64,000 nt of DNA from Bordetella genomosp. 5 (GTDB taxonomy: Bacteria; Pseudomonadota; Gammaproteobacteria; Burkholderiales; Burkholderiaceae_B): contig NZ_NEVN01000013.1 in the NCBI RefSeq assembly GCF_002261475.1, forward strand, positions 372,001 through 436,000. Direction: 5' to 3'. Of the stretch, positions 1 through 64,000 are shown piece after piece (within the stretch, counting starts at the first letter, position 1; each line of letters opens with the position of its first letter). Below the pieces are notes generated by a model. The model made no database searches. It was not told the origin of the DNA and saw only the letters and a program-made list of their open reading frames with translations. The translations under genes and the position numbers were made by a program.

Positions 1-91
1 GCCTTGACGATATCATTTGCACCGCCGGTCGCTGTATTGCCACAGTGCCGGCGGCGCAAGCATAAACCACAGTCACAGGATTGCCGTCACC

Positions 92-502
92 ATGTCCGTC
101 ACCCTCTTCCAACGCCCCGCCATCCGGCTCGGCGCGCTGCTGCTCTGTGCCGCCCTGACGGGCTGTGCGGGCATCCGCGGCGCCGCCCCCGAGGCGCCGG
201 CCACCCCGCAAGCATTGGCCGCTCTCGATCAGGCGCGCGACAGTTACGGCGGAGGACGCTATGGCGAGGTCATCCGGCTCGTCGCCACCTCCGACGACAT
301 CGCCACCGCACCGCGCGCCGTGCGCGTCGAAGCCTTCAAGCTGCAGGCTTTCAGCTACTGCGTGAGCAATTACCGCCAACTCTGCGAGGACGCCTTCGTG
401 CGCATCCTGGCGCTGCAGCCCGATTTCGCACTCGCGCCCAACGAAGCCGGCCACCCCAACTGGGGCCCGGTGTTCCGCACGGCGCAGCAGCGCGTGCAGT
501 AA
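92..502 (+). CDS. small lipoprotein, possibly TssQ-like
   Basis: A predicted protein of 136 residues. It opens with a lipoprotein signal peptide (positive residues, a hydrophobic stretch, then the lipobox LTGC), so it should be lipidated and membrane anchored. The mature part is helical and alanine-rich, and carries two cysteines near the motifs FSYCVSNYRQLCED and HPNWGPVF. The ATG at 92 is preferred over an upstream in-frame start because it begins directly at the signal peptide and has an AGGA element upstream. The tail resembles small lipoproteins annotated as T6SS-associated TssQ, but this is from memory and no T6SS gene is nearby. It converges on rpoC and shares a terminator with it. Confidence 0.7.
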   Translation: MSVTLFQRPAIRLGALLLCAALTGCAGIRGAAPEAPATPQALAALDQARDSYGGGRYGEVIRLVATSDDIATAPRAVRVEAFKLQAFSYCVSNYRQLCEDAFVRILALQPDFALAPNEAGHPNWGPVFRTAQQRVQ

Positions 503-533
503 GCGCACGCCGCGACACGCGGCGGCCCTGCAT

Positions 534-563
534 AAAAAAAAGCCGGCTTGCGCCGGCGTTTTT
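534..563. terminator. bidirectional terminator between lipoprotein gene and rpoC
   Basis: A GCCGGC/GCCGGC stem with a four-base loop is flanked by eight A on the left and a T run on the right. It can therefore end transcription from both converging genes, including the long rpoBC transcript. Confidence 0.8.
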
Positions 564-607
564 AATTGGGGTGGACACAAGGCCCACCCCGGCAACACGA
601 GGTCCGA

Positions 608-8964
<8,357 letters not shown>

Positions 8965-9072
8965 GAGCACTCCGACTCGAGGTTGCATGGGCCGTAAACC
9001 ACGGCCCTGGGTGATACGACTCCAGGAAACCACCCTGAAACCACCTGATCAGAAGGGGTTTCCTGGAAACGC

Positions 9073-9109
9073 AAAAGCCCGGGGACGGCAAATTGCGCTG
9101 TCCCCGGGC
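9073..9109 (-). terminator. attenuator-type hairpin between rplL and rpoB
   Basis: A perfect 10-bp stem, GCCCGGGGAC (9077-9086) with GTCCCCGGGC (9100-9109), is followed on the minus strand by TTTTG. By analogy with the enterobacterial rplL-rpoB gap, it probably lets only part of the ribosomal-protein transcription reach rpoBC. It may also be an RNA processing site. Confidence 0.65.
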
Positions 9110-9124
9110 AGATGACGCGAAGGC

Positions 9125-9502
9125 TTACTTGACTTCGACCTTGGCGCCAGCTTCTTCCAGCTTCTTCTTGGCGGCTTCGGCGTCAGCCTTGGCCAGACCT
9201 TCCTTGACGGGCTTCGGAGCGCCGTCAACCAGGTCCTTGGCTTCCTTCAGACCCAGACCGGTCAGCTCGCGCACGGCCTTGATCACGCTCACCTTGTTGG
9301 CGCCGGCTTCAGCCAGCACAACGGTGAACTCGGTCTGCTCTTCAGCAGCGGGACCAGCAGCGGCGCCAGGAGCGGCCACGGCCACAGCGGCGGCAGCAGC
9401 CGACACGCCAAACTTCTCTTCCATTTCCTTGATCAGCTCGGACAGTTCGAGCACGGTCATGCCAGCGATGGCGTCAAGGATTTCAGCTTTGTTAAGTGCC
9501 AT
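9125..9502 (-). CDS. rplL: 50S ribosomal protein L7/L12
   Basis: This is ribosomal stalk protein L7/L12, 125 residues. The N-terminal dimerisation helices ([20 protein letters not shown]) are followed by an Ala/Gly-rich hinge at about residues 36-55. The C-terminal factor-binding domain contains [20 protein letters not shown]. It recruits elongation and initiation factors to the ribosome. It lies 81 bp downstream of rplJ in the same operon, as expected because L10 and L7/L12 assemble together and jointly repress their own mRNA. Confidence 0.98.
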
Positions 9503-9583
9503 TTTCTTTAGAACTCCAGAATGGGGTAATGCCAGGTTTGGTTGTCGCTATGTCGTTCAGCGAAGTCCGGATACCGCGCCAGC

Positions 9584-10108
9584 TTAGGCGGCGGCCTTCT
9601 GATCGCGCACGGCGGCGAGGCCACGGGCGAACTTGGTCGGAACTTCGTTGAGCGTACGCACGAATTGCGCGATCGGGGCTTGCATAGTGCCCAGCAGCTT
9701 CGAAAGCAGTTCGTCGCGCGAGGGCATCGTGGCCAGGGCCTTGACACCATCTTGGCTCAGCAAGTTGTTGGGCAGAGCGCCCGCCTTGATGACCAGCTTG
9801 TCGTTGCTTTTTGCGAAGGTAGCGAGGACCTTGGCCGCCGAAACCGGGTCGTTGCTGATACCGTAGATCAGCGGACCGGTCAGTTGCTCGGACAACGGCT
9901 CGAAAGCCGTGCCGGCAACAGCACGACGGGCCAGCGAGTTCTTCAGAACTCGCAGGTAAACGCCCGATTCACGCGCAGTTTTGCGCAGTACGGTGACAGA
10001 GGCGACGTCCAGACCACGGTACTCAGCGATAACAATCGATTGAGCCTGGGCCACTTGGGCCGAGACTTCCTCGATCACCACCGCTTTCTCTTGGCGATTG
10101 AGACTCAC
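9584..10108 (-). CDS. rplJ: 50S ribosomal protein L10
   Basis: This is ribosomal protein L10, the base of the L7/L12 stalk, 174 residues. The N-terminal rRNA-binding part ([15 protein letters not shown], then [16 protein letters not shown]) is followed by a C-terminal helix that carries L7/L12 dimers. A 244-bp untranslated leader precedes it. In other bacteria such a leader is bound by the L10-L7/L12 complex to repress translation; the hairpin seen there (10303-10323) fits that model but is not proof. Confidence 0.98.
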
Positions 10109-10302
10109 GGTTTGAACACTCCATCAAAAGACGCTTGGGGCGGAAGCCTTGCACGTCAACCGAATGCGGCGCCTGGTTGAGTTCTTCGTGTAAAGAATTC
10201 TTCCTGGGGACGCCGTCTACGCTGGATCCGGACATGACGAGCTCCGGGATTAAGCGGCTTGCCTTTACTGCCGGCTTGCCACTCCAGCGGTCTTTGACAG
10301 CA

Positions 10303-10323
10303 GCATCCGGAAAAACCGGATGC
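10303..10323 (-). promoter_or_regulatory. candidate L10 leader hairpin
   Basis: A perfect 8-bp stem, GCATCCGG/CCGGATGC with a five-base loop, sits in the 244-bp gap between rplA and rplJ. No T tract follows, so an mRNA control element for rplJL is more likely than a terminator. Its role is inferred from position. Confidence 0.4.
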
Positions 10324-10352
10324 AGCCCAAAGTACAGTTTGCGATCAGCCTA

Positions 10353-11048
10353 TCAGGCCGACAGCGAAGCGATTTCTACGCGAGCACCGCCGCCCATGGT
10401 GGACGAGACGGCCAGCTTGCGCAGGTAGATACCCTTGGCGGCGGCGGGACGAGCCTTTTGCAGGGCGTCGACCAGAGCGGCCAGGTTGGTTTGCAGTTGT
10501 TCGACGCCGAACGAGGCGCGACCGATGGTGGCGTGAATGATGCCGGCCTTGTCGGTGCGGTACTGCACCTGACCTGCCTTGGCGTTCTTCACGGCGGTAG
10601 CGACGTCGGGGGTCACGGTGCCGACCTTCGGGTTCGGCATCAGGCCACGCGGGCCCAGGATTTGACCCAGGGCGCCGACGACACGCATCGTGTCGGGCGA
10701 GGCGATGACGATGTCGAAGTCCATCTGGCCAGCCTTGATCTGGTCAGCCAGGTCGTCGAGGCCAACCACATCGGCGCCAGCGGCGCGAGCGGCTTCAGCC
10801 TTGTCGCCTTGGGCGAACACGGCGACACGGACGGTCTTGCCGGTACCGGCGGGCAGCACGACCGAGCCACGAACCAGTTGGTCGGACTTCTTGGGGTCGA
10901 TGCCGAGCTGGACGGCGACGTCGATCGATTCGTTGAACTTGGCGGTGGCGGTTTCCTTGACCAGGGCCAGGGCTTCAGCAACCGGGTACAGCTTGGTGCG
11001 ATCGATCTTTTCGGCGATCGCGGCAGCGCGCTTGGACAGTTTTGCCAT
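10353..11048 (-). CDS. rplA: 50S ribosomal protein L1
   Basis: This is ribosomal protein L1, 231 residues, which forms the mobile L1 stalk beside the E site. Family sequences visible include [20 protein letters not shown] and [17 protein letters not shown]1 commonly represses its own rplKA mRNA. Only 2 bp separate it from the rplK stop codon, so the two are co-translated. Confidence 0.98.
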
Positions 11049-11050
11049 GA

Positions 11051-11482
11051 TTAGATCCCCTCAACCGTGATGCCCATGCTGCGGGCGCTACCGGCGATCG
11101 TACGAACGGCGGCATCCAGATCAGCAGCGGTCAGATCGGGCTGCTTGGTCTTGGCGATTTCTTCAGCTTGCGCGCGCGTCAGCGTGCCCACCTTGTCGGT
11201 GTGCGGCTTGGGCGAACCCTTTTGCACGCCGGCGGCCTTCTTGATGAGGACCGTCGCGGGCGGGGTCTTCATGATGAAGGTGAAGCTCTTGTCGGCGAAA
11301 GCGGTGATCACCACCGGAATCGGCAGACCGGGCTCGAGGCCTTGGGTCTTGGCGTTGAACGCCTTGCAGAATTCCATGATGTTCAGGCCGCGCTGACCCA
11401 GAGCCGGGCCAATCGGGGGGGAGGGGTTTGCCTTACCAGCCGGGACTTGCAGCTTGATAAAGCCGACGATCTTCTTCGCCAT
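11051..11482 (-). CDS. rplK: 50S ribosomal protein L11
   Basis: This is ribosomal protein L11, 143 residues. It binds 23S rRNA at the GTPase-associated centre. The proline-rich N-terminal motif [19 protein letters not shown] is present, and the C-terminal rRNA-binding domain ends in the region [13 protein letters not shown]. It follows nusG by 58 bp and precedes rplA in the conserved order. Confidence 0.98.
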
Positions 11483-11540
11483 GCTTTGCTCCTAACGGGT
11501 ACATGCGCTGCCGGCCAACGACAGCTCCCCGGGGTTGAAA

Positions 11541-12074
11541 TCAGGTCTTTTCGACCTGGCTGAAATCGAGCTCGACGGGGGTGGCACGACCGAAAATCGT
11601 GACCGACACACGCACCTTGCTCTTTTCGTAATTGACTTCTTCGACGTTGCCGTTGAAATCGGCGAACGGACCTTCCTTGACACGAACCATCTCGCCCACC
11701 TCGAAGAGGATCTTGGGCCGGGGCTTCTCGACGCCCTCTTCCATCTGGGAGAGGATCTTTTCGACTTCGCGCTCCGAGATCGGCGTGGGCCGGTTGCCCG
11801 AACCGCCGAGGAAGCCGGTCACCCGGTTCGTGTTTTTGACCAAATGCCAGGTTTCGTCGGTGAGATCCATCTCGACCAGGACGTAACCCGGGAAAATCCG
11901 GCGCTCAGAAATCGACTTCTGACCACCCTTGACCTCGACGACTTCTTCGGAGGGCACAAGGATGCGACCGAACGAGGTTTGCAGCGCGGCACGCTCGATA
12001 CGCTCGTTCAGGGCTTTCTGAACACTCTTTTCCATGCCGGAATACACATGGACGACATACCAACGTTTACTCAT
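11541..12074 (-). CDS. nusG: transcription termination/antitermination protein NusG
   Basis: NusG binds RNA polymerase, suppresses pausing, and links it to Rho or the ribosome. From the ATG at 12074 it has 177 residues. The NGN domain begins [18 protein letters not shown] and includes [11 protein letters not shown]. The C-terminal KOW domain begins at [18 protein letters not shown] longer in-frame reading to 12218 would run back into secE and is rejected. secE lies 8 bp upstream, the usual secE-nusG pair. Confidence 0.98.
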
Positions 12075-12082
12075 GTCTGTCC

Positions 12083-12463
12083 TTATTTCCAGCCAAGCAG
12101 CAGGCCGTAGAGTACCCACTCGATGCCCTTGTCGAGCACCCACATGAAAAGACCCATCACGGCGACGAACGCAAAGATGATCCCAGTCATCTGGAATGTT
12201 TCTTTGCGGGTGGGCCATACGACGCGCTTGACTTCGTTGTACGACTCGCCACCAAAGCTGATCGTGCGGCGGCCGGGTTCGCTGAACCAGGCAATCAACG
12301 CGGCGATCACAAGGCTGCCGACAAACACGCCGACACGGGCGGCGAGGGGCTGCGCGCTGAGCACGGAAAACCCGACGATGCCAGCAATGACGACGAGAAC
12401 CGCCAACCCGAGTTTGATCCGGTCAGCGGTACTGGTAACGGTTTCGACGCTGGTATTAGACAT
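12083..12463 (-). CDS. secE: preprotein translocase subunit SecE
   Basis: SecE is the essential clamp of the SecYEG channel in the inner membrane. This protein has 126 residues, the longer proteobacterial form. Two N-terminal membrane segments (about 18-36 and 44-60) precede the amphipathic helix with the conserved [16 protein letters not shown], then a third membrane segment near the C-terminus. It is followed by nusG and preceded by tRNA-Trp. Confidence 0.97.
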
Positions 12464-12514
12464 TTTGCGACGCGAGCCCGCCGTGAATGCGCAACTCGCG
12501 AGATCTCCGGCGGG

Positions 12515-12590
12515 TGGCAGGGGCAGTAGGAATCGAACCTACAACCTTCGGTTTTGGAGACCGACGCTCTGCCAATTGAGCTATACCCCT
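12515..12590 (-). tRNA. tRNA-Trp (CCA anticodon)
   Basis: A full cloverleaf can be folded. The acceptor stem is AGGGGTA/TGCCCCT, the anticodon loop reads CTCCAAA with anticodon CCA, and the T arm contains GGTTCGATTCC. The 3' CCA is encoded at 12515-12517. It sits between tuf and secE. Confidence 0.97.
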
Positions 12591-12664
12591 AAAACTGACA
12601 CTTGCGACTACTTGGCACCTGACGGAACCAAGCAGTGTACTACTTTTTTGGCTTTTACGGCAAA

Positions 12665-12700
12665 TATGGATAGAGGACCTTGACGGTCCGTCTATCCATA
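12665..12700 (-). terminator. terminator hairpin after tuf
   Basis: A long stem, TATGGATAGA and GGACC paired with GGTCC and TCTATCCATA with one bulged base, begins 13 bp after the tuf stop codon. No T tract is seen, so read-through to tRNA-Trp and secE is possible. Confidence 0.55.
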
Positions 12701-12712
12701 CTGTAACGCGAT

Positions 12713-13903
<1,191 letters not shown>

Positions 13904-13976
13904 GGCTGACTCCTGACCTGGATTGAAGCTTCTGACTTGAAGAAAAGAACCGAAGCGAATGCTTCGGAGAATTCGG

Positions 13977-14051
<75 letters not shown>

Positions 14052-14055
14052 ATTT

Positions 14056-14129
14056 TGGAGCGGGTGAAGGGAATCGAACCCTCGTCGTAAGCTTGGAAGG
14101 CTTCTGCTCTACCATTGAGCTACACCCGC
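14056..14129 (-). tRNA. tRNA-Gly (TCC anticodon)
   Basis: The acceptor stem GCGGGTG/CACCCGC has discriminator T and an encoded CCA (14056-14058). The anticodon loop CTTCCAA gives TCC. Only 4 bp separate it from tRNA-Thr, so the two are cut from one precursor. Confidence 0.97.
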
Positions 14130-14321
14130 GGCTACCCTTTCACCTTGCTTCAATACCACTCTGCGCCGCGCTTCAATGCGCGCCACACATCGCAAACCTC
14201 TCATCGACCACAGGGGCTGGTTAGACCGACTGTGCAGCGCGCCTATCAAGCGCGCCCCTCGATGCGAGGGCCTTACGATGCAAATCCAGGCTGACTGCGC
14301 CTGGATTTGAGAATGGGTCTT

Positions 14322-14408
14322 TGGTGGAGGAGGTTGGATTCGAACCAACGTAGGCGCAAGGCCAACAGATTTACAGTCTGCCCCCTTTAACCACTCGGGC
14401 ACCCCTCC
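14322..14408 (-). tRNA. tRNA-Tyr (GTA anticodon)
   Basis: A class II tRNA with an extended variable arm. The acceptor is GGAGGGG, the anticodon is GTA in CTGTAAATC, the T arm is GGTTCGAATCC, and CCA is encoded. It is the first gene of the tRNA-tuf transcript. The 192-bp gap to tRNA-Gly contains a stem (ATCCAGGC/GCCTGGAT, about 14284-14306), perhaps a processing signal. Confidence 0.97.
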
Positions 14409-14422
14409 AGCGAAGATTTGAG

Positions 14423-14451
14423 ATTATGAACACATTCTTTTCGCGTGTCAA
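14423..14451 (-). promoter_or_regulatory. promoter of the tRNA-Tyr-Gly-Thr-tuf operon
   Basis: On the minus strand a perfect -35 TTGACA (14446-14451) is followed after exactly 17 bp by CATAAT (14423-14428). Transcription would start near 14416, just upstream of tRNA-Tyr. This is the strongest sigma-70 promoter visible in the window, which suits stable RNA genes. Confidence 0.8.
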
Positions 14452-14590
14452 ACGCATTGGGGAAGTTTTTTTACGTGGAACGTGAAAAAAGTGTGCGAAC
14501 GGGCGATCGCCGCCCGCCCCCTTCCCTATATGAAGTGCGTCTGGCGTGCAGGGTGACGGCGGGCCGGGCCGAGCCGGGCCGGGCCAGGAT

Positions 14591-16228
14591 TCACGCGCTG
14601 GCGGGCAGGCGATAGGCGGCGCGCTCCGCGGCATCGATCCGGCTGACGAGGTCGACCTCCCATGCCAGGTACTGACGCGCGGCGTCCTTGTTGCCGTCGT
14701 GGCGATCGTGCACAAAGAAGAGGTAATCGATGCACTGCGCGTCGGGAGGCGCGTCGGGGCTGGCGTCGAGCGCGGCGCCCGCGTCGCGCAGGGCCTGCGC
14801 GTCCCAGCGCAGCCAGGCCTGTTCACCGCCATGGCCGCCCTCGCGCAGGGCCTGGCCGGCCAGCGCCGCGACGGCGGGGTCGTCGGCCACGAACACGACG
14901 GGCGTGTCGGACGGAATCGCGGCATGGGCCAGGCCGGGCCGCGTCAGGCCGGGCCGCGCCAGGCCGGGCCGGATCGCCCATTCGGCGCCGCGCAGATGCG
15001 CCGCCCGATAGGCCATGCTGCCGCGCACATCGATCACGCGAGCGCCCTGCTCCAGGCGCTGCGCCAGCGCGGCGGGCCGCACTTCGGGCAGCGCTTCGAT
15101 GACGGGTCGCGCCGCGCGTGAGGCGCGAACATCGGCGCGCACACCCTCTTTGAGCACATAGGCGTCCCAACCCAGCTGACGCAGCCACGACGCCACCACC
15201 GGTGCGCGCACGCCCTCCGCATCGAAGAGCACCAGACGCGCGCCACGCGCGGCGACAAATTGATCCGTAGCCTGGATCAGCTGCCCGCCCGGCGTGTGCT
15301 GGGCGCCAGGCAACGAGCCGGCCGCGAATTCTTCCGGTGTGCGCACGTCGCACAGATAGGTGCTGCGATCCTGCAGCGACAGCCATGCCGTCGCGGTCTC
15401 GGCGTCGACCTCGGCCACGCCGTGCGTGCGTGCAAGATCCTGGGCGCGCGCACGCTGGCGTTCGAGCGCCTCGCCCTCCAGGCCCTCTGCGGGATAAGCC
15501 GCGCGCTTGCCGTGCTCGAGCGGAAGGTCGGCGAGATACCAGCCCTGCGTGCCGTTCTCGAGTGCATAGACCGGGTTGGGCACGCCAAGATTGATCAGCG
15601 TCTGGGCGCCGATGATGCTGCGCGTGCGGCCGGCGCAGTTCACGACGATGGTCGTCGCGGGATCGGGAGCGATGCGCTCGGCGCGCAGCGCCAGCTCGCC
15701 GTTGGGGCAGCAGATCGCCCCCGGAATGCTCATCTTCGCGAACTCCTGCAGGGGCCGGCCATCCAGCACGACGAGGTTATCCCCACGCGCCTGTCGCTCT
15801 GCCAGGTCCTGCGCGCTGATGCGCGGCGTGTGCAGGGCCAGCTCGGCCAGTTCGCCGAATGTCTTGCTCGGCACGTTGACCCCGGCGAACACCGCATAGC
15901 CCGCGTCGCGCCACGCCGACACGCCGCCCTGCAAGACCTGGACCTGTGCATAACCCAGCGAGCGCAGCGCACGCGCCGCCGCCCCGCTCACGCCCTCCCC
16001 GTCGTCGTCATACACCACGGCGCGCACGGACACGCTGGGCAGCAGTCGCGGCGCTTCGATTTCGAGCCGGCTATAAGGCAGCGGCACGGCGTAGAACAGG
16101 TGGCCCTCGCCGTACTGGCCGTGTTCGCGCACGTCGAGCAGCGCGATCTCGCCGCCGTCGTGCAGCCATTGCTTGAGCGTGGCCGCATCGACCGTTGCGA
16201 GAGCGTCTGGGGGATTTGAATTCGTCAT
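14591..16228 (-). CDS. four-domain rhodanese-family sulfurtransferase
   Basis: The protein has 545 residues and about four rhodanese-like domains, at roughly residues 15-110, 130-235, 270-370 and 385-500. Only the second has a catalytic-type cysteine loop (VVNCAGRTRS). The corresponding loops of the others read DDDGEGV, DAEGVRA and ADDPAVA, so they are probably structural. Rhodaneses move sulfane sulfur from thiosulfate or persulfides to acceptors. Near the C-terminus a tandem RPGLx repeat occurs three times, encoded by 15-bp units at 14931-14972. The gene lies downstream of a cysteine-dioxygenase-like gene on the same strand, suggesting a role in sulfur amino-acid or mercaptan catabolism. 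Confidence 0.85.
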   Translation of the reverse strand: MTNSNPPDALATVDAATLKQWLHDGGEIALLDVREHGQYGEGHLFYAVPLPYSRLEIEAPRLLPSVSVRAVVYDDDGEGVSGAAARALRSLGYAQVQVLQGGVSAWRDAGYAVFAGVNVPSKTFGELAELALHTPRISAQDLAERQARGDNLVVLDGRPLQEFAKMSIPGAICCPNGELALRAERIAPDPATTIVVNCAGRTRSIIGAQTLINLGVPNPVYALENGTQGWYLADLPLEHGKRAAYPAEGLEGEALERQRARAQDLARTHGVAEVDAETATAWLSLQDRSTYLCDVRTPEEFAAGSLPGAQHTPGGQLIQATDQFVAARGARLVLFDAEGVRAPVVASWLRQLGWDAYVLKEGVRADVRASRAARPVIEALPEVRPAALAQRLEQGARVIDVRGSMAYRAAHLRGAEWAIRPGLARPGLTRPGLAHAAIPSDTPVVFVADDPAVAALAGQALREGGHGGEQAWLRWDAQALRDAGAALDASPDAPPDAQCIDYLFFVHDRHDGNKDAARQYLAWEVDLVSRIDAAERAAYRLPASA

Positions 16229-16254
16229 GATCCAGCAAGTTGGTTATATCCGTT

Positions 16255-16291
16255 GATTGCGCAAGCAACCATATTGGTTGCGTGCGCAATC
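16255..16291. repeat. GGTTGC/GCAACC dyad element, copy 1 (double)
   Basis: An inverted repeat with 16-base arms, GATTGCGCAAGCAACC and GGTTGCGTGCGCAATC, around an ATAT-like centre with one mismatch. It consists of two head-to-head copies of the short dyad found elsewhere in the window. It lies 27 bp upstream of the rhodanese start, so it may affect that gene's expression. Confidence 0.7.
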
Positions 16292-16432
16292 AGTACAAAG
16301 TTGAATACGGTTGCGTCCTTAACGCCTCTGATAGAACAGGATCGTATGCAGCAACGGTTATTCGCCATCCCTTTATTTACGCTGCTTTTCTTCAAACATG
16401 GAAATCACGCATCGCGTTTTCATATGCGCAAA

Positions 16433-16499
16433 TATTGGTTGCCTCGGCAACCAAATATGGTTGTTCGCGCAACAGCGTAAAGTTGTGCTCGCAACCACA
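16433..16499. repeat. GGTTGC/GCAACC dyad elements, copies 2-4
   Basis: Three adjacent dyads: TTGGTTGCC/GGCAACCAA (16435-16454, 9-bp stem and 2-base loop), GGTTG...CGCAAC (16459-16472) and GTTGTGCTCGCAACCACAT (16482-16500). Shared flanks such as ATATTGG and ACCACAT link them to the copies at 33 kb and 42.5 kb. Confidence 0.65.
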
Positions 16500-16720
16500 T
16501 GCGATCCCGCCACGTTTCGTCGATCCTTTTTTTGGCGCCGAAATCGTCAAAAGGCGTGGCTGAGAAATCGGTGGAAAAAAAAGCCCGGCGGAGAAAATGG
16601 CGGTTTCGCCGTCGTGAAAAATCGCACCGTCAGCAAATCGCACTCGCCGTCGCGAAAAACGCCGCGCGGCGTCTTGCGGACGCGTTCGGCGTAATCGCCG
16701 TGCGGAAACGCTCGAGTTGA

Positions 16721-17308
16721 TCAACGCCGCGTCTGAACGCCGATCGGCATGATGCTGCAGCGGTCGGTGCTCAAATCGAAGGCCAGGCGCTGGTCGAGCG
16801 TCTCGAGCGCCCGGCCGTACATGTGCAGATGCCGGATCACGCTGTCGCCTTCGATGTGCACCGCGTGTATGTCGTCGGGCATGAGCGCGATGCCCTGCCC
16901 TGGCGCCACCTGCACTTCGCCGGACAGCCGGAGCCGGCCCACACCGGGACGCGTGCCATCATCGAGGCGCTCGTAGACGTAGTTGTTCTCGACGCCCTGC
17001 ACGGCGGCGATGCATGCCCACGTGGTGTGGTTGTGCGGGACGATCTTCTTGCCTGGCCGCATTACGTTCAGATAGAGCGCATACGACTTGTCGGGCTCTT
17101 CGCTGATGAGATAGCGCGCCTGGTGCTCGTTGGCCTCGGGATCAGGGTAGCGATCGGCCTGCCAGCAGTCGGGCCGGGCCGCGAGGGCCAGCAACGTATG
17201 CAGCACCGACGCAAGACTGGCCCGGCTCAAACCCTGGGTGTCTACAGTGTTCTTTATCTTTCCGATCGCCTCGGAAATCTGCCGCTGACAGGGATGGGAC
17301 GCTTCCAT
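16721..17308 (-). CDS. cysteine dioxygenase-family thiol dioxygenase
   Basis: A cupin of 195 residues from the ATG at 17308; an upstream TTG at 17332 is less likely. The iron-binding motif [15 protein letters not shown] supplies two histidines, and the third is in [12 protein letters not shown]. The family oxidises cysteine, or 3-mercaptopropionate in related enzymes, to the sulfinate with O2. The substrate cannot be decided from sequence alone. A divergent LysR gene and a shared operator lie upstream, and a rhodanese gene lies downstream on the same strand, which supports a thiol-oxidation role. Confidence 0.85.
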
Positions 17309-17331
17309 GGAGTTTCTGCCTTGGAAAAACA

Positions 17332-17353
17332 AGTAGAGTGGCTACACTCTACT
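17332..17353. promoter_or_regulatory. interrupted palindrome, likely LysR operator
   Basis: AGTAGAGTG and CACTCTACT form a perfect 9-bp inverted repeat around GCTA in the 119-bp gap between the divergent dioxygenase and LysR genes. This position and dyad form are typical of LysR-type binding sites. Confidence 0.65.
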
Positions 17354-17427
17354 GAGGCCGCCGCGACCGGACAATTTAATTTGGCCACGGCATTCATCAG
17401 CGCTACTGAAGTTTTCCACAGGCGGGC

Positions 17428-18354
17428 ATGCGTCATTTCGAACTGGATCTGCTGCGTACGCTGGTCGCCATCGCGGATGGCGAGACGTTCGCCGCCGCCG
17501 CCGATAAAACCCATCGGACCCAGTCCGCGGTAACGCAGCAGATGCAGCGGCTGGAGGCATTCGTCGGCCAGCCCTTGTTCGAGAAGCAGGGCCGCAACAA
17601 GCGCCTCACGCCCCACGGCGTGAAACTGGTTCAGCACGCGCGTCATCTGCTGGCCCTCAACGACGACACCTGGCGGGCCCTGCAGGACGACCAGGTCGAA
17701 GGCCTATTGCGCCTGGGCGCGCCGCACGACGTGGCGGATACCATCCTGCCGACGGTGCTGACCCAGGTGTCGCGCCACCTGCCGCGGATCAAGCTGGAGA
17801 TCCGCGTGGACCGTAGCCCGTTCTTGATGAAGGCGATGGCCGCGGGCGAAATCGACCTCACGATATCCACACGCTACGACCCCGACCTCGAAGGCGTGGT
17901 GCTGCGTACCTCGCCCACGGTCTGGATCTGCTCGGCCGATTATGTGCACGACACGCGCGCGCCGGTGCGGCTGGTGCTGGCGGACGAGCCGAGCATCTTT
18001 CGTCGTCTGGCGCTCGACGCGCTGGAGCAGGCGCGCGTGCGCTGGCATACGCACTACGTGGCGCCGAACTTGGTGGGCATCAAGGCCGCGCTGCGGGCCG
18101 GATTGGGCGTGACGGCGCGCAGCATCGAGTTGCTCGGCCCCGATCTGCGGGTGCTGGGAGAAAAAGACGGGCTGCCGCCGTTGCCGGAGGTGAATTACTT
18201 TCTTTGGCTGCGGCGCGAGCCGGTCAACGCGCTGTCACGGCATGTGTACGACATGCTGAAGGACAAGCTCGGGCTGGCCGATCCGGCCGACGCGGGCGCG
18301 CCGCCGGCATCGGCACCGCCCCCTTCGCGCACCGGGCAGCGCCAGGATCAATAG
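17428..18354 (+). CDS. LysR-family transcriptional regulator
   Basis: A protein of 308 residues. The N-terminal winged helix-turn-helix covers about residues 1-60 (FAAAADKTHRTQSAVTQQMQRLE, then LFEKQGRNKRLTPHG). A substrate-binding domain follows from about residue 90. Residues after about 285 are Ala/Pro-rich and probably disordered. It is transcribed away from the thiol dioxygenase gene, with a perfect palindrome between them, so it most likely controls that gene and itself. Its stop codon overlaps the end of the convergent asparaginase gene by 7 bp. Confidence 0.92.
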   Translation: MRHFELDLLRTLVAIADGETFAAAADKTHRTQSAVTQQMQRLEAFVGQPLFEKQGRNKRLTPHGVKLVQHARHLLALNDDTWRALQDDQVEGLLRLGAPHDVADTILPTVLTQVSRHLPRIKLEIRVDRSPFLMKAMAAGEIDLTISTRYDPDLEGVVLRTSPTVWICSADYVHDTRAPVRLVLADEPSIFRRLALDALEQARVRWHTHYVAPNLVGIKAALRAGLGVTARSIELLGPDLRVLGEKDGLPPLPEVNYFLWLRREPVNALSRHVYDMLKDKLGLADPADAGAPPASAPPPSRTGQRQDQ

Positions 18355-19355
18355 CGCTCGAACAGGGCCTGAATCTCGGCGCGGTCGCGCTTGCCCATGA
18401 GCGCCAGCGTCAGCAGCACGCGGGCCTTTTGAGGATTGAGCTCATACGCGGCGATGAAGCCGCCGTGATCGTCGTCGACCTCGATGTTGCGGCCCACGCT
18501 GCCGGATCCAGTGCGCGTGCTGCGCACCACCGCCACGCCACTGCGTGACGCATTCATCATCGCATCGACCGCGGCGTCGGTGGCATTGCCGTCGCCGACG
18601 CCGGCCAGCACGATCCCTTGCGCGTGCGTGGCCATGAAGTCGATCAAGAGACCGTCCATATCAGCGCAGGCATACGCAATCTCGACGCGCGGCCAGACCG
18701 TGGCGGGCAACTGAGACAGCGGGAACACATTGTCGGCCGCCGCGCTCGCGATATCGGCACGGCCGTAGAACGACACCCGCGATCCGCGCACCACGCCGGC
18801 CCGGCCGGCGTTGGGCGAGTCGAAGGCGTCGACACCGCCACACGCCATCTTCTGGACATGACGGGCGTAATGAACCTCGTCGTTCATGACGACGAGCGGA
18901 CCACGATTGGCCGACTGCGGCGAGACCGCGACGGCGACCGCGCTATGGATGTTGCGCGGACCATCGGCACTCATGGCGGTGGCCGGACGCATCGCGCCCA
19001 CCAGCACCACGGGCTTGGTATGCGGCAGCACGAGGCTGAGGAAATACGCCGTCTCTTCGAGCGTATCGGTGCCATGGGTGATGACGATGCCGGTGATGTC
19101 ATCGGCACGCATGAGCTCGTCGACCCGGCGCGCCAGCGCGTGCCAGACGGCATAGCTCATGTTCTGGCTGCCGACGTTCACCAGCTGCTCGGGCTCGACG
19201 CGCGCCAGTCCGGCGAGCGAGGGCACGGCCTCGAGCAAGGTGTCGACCGACAGCGCGCCGGCGCGATAGCCTCCGCTGAGCTCACCGGTTTGCGCACCTG
19301 CGATGGTGCCGCCGGTGGCGATGAGCGCGATGCGCGCCTGGCGTCGATCAGGCAT
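18348..19355 (-). CDS. asparaginase
   Basis: An L-asparaginase of the type I/II family, 335 residues, which hydrolyses asparagine to aspartate and ammonia. The first nucleophile motif IATGGTIAGAQ and the second TGI-VITHGTDTLEETAYF carry the two catalytic threonines. The ATG at 19355 is chosen because the conserved N-terminus starts there; it overlaps the end of parB by 8 bp. No signal peptide is seen, so a cytoplasmic enzyme is likely. Its place at the end of the parAB operon is odd for a metabolic enzyme and implies co-transcription with the partition genes. Confidence 0.9.
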   Translation of the reverse strand: MPDRRQARIALIATGGTIAGAQTGELSGGYRAGALSVDTLLEAVPSLAGLARVEPEQLVNVGSQNMSYAVWHALARRVDELMRADDITGIVITHGTDTLEETAYFLSLVLPHTKPVVLVGAMRPATAMSADGPRNIHSAVAVAVSPQSANRGPLVVMNDEVHYARHVQKMACGGVDAFDSPNAGRAGVVRGSRVSFYGRADIASAAADNVFPLSQLPATVWPRVEIAYACADMDGLLIDFMATHAQGIVLAGVGDGNATDAAVDAMMNASRSGVAVVRSTRTGSGSVGRNIEVDDDHGGFIAAYELNPQKARVLLTLALMGKRDRAEIQALFERY

Positions 19356-20262
19356 CGATGACTCCGGACAGACCCTGGCGCTCGAGCAGCGCGTTGAGAT
19401 GCTCGTAGCCATGGAAGTCGATCACGATCTGGCCTTTTTCGCGCGCGCCGACCTTCAGCGATACGCGGGTGCCGAGGTGATCGGACAGAGCCTCTTCGAG
19501 CCGCGTGAGGTCGCGCGAGGCGCCATTGGCCTTCTTGCGCGGCGAACCATCGCTATCTTTCAGCGTCTTGGTGACGAGCTTTTCGGCTTCGCGCACCGAC
19601 AGGCGCTTTGCGATGATCTGATTGGCCAGCTGAATCTGGATGGCGGCCTCGGCCGACAGCAGCGCACGGGCGTGGCCCATGTCGACATCGCCGGCGAGCA
19701 GCATCGTCTGCACCGGCGCGGCCAGGTTGAGCAGGCGCAGCAGGTTGCTGGTGGCGGAACGCGAGCGGCCGATGGCCTGCGCGGCCTGTTCGTGCGTGAG
19801 ACCGAACTCGTCGAGCAGGCGCCGCACGCCCTGGGCCTCTTCGAGCGGATTGAGGTCTTCGCGCTGGATGTTTTCGATGAGCGCCATCACCGCGGCGTTT
19901 TCGTCGGGCACCTCGCGCACGAGCACCGGCACCTCTTTGAGGCCCGCCAGCTGCGCGGCGCGGAAGCGGCGTTCGCCCGCGATGATCTCGTATTGGCCAG
20001 CGCCCGCGCCCTGAAGCGCGCGCACGAGAATGGGCTGCATGATGCCCTGTGCACGGATGGACTCGGCCAGCTCGTTGAGCGCGCCCTCATCCATGCGAGT
20101 GCGCGGCTGGTACTTGCCAGCCCGCATCTTGCTGACAGGCAGGACGGAGGGAGGGCCTTCAGCCCGCACGGCTTCTTTGCCGAGGTTGTCGATGGCGGGC
20201 GCATCGGCGCCCAGCAATGCATCGAGCCCGCGGCCCAGGCCCTTGGGTTTCTTGGTGGCCAT
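19348..20262 (-). CDS. parB: chromosome partition protein ParB
   Basis: ParB binds parS and spreads around it to form the origin segregation complex. It has 304 residues. The N-terminal CTP-binding domain includes QPRTRMDE and the GERRFRAAQLAG motif, with the ENIQREDLNPLEEA segment. A helix-turn-helix follows (THEQAAQAIGRSRSATSNLLRLL). The C-terminal dimer domain ends near HGYEHLNALLERQG. It starts MATKKPKGLGRGLDALL, the usual N-terminus that contacts ParA. Twelve parS-like sites lie 4.3-7 kb away on the far side of mnmG. Confidence 0.98.
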   Translation of the reverse strand: MATKKPKGLGRGLDALLGADAPAIDNLGKEAVRAEGPPSVLPVSKMRAGKYQPRTRMDEGALNELAESIRAQGIMQPILVRALQGAGAGQYEIIAGERRFRAAQLAGLKEVPVLVREVPDENAAVMALIENIQREDLNPLEEAQGVRRLLDEFGLTHEQAAQAIGRSRSATSNLLRLLNLAAPVQTMLLAGDVDMGHARALLSAEAAIQIQLANQIIAKRLSVREAEKLVTKTLKDSDGSPRKKANGASRDLTRLEEALSDHLGTRVSLKVGAREKGQIVIDFHGYEHLNALLERQGLSGVIDA

Positions 20263-20306
20263 AGCGATAAATTCCTCTTTCCTTCAGCCTGTTCTCTGGC
20301 GTGCGT

Positions 20307-21131
20307 TCACTGCTGCGCCGTGGCGGGCAGCGAGCGATACCAGTATGAATAACTATCCACAAAACCATATCGCGCATAAAGCGCGCGCGCGGCGACGTTG
20401 CCTGCCTCGACCTGCAGATACGCATGCCGGCAGCCGCGCTCGCGCGCTTCGGCGAGCAGCCGCACCAGCAAGGCGGTGCCGTGCCCGCGGCGGCGCTGCG
20501 CGGGCAGCGTCACGACGTCGAATATGCCCAGCAGATCCGCTTCGATCACGCCCAATGCCGCCGCCACCGGCGTGCCGTCGGCCTGGCATGCGAGCAAAGG
20601 CACCAGGTCGACCATCAGGCCGGTGAGGCGCGCCGTGTGTTCGAGCACGGCGGCCGGCGTGGAGCCTTTCAGGCGTCCGACTTCGGTTGCGAACTGCTGT
20701 GCCGGCACCTGCTGGAACGTGATGTCAGTGGACTGCGCCGCAGACGCGATCGGCGTGACGGGCGCGGTCATGACGGAGGTCGGGTCGTACCCCTCATACC
20801 CGCGCGCCGCCAGGGCAGCGTCGAGCTCGAAATCCGGACCGATCGAGGTCAGACGCAGGATCAGCGGCAGATCGGCGCGCGCGTACCACCCGAGACAGTA
20901 CGCCAGTCGCTCGTCGAGCGCGCGTGTGGATAACCCGAGGATATTCACACTGCGCATGCGGCGCGCCGGCGACGGCGCACGCCGCAGCAGCCAGCCGTCG
21001 TAGAACACCTGTTCGCGCACCGCAGTGGCGTTGAGCGAGGCTTCTTCGATGCGCGCAAGCAGCCCGTCACGCGCTTGCATGACAGGAGCAAAAGGAGCGG
21101 AAGACGGCTCGGCCGGACGACTCTGCATCAT
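20307..21131 (-). CDS. GNAT-family N-acetyltransferase embedded between parA and parB
   Basis: A protein of 274 residues. The C-terminal half is a GNAT domain: the acetyl-CoA loop is QRRRGHGTALLVRLL, followed by HAYLQVEAGNVAARALYARYGF. The N-terminal 130 residues (including MRSVNILGLSTRALDERLAYC) form a divergent second domain. The acceptor is unknown. It sits 9 bp after parA and 44 bp before parB, on the same strand, so it must be co-transcribed with them. Its presence inside the partition pair raises the possibility that it modifies an origin or nucleoid protein, but it may be a passenger. Confidence 0.85.
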   Translation of the reverse strand: MMQSRPAEPSSAPFAPVMQARDGLLARIEEASLNATAVREQVFYDGWLLRRAPSPARRMRSVNILGLSTRALDERLAYCLGWYARADLPLILRLTSIGPDFELDAALAARGYEGYDPTSVMTAPVTPIASAAQSTDITFQQVPAQQFATEVGRLKGSTPAAVLEHTARLTGLMVDLVPLLACQADGTPVAAALGVIEADLLGIFDVVTLPAQRRRGHGTALLVRLLAEARERGCRHAYLQVEAGNVAARALYARYGFVDSYSYWYRSLPATAQQ

Positions 21132-21140
21132 GACAGCCGA

Positions 21141-21938
21141 TCAGTTCATTTCCTTGACGCGCTCGATCATCTCGGCGCCAAAGGAGATGTACGCCTGAGC
21201 GCCGCGCGAGTTGCGGTCGTAGACGACGCCGGGCATGCCATAGCTGGGGGCCTCGGCGAGCCGGACATTGCGCGGCACCACGCTCTTGAACACCTTGTCG
21301 CCAAAGTGCGCCTCGAGCTGGGCCGAGACCTGCTGCTGCAGCGTCATGCGTGGATCGAACATCACGCGCAGCAGACCGATGACGCGCAGGTCGTTGTTGA
21401 TGTTGCGATGGACCCGCTTGATCGTGTTGACCAGATCGGAGAGGCCTTCGAGCGCGAAGTATTCGCATTGCATCGGGATGATGACGCCATGCGCGGCGGC
21501 CAGGCCATTGAGCGTCAGCAGCGACAGCGTCGGCGGGCAGTCGATCAGTACGAAATCGTATTGATCCGCCACGGTGTCGATGGCGGCGCGGAGCTGACGC
21601 TCGCGCTCTTCCATCTGCACGAGGTCGATCTCGGCGCCGGAGAGCTCACGGTTGGCCGGCAGCACGTCGTAGCCGCCGGACTCGGAGCGCACGCGCGCAT
21701 CCGCGATCGTGGCCTCGCCGATCAGCACTTGATAAAGATTGGACGGCACGGCGTTCTTGTCGATGCCACTGCCCATCGTGGCATTGCCCTGCGGATCCAG
21801 GTCGACCAGCAACACGCGCTGGTTCAGCGTGGCCAGTCCCGCCGCCAGATTGATGGCCGTCGTGGTCTTGCCCACACCGCCCTTCTGATTGGCGATGCAG
21901 AACACGCGTGCGGAGTTGCTGGGCGGTATTGAGTTCAT
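21141..21938 (-). CDS. parA: chromosome partition ATPase ParA
   Basis: A ParA/Soj ATPase of 265 residues that moves ParB-parS complexes. The deviant Walker A motif KGGVGKTT is at residues 19-26, after ARVFCIANQ. Walker A' and B regions are visible ([26 protein letters not shown]). The ATG at 21938 is chosen because it overlaps the rsmG stop (ATGA) and leaves the short N-terminus usual for chromosomal ParA; an in-frame reading to 22028 has no family match. The GNAT gene follows after 9 bp. Confidence 0.98.
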
Positions 21939-22612
21939 AGAGTTCCTTGACTGCGGCGCATCCAGATGAGGCAGCGCTGCGCGTCGAGTTCGGGGACGGT
22001 CAACGTTTGAATGTTTTCGACTTGCCATTCGCCTTGGTCGGCGAGCATGGCGAGCTCATCGTCCGGGACCTTGCCTTTCATCGCGACGAGGGTACCACCG
22101 TTGCGCACGTGACGACCCGACCATTCAGCGAAATCCTGCAGCGACGCAAACGCGCGCGAAATCACGACATCGCACTCGCCCGGTTCGAGCTGTTCGATGC
22201 GGGCGTGACGCGCATGCAGATTGGGCGCGTTCAGCGCACCGCTCATCTGCCGCACGAACGCGGTTTTTTTCTCGACCGCATCGATGCAGGTGATGTCCCA
22301 GGCGGGTTGCATCACCGCAAGCACCACCCCCGGCAAGCCTCCGCCGGATCCCACGTCGTAGATGCGGGCGGGACCGTCGCCGAGATGCGCGCGCAGCGGC
22401 CCGACGACAGACAGGCTATCGAACAAATGCTGCACCAGCATTTGTCCGGGGTCGCGGATGGCGGTGAGATTGTAGGTGCGATTCCAGCGCTGCATCTGCG
22501 CGACGTAACGCAGCAGCGTGTCGCGCTGCTGCGCGTCGGGCTCCAGGCCCAGCGCGCGGCAAGCCTCGGCGAGCCGCGCCTCGGCGGCCGGGTCGTTCAC
22601 GACGGCGCTCAT
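21935..22612 (-). CDS. rsmG: 16S rRNA (guanine-527 N7) methyltransferase
   Basis: RsmG (GidB) methylates G527 of 16S rRNA with SAM. It has 225 residues. The SAM-binding loop is [16 protein letters not shown], with the preceding [14 protein letters not shown] typical of the family. It overlaps mnmG upstream and parA downstream by four bases each (ATGA). Loss of this enzyme is known to give low-level streptomycin resistance in other bacteria; here it looks intact. Confidence 0.98.
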
Positions 22613-24528
22613 GCCGCTTGCTTGCGCGAGCCGTAATGCAGGCGCTTGAGATGAATCAGCAACAGGGAGATCGCGGCGGGGGTCATGCCGGAGATCCGGC
22701 CGGCCTGTCCGATGGTCTCCGGACGGTGCGTCTTGAGCTTCTGCCGCACTTCGAAGGACAGGCTCGTGACCGCGTCGTAATCGATATCGGCCGGAATCGG
22801 CTGCTGCTCATGGGTCGCGTGCTTCTGCACTTCATCGCGCTGGCGCGCAATGTAGCCGGCGTACTTGACCTGGATCTCGACCTGCTCCGACAGCACCTCG
22901 TCGTGCAGCACGCCCGGGCCCGCGAGCAGCTCGCCGGCCTCGTCGCGCGCCTGCATCAGGCCGGCATACGACACATTCGGGCGCTTCAGCAGGTCTGATA
23001 GTGAGTACTCACGTTCAATGCTTTTGCCAAGCAGCGGCTCGGCAACCTCCGCGGGCAAGGTCCGCGGGTTGAACCAGGTGGACTTGAGACGCTCGACTTC
23101 GGCCGCAACGGCGTCGCGCTTGCGGTTGAACGCGTCCCACCGCAGGTCGTCCACCAGACCCAGCTCGCGGCCGATTTCGGTCAGGCGCAAATCCGCGTTG
23201 TCTTCGCGCAGACTGAGGCGGTATTCGGCGCGCGAGGTGAACATGCGGTAGGGTTCGGTGACACCGCGCGTGACGAGATCGTCGACCAGCACACCCAGAT
23301 AGGCTTCGTCGCGACGCGGCGTCCAGGGCTCTTTGCCCTGCGCCTGCAGCGCGGCGTTCACACCGGCCAGCAGGCCTTGCGCGGCCGCTTCTTCGTAGCC
23401 CGTGGTGCCGTTGATCTGTCCGGCAAAGAACAGCCCCTGGATGCTCTTGGTTTCGAGCGTGCTCTTCAGCGCACGCGGATCGAAATAATCGTACTCGATG
23501 GCATAGCCGGGACGCAGAATGTGTGCGTTCTCCAGCCCCGGCAGAGAGTGAATCAGATCGAGCTGCACGTCGAACGGCAGGCTGGTCGATACCCCGTTCG
23601 GATAGACCTCATGCGTGTCCAACCCTTCCGGCTCGAGAAAGACCTGGTGCGACGCCTTGTCGGCGAAGCGGTGAATCTTGTCTTCGATCGAGGGGCAGTA
23701 ACGCGGGCCCACGCCTTCGATCACACCGCTGTACATCGGCGAACGGTCGAGACCGCCGCGAATGATGTCGTGCGTGCGCGCGTTGGTATGCGTGATCCAG
23801 CACGGCAACTGGCGCGGATGCATGGCGGTGTTTCCCATGAAGGAAAACACGGGCACCGGGTCCAGGTCGCCGGGCTGCTCTTCCAGGATCGCGTAGTTGA
23901 TGGTGCGACCATCGATACGCGGCGGGGTGCCGGTCTTGAGGCGGCCTTGAGGCAACTGCAGTTCTTTGAGGCGCTGACCCAGCGAGATCGCAGGCGGGTC
24001 GCCGGCGCGGCCACCCGAGTAGTGCTGCAGGCCGACGTGGATCAAGCCATTCAGGAAGGTGCCGGCCGTGAGGACGACCGTGCGCGCGCGGAACTTCAGA
24101 CCGACCTGGGTCACGGCACCCACGACCCGGTCGCCCTCCACCATCAGATCCTCTACGGCCTGCTGGAACAGCCACAGATTGGGCTGGTTCTCCAGCCGGC
24201 TCCGGATCGCTTGGCGATACAGAACCCGGTCGGCCTGCGCGCGCGTGGCACGCACCGCCGGCCCCTTGGAGCCGTTGAGAATGCGGAATTGAATCCCGGC
24301 CTCGTCCGTGGCGATCGCCATGGCGCCGCCCAGCGCATCGACCTCTTTGACCAGATGTCCCTTGCCAATACCTCCGATGGAGGGATTGCAGGACATCTGC
24401 CCTAAGGTCTCGATGTTGTGGGTGAGGAGCAGCGTCTGAGCGCCTGCGCGCGCGGCCGCCAGCGCGGCTTCGGTACCGGCGTGGCCGCCACCGACGACGA
24501 TGACGTCAAATTCGCGGGGGTAATCCAT
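22609..24528 (-). CDS. mnmG: tRNA uridine-5-carboxymethylaminomethyl modification enzyme MnmG
   Basis: MnmG (GidA) is the FAD-dependent partner of MnmE in making the cmnm5U34 modification of tRNA. It has 639 residues, the normal length. The N-terminal FAD fold is [22 protein letters not shown]. Conserved segments [17 protein letters not shown] and [14 protein letters not shown] are present. It is the first gene of the operon that runs into parA and parB, and its promoter region overlaps a parS site. The partner gene mnmE lies 22 kb away in this window. Confidence 0.98.
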
Positions 24529-24560
24529 GATGGGGGCAATAAAAAAGAGCTTCGACCGCC

Positions 24561-24593
24561 ATTATAGAGGCTGCCCTGCCCTTGTTTCACGTG
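24561..24593 (-). promoter_or_regulatory. predicted mnmG-rsmG-parAB operon promoter overlapped by parS
   Basis: On the minus strand a perfect TATAAT (24561-24566) lies 33 bp before the mnmG start. A GTGAAA -35-like hexamer stands 18 bp upstream, inside the right half of the parS site at 24583-24598. ParB bound there should compete with RNA polymerase. The -10 is clear; the -35 is only a 4/6 match. Confidence 0.6.
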
Positions 24594-24598
24594 AAACG
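24583..24598. promoter_or_regulatory. parS site 1
   Basis: TGTTTCACGTGAAACG matches the 16-bp parS consensus at 15 positions (last base G). It has symmetric TTTC/GAAA arms. It is the site overlapping the mnmG promoter. Confidence 0.9.
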
Positions 24599-25065
24599 TG
24601 GTAAGGGACAGGAAAAACAACGTGAGCGGGGCGGCTGGGTAGGAAGTGGTGAGGGAAGTTGGGGTATGTGACGGGTTTGGGACTGAAGGCTTGGGCGCTG
24701 TTTGGGCTTGCTCCGGCGGGGACCGGCCCCGGGGGCCGGCCAACACTGACTGAAGCGAGCACTAACTTTGCAGTGCAGGAGGTCGCCTCGCGCGCGGCGA
24801 ACCGGGAGTACCGAAGCGCTGGCTGGCATCCTGGACGAGTCCGCCTTAGGGTCGGCGGAACGCCGCCTCGAATGCTGCGCTGTTGGCTGTATGCGGTGGC
24901 CATGCTGGAGCGCTTCCGGCGTTCGGCTGCGCAGAGGGTGGCGGACGGATAGAGGTCGGCCGAGGGATGGGAATCGGGTCGTTGCTATCCCTCCCTGCCC
25001 GATGAGGGCCGCCTCCCTGCCGCGGCATGCAATCCGCGGGCATAGGGGCGGGACTTCATCCCGGT

Positions 25066-25081
25066 TGTTTCACGTGGAACG
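25066..25081. promoter_or_regulatory. parS site 2
   Basis: TGTTTCACGTGGAACG, with asymmetric arms (TTTC left, GGAA right). It is 483 bp from site 1 and only 66 bp from site 3. Confidence 0.88.
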
Positions 25082-25131
25082 TCGCGCCGAGGTTCCACAC
25101 TTTTAATCGGGCGGACCCGGGCACTGCCGTG

Positions 25132-25147
25132 TGTTCCACGTGAAACA
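25132..25147. promoter_or_regulatory. parS site 3
   Basis: TGTTCCACGTGAAACA. The asymmetric arms are in the opposite orientation to all other asymmetric sites. Confidence 0.88.
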
Positions 25148-25360
25148 GGCAGCGTTCAGAGTACCGCCAGTCACGCACCGAGATGGCGGCATGTACGGCG
25201 AACCGGTCCCTCGGATACACGACCACGACCAGCCGATACGTAGCGTGGGCCGTTTCGCATGAGGGCCGACCTACTGACCCGGTAGGATGGCACGCGGCAC
25301 TCCCTCCTCTTCCCTTCGCTCTCAACGCACCTGGCGGATCGCCGGCGTTCGGGACGGCGA

Positions 25361-25376
25361 TGTTTCACGTGGAACA
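25361..25376. promoter_or_regulatory. parS site 4
   Basis: TGTTTCACGTGGAACA, one change from the symmetric consensus. It is preceded by GGCGA, as are several other sites. Confidence 0.9.
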
Positions 25377-25481
25377 AGAGCGGTAGCCGCGATCCGGCCT
25401 AGCAATGGCGGGGATGACGACACACGGAGCTACGCAGATCGCGGCGGTCAGGTGGCATCCGGCTGTGCCGGAGCATCGCGA

Positions 25482-25497
25482 TGTTTCACGTGGAACA
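25482..25497. promoter_or_regulatory. parS site 5
   Basis: TGTTTCACGTGGAACA. The downstream GGTCAGCC (25513) and GACCGAAT (25532) recur after site 8. Confidence 0.9.
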
Positions 25498-25635
25498 GTG
25501 CGACCGCGCGGAGGTCAGCCGCTGGTCCAATGACCGAATACCATCATGGCCGGGGGACCACGGCAAGATGCTCTGACGTCTAGCGCTCTCCCTCCTGCGG
25601 CGTCTGCGGACAGGCGCATCTCTCGCTCGTCGCGA

Positions 25636-25651
25636 CGTTTCACGTGGAACA
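25636..25651. promoter_or_regulatory. parS site 6
   Basis: CGTTTCACGTGGAACA (first base C). The downstream TGCGCCGATGT at 25673 recurs at the same offset after site 7. Confidence 0.88.
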
Positions 25652-25928
25652 TAGAGCGCTAAGGGCCCGATGTGCGCCGATGTATGCTCACCCAGGGCCC
25701 CAAACCGCGCGCGGTTGCGTCGCTCTGCATCCTCTCTGCCTCGACCCCACCGCCCAGACGCAGCCGGTAAAGTCGGCGACGCTTCCAATGAAACCTGCGG
25801 TGCACCGGGTCAATCGGCATGGCCTGGTCCGTATCCAGGGTAAGACGACCGGTGAGATTGCCACGGTGGGCTGCCCGGGTCCTTCTTCCACACCTTTGGA
25901 CTGATCGCTGATGGCATTCGGGAACCGA

Positions 25929-25944
25929 TGTTCCACGTGGAACA
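25929..25944. promoter_or_regulatory. parS site 7
   Basis: TGTTCCACGTGGAACA, a perfect 16-bp palindrome with TTCC/GGAA arms. Confidence 0.88.
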
Positions 25945-26077
25945 ATGCACGTCGAGGCCGCACTTGCGCCGATGTGTCCGTATCCGCGCGCGGCACCGAG
26001 CGCATTTGCGGCGGTTTGCAGCCATATACCTTACCCCGCCATCCCAGAAGCACTCGATACTCGTCGGACGTAGGCGA

Positions 26078-26093
26078 TGTTTCACGTGGAACA
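26078..26093. promoter_or_regulatory. parS site 8
   Basis: TGTTTCACGTGGAACA, 149 bp after site 7 and 153 bp before site 9. Confidence 0.9.
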
Positions 26094-26230
26094 AAGCAGT
26101 GGAGGGGGTCAGCCGGACCGAATCGCTCCTTATTTCCCCGCACTCAGGCGCTGCAGAGCGGCCACGATGCTCTCCCTCAACCCCCGCCCCGCCACCTAAG
26201 AAGCGCACGACGCTCGTGGATTGTGGCCGA

Positions 26231-26246
26231 TGTTCCACGTGGAACA
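26231..26246. promoter_or_regulatory. parS site 9
   Basis: TGTTCCACGTGGAACA, a perfect palindrome. It is preceded by a GCTCTCCCTC-containing segment (26169) also seen before site 6. Confidence 0.88.
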
Positions 26247-26462
26247 TTGCCCCGCCGTGGGATCACTCTGAATAATCGAGATCAAGGACGCAGCCTTAGA
26301 GGCCTTGCCTTCCAGCATCCGCCCTCCCCGTGCGTCTCTCGGTTCCACTTCACCAGCGCATCAGTGCCTAGGTAAGTCTGGGTAGGCCGCCTCGTGCGCC
26401 CATGCTTAGGTGAGCCAGAGTAATCCCGCCTAGCGCATCCGAAAATCAGCTATAGAGGCGGA

Positions 26463-26478
26463 TGTTCCACGTGGAACA
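26463..26478. promoter_or_regulatory. parS site 10
   Basis: TGTTCCACGTGGAACA, a perfect palindrome. A 601-bp interval without a site follows. Confidence 0.88.
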
Positions 26479-27063
26479 CGCGCAGCGATGTTCGCAGCTT
26501 TACGCAATAGCGGCGAACCAGTCACCGGTAACGGCTCGCAGACGTGGGGTTAAGCGAGGCGTAATCCCCTTCGCTGCTGGGGCGGGCACTTGTACCTAAA
26601 CCGTTGCCGTGAGGCGGGAGACCACTGCCGACCATCAGAATGGCGTCCCGCCTTCCCTGGAGACCCACTCTGTACCCTTCTCAGACCTCCCTCCAGGGCC
26701 GTGGAATCCGAGTGTGGCGTGGCCTACGGGTGTGCCTTGCCCCATATAGCCAGATGCAATTGCGACTGTGCCACCGCCGGGCCAGGGCCCGCACCACACG
26801 GCCAGCACAGCGTTACCTTCCCTCCACGGGTTAATAAGGATGTGGCGTCACAATACGTGCAAAGGCGTGTGGGTAGAGACGGAATGCGCCCGGTCACGCA
26901 CAACCTCTACCTTCTGCAAACGGAGCCATCAAGGGCCGGCCCTCGAGACACCTTGGTAGGCGCACCCGAAGGCATGCCTGCGGCAATGCCGCACTGTGGG
27001 CTGCGGCCTTCGACATGGTCAGACCTCTGCGCCGGAGAGACGAACTTCAGTCCGGACGCGGGG

Positions 27064-27079
27064 TGTTTCACGTGGAACA
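27064..27079. promoter_or_regulatory. parS site 11
   Basis: TGTTTCACGTGGAACA, in the same asymmetric orientation as sites 2, 4, 5, 6 and 8. Confidence 0.9.
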
Positions 27080-27252
27080 GAGACCCGGCAACGAGAACCC
27101 TCGCATACACCTGGATAGTGACGTCGATGTCTCATCGACGCCGCATGCAATCGATATTGCTTTTCGAGGCAAGTGGCACCCCCGTGCGGTGTATCGCCGT
27201 CCGGGGTGACATACCGGGGTGAGCAGACAGAGAGGGCGAGACGCGAGACTCG

Positions 27253-27268
27253 CGTTTCACGTGAAACA
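27253..27268. promoter_or_regulatory. parS site 12
   Basis: CGTTTCACGTGAAACA, with symmetric inner arms and first base C. It is the site nearest the DnaA-box cluster, about 530 bp away. Confidence 0.9.
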
Positions 27269-27745
27269 CGTCAAGCTCGGGAAGTGATACAGCGGACGAC
27301 GCAAGGCTCAATAAGTGCTTCAAGCCAGATGCAAGGGCACGTAGAGGGGCCACCCGGAATCGTTCAGGCCGCTACCTCATGTGCCCCGAGTCGGGCACGC
27401 CACATGCTTAATGGACGGGTTGCCCGGACCGGTCTCGGTCCAGATCCCGCACGTGCCTCGGACACCCCCGCCGCCGACTCGCCGCCACTCAGGTCCGCGC
27501 CCCGGCGCCTCGGCGGTGCGGCAACGAATGAAGACCTCCGACTGCCGCGAGTCGGGCAATGAAAGTCGAGCCGCCCTGCCCCGCGCGTACCGAGATCGAA
27601 TGGTCGCACCGCATTGCGCGGAGCGAGTACGACGGCATCCTCAAATGCGTCCGGCGGCCCCTACGCAGTCGGCCAAACGGGTGGCAAGTGAGCATCAGCC
27701 GCGGGGCCAAGATCGGCCACAGGCTATTCGCGATCTCCCTCAGCG

Positions 27746-28707
27746 GATTATTTTTCGATCGCCTGGCGGCCTCGGAGTTCCAGAGAAATGGAAGATATCC
27801 ACAGAGATTCCCACAGCGGTTGCGGAACGCTGGCTAGGTATTCGGCAGCGCGGCGGACTGACTGCGACGACGGCCTGGTCGTGCGCCAGCCCTCGGCTTC
27901 ATAGGGAACGCGACCGAAAACAGGCTGCCAGCGGCCGAAGGCCGGGCCCGCTCCCCGTCCGACGGGTTAGACCAAAGGGATGAGTCGCCGCCCGCCGCAC
28001 CAGAAGCTATCCACAATGTTGTCCCCACTTGAGTGAGGTGCCGCCGCGCATCGATCGCTTTGGCAAAACCGTTCAACGTGGAAAACGCTGTGCATAAGTC
28101 GGAGCGCGCTTTTCGTCGGCGTTTATCGTGCAGCCCGGTCAAGATGGATCCGGACCCCACGGAAATCGCGTCGGCCTTCGAGCGCGGTCAGGTCGTTCTC
28201 ACTTCCACGGCAAGCGGGAGTGCTTTTCTCTGAGGCCGGGGGTCCGAGGCCACTGGCCGCGGTCACCGGATGAATCTCCGGGATCCATCTGAGCCTGGCC
28301 GCCGGCCTCGCCCGTTCAAAGCTATCCACAGAAAAACAGCCCGACAAATTCCCAATCGGCCGTCGAGGGCGATCATCCTTATTGGGGATATCTTTGTGAA
28401 CAATGGCCACCGCACTGATGTGGAAAACGGACGCTTCACATGAAGCCGTTTTCGGATTCCGACGCCAAGCTCGCCGCCTTTCTGTTCCTCATTCCCTATA
28501 ACGCCCCGAAAAGATAGAGGAAATTACGTGCGCGCCGGTGCCGCCCACACCTTCGACTTCAAGCGCGCCCTGGGTATAAAAATGTGGAAAGCTGCCTGGC
28601 GCGTCTGTGCAGAACTTCGGCCGTTTTGACGTTTCGCGTGGAAAGCGGCACACCTCGCCCGGGAAAAATACGCGGTCTGGGGAAAATTATCCACAAAGTT
28701 ATCCAGA
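27746..28707. other. putative chromosomal replication origin (oriC)
   Basis: The region contains a cluster of DnaA boxes (consensus TTATCCACA) and no gene. Perfect or near matches are ATATCCACA 27795-27803, CTATCCACA 28017-28025, TTATGCACA on the minus strand 28089-28097, CTATCCACA 28322-28330, TTTTCCACA minus 28419-28427, CTTTCCACA minus 28583-28591, TTATCCACA 28687-28695 and TTATCCAGA 28699-28707. A further TTATCCACA is at 29157-29165. Short AT-rich tracts occur near 27748, 28575 and 28670. The position beside mnmG, with the flanking left-hand genes pointing away, agrees with an origin. dnaA is not in the window. Confidence 0.7.
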
Positions 28708-29588
28708 GGCATGGAGTGGGCTTCCAGCCTCCCTGGACGGTGTAAGTGAACACTAACTTACGTCGATGAATGTCGGCTTGCCGCGCCGGACAATCTGCGG
28801 TGCGAGGCCGAGGTCTGGGTGCATAACCGTTCGACCGCGCGTGCCGGCATGTGCCCCAGCCTTGATTGGGAGGGACATACGATCAGGCCCCGCCTTGACC
28901 CGGATCGCGCGCCCTTCCCTGTGCGCGCGGCACAGATAAAGCAGAACTCATCCGCTGATGCCCGCGGCGCTCACTCTTCTGGCAGAGAGCAGCATGTCTT
29001 GCGACACCCAGGCCTTTAAGCCCTGGCTTTGAGCCTTGGCCTGCCCCACGCCTACCCAGGTCGTCCCTGTGGCCTCACAAGCCGATCACAAGCGGGGGAT
29101 GGCCCAGCGGCAGCATCGGTGCGTAAACAGCCCCTGATGGGGCCACAGCGCCCGATTTATCCACAGTCGCGCTTACCCCCGACCTTGCCTCGCCGATGCG
29201 CCAGGAACGGCCCGGTGGCGCATTCGGTTTATACCCCATCATCACACGGCGGCCGCGCTCAGCGGCGAGCTGTGGCCTGCTGGTGTCGGCAACGAAGACT
29301 GCTCCACCGCGTGGTGTGTGCGCTGCTCCAGGCACCGGCAACTCAAGGGCCTGGCGTCGGCGCCGTCCGGGCACCGGCACCCCAGGACGCTGTCCGCGTT
29401 GCATCTGGAACGGAACTTAGAAGGCCAGGTGTCGGGCCGCTCTGGGCCGATGACGTACCCTGCCGGCGGTCACGAGGCCCCCTTCACGCTCGAGGAATGC
29501 TCAACAATCCCCGCCGGCATACGGAAAGCCGATAAGCTGGCCCTGACGAGGCGCAGCGCGCCACGCGATGCCGATCAGGAGGAACGAG

Positions 29589-30077
29589 ATGAAACCCGCA
29601 GCGAGTCCGCTCACGATCCGGCGCCCGATGCTGGCGGACGTCGATACGGTGCTGGAGATGGAGGCCGATCCGGAGGTGATGCGATACAGCACGGGCGTGA
29701 TCGAACCCACCGCGGCCCGACGTGAGGGACTGGCCCGCTACTTCGTGGGACCGCCGCCTGATCCTTTGGGTCACTGGATCCTGTTGAACGGCGCCGACGT
29801 GCTGGGGTGGGTGAGCCTCACCGAGCTCGACGACACCGGCCGCGTACAGCTTGCCTATCGCCTGCGGCGCCAGGCATGGGGTCAGGGGTGGGCCACCGCC
29901 GCCGCGAATTGGGCGTGCGCGCATGCGTCGCAAAACGGACTGCAGGCGCTGGTTGCCGTCGTGTGGCCGGGTAACGACGCGTCACGCCGGGTGCTCGAAA
30001 AGTCGGGCTTCCAATTTGAAGCGATGGCGCGGCATTACGATCGCGACACCCTGCTGTACGCGCGATCGTTGGCATGA
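29589..30077 (+). CDS. GNAT-family N-acetyltransferase (RimJ/RimL-like)
   Basis: A protein of 162 residues starting at the ATG at 29589, which follows a strong AGGAGG at 29577-29582. It has the RimJ/RimL layout: LTIRRPMLADVDTVLEMEADPEV, a central GWVSLTELDD strand, an acetyl-CoA loop in RRQAWGQGWATAAANW, and VWPGNDASRRVLEKSGFQFE near the end. Such enzymes acetylate protein N-termini, amino acids or small amines; the acceptor here is unknown. It is the first gene to the right of the origin region and stands alone. Confidence 0.88.
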   Translation: MKPAASPLTIRRPMLADVDTVLEMEADPEVMRYSTGVIEPTAARREGLARYFVGPPPDPLGHWILLNGADVLGWVSLTELDDTGRVQLAYRLRRQAWGQGWATAAANWACAHASQNGLQALVAVVWPGNDASRRVLEKSGFQFEAMARHYDRDTLLYARSLA

Positions 30078-30093
30078 CTTTGCGCGCAAATGA

Positions 30094-30121
30094 CAACGCC
30101 CCAGATTGCGCTGGGGCGTTG
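30094..30121. terminator. hairpin between GNAT and cold-shock genes
   Basis: CAACGCCCCAG pairs perfectly with CTGGGGCGTTG (11 bp, 6-base loop) between convergent genes. No T tract follows on either strand, so its strength is uncertain. A second small stem (GGGAAA/TTTCCC, 30147-30165) lies next to the end of the cold-shock gene. Confidence 0.55.
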
Positions 30122-30168
30122 GAGCCAGGGGTCAAGCCTGGCACGCGGGAAAAAAGGGATTTCCCGAT

Positions 30169-30375
30169 TTAGAGCGGACGAATTTCGGCCGCTTGAGGTC
30201 CTTTCGGACCATCCTTGACTTCGAATTCCACTTCCTGGCCTTCGTTGAGGCTGCGGTAGCCTCGGCCTTGAATCGCGGAGAAGTGTGCGAACACGTCGGT
30301 ACCACCGCTGTCCGGCGTGATGAAGCCGTAGCCTTTATCGGCGTTGAACCACTTAACTTTGCCCTTCTGAGCCAT
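30169..30375 (-). CDS. cold-shock family protein
   Basis: A single cold-shock domain of 68 residues from the ATG at 30375. It has the nucleic-acid-binding motifs KGYGFITP (RNP1 type) and DVFAHFSAI (RNP2 type). CspA-type proteins melt RNA structure and act as transcription antiterminators or RNA chaperones. The in-frame reading upstream to 30435 is leader and not conserved. The untranslated region upstream is long, as in cold-regulated csp genes. Confidence 0.95.
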
Positions 30376-30623
30376 TTCTATAGCGTCCTGGTAAACAATC
30401 AAGAATTGCAAGTGACTCAAGGACGCTGACACCAACGTATTGTCTAGGTACTGGGACCGCCGACACTGCGTTTGTGGCTTGCCGAAAATGGCCGAAACCG
30501 GGCTTGCGCACTGCTTGATTCAACTGCCCGGCCAGCATACCCAGCGGGGTTTGTTGCTACAAATAGTTGTTTACCCGTATGTGGCTTTTTTTTCACTTGG
30601 CTGTCAAGTTTGTTTCCCGTCAT

Positions 30624-31670
30624 TCAGGCGAAACGGCGAGCCAATAGCTTGTACAAAGGCCCGGTCAGCAGCACCACAAAAACCATCCGCATGACGTGAA
30701 AGGCCGTGACCACCGGCACGCCCAGTTGCAGCACTTTGGCCGTGATGGCCATCTCCGCGATACCGCCTGGCGTGGTGCCCAGAATCAGCGTCGGCACCGG
30801 CGCGGCCGACCAATAGGCCAGCGCATTTCCGAGACCGAACGCAAGCGCCAATGCGATGAGCGTGTAGGCCGCGACCACGGCGATGTAGCGCGGTGCCGCC
30901 CGAAAGAAATCCGGGCGATAGCGATCACCGAGCGACCAGCCGATGAAGAGTTGGCCGGCCTTCGAAACGGCGTCGGGCAACGCAGACAGCTCGATCTCCG
31001 AACACGTGAGAATCATCGCGACGAGCATCGGCCCCAACACCCATGGGTTGGGCAAATTCAAGCGCTGAAAAATGAAGCCGCCGACACTGGTCAGGGCAAT
31101 GAGGCCGACAAAGCCGAGCGCATCGACAGCGCGCGGCCCCGGCAAGGTGGGATCGATGCCCGCCACGCCCCACCACTGAAAAACGAACGGCACGATCACG
31201 ACGACCAGCAAGACGCGCACGCTGTGCGCGGTGGCGACACGATCGATGCGCGCACCATGGCGTTCGGCCAGGTTGGCCATTTCGCTTGCGCCGCCGATGG
31301 CGGAAGAGAACCAGGCCGTCTTGAAATCGACGCGCGCGAAGCGCTGCAGCATCGCCGTGCCGATGAAGGCAAGCACGATGGCGAACACCATGCCCACCAC
31401 GATGGGTCCGATGTTCGCGCCGATGTGACCGACCATCAGCGGCGTGAAGTACAGCCCCAACGATGTGCCGATGACCCACTGCCCCATGTTGCGCGCAGGC
31501 CTGGGGCAGAACGTGCCTGCGCCGCCTATGCGCGTCGCCGCGGTCAGCATCAGCGCGCCCAACATCCACGGCAGCGGCATGTGCAGCCATACCGCCAGCA
31601 ACGCGCCGGCCAGCGCGATCAAGAAACCCGACACGAGACGCAAAGGCATAAGCTGATAACCCGACGACAT
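30624..31670 (-). CDS. AbrB-family integral membrane protein
   Basis: About ten hydrophobic segments in two similar halves, with repeated motifs such as SAIGGASEMANLAERHG and TTPGGIAEMAITAKVL. This is the AbrB/AbrB-duplication family (once misnamed ammonia monooxygenase), of unknown transport role. The ATG at 31670 (348 residues) is chosen over 31748 because the extra N-terminal residues lack family similarity and would crowd the promoter of the divergent aminotransferase; 31649 is also possible. Confidence 0.82.
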   Translation of the reverse strand: MSSGYQLMPLRLVSGFLIALAGALLAVWLHMPLPWMLGALMLTAATRIGGAGTFCPRPARNMGQWVIGTSLGLYFTPLMVGHIGANIGPIVVGMVFAIVLAFIGTAMLQRFARVDFKTAWFSSAIGGASEMANLAERHGARIDRVATAHSVRVLLVVVIVPFVFQWWGVAGIDPTLPGPRAVDALGFVGLIALTSVGGFIFQRLNLPNPWVLGPMLVAMILTCSEIELSALPDAVSKAGQLFIGWSLGDRYRPDFFRAAPRYIAVVAAYTLIALALAFGLGNALAYWSAAPVPTLILGTTPGGIAEMAITAKVLQLGVPVVTAFHVMRMVFVVLLTGPLYKLLARRFA

Positions 31671-31811
31671 CAAGAATCCACAGGGCCGCTCGCGCATCGC
31701 AGGCGCCCGGGGATGACTGGCCGTATTATCGGCCACCGGCTTTTGCATCGGGCCCCGGCGGTGGGATACTTACGCACTTCGCGCCATCCCAGCACTACGC
31801 CACAGACCGCC

Positions 31812-32978
31812 ATGATCCGATCCAAGCTGCCCGATGTGGGCACGACCATCTTCACCGTGATGAGCCGCCTGGCCATCGAACACAAGGCCATCAACCTCGG
31901 CCAGGGCTTTCCGGACTTCGATCCCGATCCGAAGCTGTGCGGCCTCGTGACCCAGGCCATGGCCGCCGGCCACAATCAATATCCCTACATGCCCGGCGTG
32001 GCGCCGCTGCGCGCCGCGATCGCGGACAAGGTCAAGACGCTGTACGGCCATGCCTACGATCCCGAGACCGAAATCACCGTGACCAGTGGCGCCACCGAGG
32101 CGTTGATGGCCACCGTGCTGGCCGCCGTGGGCCCGGGCGACGAAGTGATCGTGATCGAGCCTTGCTACGACTCCTACCTGCCGTCGATCCGTCTGGCGGG
32201 CGGCACGGCCGTGCCCGTGCCCCTGCGCGCGCCGACCCAGGACGACCCCTACTACCGCATCGATTGGCAACGCGTGCGCGATGCCATCACCCCGCGCTCG
32301 CGCCTGCTGATGCTGAACTTCCCGCACAACCCGACCGGTGCCGTGCTCGACGAGAGCGATCTCGACGCGCTCGAGCAGATCGTGCGCGACACCGGCATCC
32401 TGCTGCTGTCCGACGAGGTCTACGAACACATCGTGTTCGACGGCAAGCCGCACGCCAGCCTGTCGCGCCGCCCCTTGCTGGCAGAGCACGCGTTCGTGAT
32501 TTCGTCGTTCGGCAAGACTTATCACACGACCGGCTGGAAGATCGGCTATTGCTGCGCCCCGCGTGCACTGAGCGCGGAGCTGCGCAAGGTGCACCAGTTC
32601 ATGGTGTTCACGGTGCCGTCTCCGATGCAGGTGGCGCTGGCGGAGTTCATGGCCGATCCCAAACCCTATCTCGACCTGCCGGCGTTCTACCAGGAAAAGC
32701 GCGACCGCCTGAGTGCGGGCCTGGCGCAGACGCGCTTCAAACCGCTGCCCAGCCCGGGTACGTTTTTCCTGTTGGCCGACTACAGCGAGATCTCGGAGCT
32801 CGATGAAGCGACCTTCGCACGCAACCTGACGGTCGATCATGGCGTGACCGTCATTCCGGTGTCGGCGTTCTATCGCGACCCCACGGCGGCGACATCGAAT
32901 CATCGCATCGTGCGCTTCTGCTTCGCCAAGAAAGACACCACGCTGGATGCCGCGCTAGAGCGCCTGAACAACGTGTGA
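31812..32978 (+). CDS. PLP-dependent aminotransferase (methionine aminotransferase-like)
   Basis: A fold-type I aminotransferase of 388 residues. The PLP-binding lysine is K235 in SSFGKTYHTTGWKIGY. The phosphate-binding region TSGATEALMATV, the NFPHNPTGAVL segment and LLSDEVYEH are all present. The closest remembered group is YbdL/methionine-oxo-acid transaminase, so a role in methionine salvage or general transamination is likely. The ATG at 31812 is chosen because the conserved N-terminus begins there; an open frame extends far upstream but is antisense to the AbrB gene. Confidence 0.9.
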   Translation: MIRSKLPDVGTTIFTVMSRLAIEHKAINLGQGFPDFDPDPKLCGLVTQAMAAGHNQYPYMPGVAPLRAAIADKVKTLYGHAYDPETEITVTSGATEALMATVLAAVGPGDEVIVIEPCYDSYLPSIRLAGGTAVPVPLRAPTQDDPYYRIDWQRVRDAITPRSRLLMLNFPHNPTGAVLDESDLDALEQIVRDTGILLLSDEVYEHIVFDGKPHASLSRRPLLAEHAFVISSFGKTYHTTGWKIGYCCAPRALSAELRKVHQFMVFTVPSPMQVALAEFMADPKPYLDLPAFYQEKRDRLSAGLAQTRFKPLPSPGTFFLLADYSEISELDEATFARNLTVDHGVTVIPVSAFYRDPTAATSNHRIVRFCFAKKDTTLDAALERLNNV

Positions 32979-32979
32979 T

Positions 32980-33041
32980 GGTTGCGCGTGCAACTTGATC
33001 GCAGCGGCTTATAGAATGCAATAACGGTTGCATGCGCAACC
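32980..33041. repeat. GGTTGC/GCAACC dyad elements at 33 kb
   Basis: Two dyads: GGTTGCGCGTGCAAC (32980-32994) and GGTTGCATGCGCAACC (33026-33041), separated by about 31 bp. The second shares the flank CGCAACCACAT with the copy near 16490. They lie in the convergent gap between the aminotransferase and tctA. Confidence 0.65.
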
Positions 33042-33063
33042 ACATTGCAAAGTGGAAAGCCAT

Positions 33064-33102
33064 AAAAAAAGGCTCGTTCCATATCGGAACGAGCCTTTTT
33101 TA
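33064..33102. terminator. bidirectional terminator between aminotransferase and tctA
   Basis: The perfect stem AGGCTCGTTCC/GGAACGAGCCT (33070-33096) has A runs on the left and T runs on the right. It serves both converging genes. Confidence 0.9.
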
Positions 33103-33117
33103 ATTTCAAGCCCTGCC

Positions 33118-34644
33118 TCAATTCTGCGCGGCGGCTTCCTTGCGGCGCTTGCGCATGAAGCGGAACAATTGCGGCAGCACGACCACCGCGATGGCCGCCG
33201 CCCACAGGCCCTTGGAGACCGGGCTCGCGTACAACACATGCAGTTCGCCGTTGGTGATCGACAGCGCGCGGCGCAGGTTCTGCTCCATCATGTCGCCCAG
33301 CACGACGCCCAGCACCAGCGGCGGCATCGGCACCCCGAACTTGCGCAGGAAATAGCCCAACGCGCCGATCGCCACGACCATCATGAGGTCGAAGGTGCCT
33401 GCGTTGATCGCGTATACCCCGATGTAGCTGATGCACAGGATGCCCGGCACCATCATCCAGGCGGGCACCGACAGCACCTTCGAGAACACGCGCACCATCG
33501 GCACGTTCATGATGAAGAGCATCACGTTGGCGATGAAGAGCGACGCGATCAGGCCCCAGACCAGTTCGGGCTGGCTATCGAACAGCACCGGCCCCGGCGT
33601 GATGTTGTAGAGCGTGAGCGCCCCCATCATCACCGCGGTGGTGCCCGACCCCGGCACGCCCAACGTGAGCATCGGCACGAACGAACCGATCGCGGAGGCG
33701 GTTGCCGCCGCCTCGGGCGCCACCAGCCCGCGCATGTCGCCCTTGCCGAACTTGGCGTCGGGATCCTTGTTTTCGATGATGCGCTTTTCCTGCGAGTAAG
33801 CGACCGCCGCGGCCACGCTGGCGCCCGCGCCGGGCAGGACGCCCACACCGAAACCGACGAACGCGCTACGCACCACGCTCCACCAGGTGAAGGCCAGCTC
33901 CTTCAGATTGAAGAGTTTGCGGCCGCTGGGCTTGACCTCGATGCTGTGGCCCGCCACCACCTTCTCGAGCATCTCCAGCATTTCGCTGACGGCGAACAAG
34001 GCGATCACGACCACGACGAAGTCGATGCCATCGGACAGATGCACCGATTCGAAGGTGTAGCGATAGGTGCCCGAATTGGAGTCCACGCCGATGACCGAGA
34101 TCGACAGGCCCAGCATCGCGGCCAGCACGCCTTTGACGGGCTGCTTGCCCAGCAGGCTGGTGAGGCAGCAGAACGCGAACACCATCAGCACGAAATACTC
34201 GGCCGGTCCGAAGGCCAGCGCCCACTGCGCGAGCAAGGGCGCCAGCAGGATGATGCCGGTGACCGACACCAGCGCGCCGAAGAAGGCCGACCAGGCCGAC
34301 AGCGACAACGCCACGTTGGCCAGGCCCTGGCGCGCCAGCGGATAGCCGTCGAGCGTGGTCATGATGGCGCTGGCCTCGCCCGGCACGTTCAGCAGAATCG
34401 AGGTGATGCGGCCGCCGTACTCGGCGCCCACGTACACCGACGCCAGCAGGATGAGCGCCGTCTCCGGCGGGAGGTTCATGGCGAACGCGATCGGGATCAA
34501 CATCGCCACGCCGTTGATGGGTCCCAGGCCGGGCAGCACGCCGACCATGGTGCCGAAGAACGAACCGATGGCGGCGACCAGTAGATTGCTGAGCGAGAAC
34601 GCGACGCCGAAGCCGATCGAAAGATGGTCGAGGATGCCGCTCAT
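33118..34644 (-). CDS. tctA: tripartite tricarboxylate transporter large membrane subunit TctA
   Basis: TctA is the large permease of the TTT-type secondary transporter, 508 residues with about 11-12 membrane segments. Family motifs include VGVLPGLGPINGVAMLIP, EYGGRITSILLNVPGE and VLPGAGASVAAAVAYSQEK, then GVPGSGTTAVMMGALT. The ATG at 34644 overlaps the tctB stop (ATGA). It works with TctB and the periplasmic receptor TctC encoded just upstream; the solute is probably a di- or tricarboxylate. Confidence 0.95.
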   Translation of the reverse strand: MSGILDHLSIGFGVAFSLSNLLVAAIGSFFGTMVGVLPGLGPINGVAMLIPIAFAMNLPPETALILLASVYVGAEYGGRITSILLNVPGEASAIMTTLDGYPLARQGLANVALSLSAWSAFFGALVSVTGIILLAPLLAQWALAFGPAEYFVLMVFAFCCLTSLLGKQPVKGVLAAMLGLSISVIGVDSNSGTYRYTFESVHLSDGIDFVVVVIALFAVSEMLEMLEKVVAGHSIEVKPSGRKLFNLKELAFTWWSVVRSAFVGFGVGVLPGAGASVAAAVAYSQEKRIIENKDPDAKFGKGDMRGLVAPEAAATASAIGSFVPMLTLGVPGSGTTAVMMGALTLYNITPGPVLFDSQPELVWGLIASLFIANVMLFIMNVPMVRVFSKVLSVPAWMMVPGILCISYIGVYAINAGTFDLMMVVAIGALGYFLRKFGVPMPPLVLGVVLGDMMEQNLRRALSITNGELHVLYASPVSKGLWAAAIAVVVLPQLFRFMRKRRKEAAAQN

Positions 34645-35078
34645 ATCAAGCCCTCCAGGACGCCGGCGGGCAGCACCACGTCCAGCACTTTGTCGAACAA
34701 CAGAAAGAACATCACACCCATCACCACGCCCCCGATCGCGCACTTGACCCAGGGTCCGCCGAACAGACGGCCGACGAACACCGTCATCAGCGCGGTCGCC
34801 AGCACGAAGCCCAGCATCTGAAACAGGAAGGCGTAAACGGCGGCGTACACCACCATCAGCAGGATGCGGCTGTTGGTGCCGGGCGCATTCGATTCGACCG
34901 GATTGCCACCGCGGTACACCAGCCACAGGCCGCACAGGCCGATGATGCTGGCGATCAGCATCGGGAAGGCACGCGGTCCGACGGGCTCGTAAGAAAATGG
35001 GGCTTCGATATCCCAGCCGGCCCATATCAGGAACGCGGCCAGGACCAGGGCGCACGCGCCTAAAAGTCGATCATTCAT
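34641..35078 (-). CDS. tctB: tripartite tricarboxylate transporter small membrane subunit TctB
   Basis: A small membrane protein of 145 residues with four hydrophobic segments, the standard TctB form (MNDRLLGACALVLAAFLIWAG at the start, GPRAFPMLIA between segments 1 and 2). The ATG at 35078 follows the usual pattern; earlier in-frame codons encode a non-conserved leader. It overlaps tctA by four bases. Confidence 0.92.
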   Translation of the reverse strand: MNDRLLGACALVLAAFLIWAGWDIEAPFSYEPVGPRAFPMLIASIIGLCGLWLVYRGGNPVESNAPGTNSRILLMVVYAAVYAFLFQMLGFVLATALMTVFVGRLFGGPWVKCAIGGVVMGVMFFLLFDKVLDVVLPAGVLEGLI

Positions 35079-35183
35079 GATCAAGTTTCCAATGGCAGAA
35101 AGCGAGGTCGGCAGCGATGCGCCGACAGCCGAGAATCCGCGCGCGCGGCGGCATGGCGCCACCGCGCGGGGTTCCGCGTGGCG

Positions 35184-36185
35184 TTACTTCTTGATCAGGC
35201 CGAAGGAGTCGGCCAGCTCGGTGTACGTCTTGACCTGTGCCTTGACGTAGTCATCGAGTTCCTTGCCCGTCTTGCTGAACGGGAACAGACCTTGTTGCGT
35301 GCGCAACTTTTCGAACTCGGGCGAGCTCATGGTCTTGTTGAAGGCGTCGACCCAGAACTGATACGCCTCATCGGAAACCTGCGGACCGACGTAGAAGCCA
35401 CGGATGATGGGCCACACGATGTCGTAGCCCTGCTCCTTGGCGGTCGGCACGGTGTTCAGCTTGCCCGGCAGACGTTCGCCGTTGAACACGGCCAGCACCC
35501 GGATCGGCGCGCCGCCCTCGAGCATCGTGAAGGCTTCCGCCGCGTCGCCCATGTAGGCCTGGATGTGACCACCGCGCAGCGCGGTGACTGCTTCGCCACC
35601 GCCCTCGAAAGCGACGAAGCGCATCTTGCGCACGTCCACGCCGGCTGCCTTCGCCGTGAGGGCCGCCTTCATCCAATCCTGGCTACCGACCGTGCCGCCC
35701 GCCCCCAGCACGATCTTGGTCGGATCCTGCTTGAACGCTTCCATCAGGCTCTTGAGATCGGTGTACGGGGAGTCGTTGCGGACCACGGCAACGCCGTAGT
35801 CGGTGCCGATGCCGGCCAGCCAGCGCACGTCGTCGACGCTGTACTTGCCGAACTTGTGCTGCGCGAGGTTCAGCAGCGACCCGCCGGAAAAGGCCACGAT
35901 CTTGCCGGGCTCGTTGGGATGCTGGGCCACGATGTTGTTGTAGGCCACCGCGCCGATACCGCCCGGCATGTAGATGATGCGCATCGGCGCCTTGAGCGCT
36001 CCGCTCTGCTTCAGGCCTTCGGTTGCCAGGCGGCAGGTCAGGTCGAAGCCGCCACCGGGCTGCGCCGGCGCGATGCACTCGGGACGGCGCGGCTCGTCGG
36101 CGGCGTGACCCGTCGAGACAAACGACAAGGTGGCGATGGTCAGTGCGGCCGTGGTCGCACGGCGAAACGTCTGCAGCATCTGCAT
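35184..36185 (-). CDS. tctC: tricarboxylate-binding receptor TctC (Bug family)
   Basis: A periplasmic solute-binding protein of 333 residues with a Sec signal peptide (RRATTAALTIATLSFVSTGHAADE, cut after GHA). The binding region typical of the Bug family is CIAPAQPGGGFDLTCRL, and MPGGIGAVAYNNIV lies further on. It should capture citrate or a similar acid for TctAB. It is preceded by the tctDE sensor-regulator genes on the same strand, and the spacing suggests one regulated locus. Confidence 0.93.
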   Translation of the reverse strand: MQMLQTFRRATTAALTIATLSFVSTGHAADEPRRPECIAPAQPGGGFDLTCRLATEGLKQSGALKAPMRIIYMPGGIGAVAYNNIVAQHPNEPGKIVAFSGGSLLNLAQHKFGKYSVDDVRWLAGIGTDYGVAVVRNDSPYTDLKSLMEAFKQDPTKIVLGAGGTVGSQDWMKAALTAKAAGVDVRKMRFVAFEGGGEAVTALRGGHIQAYMGDAAEAFTMLEGGAPIRVLAVFNGERLPGKLNTVPTAKEQGYDIVWPIIRGFYVGPQVSDEAYQFWVDAFNKTMSSPEFEKLRTQQGLFPFSKTGKELDDYVKAQVKTYTELADSFGLIKK

Positions 36186-36293
36186 GGTTCGGTCTCCGAA
36201 AGTTTTATAAAAATTCTTCTTTTGAAGCGGAGGTCGCGGGGACATCCGTTCAATGGAACCGAACCGTACCGAAGCCAGCCTTTCGAGAAGCTT

Positions 36294-37808
36294 TCAAATC
36301 CGGGCGTTTTTATGCTGCGGTGCAAAAGACCGCCCCGATTCGAGGGGAAACACCAATGCCGCGCGCAGGCCGGGGCCCGGCTCCCGGTTGGCCAGTGCCA
36401 GGGTCGCCCCATGCACGCTGACAATCGTGCCGACGATGGCCAGGCCCAGACCGGCGCCGGCGGTGTTCTTGCCCGCGGCGCCGCGCCGGAAGCGCACGCT
36501 GGCCTGCGCGATGTCGGTCGCGGACATCCCCGGGCCGCTGTCTTCGACGGCGATCCAGGCGCTGGCGCCGTCTGAACCCGCGCTGATCGTGACCATGCCC
36601 CCCTGCCCGCTGTACCGCAGCGCGTTGTCCAGCAGGTTGCTCAGCGCCTCGCGCAGCATCCATTCGGCCGCTTGGACCCGCACGGGCCCCTCCGGCACGT
36701 CCAGCCCCAGGTCGATCTGCCCGGCACGGGCGGCCGGCAGGAAGGTGCGTGCCACCGCGTGCGCCAGCTCGACGAGGTCGACGGGTTCCACCTGCAGCCC
36801 GCCTTCGGCCACGGAGGCGTCCTTGGCGCGCGCCAGGGCGAGCATCTGGTTGGTGGTGCGTACCGCCCTGTCCAGGCCCTCCTGCATCGCCAGAAGGACG
36901 CTACGGACCTCCTGGGGGTCATCTTCGCGCAGGGCATAGGCGGTCTGGGTGCGCAAAACCGACAGCGGCGTGCGCAACTGGTGCGAGGCGTCGTCCAGGA
37001 ACTGCCGCTGGACCCTCGCCTGAGCCTCAAAACGGCCCGTGTGGCGATTTATGGCCTCGATGAGGGGTAGGACCTCAGCCGGGACCTCGGAAGCCGCCAC
37101 GGGCCTTAAATCGTCTGCAGGGCGGCTCTGGATTTCCTCCTCCACCCGCTCAAGGGGTCTGAGAGCGCTCAGAACGGTCCAGATGACGATCAAAACGGCC
37201 AGGAGTACCACGGCGAGGTCGCGTTCCACCGAACGCACCAGCGCCTCGTGAAGGAACTTCTGCCGGGTCTCCAGGGATTCGGCCACCTGCACGATGACGC
37301 GTCCCCCTTTGTTGGTGTACAGCGGCGGGTCCATCGGTCGGGCCAGCGCGGCGACCCGCACGGGAACCCCGTCGTAGTCGGCATAGAAAAACTCGGGCTG
37401 GCCCGACGCCAGCGGATGCGGGGGTAGCGGCAGGCCCGGATTGCCGATTTCGGCCAGGCCGTCCTCGGTGGCGACCCGGTAGAACACGCTGCCATTGGCC
37501 GTCAGCTCGAAAAATTCGAGCATGAGGTACGGCTGCTCCAGGGCTAATCCACCGCTGGCTGTGGATATGTTGTGGTCGATGGATTTGAGCGCGCCAGCGA
37601 GGGCGCGATCGTAGGCAGCGTCGACCTGGGTGCGCAGTTGATGGTTCGACACCCACAGCGCCGCAACCATGATGACGACCAGCACCGGAATCAGGCGCCA
37701 CAGCAGGATGGCACGCAGGCTGCGAGAGGGTTTTACGACCGGCGGAACGCCGGTAGCCGCCGTATCACGGGTTATCAACAGCCATCTCCAGGCAATAGCC
37801 CATGCCAC
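36294..37808 (-). CDS. tctE: sensor histidine kinase (TctE-like)
   Basis: An inner-membrane sensor kinase of about 504 residues. Transmembrane segments at about 34-53 and 198-214 enclose a periplasmic sensing loop. The phosphorylated histidine is H276 in DASHQLRTPLSVLR. The ATP-binding boxes are SNLLDNALRYS (N), VEDSGPGM (G1) and GAGLGLAIVG (G2). The start is uncertain: GTG at 37808 overlaps tctD by 44 bp, and a TTG at 37778 is an alternative. It pairs with the response regulator upstream and probably controls the tctCBA transporter. Confidence 0.92.
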   Translation of the reverse strand: MAWAIAWRWLLITRDTAATGVPPVVKPSRSLRAILLWRLIPVLVVIMVAALWVSNHQLRTQVDAAYDRALAGALKSIDHNISTASGGLALEQPYLMLEFFELTANGSVFYRVATEDGLAEIGNPGLPLPPHPLASGQPEFFYADYDGVPVRVAALARPMDPPLYTNKGGRVIVQVAESLETRQKFLHEALVRSVERDLAVVLLAVLIVIWTVLSALRPLERVEEEIQSRPADDLRPVAASEVPAEVLPLIEAINRHTGRFEAQARVQRQFLDDASHQLRTPLSVLRTQTAYALREDDPQEVRSVLLAMQEGLDRAVRTTNQMLALARAKDASVAEGGLQVEPVDLVELAHAVARTFLPAARAGQIDLGLDVPEGPVRVQAAEWMLREALSNLLDNALRYSGQGGMVTISAGSDGASAWIAVEDSGPGMSATDIAQASVRFRRGAAGKNTAGAGLGLAIVGTIVSVHGATLALANREPGPGLRAALVFPLESGRSFAPQHKNARI

Positions 37809-38445
37809 GCATTGTCGTCACCTGAACACCCGTGCCGGCAAGCTTTTTTCGCAGCCGATGAACCAGCACTTCGATGGCCTCCAGGTTCACTTCGGTGTCC
37901 TGGCCCTGGACGCGATCGAGGATCTGCTGCTTGGTGATCGGTTCGCCACTGCGCTGGATCAGCACGCGCAGCACCGCGTGTTCTCTTGGGGATAACTGCA
38001 GGGGCTGGCCACGGACGCTGAATTTCTGAGCCGAGGTATCCAAAACCAGGTCTCCCAGCGCGAGCCTGGGATGTTCGCGTCCACGGCTGCGCCGGACCAG
38101 CGCCGTCAGGCGCGCCTCGAGCTCTTCGAGAACGAAGGGTTTCGGCAAAAAATCGTCGGCACCTTCGTGCAGGGTCCCCACTCTTTCGGCCAGCGAATCG
38201 CGCGCGGTCAGCACGAGCACCGGCGTGCGGTCGTCGCGAGCGCGCATTTTTCCGAGCAGGGTGTGGCCGTCCATGCCGGGTAAGCCCAGGTCGAGCACGA
38301 CCGCATCGAACTCTTCGACCGCCAGACGCCGTTCGGCAACCAAGCCGTCATCCGCCCACTCGACCACGAAGCCCGCATGTCGGGCAAGACTGCGCGACAA
38401 CCAGTGCGCCAGTTCGGCTTCGTCCTCGATCAGAAGGATGCGCAT
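37765..38445 (-). CDS. tctD: OmpR-family response regulator (TctD-like)
   Basis: A two-domain response regulator of 226 residues. The receiver domain has the acidic pair ED at residues 7-8, the phosphorylation site D52 in VVLDLGLPGMDG, and the lysine in FLPKPF. The C-terminal winged helix ends VLVHRLRKKLAGTGVQVTTMRGMGY. It is co-transcribed with the kinase gene that follows and lies upstream of tctCBA. In known systems TctD is needed for citrate-induced transporter expression; the assignment here rests on gene context. Confidence 0.92.
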   Translation of the reverse strand: MRILLIEDEAELAHWLSRSLARHAGFVVEWADDGLVAERRLAVEEFDAVVLDLGLPGMDGHTLLGKMRARDDRTPVLVLTARDSLAERVGTLHEGADDFLPKPFVLEELEARLTALVRRSRGREHPRLALGDLVLDTSAQKFSVRGQPLQLSPREHAVLRVLIQRSGEPITKQQILDRVQGQDTEVNLEAIEVLVHRLRKKLAGTGVQVTTMRGMGYCLEMAVDNP

Positions 38446-39124
38446 GACCGGGAACCCGGGCGGGCGTGGTGGCGGCGGGATGACATGGTCTTGGCTTTTC
38501 CTTGTAGTGTTCTTTATATAAAGACTAATGATTAATAAGGGCTGTGGATAACTACCTTAACCTTGAAAACCGATTCTATTTCAAACGCTTGCAGCGGTTT
38601 TTGGCTGTGCAAGAACTCTGTTTGGAAAAGAAGTCCAAGTTGAACAAGTTTTGGGGGACATGCCAAAACCCCGGCTTGTTCAACCCGGGTCCACACAATG
38701 TGCACAACAGCGCGTAGTAGAGGTTATCCACAGGTCCGTTTTGGCAACTGAGCCCGGAAAACCAGTTATCCTTGCTCACTTTCTGCCCAAATCGGGGCCT
38801 CGAAAAAGCCTGCTTCCGGCGCGTTTTGCGGGGCGTCAGGCGCTTTGTTCGACCCTGGGAGGACGCGCGCGACCCTTCCGCGCCCAGCGTCTCAGGCACG
38901 TTGTTCAGGTCAAAAATTGAGCAGGAAAAAGGCGCCTCGAAACCTTGCTCCGGGCGCAAGGTGAGTGCACGAGATCGCGCGTGAGCCCGCCGCTTCATCG
39001 CGCTTTTTCACGGCGGCCAGCGCATTCTTTGTCGTTGGAAGGGGGCGCGGATCCGGCCGTGGCGACGGGCGCAGGGCAAAAAAAAAGCCGCCCCGGGGGG
39101 CGGCTCGAGCGCGAAGCGCAGTGA
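38446..39124. other. 679-bp gene-free region with two DnaA boxes and a large inverted repeat
   Basis: No convincing gene is seen between tctD and maeB. It contains two perfect DnaA boxes (TTATCCACA on the minus strand at 38543-38551 and on the plus strand at 38724-38732). A cruciform-like repeat lies between them, GTTGAACAAG (38639-38648) with CTTGTTCAAC (38675-38684), which also contains an inner TTTTGG/CCAAAA stem. An AT-rich tract (38508-38540) lies at the left and may be the tctDE promoter. Confidence 0.6.
39077..39104 (-). terminator. terminator of maeB
   Basis: The stem AGCCGCCCC/GGGGCGGCT is followed on the minus strand by nine T, 21 bp after the maeB stop. It is a clear intrinsic terminator. 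Confidence 0.9.
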
Positions 39125-41419
<2,295 letters not shown>

Positions 41420-41498
41420 GTCGGTCCTCCTTGATGAGCCGATGTTTGAGCATTTGCGACAGTTTAAGGACCTGTTATAAGGAAAGTATTGTGCTTAT

Positions 41499-41512
41499 TT
41501 ATCTACTCATAA
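41499..41512. promoter_or_regulatory. possible LysR box between maeB and lysR
   Basis: TTAT-N6-ATAA (TTATCTACTCATAA) lies in the 140-bp gap between divergent genes. This form fits a LysR recognition dyad, but the match is short. Confidence 0.35.
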
Positions 41513-41559
41513 GTTGATTGATATGGAATTCAGCCAGGGGCAGCCTGGCGGGGGCGAAA

Positions 41560-42534
41560 ATGGCTGAATCCGGCTTCGAGCCCGCCGAGGTCATGCGGCG
41601 CCTGACGGCCCGTCTCAAGCTGCGGCACCTGAATCTGCTGCTGATGATCCGCAAGCACGGATCGCTCACGCGGGTGGCCGAGCAGATGTCCACCAGTCAG
41701 CCGGCCGTGACCAGCGCGCTGGCCGAACTCGAGGGGATGTTCGGCGCCCCCCTGTTTGTGCGCTCGGTGCGCGGCATGTCCCCCACCCCGCTGGGCGAGG
41801 TGGCGCTCGCGCGCGCCTCGGCCATGCTGCAGGATCTCGATCATCTGGTGCGCGATATGGCGGCCACCGCGTCCGGCATGGCGGCCCATCTGAATATCGG
41901 CGTGATCCCGTTCGTGTCGGGGCAGCTTATATCGGGGGCGATCTCGGCCACCCTGCCCATGGAGCGCCGCATCAGTGCCACCCTGACCGAGGGCACCAGC
42001 GAGCAGTTGCTGGCGCAATTGCGTGATCACAGCCTCGACGCGGTGATCGGACGCGCGCAGGCGGCCACCGGCATGCAGGATCTGCAGTTTGTGCCGCTGT
42101 ATCGTCAGCGCCCGCGTCTGGTCGCCAGCCGGCGCCTTGCGGCGCGGCTGACGCGCGGCGTGGTGCAGTGGGATGACCTCACCGATCTGGACTGGGTGCT
42201 CGGCACGCGTTCCACGCCGATGCGTGAGCAGGTGGCCGATCTGTTTCTGCGGGCCGGCCTGCCGCCCCCCGAGCCGCTGGTCGAGAGCAATTCGGCCAAG
42301 CTGGTGGGCGAAATCGTGGCGGCCAGCGAGCGCGCCGTGTCGGTGGTGCCGGCCGATATCGCCGATGAGCTGGTCCGCATCGCCGGCGTGACCATCGTGC
42401 CGTTCACGTTCGAGTGGACGCTTGCGCCGATCGCCCTGTTCACGCGTGCCGACAGCGAGCCTCGGCCTGTCGATCGCTTGTTCAGCGATGCGTTGTCACG
42501 GCTGTGCGTTCAGATATACGGGCCGATCAGCTGA
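41560..42534 (+). CDS. LysR-family transcriptional regulator
   Basis: A LysR regulator of 324 residues from the ATG at 41560. The helix-turn-helix begins LTARLKLRHLNLLLMIRKHGS, with LTRVAEQMSTSQPAVTSALA as the recognition region and LFVRSVRGMSPTPLGEVAL after it. The effector domain runs from about residue 100. It is divergent from maeB and convergent with icd, so both central carbon enzymes are candidate targets. The effector is not predictable. Confidence 0.9.
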   Translation: MAESGFEPAEVMRRLTARLKLRHLNLLLMIRKHGSLTRVAEQMSTSQPAVTSALAELEGMFGAPLFVRSVRGMSPTPLGEVALARASAMLQDLDHLVRDMAATASGMAAHLNIGVIPFVSGQLISGAISATLPMERRISATLTEGTSEQLLAQLRDHSLDAVIGRAQAATGMQDLQFVPLYRQRPRLVASRRLAARLTRGVVQWDDLTDLDWVLGTRSTPMREQVADLFLRAGLPPPEPLVESNSAKLVGEIVAASERAVSVVPADIADELVRIAGVTIVPFTFEWTLAPIALFTRADSEPRPVDRLFSDALSRLCVQIYGPIS

Positions 42535-42620
42535 TTGGTTGCGCGAGCAACCAATATGGTTTGGTGGCGAACGACGACCCATGCTTGATCGTTATTCATT
42601 CATATGGTTGCGCGCACAAC
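42535..42620. repeat. GGTTGC/GCAACC dyad elements at 42.5 kb
   Basis: TTGGTTGC/GCAACCAA with loop GCGA (42535-42554) starts immediately after the LysR stop codon. A second, weaker dyad GTTGCGCGCACAAC follows at 42607-42620. The flanks ATTGG and CCAATAT match other copies. Confidence 0.65.
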
Positions 42621-42632
42621 TGATGGAGCGAT

Positions 42633-42664
42633 AAAAAAACGGCATCCCGAAGGATGCCGTTTTT
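42633..42664. terminator. bidirectional terminator between lysR and icd
   Basis: The stem ACGGCATCC/GGATGCCGT (42639-42660) sits between an A run on the left and a T run on the right. It ends both convergent transcripts. Confidence 0.9.
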
Positions 42665-42683
42665 CGTGGCGCTTACGTCAAGA

Positions 42684-45397
<2,714 letters not shown>

Positions 45398-46171
45398 ATG
45401 GCTGAAGATCTGTGGATAAGTACCGCCGCGGGGCGACTGTATGCCCGGCGCTGGCGAGGGGCCGAGGCCGGATCCGGCGCGCCCATCGTGCTGTTTCATG
45501 ATTCGCTCGGGGCGGTTTCGCTCTGGCGCGATTTTCCGGAAAACCTGGCCCGCGCGACCGGCCGCGATGTGATCGCGTACGACAGGCTGGGCTTCGGTCT
45601 GTCCGATCCGCATCCCGGCAAGCTCGGCCCGGGCTTCGTCGAAGCCGAGGTGGACGCATTTGCCGCCTTGCACGAGCAACTGGGCCTGGACGCCTTTGTC
45701 GCCTTCGGCCACAGCGTCGGGGGCGCGATGGCGAGCAATGTCGCGGCGGCTTATCCACAGGCCTGCCGCGCGCTCATCACCGAATCCGCGCAGGCATTCG
45801 TGGAAGACCGGACGCTGAACGGCATCCGCGCCGCCGATGTGTCGTTCGCCGAGGCGGGCCAGCTCGATCGCCTGGCGCGCTATCACGGCGACAAGGCCGA
45901 ATGGGTGTTGCGCGCCTGGGTGGACACCTGGCTCTCCGACGCCTTCCAGGCCTGGAGCCTGACCGACGTGCTGCCGCGCGTGACCTGCCCGGCGCTGGCG
46001 ATCCACGGCGATGACGACGAATACGGCTCGCTCGAGCATCCGCGCCGCTTCGCCTCACTCACCCCTCATGCCGCACCGCCCTTTATCGTGACCGGCTGCG
46101 GCCACGTGCCGCATCGGGAAAAGCAGGAGGCGGTGGTCGACGCCGTGGCGGGGTTCTTGAAGGCGGTGTGA
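45398..46171 (+). CDS. alpha/beta hydrolase
   Basis: An alpha/beta-hydrolase fold protein of 257 residues. The nucleophile elbow is GHSVGGAMAS, the oxyanion region is VLFHDSLGAVSLW, the acid is in IHGDDDEYG, and the catalytic histidine is in GCGHVPHREK. The ATG at 45398 follows an AGGAA element; an open frame extends upstream to 44990 but lacks similarity. The substrate is unknown (ester, lactone or C-C bond hydrolase). It converges on mnmE. Confidence 0.85.
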   Translation: MAEDLWISTAAGRLYARRWRGAEAGSGAPIVLFHDSLGAVSLWRDFPENLARATGRDVIAYDRLGFGLSDPHPGKLGPGFVEAEVDAFAALHEQLGLDAFVAFGHSVGGAMASNVAAAYPQACRALITESAQAFVEDRTLNGIRAADVSFAEAGQLDRLARYHGDKAEWVLRAWVDTWLSDAFQAWSLTDVLPRVTCPALAIHGDDDEYGSLEHPRRFASLTPHAAPPFIVTGCGHVPHREKQEAVVDAVAGFLKAV

Positions 46172-46189
46172 TCGGGGAGTCAGTGCCCA

Positions 46190-46210
46190 GGCCGGACGGG
46201 CTGTCCGGCC
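46190..46210. terminator. hairpin between hydrolase and mnmE
   Basis: GGCCGGAC/GTCCGGCC (8 bp, 5-base loop) lies in the 45-bp convergent gap. It has no T tract, so it is only a weak terminator candidate. Confidence 0.35.
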
Positions 46211-46216
46211 ATGGGA

Positions 46217-47569
46217 TCACTTGCCGATGCAGAAGCTCGAGAATATCTCACCCAGCAGGTCATCGCTCGTGAACTTGCCGGTAATGCTGGTGAGGCTTTC
46301 GTGTGCGAGGCGCAGCTCTTCGGCGAACAGGTCGAGCACGCGGTCGTCTTGCTCGGCGTGCGCGGTGGCGAGTTCGAGGTGATCGGCGGCGTCCTGCAGC
46401 GCGTGCAGATGACGCTCGCGGGCGAGCCAGGGCGACTCGGCGCCGGGATTCCATCCGGCCAGCGCGAGCAGGCGCTGGCGCAGCGCTTCCAGACCCGTGC
46501 CCTGCTTCGCGGAGATGCCGATGGCTTCTGTCGCGATAGTTGCGTCCGCAACCAATAAATCTATCTTGTTGAAAACTTCTAGCACCGGCGTGCGCGCGGG
46601 CAGGCGTGCCGTGATCGCGGCGTCGAGCACGTCGTCGGGCGAGGTGGCGTCCTGCAGGTGCAGGATCACGTCGGCACGTTCGATCTCTTTCCAGGTGCGC
46701 GCGATGCCGATGCTTTCCACCGTGTCGTCGGTCTCGCGCAGACCGGCCGTGTCGATGATGTGCAGCGGCACGCCGTCGATGTGGATCTCCTGCACGACCT
46801 TGTCGCGCGTGGTGCCGGCAATCGGCGTCACGATGGCGATCTCGTCGCCGGCCAACGCATTGAGCAGGCTCGACTTGCCGACGTTGGGCTGGCCGGCCAG
46901 CACGACGTGCAGGCCTTCGCGCAGGATGATGCCCTGGCGCGCCTGACGGATGAGCGTGTCGAGCTCCTCGGCGATCGCGTCCAGCGTGGGGCGGGCCTGA
47001 TACTTCTCGAGGAAGTCGATCTCTTCTTCGGGGAAATCGAGCGTGGCCTCGACCAGCATGCGCAGATGCACGATGCGATCGGACAAGCCCGTGACCTTGT
47101 GCGAAAACTCGCCCGACAGCGACGCCATCGCGCCGCGTGCGGCGGCTTCGGATGAGGCGTCGATCAGATCGGCGACGGCTTCGGCCTGGGCCAGGTCCAG
47201 GCGGTCGTTGAGAAAAGCGCGTTGCGTGAACTCGCCCGGCTCGGCGGGACGCGTGCCGAGATCGTGTCCGGCCTGCAGGCAGCGCGCCAGGATACGGCGC
47301 AGCACCGCGGGGCCGCCGTGGCCCTGCAGCTCGAGCACGTCTTCGCCGGTGTACGAGTGCGGGCCCTTGAAGTAGATCGCGATGCCTTCGTCGAGCACCT
47401 CACCTTCCGCATTCTTGAACGGCAGATAGTGCGCATGACGCGGTGTGAGATCTCGGCCGAACAGCGTGCGTACGAGCTCGCGCAGATCGGGTCCGGAGAC
47501 GCGCACGACCCCGATTCCGCCGCGTCCGGGAGCGGTGGCGATGGCAACGATGGGGGCGGCGAGACTCAT
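46217..47569 (-). CDS. mnmE: tRNA modification GTPase MnmE
   Basis: MnmE is the GTPase partner of MnmG in U34 tRNA modification; 450 residues from the ATG at 47569. The N-terminal folate-binding domain begins [20 protein letters not shown]. The G domain has [15 protein letters not shown] (G1), IAGTTRD (G2), [10 protein letters not shown] (G3) and NKIDL (G4), and the protein ends in the catalytic C-x-G-K tail (CIGK). Between G4 and ISAKQG (G5) a short dyad repeat (46539-46552) encodes VADATIAT with AT-rich codons unlike the rest of the gene. Confidence 0.97.
46539..46552. repeat. GGTTGC/GCAACC-type dyad inside mnmE
   Basis: GTTGCG/CGCAAC with loop TC, followed by CAATAA. On the minus strand it reads ATTGGTTGCG as in the intergenic copies. 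It keeps the mnmE frame open and falls in a surface-variable part of the G domain. The surrounding codons ATA, TTA and ACA are rare in this gene. Confidence 0.5.
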
Positions 47570-47688
47570 GGCGATGCAGACGTGCGGACGATGAACAATA
47601 AGGGAATATAACTGTTGCGCGGCCCGATGTTTGCTGGTTATGTTCATTGCGCGGTAAGACAGACCAAACACTCTTCGGGGAGAGCGAA

Positions 47689-49275
47689 ATGGCTTTTCGT
47701 TTTGCGCGTGGGCTGACCTGTGCGTCGGCAGCGGTATTGATGGCTTTCGGTGCGCTTTCGCAAGCGTCGGCGCGTGACCTGGTGGTGGCGCTCAAGACCG
47801 AACCCAGTTCGATGGATCCGCAGTATCACGCGCTCACGCCGAATACGCAGATTTCGCAAACGCTCTTCGAGTCTCTCGTGGGGGTGGACAACAAGTTGCA
47901 GCCCGTGCCGGGTCTCGCCGAGTCCTGGACCGTGGACGACAAGGTCTGGACCTTCAAGCTGCGGCCCAACGTCAAGTTCTCCGATGGCTCGCCGTTCACG
48001 GCCGAAGACGTGGTGTTCACCTACGACCGCGTGCCCAAGGTGCCGAACAGCCCCTCGCCCTTCACGCTCTACCTTGGCGCCGTGGCGAAGACGGAGGCGG
48101 TCGATGCACATACCTTGCGCATCACCACCAAAGACGTCGCGCCCAACCTGCTGATCAATCTTGCGCAGTTGCCGATCCTCTCGAAAAAGGCGGCCTCGGG
48201 TCCCGCGGCCGAAGGCAAGACCACGACCGAGCTCAACAGCGGCGACGGCCTGGTGGGCACCGGCCCGTACAAATTCGTGTCCTGGAAGCGCGGCGCCGAG
48301 CTCGTGTTCCAGCGCAACGAGCATTACTGGGGCAAGCAGCCCGCCTGGGAAAAGGTCACGTATCGCCCGATGACCAACGCGGCCGCGCGCGTGGCGGCGC
48401 TGCTCGCGGGCGATGTCGACATGATCGAGGATCCCCCGACCGACGATCTGCCCAAGCTCAAGGGCGACAAGAAGCTGCACGTCGAAGAAACGCCGTCGGT
48501 GCGCGTGGTGTATGTGGCGCTCGATCAGCATGCGGAGCCTTCGCCCGGCGTGCAGGGCACCGAGAAGAATCCGATGAAGGACAAGCGCGTGCGCGAAGCG
48601 CTGTCGCTCGCGCTCAATCGCGAGGCCATCGTCGATCGCGTGATGGGCGGCGTTGCCAAGCCGGCGGGCAATCTGCTCCCCTACCCCATGTTCGGCGCCT
48701 CGAAAGAACACGCCGAAGCCCCCAAGCCCGATGTCGAGAAGGCCCGGGCGCTGCTGAAAGAAGCCGGCTATCCCAATGGCTTCTCGATCACGTTGGGCTC
48801 GCCGTCGGGCCGTTACGTGAACGACGCCAAGGTCGCGCAGGCGATCGCCTCGATGTGGACGCGCGTGGGCGTGAAGACCAGCGTCGACGCGATGGCGCCG
48901 CCGGTGTTTTTCAAGAATCGCGACAGCTATCAATTTTCGGCCTACCTGGCCGGCTGGTCGGTGACCAGTGGCGAGATGGCGAATGCGCTCACCTCGCTGC
49001 TCATGACGCGCAATCCGGAGGCGGGCCAGGGCACGACCAACCGCAGCCGCTATTCCAATCCCAAGATGGACGAGCTCGTGAAGCAGGCCTCGTCGACCAT
49101 GGACGACACCAAGCGCGCGGCGTTGCTGCAAGAGGCCAGCAACATCGCGATGGATGATTACGCAATGCTGCCGGTGCATTTCGAGCTCTCGGTGTGGGCC
49201 ATGAAGAACGACGTCCGCTATCAGGGCCGTCCGGATCAGACCACGCTGGTGCAGTACGCCACGCCCGCCAAATGA
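47689..49275 (+). CDS. ABC transporter substrate-binding protein (dipeptide/oligopeptide type)
   Basis: A periplasmic binding protein of 528 residues (SBP family 5) with a Sec signal peptide cut after SQASA. The family pattern [20 protein letters not shown] near the start, then GLAESW and [15 protein letters not shown], are clear. It starts at the ATG at 47689 after a GGGGAGAG element. It is the first of five genes for one uptake system; the following M20 amidohydrolase suggests a peptide or N-acyl amino-acid substrate. Confidence 0.93.
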
Positions 49276-49295
49276 CCGGTAGCAGGTAGCCGCTC

Positions 49296-50270
49296 GTGCT
49301 CGCCACCATCATTCGCAGGTTGATGCAGTCTGTTGTCGTGATGCTGGTGATGTCGGCATTGGTGTTCGCCGGTATCTACATGGTGGGCGATCCGGTCTCG
49401 ATGCTTGCCAGCCCCGAGGCCACCGACGCCCAGCGCGCCGCCATCCGCACCGCGCTGGGCCTGGACCAGCCGCTCTGGCGGCAGTACCTGATCTTCATGG
49501 GTCAGGCCGTGCAGGGCAACTTCGGCAACAGCTTCCTGACCGGTGAGCCGGCCATGCGCCTCATTCTCGAGCGCATGCCGGCCACGCTCGAACTGGCCTG
49601 TGTCGCCATGCTGCTGTCGGTGCTGATCGGCGTGCCGCTGGGCATCCGTGCGGGTCTCAAGCCCAAGGCGCCGACCTCGCGCGCCATCATGACGGGCTCG
49701 GTGCTGGGCTTTTCGCTTCCCAATTTTTGGGTGGGCCTGATGCTCATCATGGTGTTCGCGGTCACGCTGCAGTGGTTGCCCGCCAGCGGCCGCGGCGCCA
49801 CGGCCGAGATCGGCGGGCTGTCGCTCAGCGTGTTTACCTTGAGCGGCTGGGCCGCGCTGATCCTGCCGGCCAGCACGATCGCGCTGGCCAAGTGCGCCAT
49901 GATCATCCGCGTGACGCGGGCGGCCACGCGCGAATCCCTGCCTCAGGACTACATCAAGTTCGCGCGAGCCAAGGGGCTGTCGGAGCGCCGCGTGCTGGGT
50001 GTGCATCTGCTGAAGAACATCCTGATTCCCATCGTGACGGTGGCCGGCCTGGAGTTCGGCCAGGTGGTGGCGTTCGCGGTGGTGACCGAAACCGTGTTTT
50101 CGTGGCCCGGCATGGGCAAGCTGCTGATCGATTCGATCATCAACCTGGATCGGCCGGTGGTGGTGGCGTATCTACTCCTCATCGTGTTCTTCCTCGTGAT
50201 GCTCAATCTGGTTGTCGACATCATCTACACCGTGCTCGATCCCCGCGTGCGACTGGAGTCCCGCCGATGA
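49296..50270 (+). CDS. ABC transporter permease (DppB-like)
   Basis: An inner-membrane permease of 324 residues with about six membrane segments. The EAA-type loop reads DYIKFARAKGLSERRVLGVHLLKN. It starts with GTG at 49296, 20 bp after the binding-protein gene. It pairs with the next permease, which it overlaps by four bases. Confidence 0.92.
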   Translation: MLATIIRRLMQSVVVMLVMSALVFAGIYMVGDPVSMLASPEATDAQRAAIRTALGLDQPLWRQYLIFMGQAVQGNFGNSFLTGEPAMRLILERMPATLELACVAMLLSVLIGVPLGIRAGLKPKAPTSRAIMTGSVLGFSLPNFWVGLMLIMVFAVTLQWLPASGRGATAEIGGLSLSVFTLSGWAALILPASTIALAKCAMIIRVTRAATRESLPQDYIKFARAKGLSERRVLGVHLLKNILIPIVTVAGLEFGQVVAFAVVTETVFSWPGMGKLLIDSIINLDRPVVVAYLLLIVFFLVMLNLVVDIIYTVLDPRVRLESRR

Positions 50271-51196
50271 GTTCTCCCGCCGACCTGAGCGTGGCGCCCA
50301 AGCCCGCCGGCGCCGCGGCCGCTCGCTCGCCGTGGCGCCAGTTCGCCGCCGATTTCTGTGCCAGCAAGCTCGCGCTGTTCGGGCTCGTGCTGCTGGTGTT
50401 CACCGTCGGCGCCGCCCTGCTCGCGCCCTGGATCGCGCCGCAGAACCCCTACGATCTGGGATCGCTCGACATTCTCGACGCCAAGTTGCCGCCCGGCGAA
50501 AAGAGCGGCGACGGCACGATGACCTATTGGCTGGGCACCGACGGCCAGGCTCGCGACGTGTTGTCGGCCATTCTGTATGGCATGCGCACCAGCCTGATGG
50601 TGGGTGCCATCTCGGTGCTGGCGGCATTTCTGATCGGCACCTCGGTCGGCCTGATCGCGGCTTACTTCGGTGGCCGCATCGATGCGCTGCTGATGCGCAT
50701 CGTCGACATCCAGTTGTCGTTCCCCGCCATTCTGGTGGCTCTGGTGCTGCTGGCGATTCTGGGCAAGGGGGTGGACAAGGTCATCATCGCGCTGGTGGTG
50801 GTGCAGTGGGCCTACTTCGCACGGGCGGCGCGCGGCGCGGCCCTGGTCGAACGCGGCAAGGAGTACGTGGAGGCCGCGCGCTGCATGTCGCTGTCGTGGG
50901 GCCGCGTGCTGTTTCGCCATGTCCTGCCCAACTGCATGGCGCCGCTCATCGTCATCGCGACCATCGATCTCGCACATGCGATCGCGCTGGAGGCCACCCT
51001 CTCCTTCCTCGGTGTCGGGGTGCCGGTCACCGAGCCCTCGCTCGGCATGCTGATCGCCAATGGCTTCGAGTATCTGCTCTCGGGCACCTACTGGATTTCT
51101 TTCTTCCCTGGCATCGCGCTCGCGGTGCTGATCATCGCGATCAACCTGGTGGGCGACCATCTGCGCGATGTGCTCAACCCCCGCAACAATGCCTGA
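50267..51196 (+). CDS. ABC transporter permease (DppC-like)
   Basis: The second permease, 309 residues. The N-terminal oligopeptide-permease segment leads into the first membrane helix (LALFGLVLLVFTVGAALLAP). The EAA loop is KEYVEAARCMSLSWGRVLFRHVLPN. The ATG overlaps the upstream stop (ATGA). An open frame extends much further upstream but is inside the first permease gene. Confidence 0.92.
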   Translation: MSSPADLSVAPKPAGAAAARSPWRQFAADFCASKLALFGLVLLVFTVGAALLAPWIAPQNPYDLGSLDILDAKLPPGEKSGDGTMTYWLGTDGQARDVLSAILYGMRTSLMVGAISVLAAFLIGTSVGLIAAYFGGRIDALLMRIVDIQLSFPAILVALVLLAILGKGVDKVIIALVVVQWAYFARAARGAALVERGKEYVEAARCMSLSWGRVLFRHVLPNCMAPLIVIATIDLAHAIALEATLSFLGVGVPVTEPSLGMLIANGFEYLLSGTYWISFFPGIALAVLIIAINLVGDHLRDVLNPRNNA

Positions 51197-51206
51197 GGAG
51201 GCCCGG

Positions 51207-52201
<995 letters not shown>

Positions 52202-52205
<4 letters not shown>

Positions 52206-53287
52206 CGCAGGCAACGCAAAAGACGTTGGATCAGGCGCCGCCGCGCACGTTGTTGTCGCTGCGCGATGTGGAGATGCGTTTTGCGCAGCCCGTGGATATC
52301 GCCGGGCGCATCGCGAATCTGTTCGGCGCCGGCCTGAAGGATCAGGTCGTGCATGCGGTCGCCGGCGTCGACCTCGACGTGCAGGCGGGCGAGGTGATCG
52401 GCATCGTGGGCGAATCCGGCTGCGGGAAGTCGACGCTGGGCCGCATGGTGGCCGGCATTCTCAATCCCACCGCCGGCCGCATTCAGTACGAGGGACAGGA
52501 CGTGGCGCGTCTGCCCGGGCCGCAACGGCGTGCCTACGAGCTCGGCGTGCAGATGATCTTCCAGGATCCCTACGCATCGCTCAATCCGCGCATGCGCGTG
52601 GCCGACATCATCGGCGAGGCGCCGGTGGCGCACGGACTGGTGCGACGCGCGGACCGGCAGGAGTATGTGGCCGGGCTGATGCGGCAGGTCGGGCTGGATC
52701 CGACTTACGCACAGCGTTATCCCCATCAGTTTTCCGGCGGGCAGCGTCAGCGCATCGGCATCGCGCGCGCGCTGGCGCTCAAGCCTCGCGCCATCGTGTG
52801 CGACGAGGCCGTCGCGGCGCTCGATGTGTCGATCCAGGCGCAGGTGATCAATCTGTTCGGCCAGCTGCGCGCCGACCTGGACCTGACGTATCTGTTCATC
52901 AGCCACAATCTGGCGGTGGTCAGCCATATCTCGGATCGGGTGGCCATCATGTATCTGGGCCGCATCGTCGAGCTGGCGCGCACCGAAGACATCTTCGACC
53001 GGCCCAACCATCCGTACACGCAGGCGCTGCTCGAAGAGCTGCCGACGCTCACGCCCGAGCGGCGCAGCTATCGCCCGATCAAGGGCGAGCTGCCCTCGCC
53101 GCTCGCACCGCCCTCCGGCTGCACCTTTCACCCGCGCTGTCCGCATGCGATGCCGCGTTGCAGCATCGAACGTCCGTTGCTGCGGCAGGTGGCGGCAGGC
53201 CATATCAGTGCCTGCCATCTGAACGACGCGCAACCCGCTGCCGTACAACACGCCGACACGCAGCCCGCTGAAACGCGGGCACAATGA
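52202..53287 (+). CDS. ABC transporter ATP-binding protein (DppF-like)
   Basis: The second ATPase, 361 residues: Walker [10 protein letters not shown], signature [12 protein letters not shown], Walker [12 protein letters not shown] and histidine in FISHNL. The Walker B context reads DEAVAALD, as in many DppF proteins. The C-terminal cysteine stretch ([14 protein letters not shown]) is present. It overlaps the first ATPase gene by four bases and closes the transporter operon. Confidence 0.93.
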
Positions 53288-53366
53288 CAGTCAGTTCGCC
53301 GGGCGCGGCGCTGGCTGGGCCGTGCCTGTGCTACAAAATTCTTTCTCAAGTCGACCTTCGACCATC

Positions 53367-54566
53367 ATGAAGACCATAGACGAAATCGAACGCGCCCACG
53401 CCGACCTCACGGCGCTGCGTCGCGATATTCACGCTCATCCCGAACTCGCCTTCGAAGAAACCCGCACGGCTGGCCTGGTGGCGCAGCGCTTGCGCGATCT
53501 CGGTCTCGAAGTGCACACCGGCATCGGCAAGACCGGCGTGGTGGGCGTGCTGCGCGCGGGCTCCGGCACCAAGACCATTGGTCTGCGCGCCGACATGGAT
53601 GCGTTGCCGATGCCCGAGCACAATCGCTTCGAGCACCGCTCCACCATCCCGGGCCGCATGCACGGCTGCGGCCACGACGGCCACACCACGATCCTGCTCG
53701 GCGCGGCCGAGTATCTGTCGCGTCATCGCAATTTCGACGGCACCATCAATTTCATCTTCCAGCCCGCCGAAGAAGGCGGTAACGCCGGCGCCCGGGCGAT
53801 GATCGAAGACGGCCTGTTCGATCGCTTCCCGTGCGACGCGATCTATGGCCTGCACAACATGCCGGGCATGCCCGTGAACCAGTTCGGCTTTCGCGCCGGC
53901 CCGATGATGGCGTCGAGCAATCGCTGGGACATCATCATCAAGGGCGTGGGCGGCCACGCGGCGCAACCGCACGGCGCGGTCGATCCGATCGTGGTCGCGG
54001 CGGACATGGTGCACGCGCTCCAGACCGTGATTTCACGCAGCCGCGATCCGCTGGACGCCGCCGTGCTGTCGATCACGCAGATCCACGCCGGCGACGCGTA
54101 CAACGTCATTCCGGGCGAAGCCGTGCTGCGCGGCACGGTGCGCACCTACACCACGGTGGCCCTCGACAAGATCGAGGCCGACATGCGCCGCATCGTGACC
54201 ACCCTGCCGCAGGTGTATGGCGGGTCGGGCGAGCTGCAGTTCGTGCGCGCCTATCCGCCGCTCGTGAACTGGGCTGAGCAGACCGCGTTCGCGACCGAGG
54301 TGGCGCGCGCCGCCTTCGGCGACGAACACGTCAACACCGACATTCCGCAGTTCATGGGCGCCGAAGACTTCTCGTTCTATCTCGAGAAAGTGCCCGGCTG
54401 CTATCTGTTCCTGGGCAACGGGGACGGGGATCACCGCCTGCAGAGCTATCACGGCATGGGCCCGTGCCAGTTGCACAACCCGAACTACGACTTCAACGAC
54501 GCGCTGTTGCCGGTAGGCGCGACCTACTGGGTGAAGCTGGTCGAAGCTTATATGCCGAAGGCATGA
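53367..54566 (+). CDS. M20-family amidohydrolase (hippurate hydrolase-like)
   Basis: A zinc-dependent amidohydrolase of 399 residues. Metal and catalytic motifs: ADMDALPM, HGCGHDGHTT, FQPAEEGGNAGA with the catalytic acidic pair, and GAEDFSFYLEK near the end. Such enzymes cleave N-acyl amino acids (hippurate, N-acetyl or indole-acetyl amino acids). The ATG at 53367 begins the conserved sequence. It follows the peptide-type transporter by 79 bp and may process the imported substrate. Confidence 0.92.
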   Translation: MKTIDEIERAHADLTALRRDIHAHPELAFEETRTAGLVAQRLRDLGLEVHTGIGKTGVVGVLRAGSGTKTIGLRADMDALPMPEHNRFEHRSTIPGRMHGCGHDGHTTILLGAAEYLSRHRNFDGTINFIFQPAEEGGNAGARAMIEDGLFDRFPCDAIYGLHNMPGMPVNQFGFRAGPMMASSNRWDIIIKGVGGHAAQPHGAVDPIVVAADMVHALQTVISRSRDPLDAAVLSITQIHAGDAYNVIPGEAVLRGTVRTYTTVALDKIEADMRRIVTTLPQVYGGSGELQFVRAYPPLVNWAEQTAFATEVARAAFGDEHVNTDIPQFMGAEDFSFYLEKVPGCYLFLGNGDGDHRLQSYHGMGPCQLHNPNYDFNDALLPVGATYWVKLVEAYMPKA

Positions 54567-54638
54567 AGCCAGGCGGGCCGGCCCCGGCCCGCCACTTTTG
54601 GGCGACCCGGGCCGCCGCCCTGGAAACTGCGTAAACAA

Positions 54639-54679
54639 AAGCCGCTAGCGTAAGTGTGTACTTACCTACGCGGCTTTTT
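54639..54679 (+). terminator. terminator after amidohydrolase gene
   Basis: AGCCGC and GCGGCT enclose an inner stem GTAAGT/ACTTAC (54650-54666), followed by TTTTTG. It ends the transporter-amidohydrolase operon. Confidence 0.8.
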
Positions 54680-54843
54680 GTCGTCCTGCCATATGACGTG
54701 AAGCTCTGTGCAAACGCCGAGATATTCGTTTGTCGCAGGGTGGCGCGTTTTCATAATGGGTCGCTCTGAATCGAGCACGCGCCGCCGGCCGCCAGGCCAG
54801 GCTGACGATGTGCCGGTTCCTCCCCGACCTTCGCAGGACATTC

Positions 54844-55908
54844 ATGCAGAACCCGACCGCTTCCGAACGTGCTCCTGAAACGCTGCGCGACCGCCTCGTG
54901 CGCTACGGGACGTGCGCCGGCCTCGCGCTGCTCATCGGCACGCTGGCGCTGGCCGCACCCACGCCGGCGCGCGCAGAAGGGCAGATCCGGGTGGTGGAGC
55001 AGTACGGTATCGTTTACCTGCTGCTCAACGTCACGCGCGAACAGCAGCTGATCGAGAAGCATGGCAAGGCCGCCGGACAGGACATCAAGGTCGAGTGGAA
55101 GAAGCTCTCGGGCGGCGCCGCCGTGAACGACGCGTTGCTCTCCGGCGCGGTCGACATCGCCGGGGCCGGGGTCGGCCCGCTCCTGACCATCTGGGATCGC
55201 ACGCACGGCAAACAGAACGTGAAGGGCGTCGCGTCGCTGGGCAACTTTCCTTACTACCTGGTCACGAACAATCCGAACGTGAAGACGATCGCCGACTTCA
55301 CCGACCGCGACCGCATCGCCGTGCCCGCCGTGGGGGTGTCGGTCCAGTCGCGCGTGCTGCAGCTGGCTTCGTCCAAGGTCTGGGGCAAGGAGCAGTACAA
55401 CAAGCTCGACGCGATTTCCGTGGCGGTGCCTCACCCCGATGCGGCCGCGGCCATCATCTCGGGGGGTACCGAGATCACGGGCCATTTCGGCAACCCGCCG
55501 TTCCAGGAACAGGAACTCGCCGCCAATCCGAAGGCGCGCATCGTGCTGAATTCGTACGACGTGCTGGGCGGGCCGAGCTCCTCCACGGTGTTGTTCGCCA
55601 CCGAGAAATTCCGCAAGGAAAATCCCAAGACCTACGCCGCCTTCCAGGCCGCGCTCAAGGAGGCCGCCGAGTTCGTGCGCGCCAACCCCGAGGCGGCCGC
55701 CGACATCTACTTGAAGTCGACCGGCGCCAAGACCGATCGCAAGCTGCTGGTCGACATCATCAAGAACCCGCAGGTGGAGTTCAAGCTCGCTCCACAGAAC
55801 ACGTACCGTCTCGCCGAATTCATGCACGAGGTGGGCGCGATCAAGAACAAGCCGGCCAGCTGGCGCGACTACTTCTTCGACGACGCGCTGACCGCACAGG
55901 GCGGCTGA
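54844..55908 (+). CDS. NitT/TauT-type ABC transporter substrate-binding protein
   Basis: A binding protein of 354 residues with a signal peptide (hydrophobic LALLIGTLALAAPTPARAEG, cut after ARA). The NMT1/THI5-like fold pattern is present: LLLNVTREQQLIEKHG, SGAVDIAGAGVGPLL and GHFGNPPFQEQEL. It starts at the ATG at 54844 after AGGA. Such systems take up sulfonates, nitrate, thiamine precursors or aromatic acids; the substrate is not evident. Confidence 0.9.
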   Translation: MQNPTASERAPETLRDRLVRYGTCAGLALLIGTLALAAPTPARAEGQIRVVEQYGIVYLLLNVTREQQLIEKHGKAAGQDIKVEWKKLSGGAAVNDALLSGAVDIAGAGVGPLLTIWDRTHGKQNVKGVASLGNFPYYLVTNNPNVKTIADFTDRDRIAVPAVGVSVQSRVLQLASSKVWGKEQYNKLDAISVAVPHPDAAAAIISGGTEITGHFGNPPFQEQELAANPKARIVLNSYDVLGGPSSSTVLFATEKFRKENPKTYAAFQAALKEAAEFVRANPEAAADIYLKSTGAKTDRKLLVDIIKNPQVEFKLAPQNTYRLAEFMHEVGAIKNKPASWRDYFFDDALTAQGG

Positions 55909-55909
55909 G

Positions 55910-56815
55910 ATGAACGGGCGCGATCCGCAGAGCCACGCCGTGCACGAGACCGGTCCGCTGCTGCGGGTGGACCGCGCCACGCTCGAGTACAAGGCGGGTC
56001 AGCGCCGCATCCGCGCCACGCACGAGGTCAGCTTCGACGTCTGGCCGCAGGATCGCTTCATTCTGCTGGGCCCGTCGGGCTGCGGCAAATCCACCTTGCT
56101 GAAAGCGGCCGCCGGCTTTGTCGCGCCGGTCGGGGGCGAGCTGCGGCTCGACGGTGAGCCCATCCGCGCGCCGGGCCCGGATCGCGTGGTGGTGTTCCAG
56201 GAGTTCGACCAGCTGCCGCCCTGGAAGACGGTGAAGCAGAACGTGGCCTTTCCGCTGCGGGCGGCGCACAAGCTGCCGCGACGCGAAGCCGAGGAACGTG
56301 CGCTGCACTATCTCGACAAGGTGGGTCTGTCGGCCTTTGCCGATGCGTATCCGCACACCCTGTCGGGCGGCATGAAGCAACGCGTGGCGATTGCGCGTGC
56401 GCTCGCGATGCAGCCGCGCATCCTGCTGATGGACGAGCCGTTCGCGGCGCTCGATGCGCTAACGCGGCGCCGCATGCAGGAAGAACTGTTGACCCTGTGG
56501 GAAGACAATCCGTTCACGCTGCTGTTCGTGACGCATTCGATCGAAGAGGCGTTGATTCTCGGCAATCGCATTCTTCTGCTGTCGCCGCATCCGGGCCGCG
56601 TGCGCGCCGAACTCAACGCGCATCAGTATGGGCTGCATAGCCCCGGTTCGAGCGCGTTCCAGGCGGCCGCGCAACGCATCCACTCGCTGTTGTTCGGCGA
56701 GGCCGAGGTCGGTGCCGCGGCGGTCGATACCGCGGCGGCCGGTGCCGCGGCGGTCGATACCGCTGCGGCCGCCACCGCAACGGCCCGCCGCGGTATCGAC
56801 CGCCGCGCTGCCTGA
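55910..56815 (+). CDS. NitT/TauT-type ABC transporter ATP-binding protein
   Basis: An ATPase of 301 residues: Walker A GPSGCGKST, Q-loop VFQEFDQLPPWKTV, signature LSGGMKQRVAIA, Walker B ILLMDEPFAALD, and histidine in FVTHSI. It starts two bases after the binding-protein stop. The last 35 residues are an unusual alanine-rich tail: a 10-residue unit (GAAAVDTAAA) occurs twice, encoded by two 30-bp direct repeats, with an inverted copy of the core following. Confidence 0.92.
   Translation: MNGRDPQSHAVHETGPLLRVDRATLEYKAGQRRIRATHEVSFDVWPQDRFILLGPSGCGKSTLLKAAAGFVAPVGGELRLDGEPIRAPGPDRVVVFQEFDQLPPWKTVKQNVAFPLRAAHKLPRREAEERALHYLDKVGLSAFADAYPHTLSGGMKQRVAIARALAMQPRILLMDEPFAALDALTRRRMQEELLTLWEDNPFTLLFVTHSIEEALILGNRILLLSPHPGRVRAELNAHQYGLHSPGSSAFQAAAQRIHSLLFGEAEVGAAAVDTAAAGAAAVDTAAAATATARRGIDRRAA
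56711..56807. repeat. 30-bp direct repeats plus inverted copy in ATPase 3' end
   Basis: Two 30-bp direct repeats (56711-56740 and 56741-56770) differ at one base. A 23-bp exact inverted copy of 56716-56738 lies at 56785-56807. The transcript can form a very stable hairpin at the end of the ATPase gene, just before the permease start. Confidence 0.8.
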
Positions 56816-56824
56816 GAGCCCCGC

Positions 56825-57709
56825 ATGCCGATCTCCTCCACACTGACCGATCCCGCACACGCGCGGCCCGAATACGAACGCGTGCTCGAGCCCCTTCCTC
56901 CCTTGACGCTCGCCGCGACGCTGCCGTGGCACGAGCGTCTGTATGGTCATAGCGCCGTGCGCAAGGCCCTCATCCTGCTGTTGCTGACGCTGTTGTGGGA
57001 AGGCGCGGCGCGTTGGGCCGACAACGATCTGCTTCTGCCCGGCGCCTGGGCCACCGCGCAAGCCTTCGCCGAGGAGCTCTTCAACGGCCAGCTGCCCGCG
57101 CGCGCCGCGTTGTCCCTGTCGGTATTGCTCAAGGGCTATGCCGCCGGCGTGCTGCTCGCCTTCGTGCTGACCACGGCGGCCGTCTCGACGCGTTTCGGCC
57201 GGGACCTGCTCTCCACGCTGACCGCCATGTTCAATCCGCTGCCTGCGATCGCACTGCTGCCGCTGGCCATGCTGTGGTTCGGTCTGGGAGAAGGCAGCCT
57301 GGTGTTCGTGTTGATCCATTCCGTGCTGTGGGCATTGGCGGTCAACATGTACTCCGGCTTTCTCACGGTATCCGAAACGCTGCGTATGGCGGGCCGCAAC
57401 TATGGCTTGAGCGGGCTGCGGTACGTGCTGGCCATCCTGGTGCCGGCCGCCCTGCCCGCGATTCTGTCCGGCTTGCGCATCGCGTGGGCCTTCGCCTGGC
57501 GCACGCTGATCGCGGCGGAGCTGGTGTTCGGCGCATCGAGCGGCAAGGGCGGGCTGGGTTGGTACATCTTCCAGAATCGCAACGAGTTATACACAGACAA
57601 GGTGTTCGCGGGACTGGCCGCGGTCGTGCTGATCGGGCTGCTTGTGGAGAACCTCGTGTTCGATACGCTCGAACGCGTGACGGTCAGGCGTTGGGGCATG
57701 CAACGCTGA
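56825..57709 (+). CDS. NitT/TauT-type ABC transporter permease
   Basis: A permease of 294 residues with about six membrane segments and the BPD_transp_1 fold. The coupling loop reads ETLRMAGRNYGLSGLRYVLAILVP. It starts 9 bp after the ATPase gene. It has a long cytoplasmic N-terminus of about 45 residues. It is the last gene of the three-gene transporter operon. Confidence 0.92.
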   Translation: MPISSTLTDPAHARPEYERVLEPLPPLTLAATLPWHERLYGHSAVRKALILLLLTLLWEGAARWADNDLLLPGAWATAQAFAEELFNGQLPARAALSLSVLLKGYAAGVLLAFVLTTAAVSTRFGRDLLSTLTAMFNPLPAIALLPLAMLWFGLGEGSLVFVLIHSVLWALAVNMYSGFLTVSETLRMAGRNYGLSGLRYVLAILVPAALPAILSGLRIAWAFAWRTLIAAELVFGASSGKGGLGWYIFQNRNELYTDKVFAGLAAVVLIGLLVENLVFDTLERVTVRRWGMQR

Positions 57710-59547
<1,838 letters not shown>

Positions 59548-59563
59548 TCGAGTTTGCTCGACC

Positions 59564-59610
59564 GCGGCCCCGGAGTTGCAGGCATTTGATGCCTGCACCT
59601 CCGGGGCCGC
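59564..59610 (+). terminator. long hairpin after katG
   Basis: GCGGCCCCGGAG with an inner TGCAGGCA/TGCCTGCA stem pairs with CTCCGGGGCCGC, then TGCTTT follows. It lies between katG and the convergent acyl-CoA dehydrogenase gene, and is nearly palindromic enough to work in both directions. Confidence 0.75.
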
Positions 59611-59614
59611 TGCT

Positions 59615-60760
59615 TTACTGACGCTGCGGGAAGCTGCGCTCGAACACGCCTTCGGCGATGCGGTTTTTCAGGATCTCGATCGAGCCGCCGGCGATCATCC
59701 AGCCGCGGCAACGGCGCACGCAGTACTCCACCAGGGATTCGCGGCTGTAGCCCATGCCGCCCATCACCTGCAGCGCCTCGTTCGCGACCTCAAACCCGAT
59801 CTGGTTGCAATAGGCCTTGGCAATCGCGGTCTCGGTTGCGTCCGGGAAGCCGGTGTCCGCTTTGGTGGCCGCGCGATAGAGCAGCAACTGCGCGGCGTCG
59901 AGCTTGATGCGCATGTCGGCGAATTTCCATTGCAGGCCCTGGAACTCGCACAACAGCCTGCCGAACTGTTTGCGCTGCAGCGCCCAGCCCCGTGCCTCTT
60001 CGTAGGCATAGCGCCCCAATGCCAGCGAGCGCGCGGTGTTGCCGATGCGTTCGACGTTGAAGCCCGCGATCTGCTTCTTGAATCCGCCCTCGCCCAGAAC
60101 GACCATCTCGTCCGGAATGTAGACCTCGTCGAAGTGGATTTCCGCCCAGGCTTCGTCCGACATGAAGGTGGAACGCTTGCCGAGCCTGACGCCGTCGGCG
60201 CGGGTTTCGATCAGGACCGAGCCGATGCCTTGCGTGCCCGGGCCGAAGCGCACATACGCCAGAATCAGATCCGCGTGAGGGCCGTGCGTGGTGAAGATCT
60301 TCGAGCCGTTGATGCGCCAGCCCTGGCCGTCGCGCGTGGCACGCGTCTTGAGTTCGGTGACGGCGGAGCCCGCATCGGGTTCGGTCATGCCGACCGCGAT
60401 CAACATCTCGCCCGCCAGCAGTCGGCTCAGATAGGCTTCTTTCTGCTTCGCGCTGCCGTACTCGGCGAGCACGCGGATCGCGCCGAAGTTGCCGGCCTGC
60501 ACCACATCCGCGCTGCGTGGGCACACCGAAGCGACCGTCTCGATCGCAATGACGGCATCCATGAGCGAGCCGCCCACGCCGCCGTCCGCTTCATCGATCG
60601 TGATGCCGAGCAGGCCTTGCGCCGCCATCTCGCGCGCGACCTCCCAGGGATAGGCGTCGGCGTGGGCGCGCTCCGGCGCGCCGGGCTTGAGTGCCTTTTC
60701 GGCGTAGCGGCGCACCGCATTCTGGAAGTCGCGTTGTTCAGCAGTGAGTTCGAAGTTCAT
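59615..60760 (-). CDS. acyl-CoA dehydrogenase
   Basis: A flavin-dependent acyl-CoA dehydrogenase of 381 residues. The FAD/substrate motifs are AVGMTEPDAGSAVTELKTRA and WRINGSKIFTTHG; the C-terminus has QVMGGMGYSRESLVEYCVRRCRG. The usual late catalytic Glu (IYEGT) is replaced by IAGGS. A glutamate in the helix GFNVERIG (E237) lies where isovaleryl- and long-chain-type enzymes keep theirs, so activity is likely retained. The ATG at 60760 begins the conserved LTAEQRDFQ region. It lies 44 bp downstream of a CoA ligase gene in the same operon. Confidence 0.92.
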   Translation of the reverse strand: MNFELTAEQRDFQNAVRRYAEKALKPGAPERAHADAYPWEVAREMAAQGLLGITIDEADGGVGGSLMDAVIAIETVASVCPRSADVVQAGNFGAIRVLAEYGSAKQKEAYLSRLLAGEMLIAVGMTEPDAGSAVTELKTRATRDGQGWRINGSKIFTTHGPHADLILAYVRFGPGTQGIGSVLIETRADGVRLGKRSTFMSDEAWAEIHFDEVYIPDEMVVLGEGGFKKQIAGFNVERIGNTARSLALGRYAYEEARGWALQRKQFGRLLCEFQGLQWKFADMRIKLDAAQLLLYRAATKADTGFPDATETAIAKAYCNQIGFEVANEALQVMGGMGYSRESLVEYCVRRCRGWMIAGGSIEILKNRIAEGVFERSFPQRQ

Positions 60761-60804
60761 GGCAGTCCGAATGAACAAGTCTGTGGATAAGAAGAGAGGC
60801 GCGG

Positions 60805-62892
60805 CTACGCGCTCAGGCGCAGCAGGCCGTCGACGGCGATCACGCCGTCGGCGCACACGAACAGCGGATTGATCTCGGCCTCGGCAATCGTGGCGTCGGT
60901 GCACGCCGCGAGCTGCGAGAAGTCGGCGATGGCGCGCGCGAGCGCGGCGCAGTCGCCGGGCGGCAGCCCGCGGAATCCACGCACCAGCCGCGTGTGCCGC
61001 ACCGCGTGGATCATTTCCCAGGCGCCGGCTTCGTCGATCGGCGCGAGCCGCAATGCGATGTCGGGGGCCAGCTCGGCGTGGATGCCACCCGCGCCCAGCA
61101 GCACCGTCGGACCTGCGAGCGGATCGTCGCGATAACCCAGGATGAACTCCGCCAGGCCCTGGCGCATCTCCTGCACCAGCAGCCCGTCGATGCGGGCAGC
61201 CGGCGCGAGGCGCGCCACATTGGCCCGGATGTCGGCGGCGGCGGCACGCAACGCCTCGGCGTCGCGCAGATTGACGCGCACCGCGCCGATATCGGTCTTG
61301 TGCGCGATATCGGGCGAACTGATCTTGGCCACCACGGGATAGGCGAGGCTGTGCGCCGGCGCGTCGGCGGATACCAGCTCGGCACGCGCGACCGGCACGC
61401 CGAGCGACGCGAAGATCCGGCTGCTCTGGTGCTCGGTGAGCATGCCGTTGCGCGGCATCCCGGACGGCCATTGCCAGGTACGCGGGTCGGCCGGTGCGCG
61501 GCCCGGACTCGCCAGCAAGGCGGCGAGCGCGTCGGCGCACGCCTCGGGCGTGCGGAACGCGGCGATTCCGGCCTCGCGCAAACGGGCAAGCGATTGCGGC
61601 GCATCGGGCGCGAGAAACACGGCCAAGGGCTTATCCACAGGTTTTTCCGCGGCTTCGAGCGGCTCGACGACCAGCTGCGGGTGGAACTGCGCGGAGGAGC
61701 CGGCCACGCTCAACACCGCATCGCACCAGTCGGCGCGCAGCAAGGCCTCGAGCAGATCGCGGTATTGCGTGCTGGTTGCTGCCAACGTGAGATCGATCAC
61801 GGGCGTTTCGCGCAGACGCAGGCCTCGCTCGGCCATGCGCGCGATGAAATCCGGGGGCGGTGCCACCGCAACCAAACCATGCAGCCCCAGGTTGTCGACG
61901 ACGGTGGCCGCGCCGCCGCCGGTGGTGGTAATGACGGCCACACGTGGCGCGTCGGTTCGCTCACGCCGGCTCGCCTGATAGCGGCGCGCCAGCGGCGCCA
62001 GCTCGAACAGTGCCTCGAGCGAGCGCACGCGCATGACGCCATGCGCGCGCAGGAAGGCGTCGACGGCGGCATCGTTGCCCGCGAGCGCGCCGGTATGCGT
62101 GCTCGCCAGCGCGTCCCCTTGCGCCGACTGGCCCAGCTTGTAGGCGATCACCGGTTTGCCGGCCGCGCGGGCCCGTGCCAACGCACGCGCCATCGCCGGC
62201 GCGTCGCGCAGCGTCTCCATGAAAAGCAGAATCACGCGAGTCTGCGCATCGTCCACCAGCGCATCCACGACTTCGCCCACGCTGATGTCGGCTTCATTGC
62301 CCACCGACACGGAACGCGCGAAACCGAAGCCGCGCGCCGCCGCGCGCGAGAGCAGTGAGCCCATCATCGATCCGCTTTGCGAGACCAGGCTGATGTCGCC
62401 CGGGATCAGATCGTCGGCCTCGAAGACCGCGTTCACCGACAAGATCGCACCGCCATGCAGGTCCGCGCATCCGATACTGTTGGGGCCGAGCAGTCGCAGG
62501 CCGAGCGCCCTCGCCTGACGCACCAGCGCCTCCTGGCGCAGGCGCCCGGCTTCGTCGCTTTCGGCGAAGCCATCGGAATAGACGGTGACCACGCGTGCGC
62601 CGGCGCGCGCGCACGGCTCGAGCAGCGCTTCGACCTGCGCGCCCGGCACCATAATGAACACATGCTCCACCGCTTCGGGCAACGCGTCGAGCGTGGGCCA
62701 GGCGCGTTCACCCAGCACCGTGTCGCGTGCCGGGTTGATCGGATAGATGCGGCCGCCGTATCGGTGCTTGCGCATGAAGCGCAGCGGGCGGGCCGTGTTC
62801 TTGGCGGGATCGGCCGACGCGCCGACGAGCGCCACGCTCGCGGGCGCGAGCAGCGCCTGGGCACACAAGGTGCCCGGTTGTGAAGAAGTCAT
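60805..62892 (-). CDS. acetate-CoA ligase (NDP-forming)-like acyl-CoA synthetase
   Basis: A fused NDP-forming acyl-CoA synthetase of 695 residues. The N-terminal CoA-binding domain begins SVALVGASADPAKNTARPL. The succinyl-CoA-synthetase-like domain has LLGPNSIGCADL, ISLVSQSGSMMG and the catalytic histidine region STHTGALAGND. The C-terminal ATP-grasp part has VVAKISSPDIAHKTDIGAVRVNL and IAEAEINPLFV. It activates a carboxylic acid to a CoA ester using ATP or GTP. It lies 11 bp downstream of the PrpD-like gene and 44 bp upstream of an acyl-CoA dehydrogenase gene, so the three may degrade one organic acid. Confidence 0.9.
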   Translation of the reverse strand: MTSSQPGTLCAQALLAPASVALVGASADPAKNTARPLRFMRKHRYGGRIYPINPARDTVLGERAWPTLDALPEAVEHVFIMVPGAQVEALLEPCARAGARVVTVYSDGFAESDEAGRLRQEALVRQARALGLRLLGPNSIGCADLHGGAILSVNAVFEADDLIPGDISLVSQSGSMMGSLLSRAAARGFGFARSVSVGNEADISVGEVVDALVDDAQTRVILLFMETLRDAPAMARALARARAAGKPVIAYKLGQSAQGDALASTHTGALAGNDAAVDAFLRAHGVMRVRSLEALFELAPLARRYQASRRERTDAPRVAVITTTGGGAATVVDNLGLHGLVAVAPPPDFIARMAERGLRLRETPVIDLTLAATSTQYRDLLEALLRADWCDAVLSVAGSSAQFHPQLVVEPLEAAEKPVDKPLAVFLAPDAPQSLARLREAGIAAFRTPEACADALAALLASPGRAPADPRTWQWPSGMPRNGMLTEHQSSRIFASLGVPVARAELVSADAPAHSLAYPVVAKISSPDIAHKTDIGAVRVNLRDAEALRAAAADIRANVARLAPAARIDGLLVQEMRQGLAEFILGYRDDPLAGPTVLLGAGGIHAELAPDIALRLAPIDEAGAWEMIHAVRHTRLVRGFRGLPPGDCAALARAIADFSQLAACTDATIAEAEINPLFVCADGVIAVDGLLRLSA

Positions 62893-62903
62893 GGCGCGTG
62901 TCC

Positions 62904-64000
62904 TCAGACGGTGGCGGGGTCGGCGGCGAGCCGAAGGTCGGCCACGCTCAAGGTGTCGAGCCGCCAGATGGCGTCGCGCAGGGCCAGCATGCGGGCGCTG
63001 CCGAGCACGGGGCCGGCAAGCTCGGCGAACTTGTCGTCGAGTTCCGCATCCGACAGCGGCGACTCGGGATCGCCCTTGCGATACGGCGCCTCGTGGCACA
63101 GCGTGCGGCCGTTCTTGAGCGTGATCTCGACGTGGGCGGCACGTTGCCGCGGAAACCCCGCCGTCAGCGCCGGATCCTCGCGCAGCGTGAGGCGGCGCAT
63201 GAGCGCGCGCAACGCCGGGTCGTGCAGGCGCGCTTCATCGAACGCGGACAGGCGCACCGAGCCGTGCAGCAACGCGTGGCTGACCACATAAGCCAGGCTG
63301 AACTTGGCCTCGAATGCCGTCACCGGCTTGTCGTTGCCCGTCACGTCGATGGCCGTGCGATAGCTGCGCACGTCGATGTGCTCGATCTCGTCCGGCAGCG
63401 CGCCCTGCGCGCGCAGCGCGAGCGCCGCGTCGATGGCGGCAAAGGTATGGCCGCAGCAACCATGGTTTTTCTGGGTGATGCGCGTGATGTTGTAGACCTG
63501 GCCCAGGCCTTCGGTGGCGCGCTGCCACTCGACCTGACCGGCCAGCGCCGCGCCGAATCCCACCTCGCCCTCGAGGATGTCGGGAACCCCGGTGATGCCG
63601 TTCGCGGCGCCCAGTGCGGCGCGCACGCCCACGTTGGCCGCATTGCCGGCGTGCAGCGCCTTGCTCATGGCGTCCGAGCGAAACGCCTGCTGCAGACCGG
63701 CCGCCAGCGTGGCGGCGGTGGCGATGGCATGACGCATCACATCGGCCGATCCGGGCGCGAGCATGGCGGCCCCCGCCGCGGCCGCGCCCAGGCTGCCCAC
63801 CGTGCCGGTGGTGTGAAAGTAGCGGTAATGCGCCGGCTGCATCGCGGCGCCGATCCGTGTGGATATCTCGTAGCCGGCCACGACGGCGCGCAGCAGCGCG
63901 AGGCCGTCGGCCTGACGCGCTTCGGCCAGCGCCAACGCGGCGGAGATCGTCGGGCAGCCGGGGTGATAGACCGCATCGCGGAAGATGTCGTCGAACTCGA
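62904..64000 (-). CDS. MmgE/PrpD family protein (partial)
   Basis: The frame is open to the right edge, so the N-terminus lies outside the window; about 365 residues are seen. The segment FRDAVYHPGCPTISAALALAEA and the repeated helices (YFHTTGTVGSLGAAAAGAAML, NHGCCGHTFAAIDAAL) are typical of the MmgE/PrpD family, which includes 2-methylcitrate and aconitate-type dehydratases and decarboxylases. It is the first visible gene of the CoA ligase/dehydrogenase operon. Its substrate cannot be assigned. Confidence 0.88.
   Translation of the reverse strand, partial: EFDDIFRDAVYHPGCPTISAALALAEARQADGLALLRAVVAGYEISTRIGAAMQPAHYRYFHTTGTVGSLGAAAAGAAMLAPGSADVMRHAIATAATLAAGLQQAFRSDAMSKALHAGNAANVGVRAALGAANGITGVPDILEGEVGFGAALAGQVEWQRATEGLGQVYNITRITQKNHGCCGHTFAAIDAALALRAQGALPDEIEHIDVRSYRTAIDVTGNDKPVTAFEAKFSLAYVVSHALLHGSVRLSAFDEARLHDPALRALMRRLTLREDPALTAGFPRQRAAHVEITLKNGRTLCHEAPYRKGDPESPLSDAELDDKFAELAGPVLGSARMLALRDAIWRLDTLSVADLRLAADPATV

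Follow-up and report, generated by a model that had tools for sequence, protein, structure and literature searches.

Why parS number varies although a single site often suffices, and what drives the clustering of these sites, is asked in a 2020 review (PMC7333895), while, according to a 2014 paper, whether chromosomal par operons are autoregulated had yet to be determined (PMC3909081). The locus described here bears on these matters. The window, a stretch of 64,000 nucleotides from Bordetella genomosp. 5, contains twelve exact matches to TTYCACGTGRAA at 24585-27266, and the corresponding 16-mers span 24583-27268:

24583..24598, + strand, parS 1, TGTTTCACGTGAAACG; overlaps the putative -35 region of the mnmG-rsmG-parA-parB promoter
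25066..25081, + strand, parS 2, consensus match
25132..25147, + strand, parS 3, the sole one of seven asymmetric sites in reverse orientation
25361..25376, + strand, parS 4, consensus match
25482..25497, + strand, parS 5, consensus match
25636..25651, + strand, parS 6, opens copy 1 of a duplicated unit
25929..25944, + strand, parS 7, opens copy 2 of the duplicated unit
26078..26093, + strand, parS 8, intact, within copy 2
26231..26246, + strand, parS 9, consensus match
26463..26478, + strand, parS 10, consensus match
27064..27079, + strand, parS 11, consensus match
27253..27268, + strand, parS 12, consensus match

Eight of the twelve were identical to the 16-bp parS consensus TGTTYCACGTGRAACA, and the other four carried one mismatch at an end base. 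An earlier note on this DNA had described twelve parS-like sites in 2.7 kb of non-coding DNA beside mnmG-parAB, and the exact matches bore this out. They were also the only ones in the assembly (5,206,962 bases, 5.2 Mb, in 13 contigs), so that the genome-wide search advised by the note revealed no even scatter. When up to two mismatches were allowed, the window contained 16 matches to TTYCACGTGRAA, compared with an average of 5.2 in 100 shuffles, of which the highest gave 12. Outside the array, TGTTYCACGTGRAACA was matched with two to three mismatches at 48 other places per strand of the assembly, compared with 39 for a reversed control pattern. Apart from mnmG, 24 ORFs of 80 aa or more were listed across 24529-29567, and none of them had a Pfam match; the region therefore looks non-coding, and ORFs inside the array were rejected as real genes. 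The array lies between the mnmG-rsmG-parA-parB genes and a DnaA-box cluster, with the following neighbours:

19348..20262, - strand, parB, with ParB_N, HTH_ParB and ParB_C domains
20307..21131, - strand, GNAT-type acetyltransferase gene, located between parA and parB
21141..22028, - strand, parA-type ATPase gene, whose true start may be downstream of the listed one
21935..22612, - strand, rsmG (gidB), TIGR00138
22609..24528, - strand, mnmG (gidA), TIGR00136, 895.6 bits
27795..29165, no strand, DnaA-box cluster, probable oriC by DnaA-box density
28680..28710, + strand, 31-bp element containing two sequences that resemble DnaA boxes; the nearest relative, L119, is 100% identical over it
30169..30435, - strand, cold-shock gene; all 20 loci compared for it have it on the far side of the array

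With at most one mismatch, DnaA boxes reached 7 per 1.5 kb at the cluster, compared with 0.24 on average over 277 kb, and were densest there. As the GC-skew minimum was broad (lowest at window position -2000 and flat to about +50 kb), the cluster is regarded as the probable, not proven, oriC. The 31-bp element retained 23-25 identical bp in five relatives (L113, L114, L115, L120 and L122) and 27 of 29 in L117, and was not found in L111, L112, L118 and L121. The ParB encoded in the window is canonical, carrying all three Pfam ParB domains, and its PDB relatives include ParB and Spo0J chains. Given the exact consensus, the restriction of exact matches to these twelve in the assembly and the canonical ParB nearby, the sites are almost certainly parS. 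By its consensus, its proximity to the origin and the adjacent parA and parB, the array is predicted to be a chromosomal ParABS centromere.

The earlier note had also presented the array as exceptional, against a background of a few scattered sites on most chromosomes. For the family concerned this background did not hold, since relatives too possess compact clusters beside mnmG. As to rank, twelve was the highest parS count among 200 family genomes, but the density of 4.5 sites per kb was the lowest among ten arrays computed, and 22 sites in 3 kb are reported for Myxococcus xanthus (PMC3899335). The array was accordingly rejected as unusually dense, Achromobacter-type arrays being denser, with up to 11 sites in about 1.1 kb. 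Compact parS arrays are an already known kind.

Comparison of relatives well supports the note's suggestion that the array sites are under selection as parS, because sites stayed intact while spacers turned over. In the cleanest pair (L126 and L128), eight of nine sites were intact, with 112 of 112 bases identical, at a spacer identity of 74%; the chance of a site staying intact at 12 fixed positions is about 0.03 per site. All eight sites were kept between L088 and L090 (spacers 73%), four with all 14 bases the same and the others differing only at Y/R positions, and all four between L114 and L117 (three identical; spacers 74%). More distant comparisons with L001 retained eight of nine sites for L126 (62%) and seven of eight, five identical, for L128 (63%), with uncertain alignment in both cases. 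Among 45 aligned Achromobacter-type pairs, out of 406 possible, 168 of 301 aligned shared sites were identical in all 14 bases and the rest differed at Y/R. Only the closest pairs were used as proof, since parS itself attracts the aligner once spacer identity is low.

The sequence between the sites carries traces of both the birth of parS sites by tandem duplication and their loss:

25636..25928, + strand, copy 1 of an old tandem duplication, 293 bp
25780..25795, + strand, putative decayed parS-like sequence, 10/14 match, aligned opposite intact parS 8
25929..26230, + strand, copy 2, 302 bp, aligning end to end with copy 1

The two copies were identical at 183 of 284 aligned positions (64%, parS included), with a z of 11.2 against 300 shuffles, whereas 60 unrelated segment pairs gave z at most 3.87. 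A further doubling of about 150 bp joined 26034-26093 and 26187-26246 (77%). The duplication flanks scored 36 and 38, where the null reached 28 at most, and parS-free spacers reached z 8.1 and 6.1, two of 55 spacer pairs exceeding 4. On its match alone the sequence at 25780 was rejected as a relic, 10/14 not being rare (the window contains 56 non-exact instances, the intergenic region 8), so that the aligned flanks carry the case for it. Two further near-sites, at 28071 and 28631 (12/14), were weak as relics (binomial p 0.018). Tandem Repeats Finder listed no parS-containing repeat in 24000-30500, and a recent tandem repeat of head-to-tail units at least 70% alike was rejected, the duplication traces being old and local. 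Of 14 relatives, 11 were testable, three having no spacer long enough, and only L127 exceeded z 4 (4.3). Old duplication is thus shown for the window and weakly for L127, and is clear elsewhere only in two genomes. One of these (G239) has 3.4 tandem copies of 389 bp. The other (G277), from another family of the order, likewise has 13 parS within 2.6 kb, but in a young 220-bp tandem array of 12.4 copies, about 90% alike and with no unit lacking parS; as its units were picked by parS match, the invariance of the parS core is partly by construction. A tblastn search of 19.5 kb of this genome with the window MnmG and ParB gave no match.

The first site stands apart by its position at the head of the operon, overlapping the following feature:

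24561..24590, - strand, promoter-like element, 10/12 consensus matches in a consensus scan, which is not proof; conserved in alignment

Its candidate -35, GTGAAA at 24590-24585, is formed by one half of parS 1, read from the - strand, and matches TTGACA at just 4/6 positions; an 18-nt spacer and an exact -10, TATAAT at 24566-24561, follow, some 33 nt upstream of the mnmG start. The overlap of parS and promoter-like element recurred in all 14 loci of the own genus and all 30 Achromobacter-type loci, with spacers of 17-19, these 44 loci being related and not independent; shuffled tails gave the parS-TATAAT spacing in 4 of 1840. Across the family, 87 of 200 genomes, in 17 of 39 genera, had the overlap (control pattern 0), against 4 of 381 genomes from other families of the order. 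All 20 loci fetched from the 41 matches outside the own genus and the Achromobacter-type genus had it directly upstream of mnmG. Gaps of 15-19 nt between parS and TATAAT accounted for the 87 genomes, and the 31 gaps of 20-50 nt for 60; the exact spacing was absent from 113 of the 200, of which 50 have TATAAT 20-50 nt downstream of any parS. Throughout the 44 loci, site 1 kept its full palindrome at both ends (proximal A 44/44, distal T 43/44). A -35 role accounts for the proximal end only, the distal end being equally constrained, and the proximal-base bias (A in 44/44 at site 1 against 175/262 at other sites, p 1e-7) was rejected as proof of a -35 because it is confounded. A parS at a consensus-predicted operon promoter, with sigma70-like spacing and conserved in relatives, suggests control of the ParB supply by ParB itself. 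The role of site 1 as a probable promoter part and the apparent history of duplication and decay were additions to the earlier note. Judged by titles and the beginnings of abstracts, we found no published account of such an overlap.

On these grounds, we give somewhat better than even chances to a parS-array centromere in which site 1 autoregulates the par operon and array size sets ParB demand. Each site would load ParB as a CTP clamp, and twelve entry points in 2.7 kb would raise ParB density around the origin, where the array could give SMC a single loading point. Bound at site 1, ParB would compete with RNA polymerase and repress its own operon. Since each extra site would take up ParB, feedback would match ParB supply to array size, leaving site number free to drift without loss of segregation. 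The stronger form, a self-tuning centromere in which parS 1 is an operator sensing free ParB and the array a ParB sink, with sites growing and decaying like a satellite and supply following, is more tentative, and we hold it at a little under even. The note's proposal of a large ParB nucleation centre or SMC loading platform is plausible and precedented. In Corynebacterium glutamicum, more ParB per cluster is reported with ten parS than with one (PMC7083940). In Pseudomonas aeruginosa, expression from a test promoter is lowered by ParB at a parS set beside it (PMC7022226), although the gidA and parA promoters of this species were unregulated by ParA/ParB in E. coli (unpublished, cited in PMC3909081).

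The array might instead be an ordinary one with no regulatory role, sites 2-12 being redundant neutral duplicates in an intergenic region of unusual length and site 1 lying near the promoter by virtue of the operon border. We consider this unlikely. In its favour, site number at the locus ranges from 2 to 12 within the own genus, parS count climbs with mnmG-csp distance (Spearman 0.74, n 20, relatedness uncorrected), and one parS is often enough (PMC7333895, PMC7083940). A single parS gives wild-type-like growth in C. glutamicum (PMC7083940), so twelve sites need not be needed. Neutral copies would, however, decay together with their spacers, yet the cleanest pair kept all but one site, and the parS-TATAAT spacing stayed at 17-19 in 44/44 loci.

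More doubtful still is a reading of the array as chiefly a platform for loading SMC at a single point, selected because this avoids collisions of complexes loaded at distant sites. The genome does encode SMC (TIGR02168, 1085 bits, above cut-off), 12/12 sites fall inside 2.7 kb, and in Bacillus subtilis the clustering of strong parS reportedly helps to keep Smc complexes from colliding (PMC8357415). Collision avoidance, however, would explain clustering and not high number, and three genomes of the same order (G304, G429 and G489) carry 10-11 sites over about 120-130 kb. That the CACGTG palindromes serve a different regulator as operators, and are not parS, appears very improbable; its sole point is the overlap of the first site with a promoter-like element, whereas the 16-mer is canonical parS, occurs in the assembly only at the origin near parAB, and has a canonical ParB as its neighbour.

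The favoured centromere with an autoregulatory first site, if its feedback is real, would link centromere size to ParB dose and also to mnmG and rsmG, which have roles in tRNA and rRNA modification. Should the self-tuning reading be true, a chromosomal par operon would be autoregulated through a site of its own centromere. The clade offers natural material for the questions of both site number and autoregulation: its sister species have between 2 and 12 sites, signs of site birth and death remain in the sequence, and a parS is fused to the putative par promoter.

Among the closest known systems are the Achromobacter-type arrays (genus g4, L001), which occupy the same place upstream of mnmG with the same site-1 overlap in 30/30 loci, but have fewer sites (5-11) at higher density (4.9-12 per kb in the eight computed). 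The M. xanthus cluster, a fragment of which is bound by purified ParB, is likewise compact, packing 22 sites into about 3 kb, and is located about 4 kb upstream of parA; it differs in having more sites and in a parAB locus about 35 kb from oriC (PMC3899335). C. glutamicum similarly has several parS in the vicinity of the origin, forms ParB clusters and recruits SMC, but its ten parS extend over 35 kb, 73 kb from oriC (PMC7083940). Plasmid par operons of class Ia are autoregulated, as proposed for the window operon; in those operons repression is by ParA, usually with ParB as co-repressor (PMC7022226), whereas in the window a centromere site would itself be the operator.

Exact matches to TTYCACGTGRAA occurred twelve times in the window, spanning 24583-27268, and a search of the whole assembly returned the same twelve with no further copy. 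The place, number and rarity that the earlier note had assigned to these parS sites were thus borne out by both searches. When the 16-mer was searched with a tolerance of three mismatches, 48 extra places per strand were found across the assembly, each with two to three mismatches, while the reversed pattern used as a control gave 39. A Pfam search of all 24 listed ORFs of at least 80 aa in the array region returned no match. The features discussed below are as follows.

20307-21131, minus strand, GNAT-type acetyltransferase gene between parA and parB
24583-24598, site 1, the parS nearest mnmG
25780-25795, decayed parS-like sequence
27253-27268, site 12
28071-28084 and 28631-28644, near-parS sequences (12 of 14 bases) adjoining DnaA boxes
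28680-28710, 31-bp element with two DnaA-box-like sequences

The genes mnmG, rsmG, a parA-type gene, the acetyltransferase gene and parB were located on the minus strand beside the array. The acetyltransferase gene may be cotranscribed with the segregation genes, as it shares their strand and is flanked by parA and parB. The encoded ParB contained N-terminal, HTH and dimerisation domains and was related to solved structures of ParB, Spo0J, Noc and KorB chains; its closest named relative among the matches listed was from Achromobacter xylosoxidans (88%). The genome also encoded SMC. DnaA boxes were densest past the array at 27.8-29.2 kb (7 per 1.5 kb vs a mean of 0.24 over the 277 kb examined), and dnaA lay some 40 kb off, at window coordinate 68512. 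The 31-bp element was identical in L119, the locus of the nearest relative, and partly identical in six of ten other congeners compared. The cumulative GC skew had a broad minimum, lowest at window position -2000 and remaining flat as far as about +50 kb, and therefore did not pin the position of oriC, which probably lies within the region of the array and DnaA boxes. The two near-parS sequences there may be additional relics, with weak statistical support.

A promoter-like element with an exact TATAAT was found on the minus strand about 33 nt ahead of mnmG, its -35 element (GTGAAA) overlapping site 1, and this layout aligned in 18 of 20 loci. Defined as the GTGRAA half of parS and an exact TATAAT separated by 17-19 nt, the pattern was present in all 14 own-genus loci and all 30 Achromobacter-type loci; L116, an own-genus contig with mnmG cut off, fell outside this locus count, and its genome had the pattern. 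Among the other named family loci, one of three had TATAAT, at an off-optimum spacing of 14, and the 70 other loci compared from the order gave no match (one had five of six bases, and 25 lacked a parS within 260 bp). Genome-wide, the pattern occurred in 87 of 200 family genomes from 17 of 39 genera, and the control matched none. These 87 comprised 13/13 of the own genus, 33/34 of the genus g4 and 41 others, and in all 20 that were fetched of the latter (15 genera) it lay directly upstream of mnmG. We infer that g4 is Achromobacter-type and that the own genus corresponds to Bordetella and its kin. In the order sample, 6/18 family genomes vs 4/381 non-family genomes carried the pattern. Widening the gap to 20-50 nt yielded 60 of 200 family genomes, ten of them already counted via a nearer site. 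Together, the pattern and wider-gap counts indicate that parS near TATAAT is a family theme and, as judged from sequence, overlap with the -35 element is its commonest form.

ParB dimers use CTP to load at parS and afterwards slide, and SMC is recruited by ParB. The array would thereby increase ParB density at the origin and could provide a single SMC loading point. From the layout at site 1, we infer that ParB may repress the par operon, with ParB on site 1 blocking RNA polymerase. Each extra site would then raise ParB demand and relieve repression, so that growth of the array could be tolerated or even favoured. In Corynebacterium glutamicum, one study reports more ParB per cluster with ten sites than with one, and a single parS that is enough for wild-type-like growth (PMC7083940). 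Counting against the proposed autoregulation, regulation of the Pseudomonas aeruginosa gidA and parA promoters in E. coli is reported as lacking in another (PMC3909081).

The sites were retained while the spacers diverged, a pattern that fits selection acting on the sites. Between the relatives' loci L126 and L128, eight of nine sites were kept with 112/112 bases identical and one was lost, whereas the spacers were 74% identical. Two less clean pairs retained 8/9 sites (L126 vs L001, spacers 62%) and 7/8 sites (L128 vs L001, 63%), and L001 had sites unique to it. All sites were retained between L088 and L090 (8/8) and between L114 and L117 (4/4), with spacer identities of 73-74%. The window and L119 (MnmG 96% identical, six sites) were alignable in four stretches only: the first 94 bp, in which site 1 lies; a 45-bp piece surrounding one parS; the 31-bp DnaA element; and the opposite border, where the cold-shock gene (csp) adjoins.

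Traces of duplication were found within the array. Flank likeness scores reached 36 and 38 for sites 6/7 and 8/9 against a null maximum of 28, and 7 of 264 flank arms exceeded the 99% level (2.6 expected). The stretch from site 6 to site 7 (293 bp) aligned end to end with that from site 7 to site 9 (302 bp), sharing the same base at 183 of 284 positions (z 11.2; at most 3.87 for 60 unrelated segment pairs), and the spacers alone were still alike after removal of parS (z 8.1 and 6.1). The decayed sequence at 25780-25795, not rare as a lone match, aligned opposite the intact site 8. A young form of the same process of birth and death is visible in two tandem arrays. One, in genome G277 of another family (L131, G277:C61, 8065-10787), held 13 parS in 12.4 copies of a 220-bp unit with one parS per unit, and tblastn with the window MnmG and ParB found no match in the 19.5 kb around it; the other, in G239, had 3.4 copies of a 389-bp unit. 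Spacers were of sufficient length for the duplication test in 11 of 14 arrays from relatives, and only L127 exceeded z 4. Array size grew with the length from mnmG to csp (rho 0.74, n 20, uncorrected for relatedness).

The 14-mer was found in 187 of 200 family genomes. It was absent from eight genomes of 0.7-0.8 Mb in the family genus g8 (G007, G044, G070, G091, G110, G125, G136 and G147), which suggests that parS sites were lost from these reduced genomes, and likewise from five larger family genomes. The remaining genomes of the own genus (15 sampled, two only 73-77% complete) had two to seven sites by the 12-mer, and two of the seven in G142 sat outside the mnmG locus. Isolated copies of TTYCACGTGRAA lay far from mnmG in two congeners (G158:C1 2560171 and 2919762; G142:C8 378430 and C10 558061). 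In many other Burkholderiales, the coding sequence of mnmG itself held a parS, at a conserved place about 1426 bp past the start (L018, L020, L054 and others of L005-L080). Across 399 genomes of the order, two was the commonest site number as judged by eye, and nine, including the window's, had at least ten sites. Six of the other eight, all but G466 and G540, were placed from the matches listed: in at least five the sites were spread across several contigs or across some 100 kb or more (for G485 on the basis of six listed sites), and at least one was compact (G277).

The window had been described as carrying a dense, compact array. Its count does stand out, twelve being the highest of the 200 family genomes with ten as the runner-up, but its density of 4.5 sites per kb was the lowest of ten arrays computed. 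This density is not unusual for the family: Achromobacter-type loci had five to eleven sites upstream of mnmG, and L129, for example, packed eleven into about 1.1 kb. No report of parS-promoter overlap was found by title or abstract opening, in a search that mostly did not reach the subscription literature. A compact parS array as such is of a known kind, and a larger one is published for Myxococcus xanthus (PMC3899335); the present array is set apart as a variant by a parS fused to the promoter, a trait conserved in the clade, and by the traces that the birth and death of sites have left in it.
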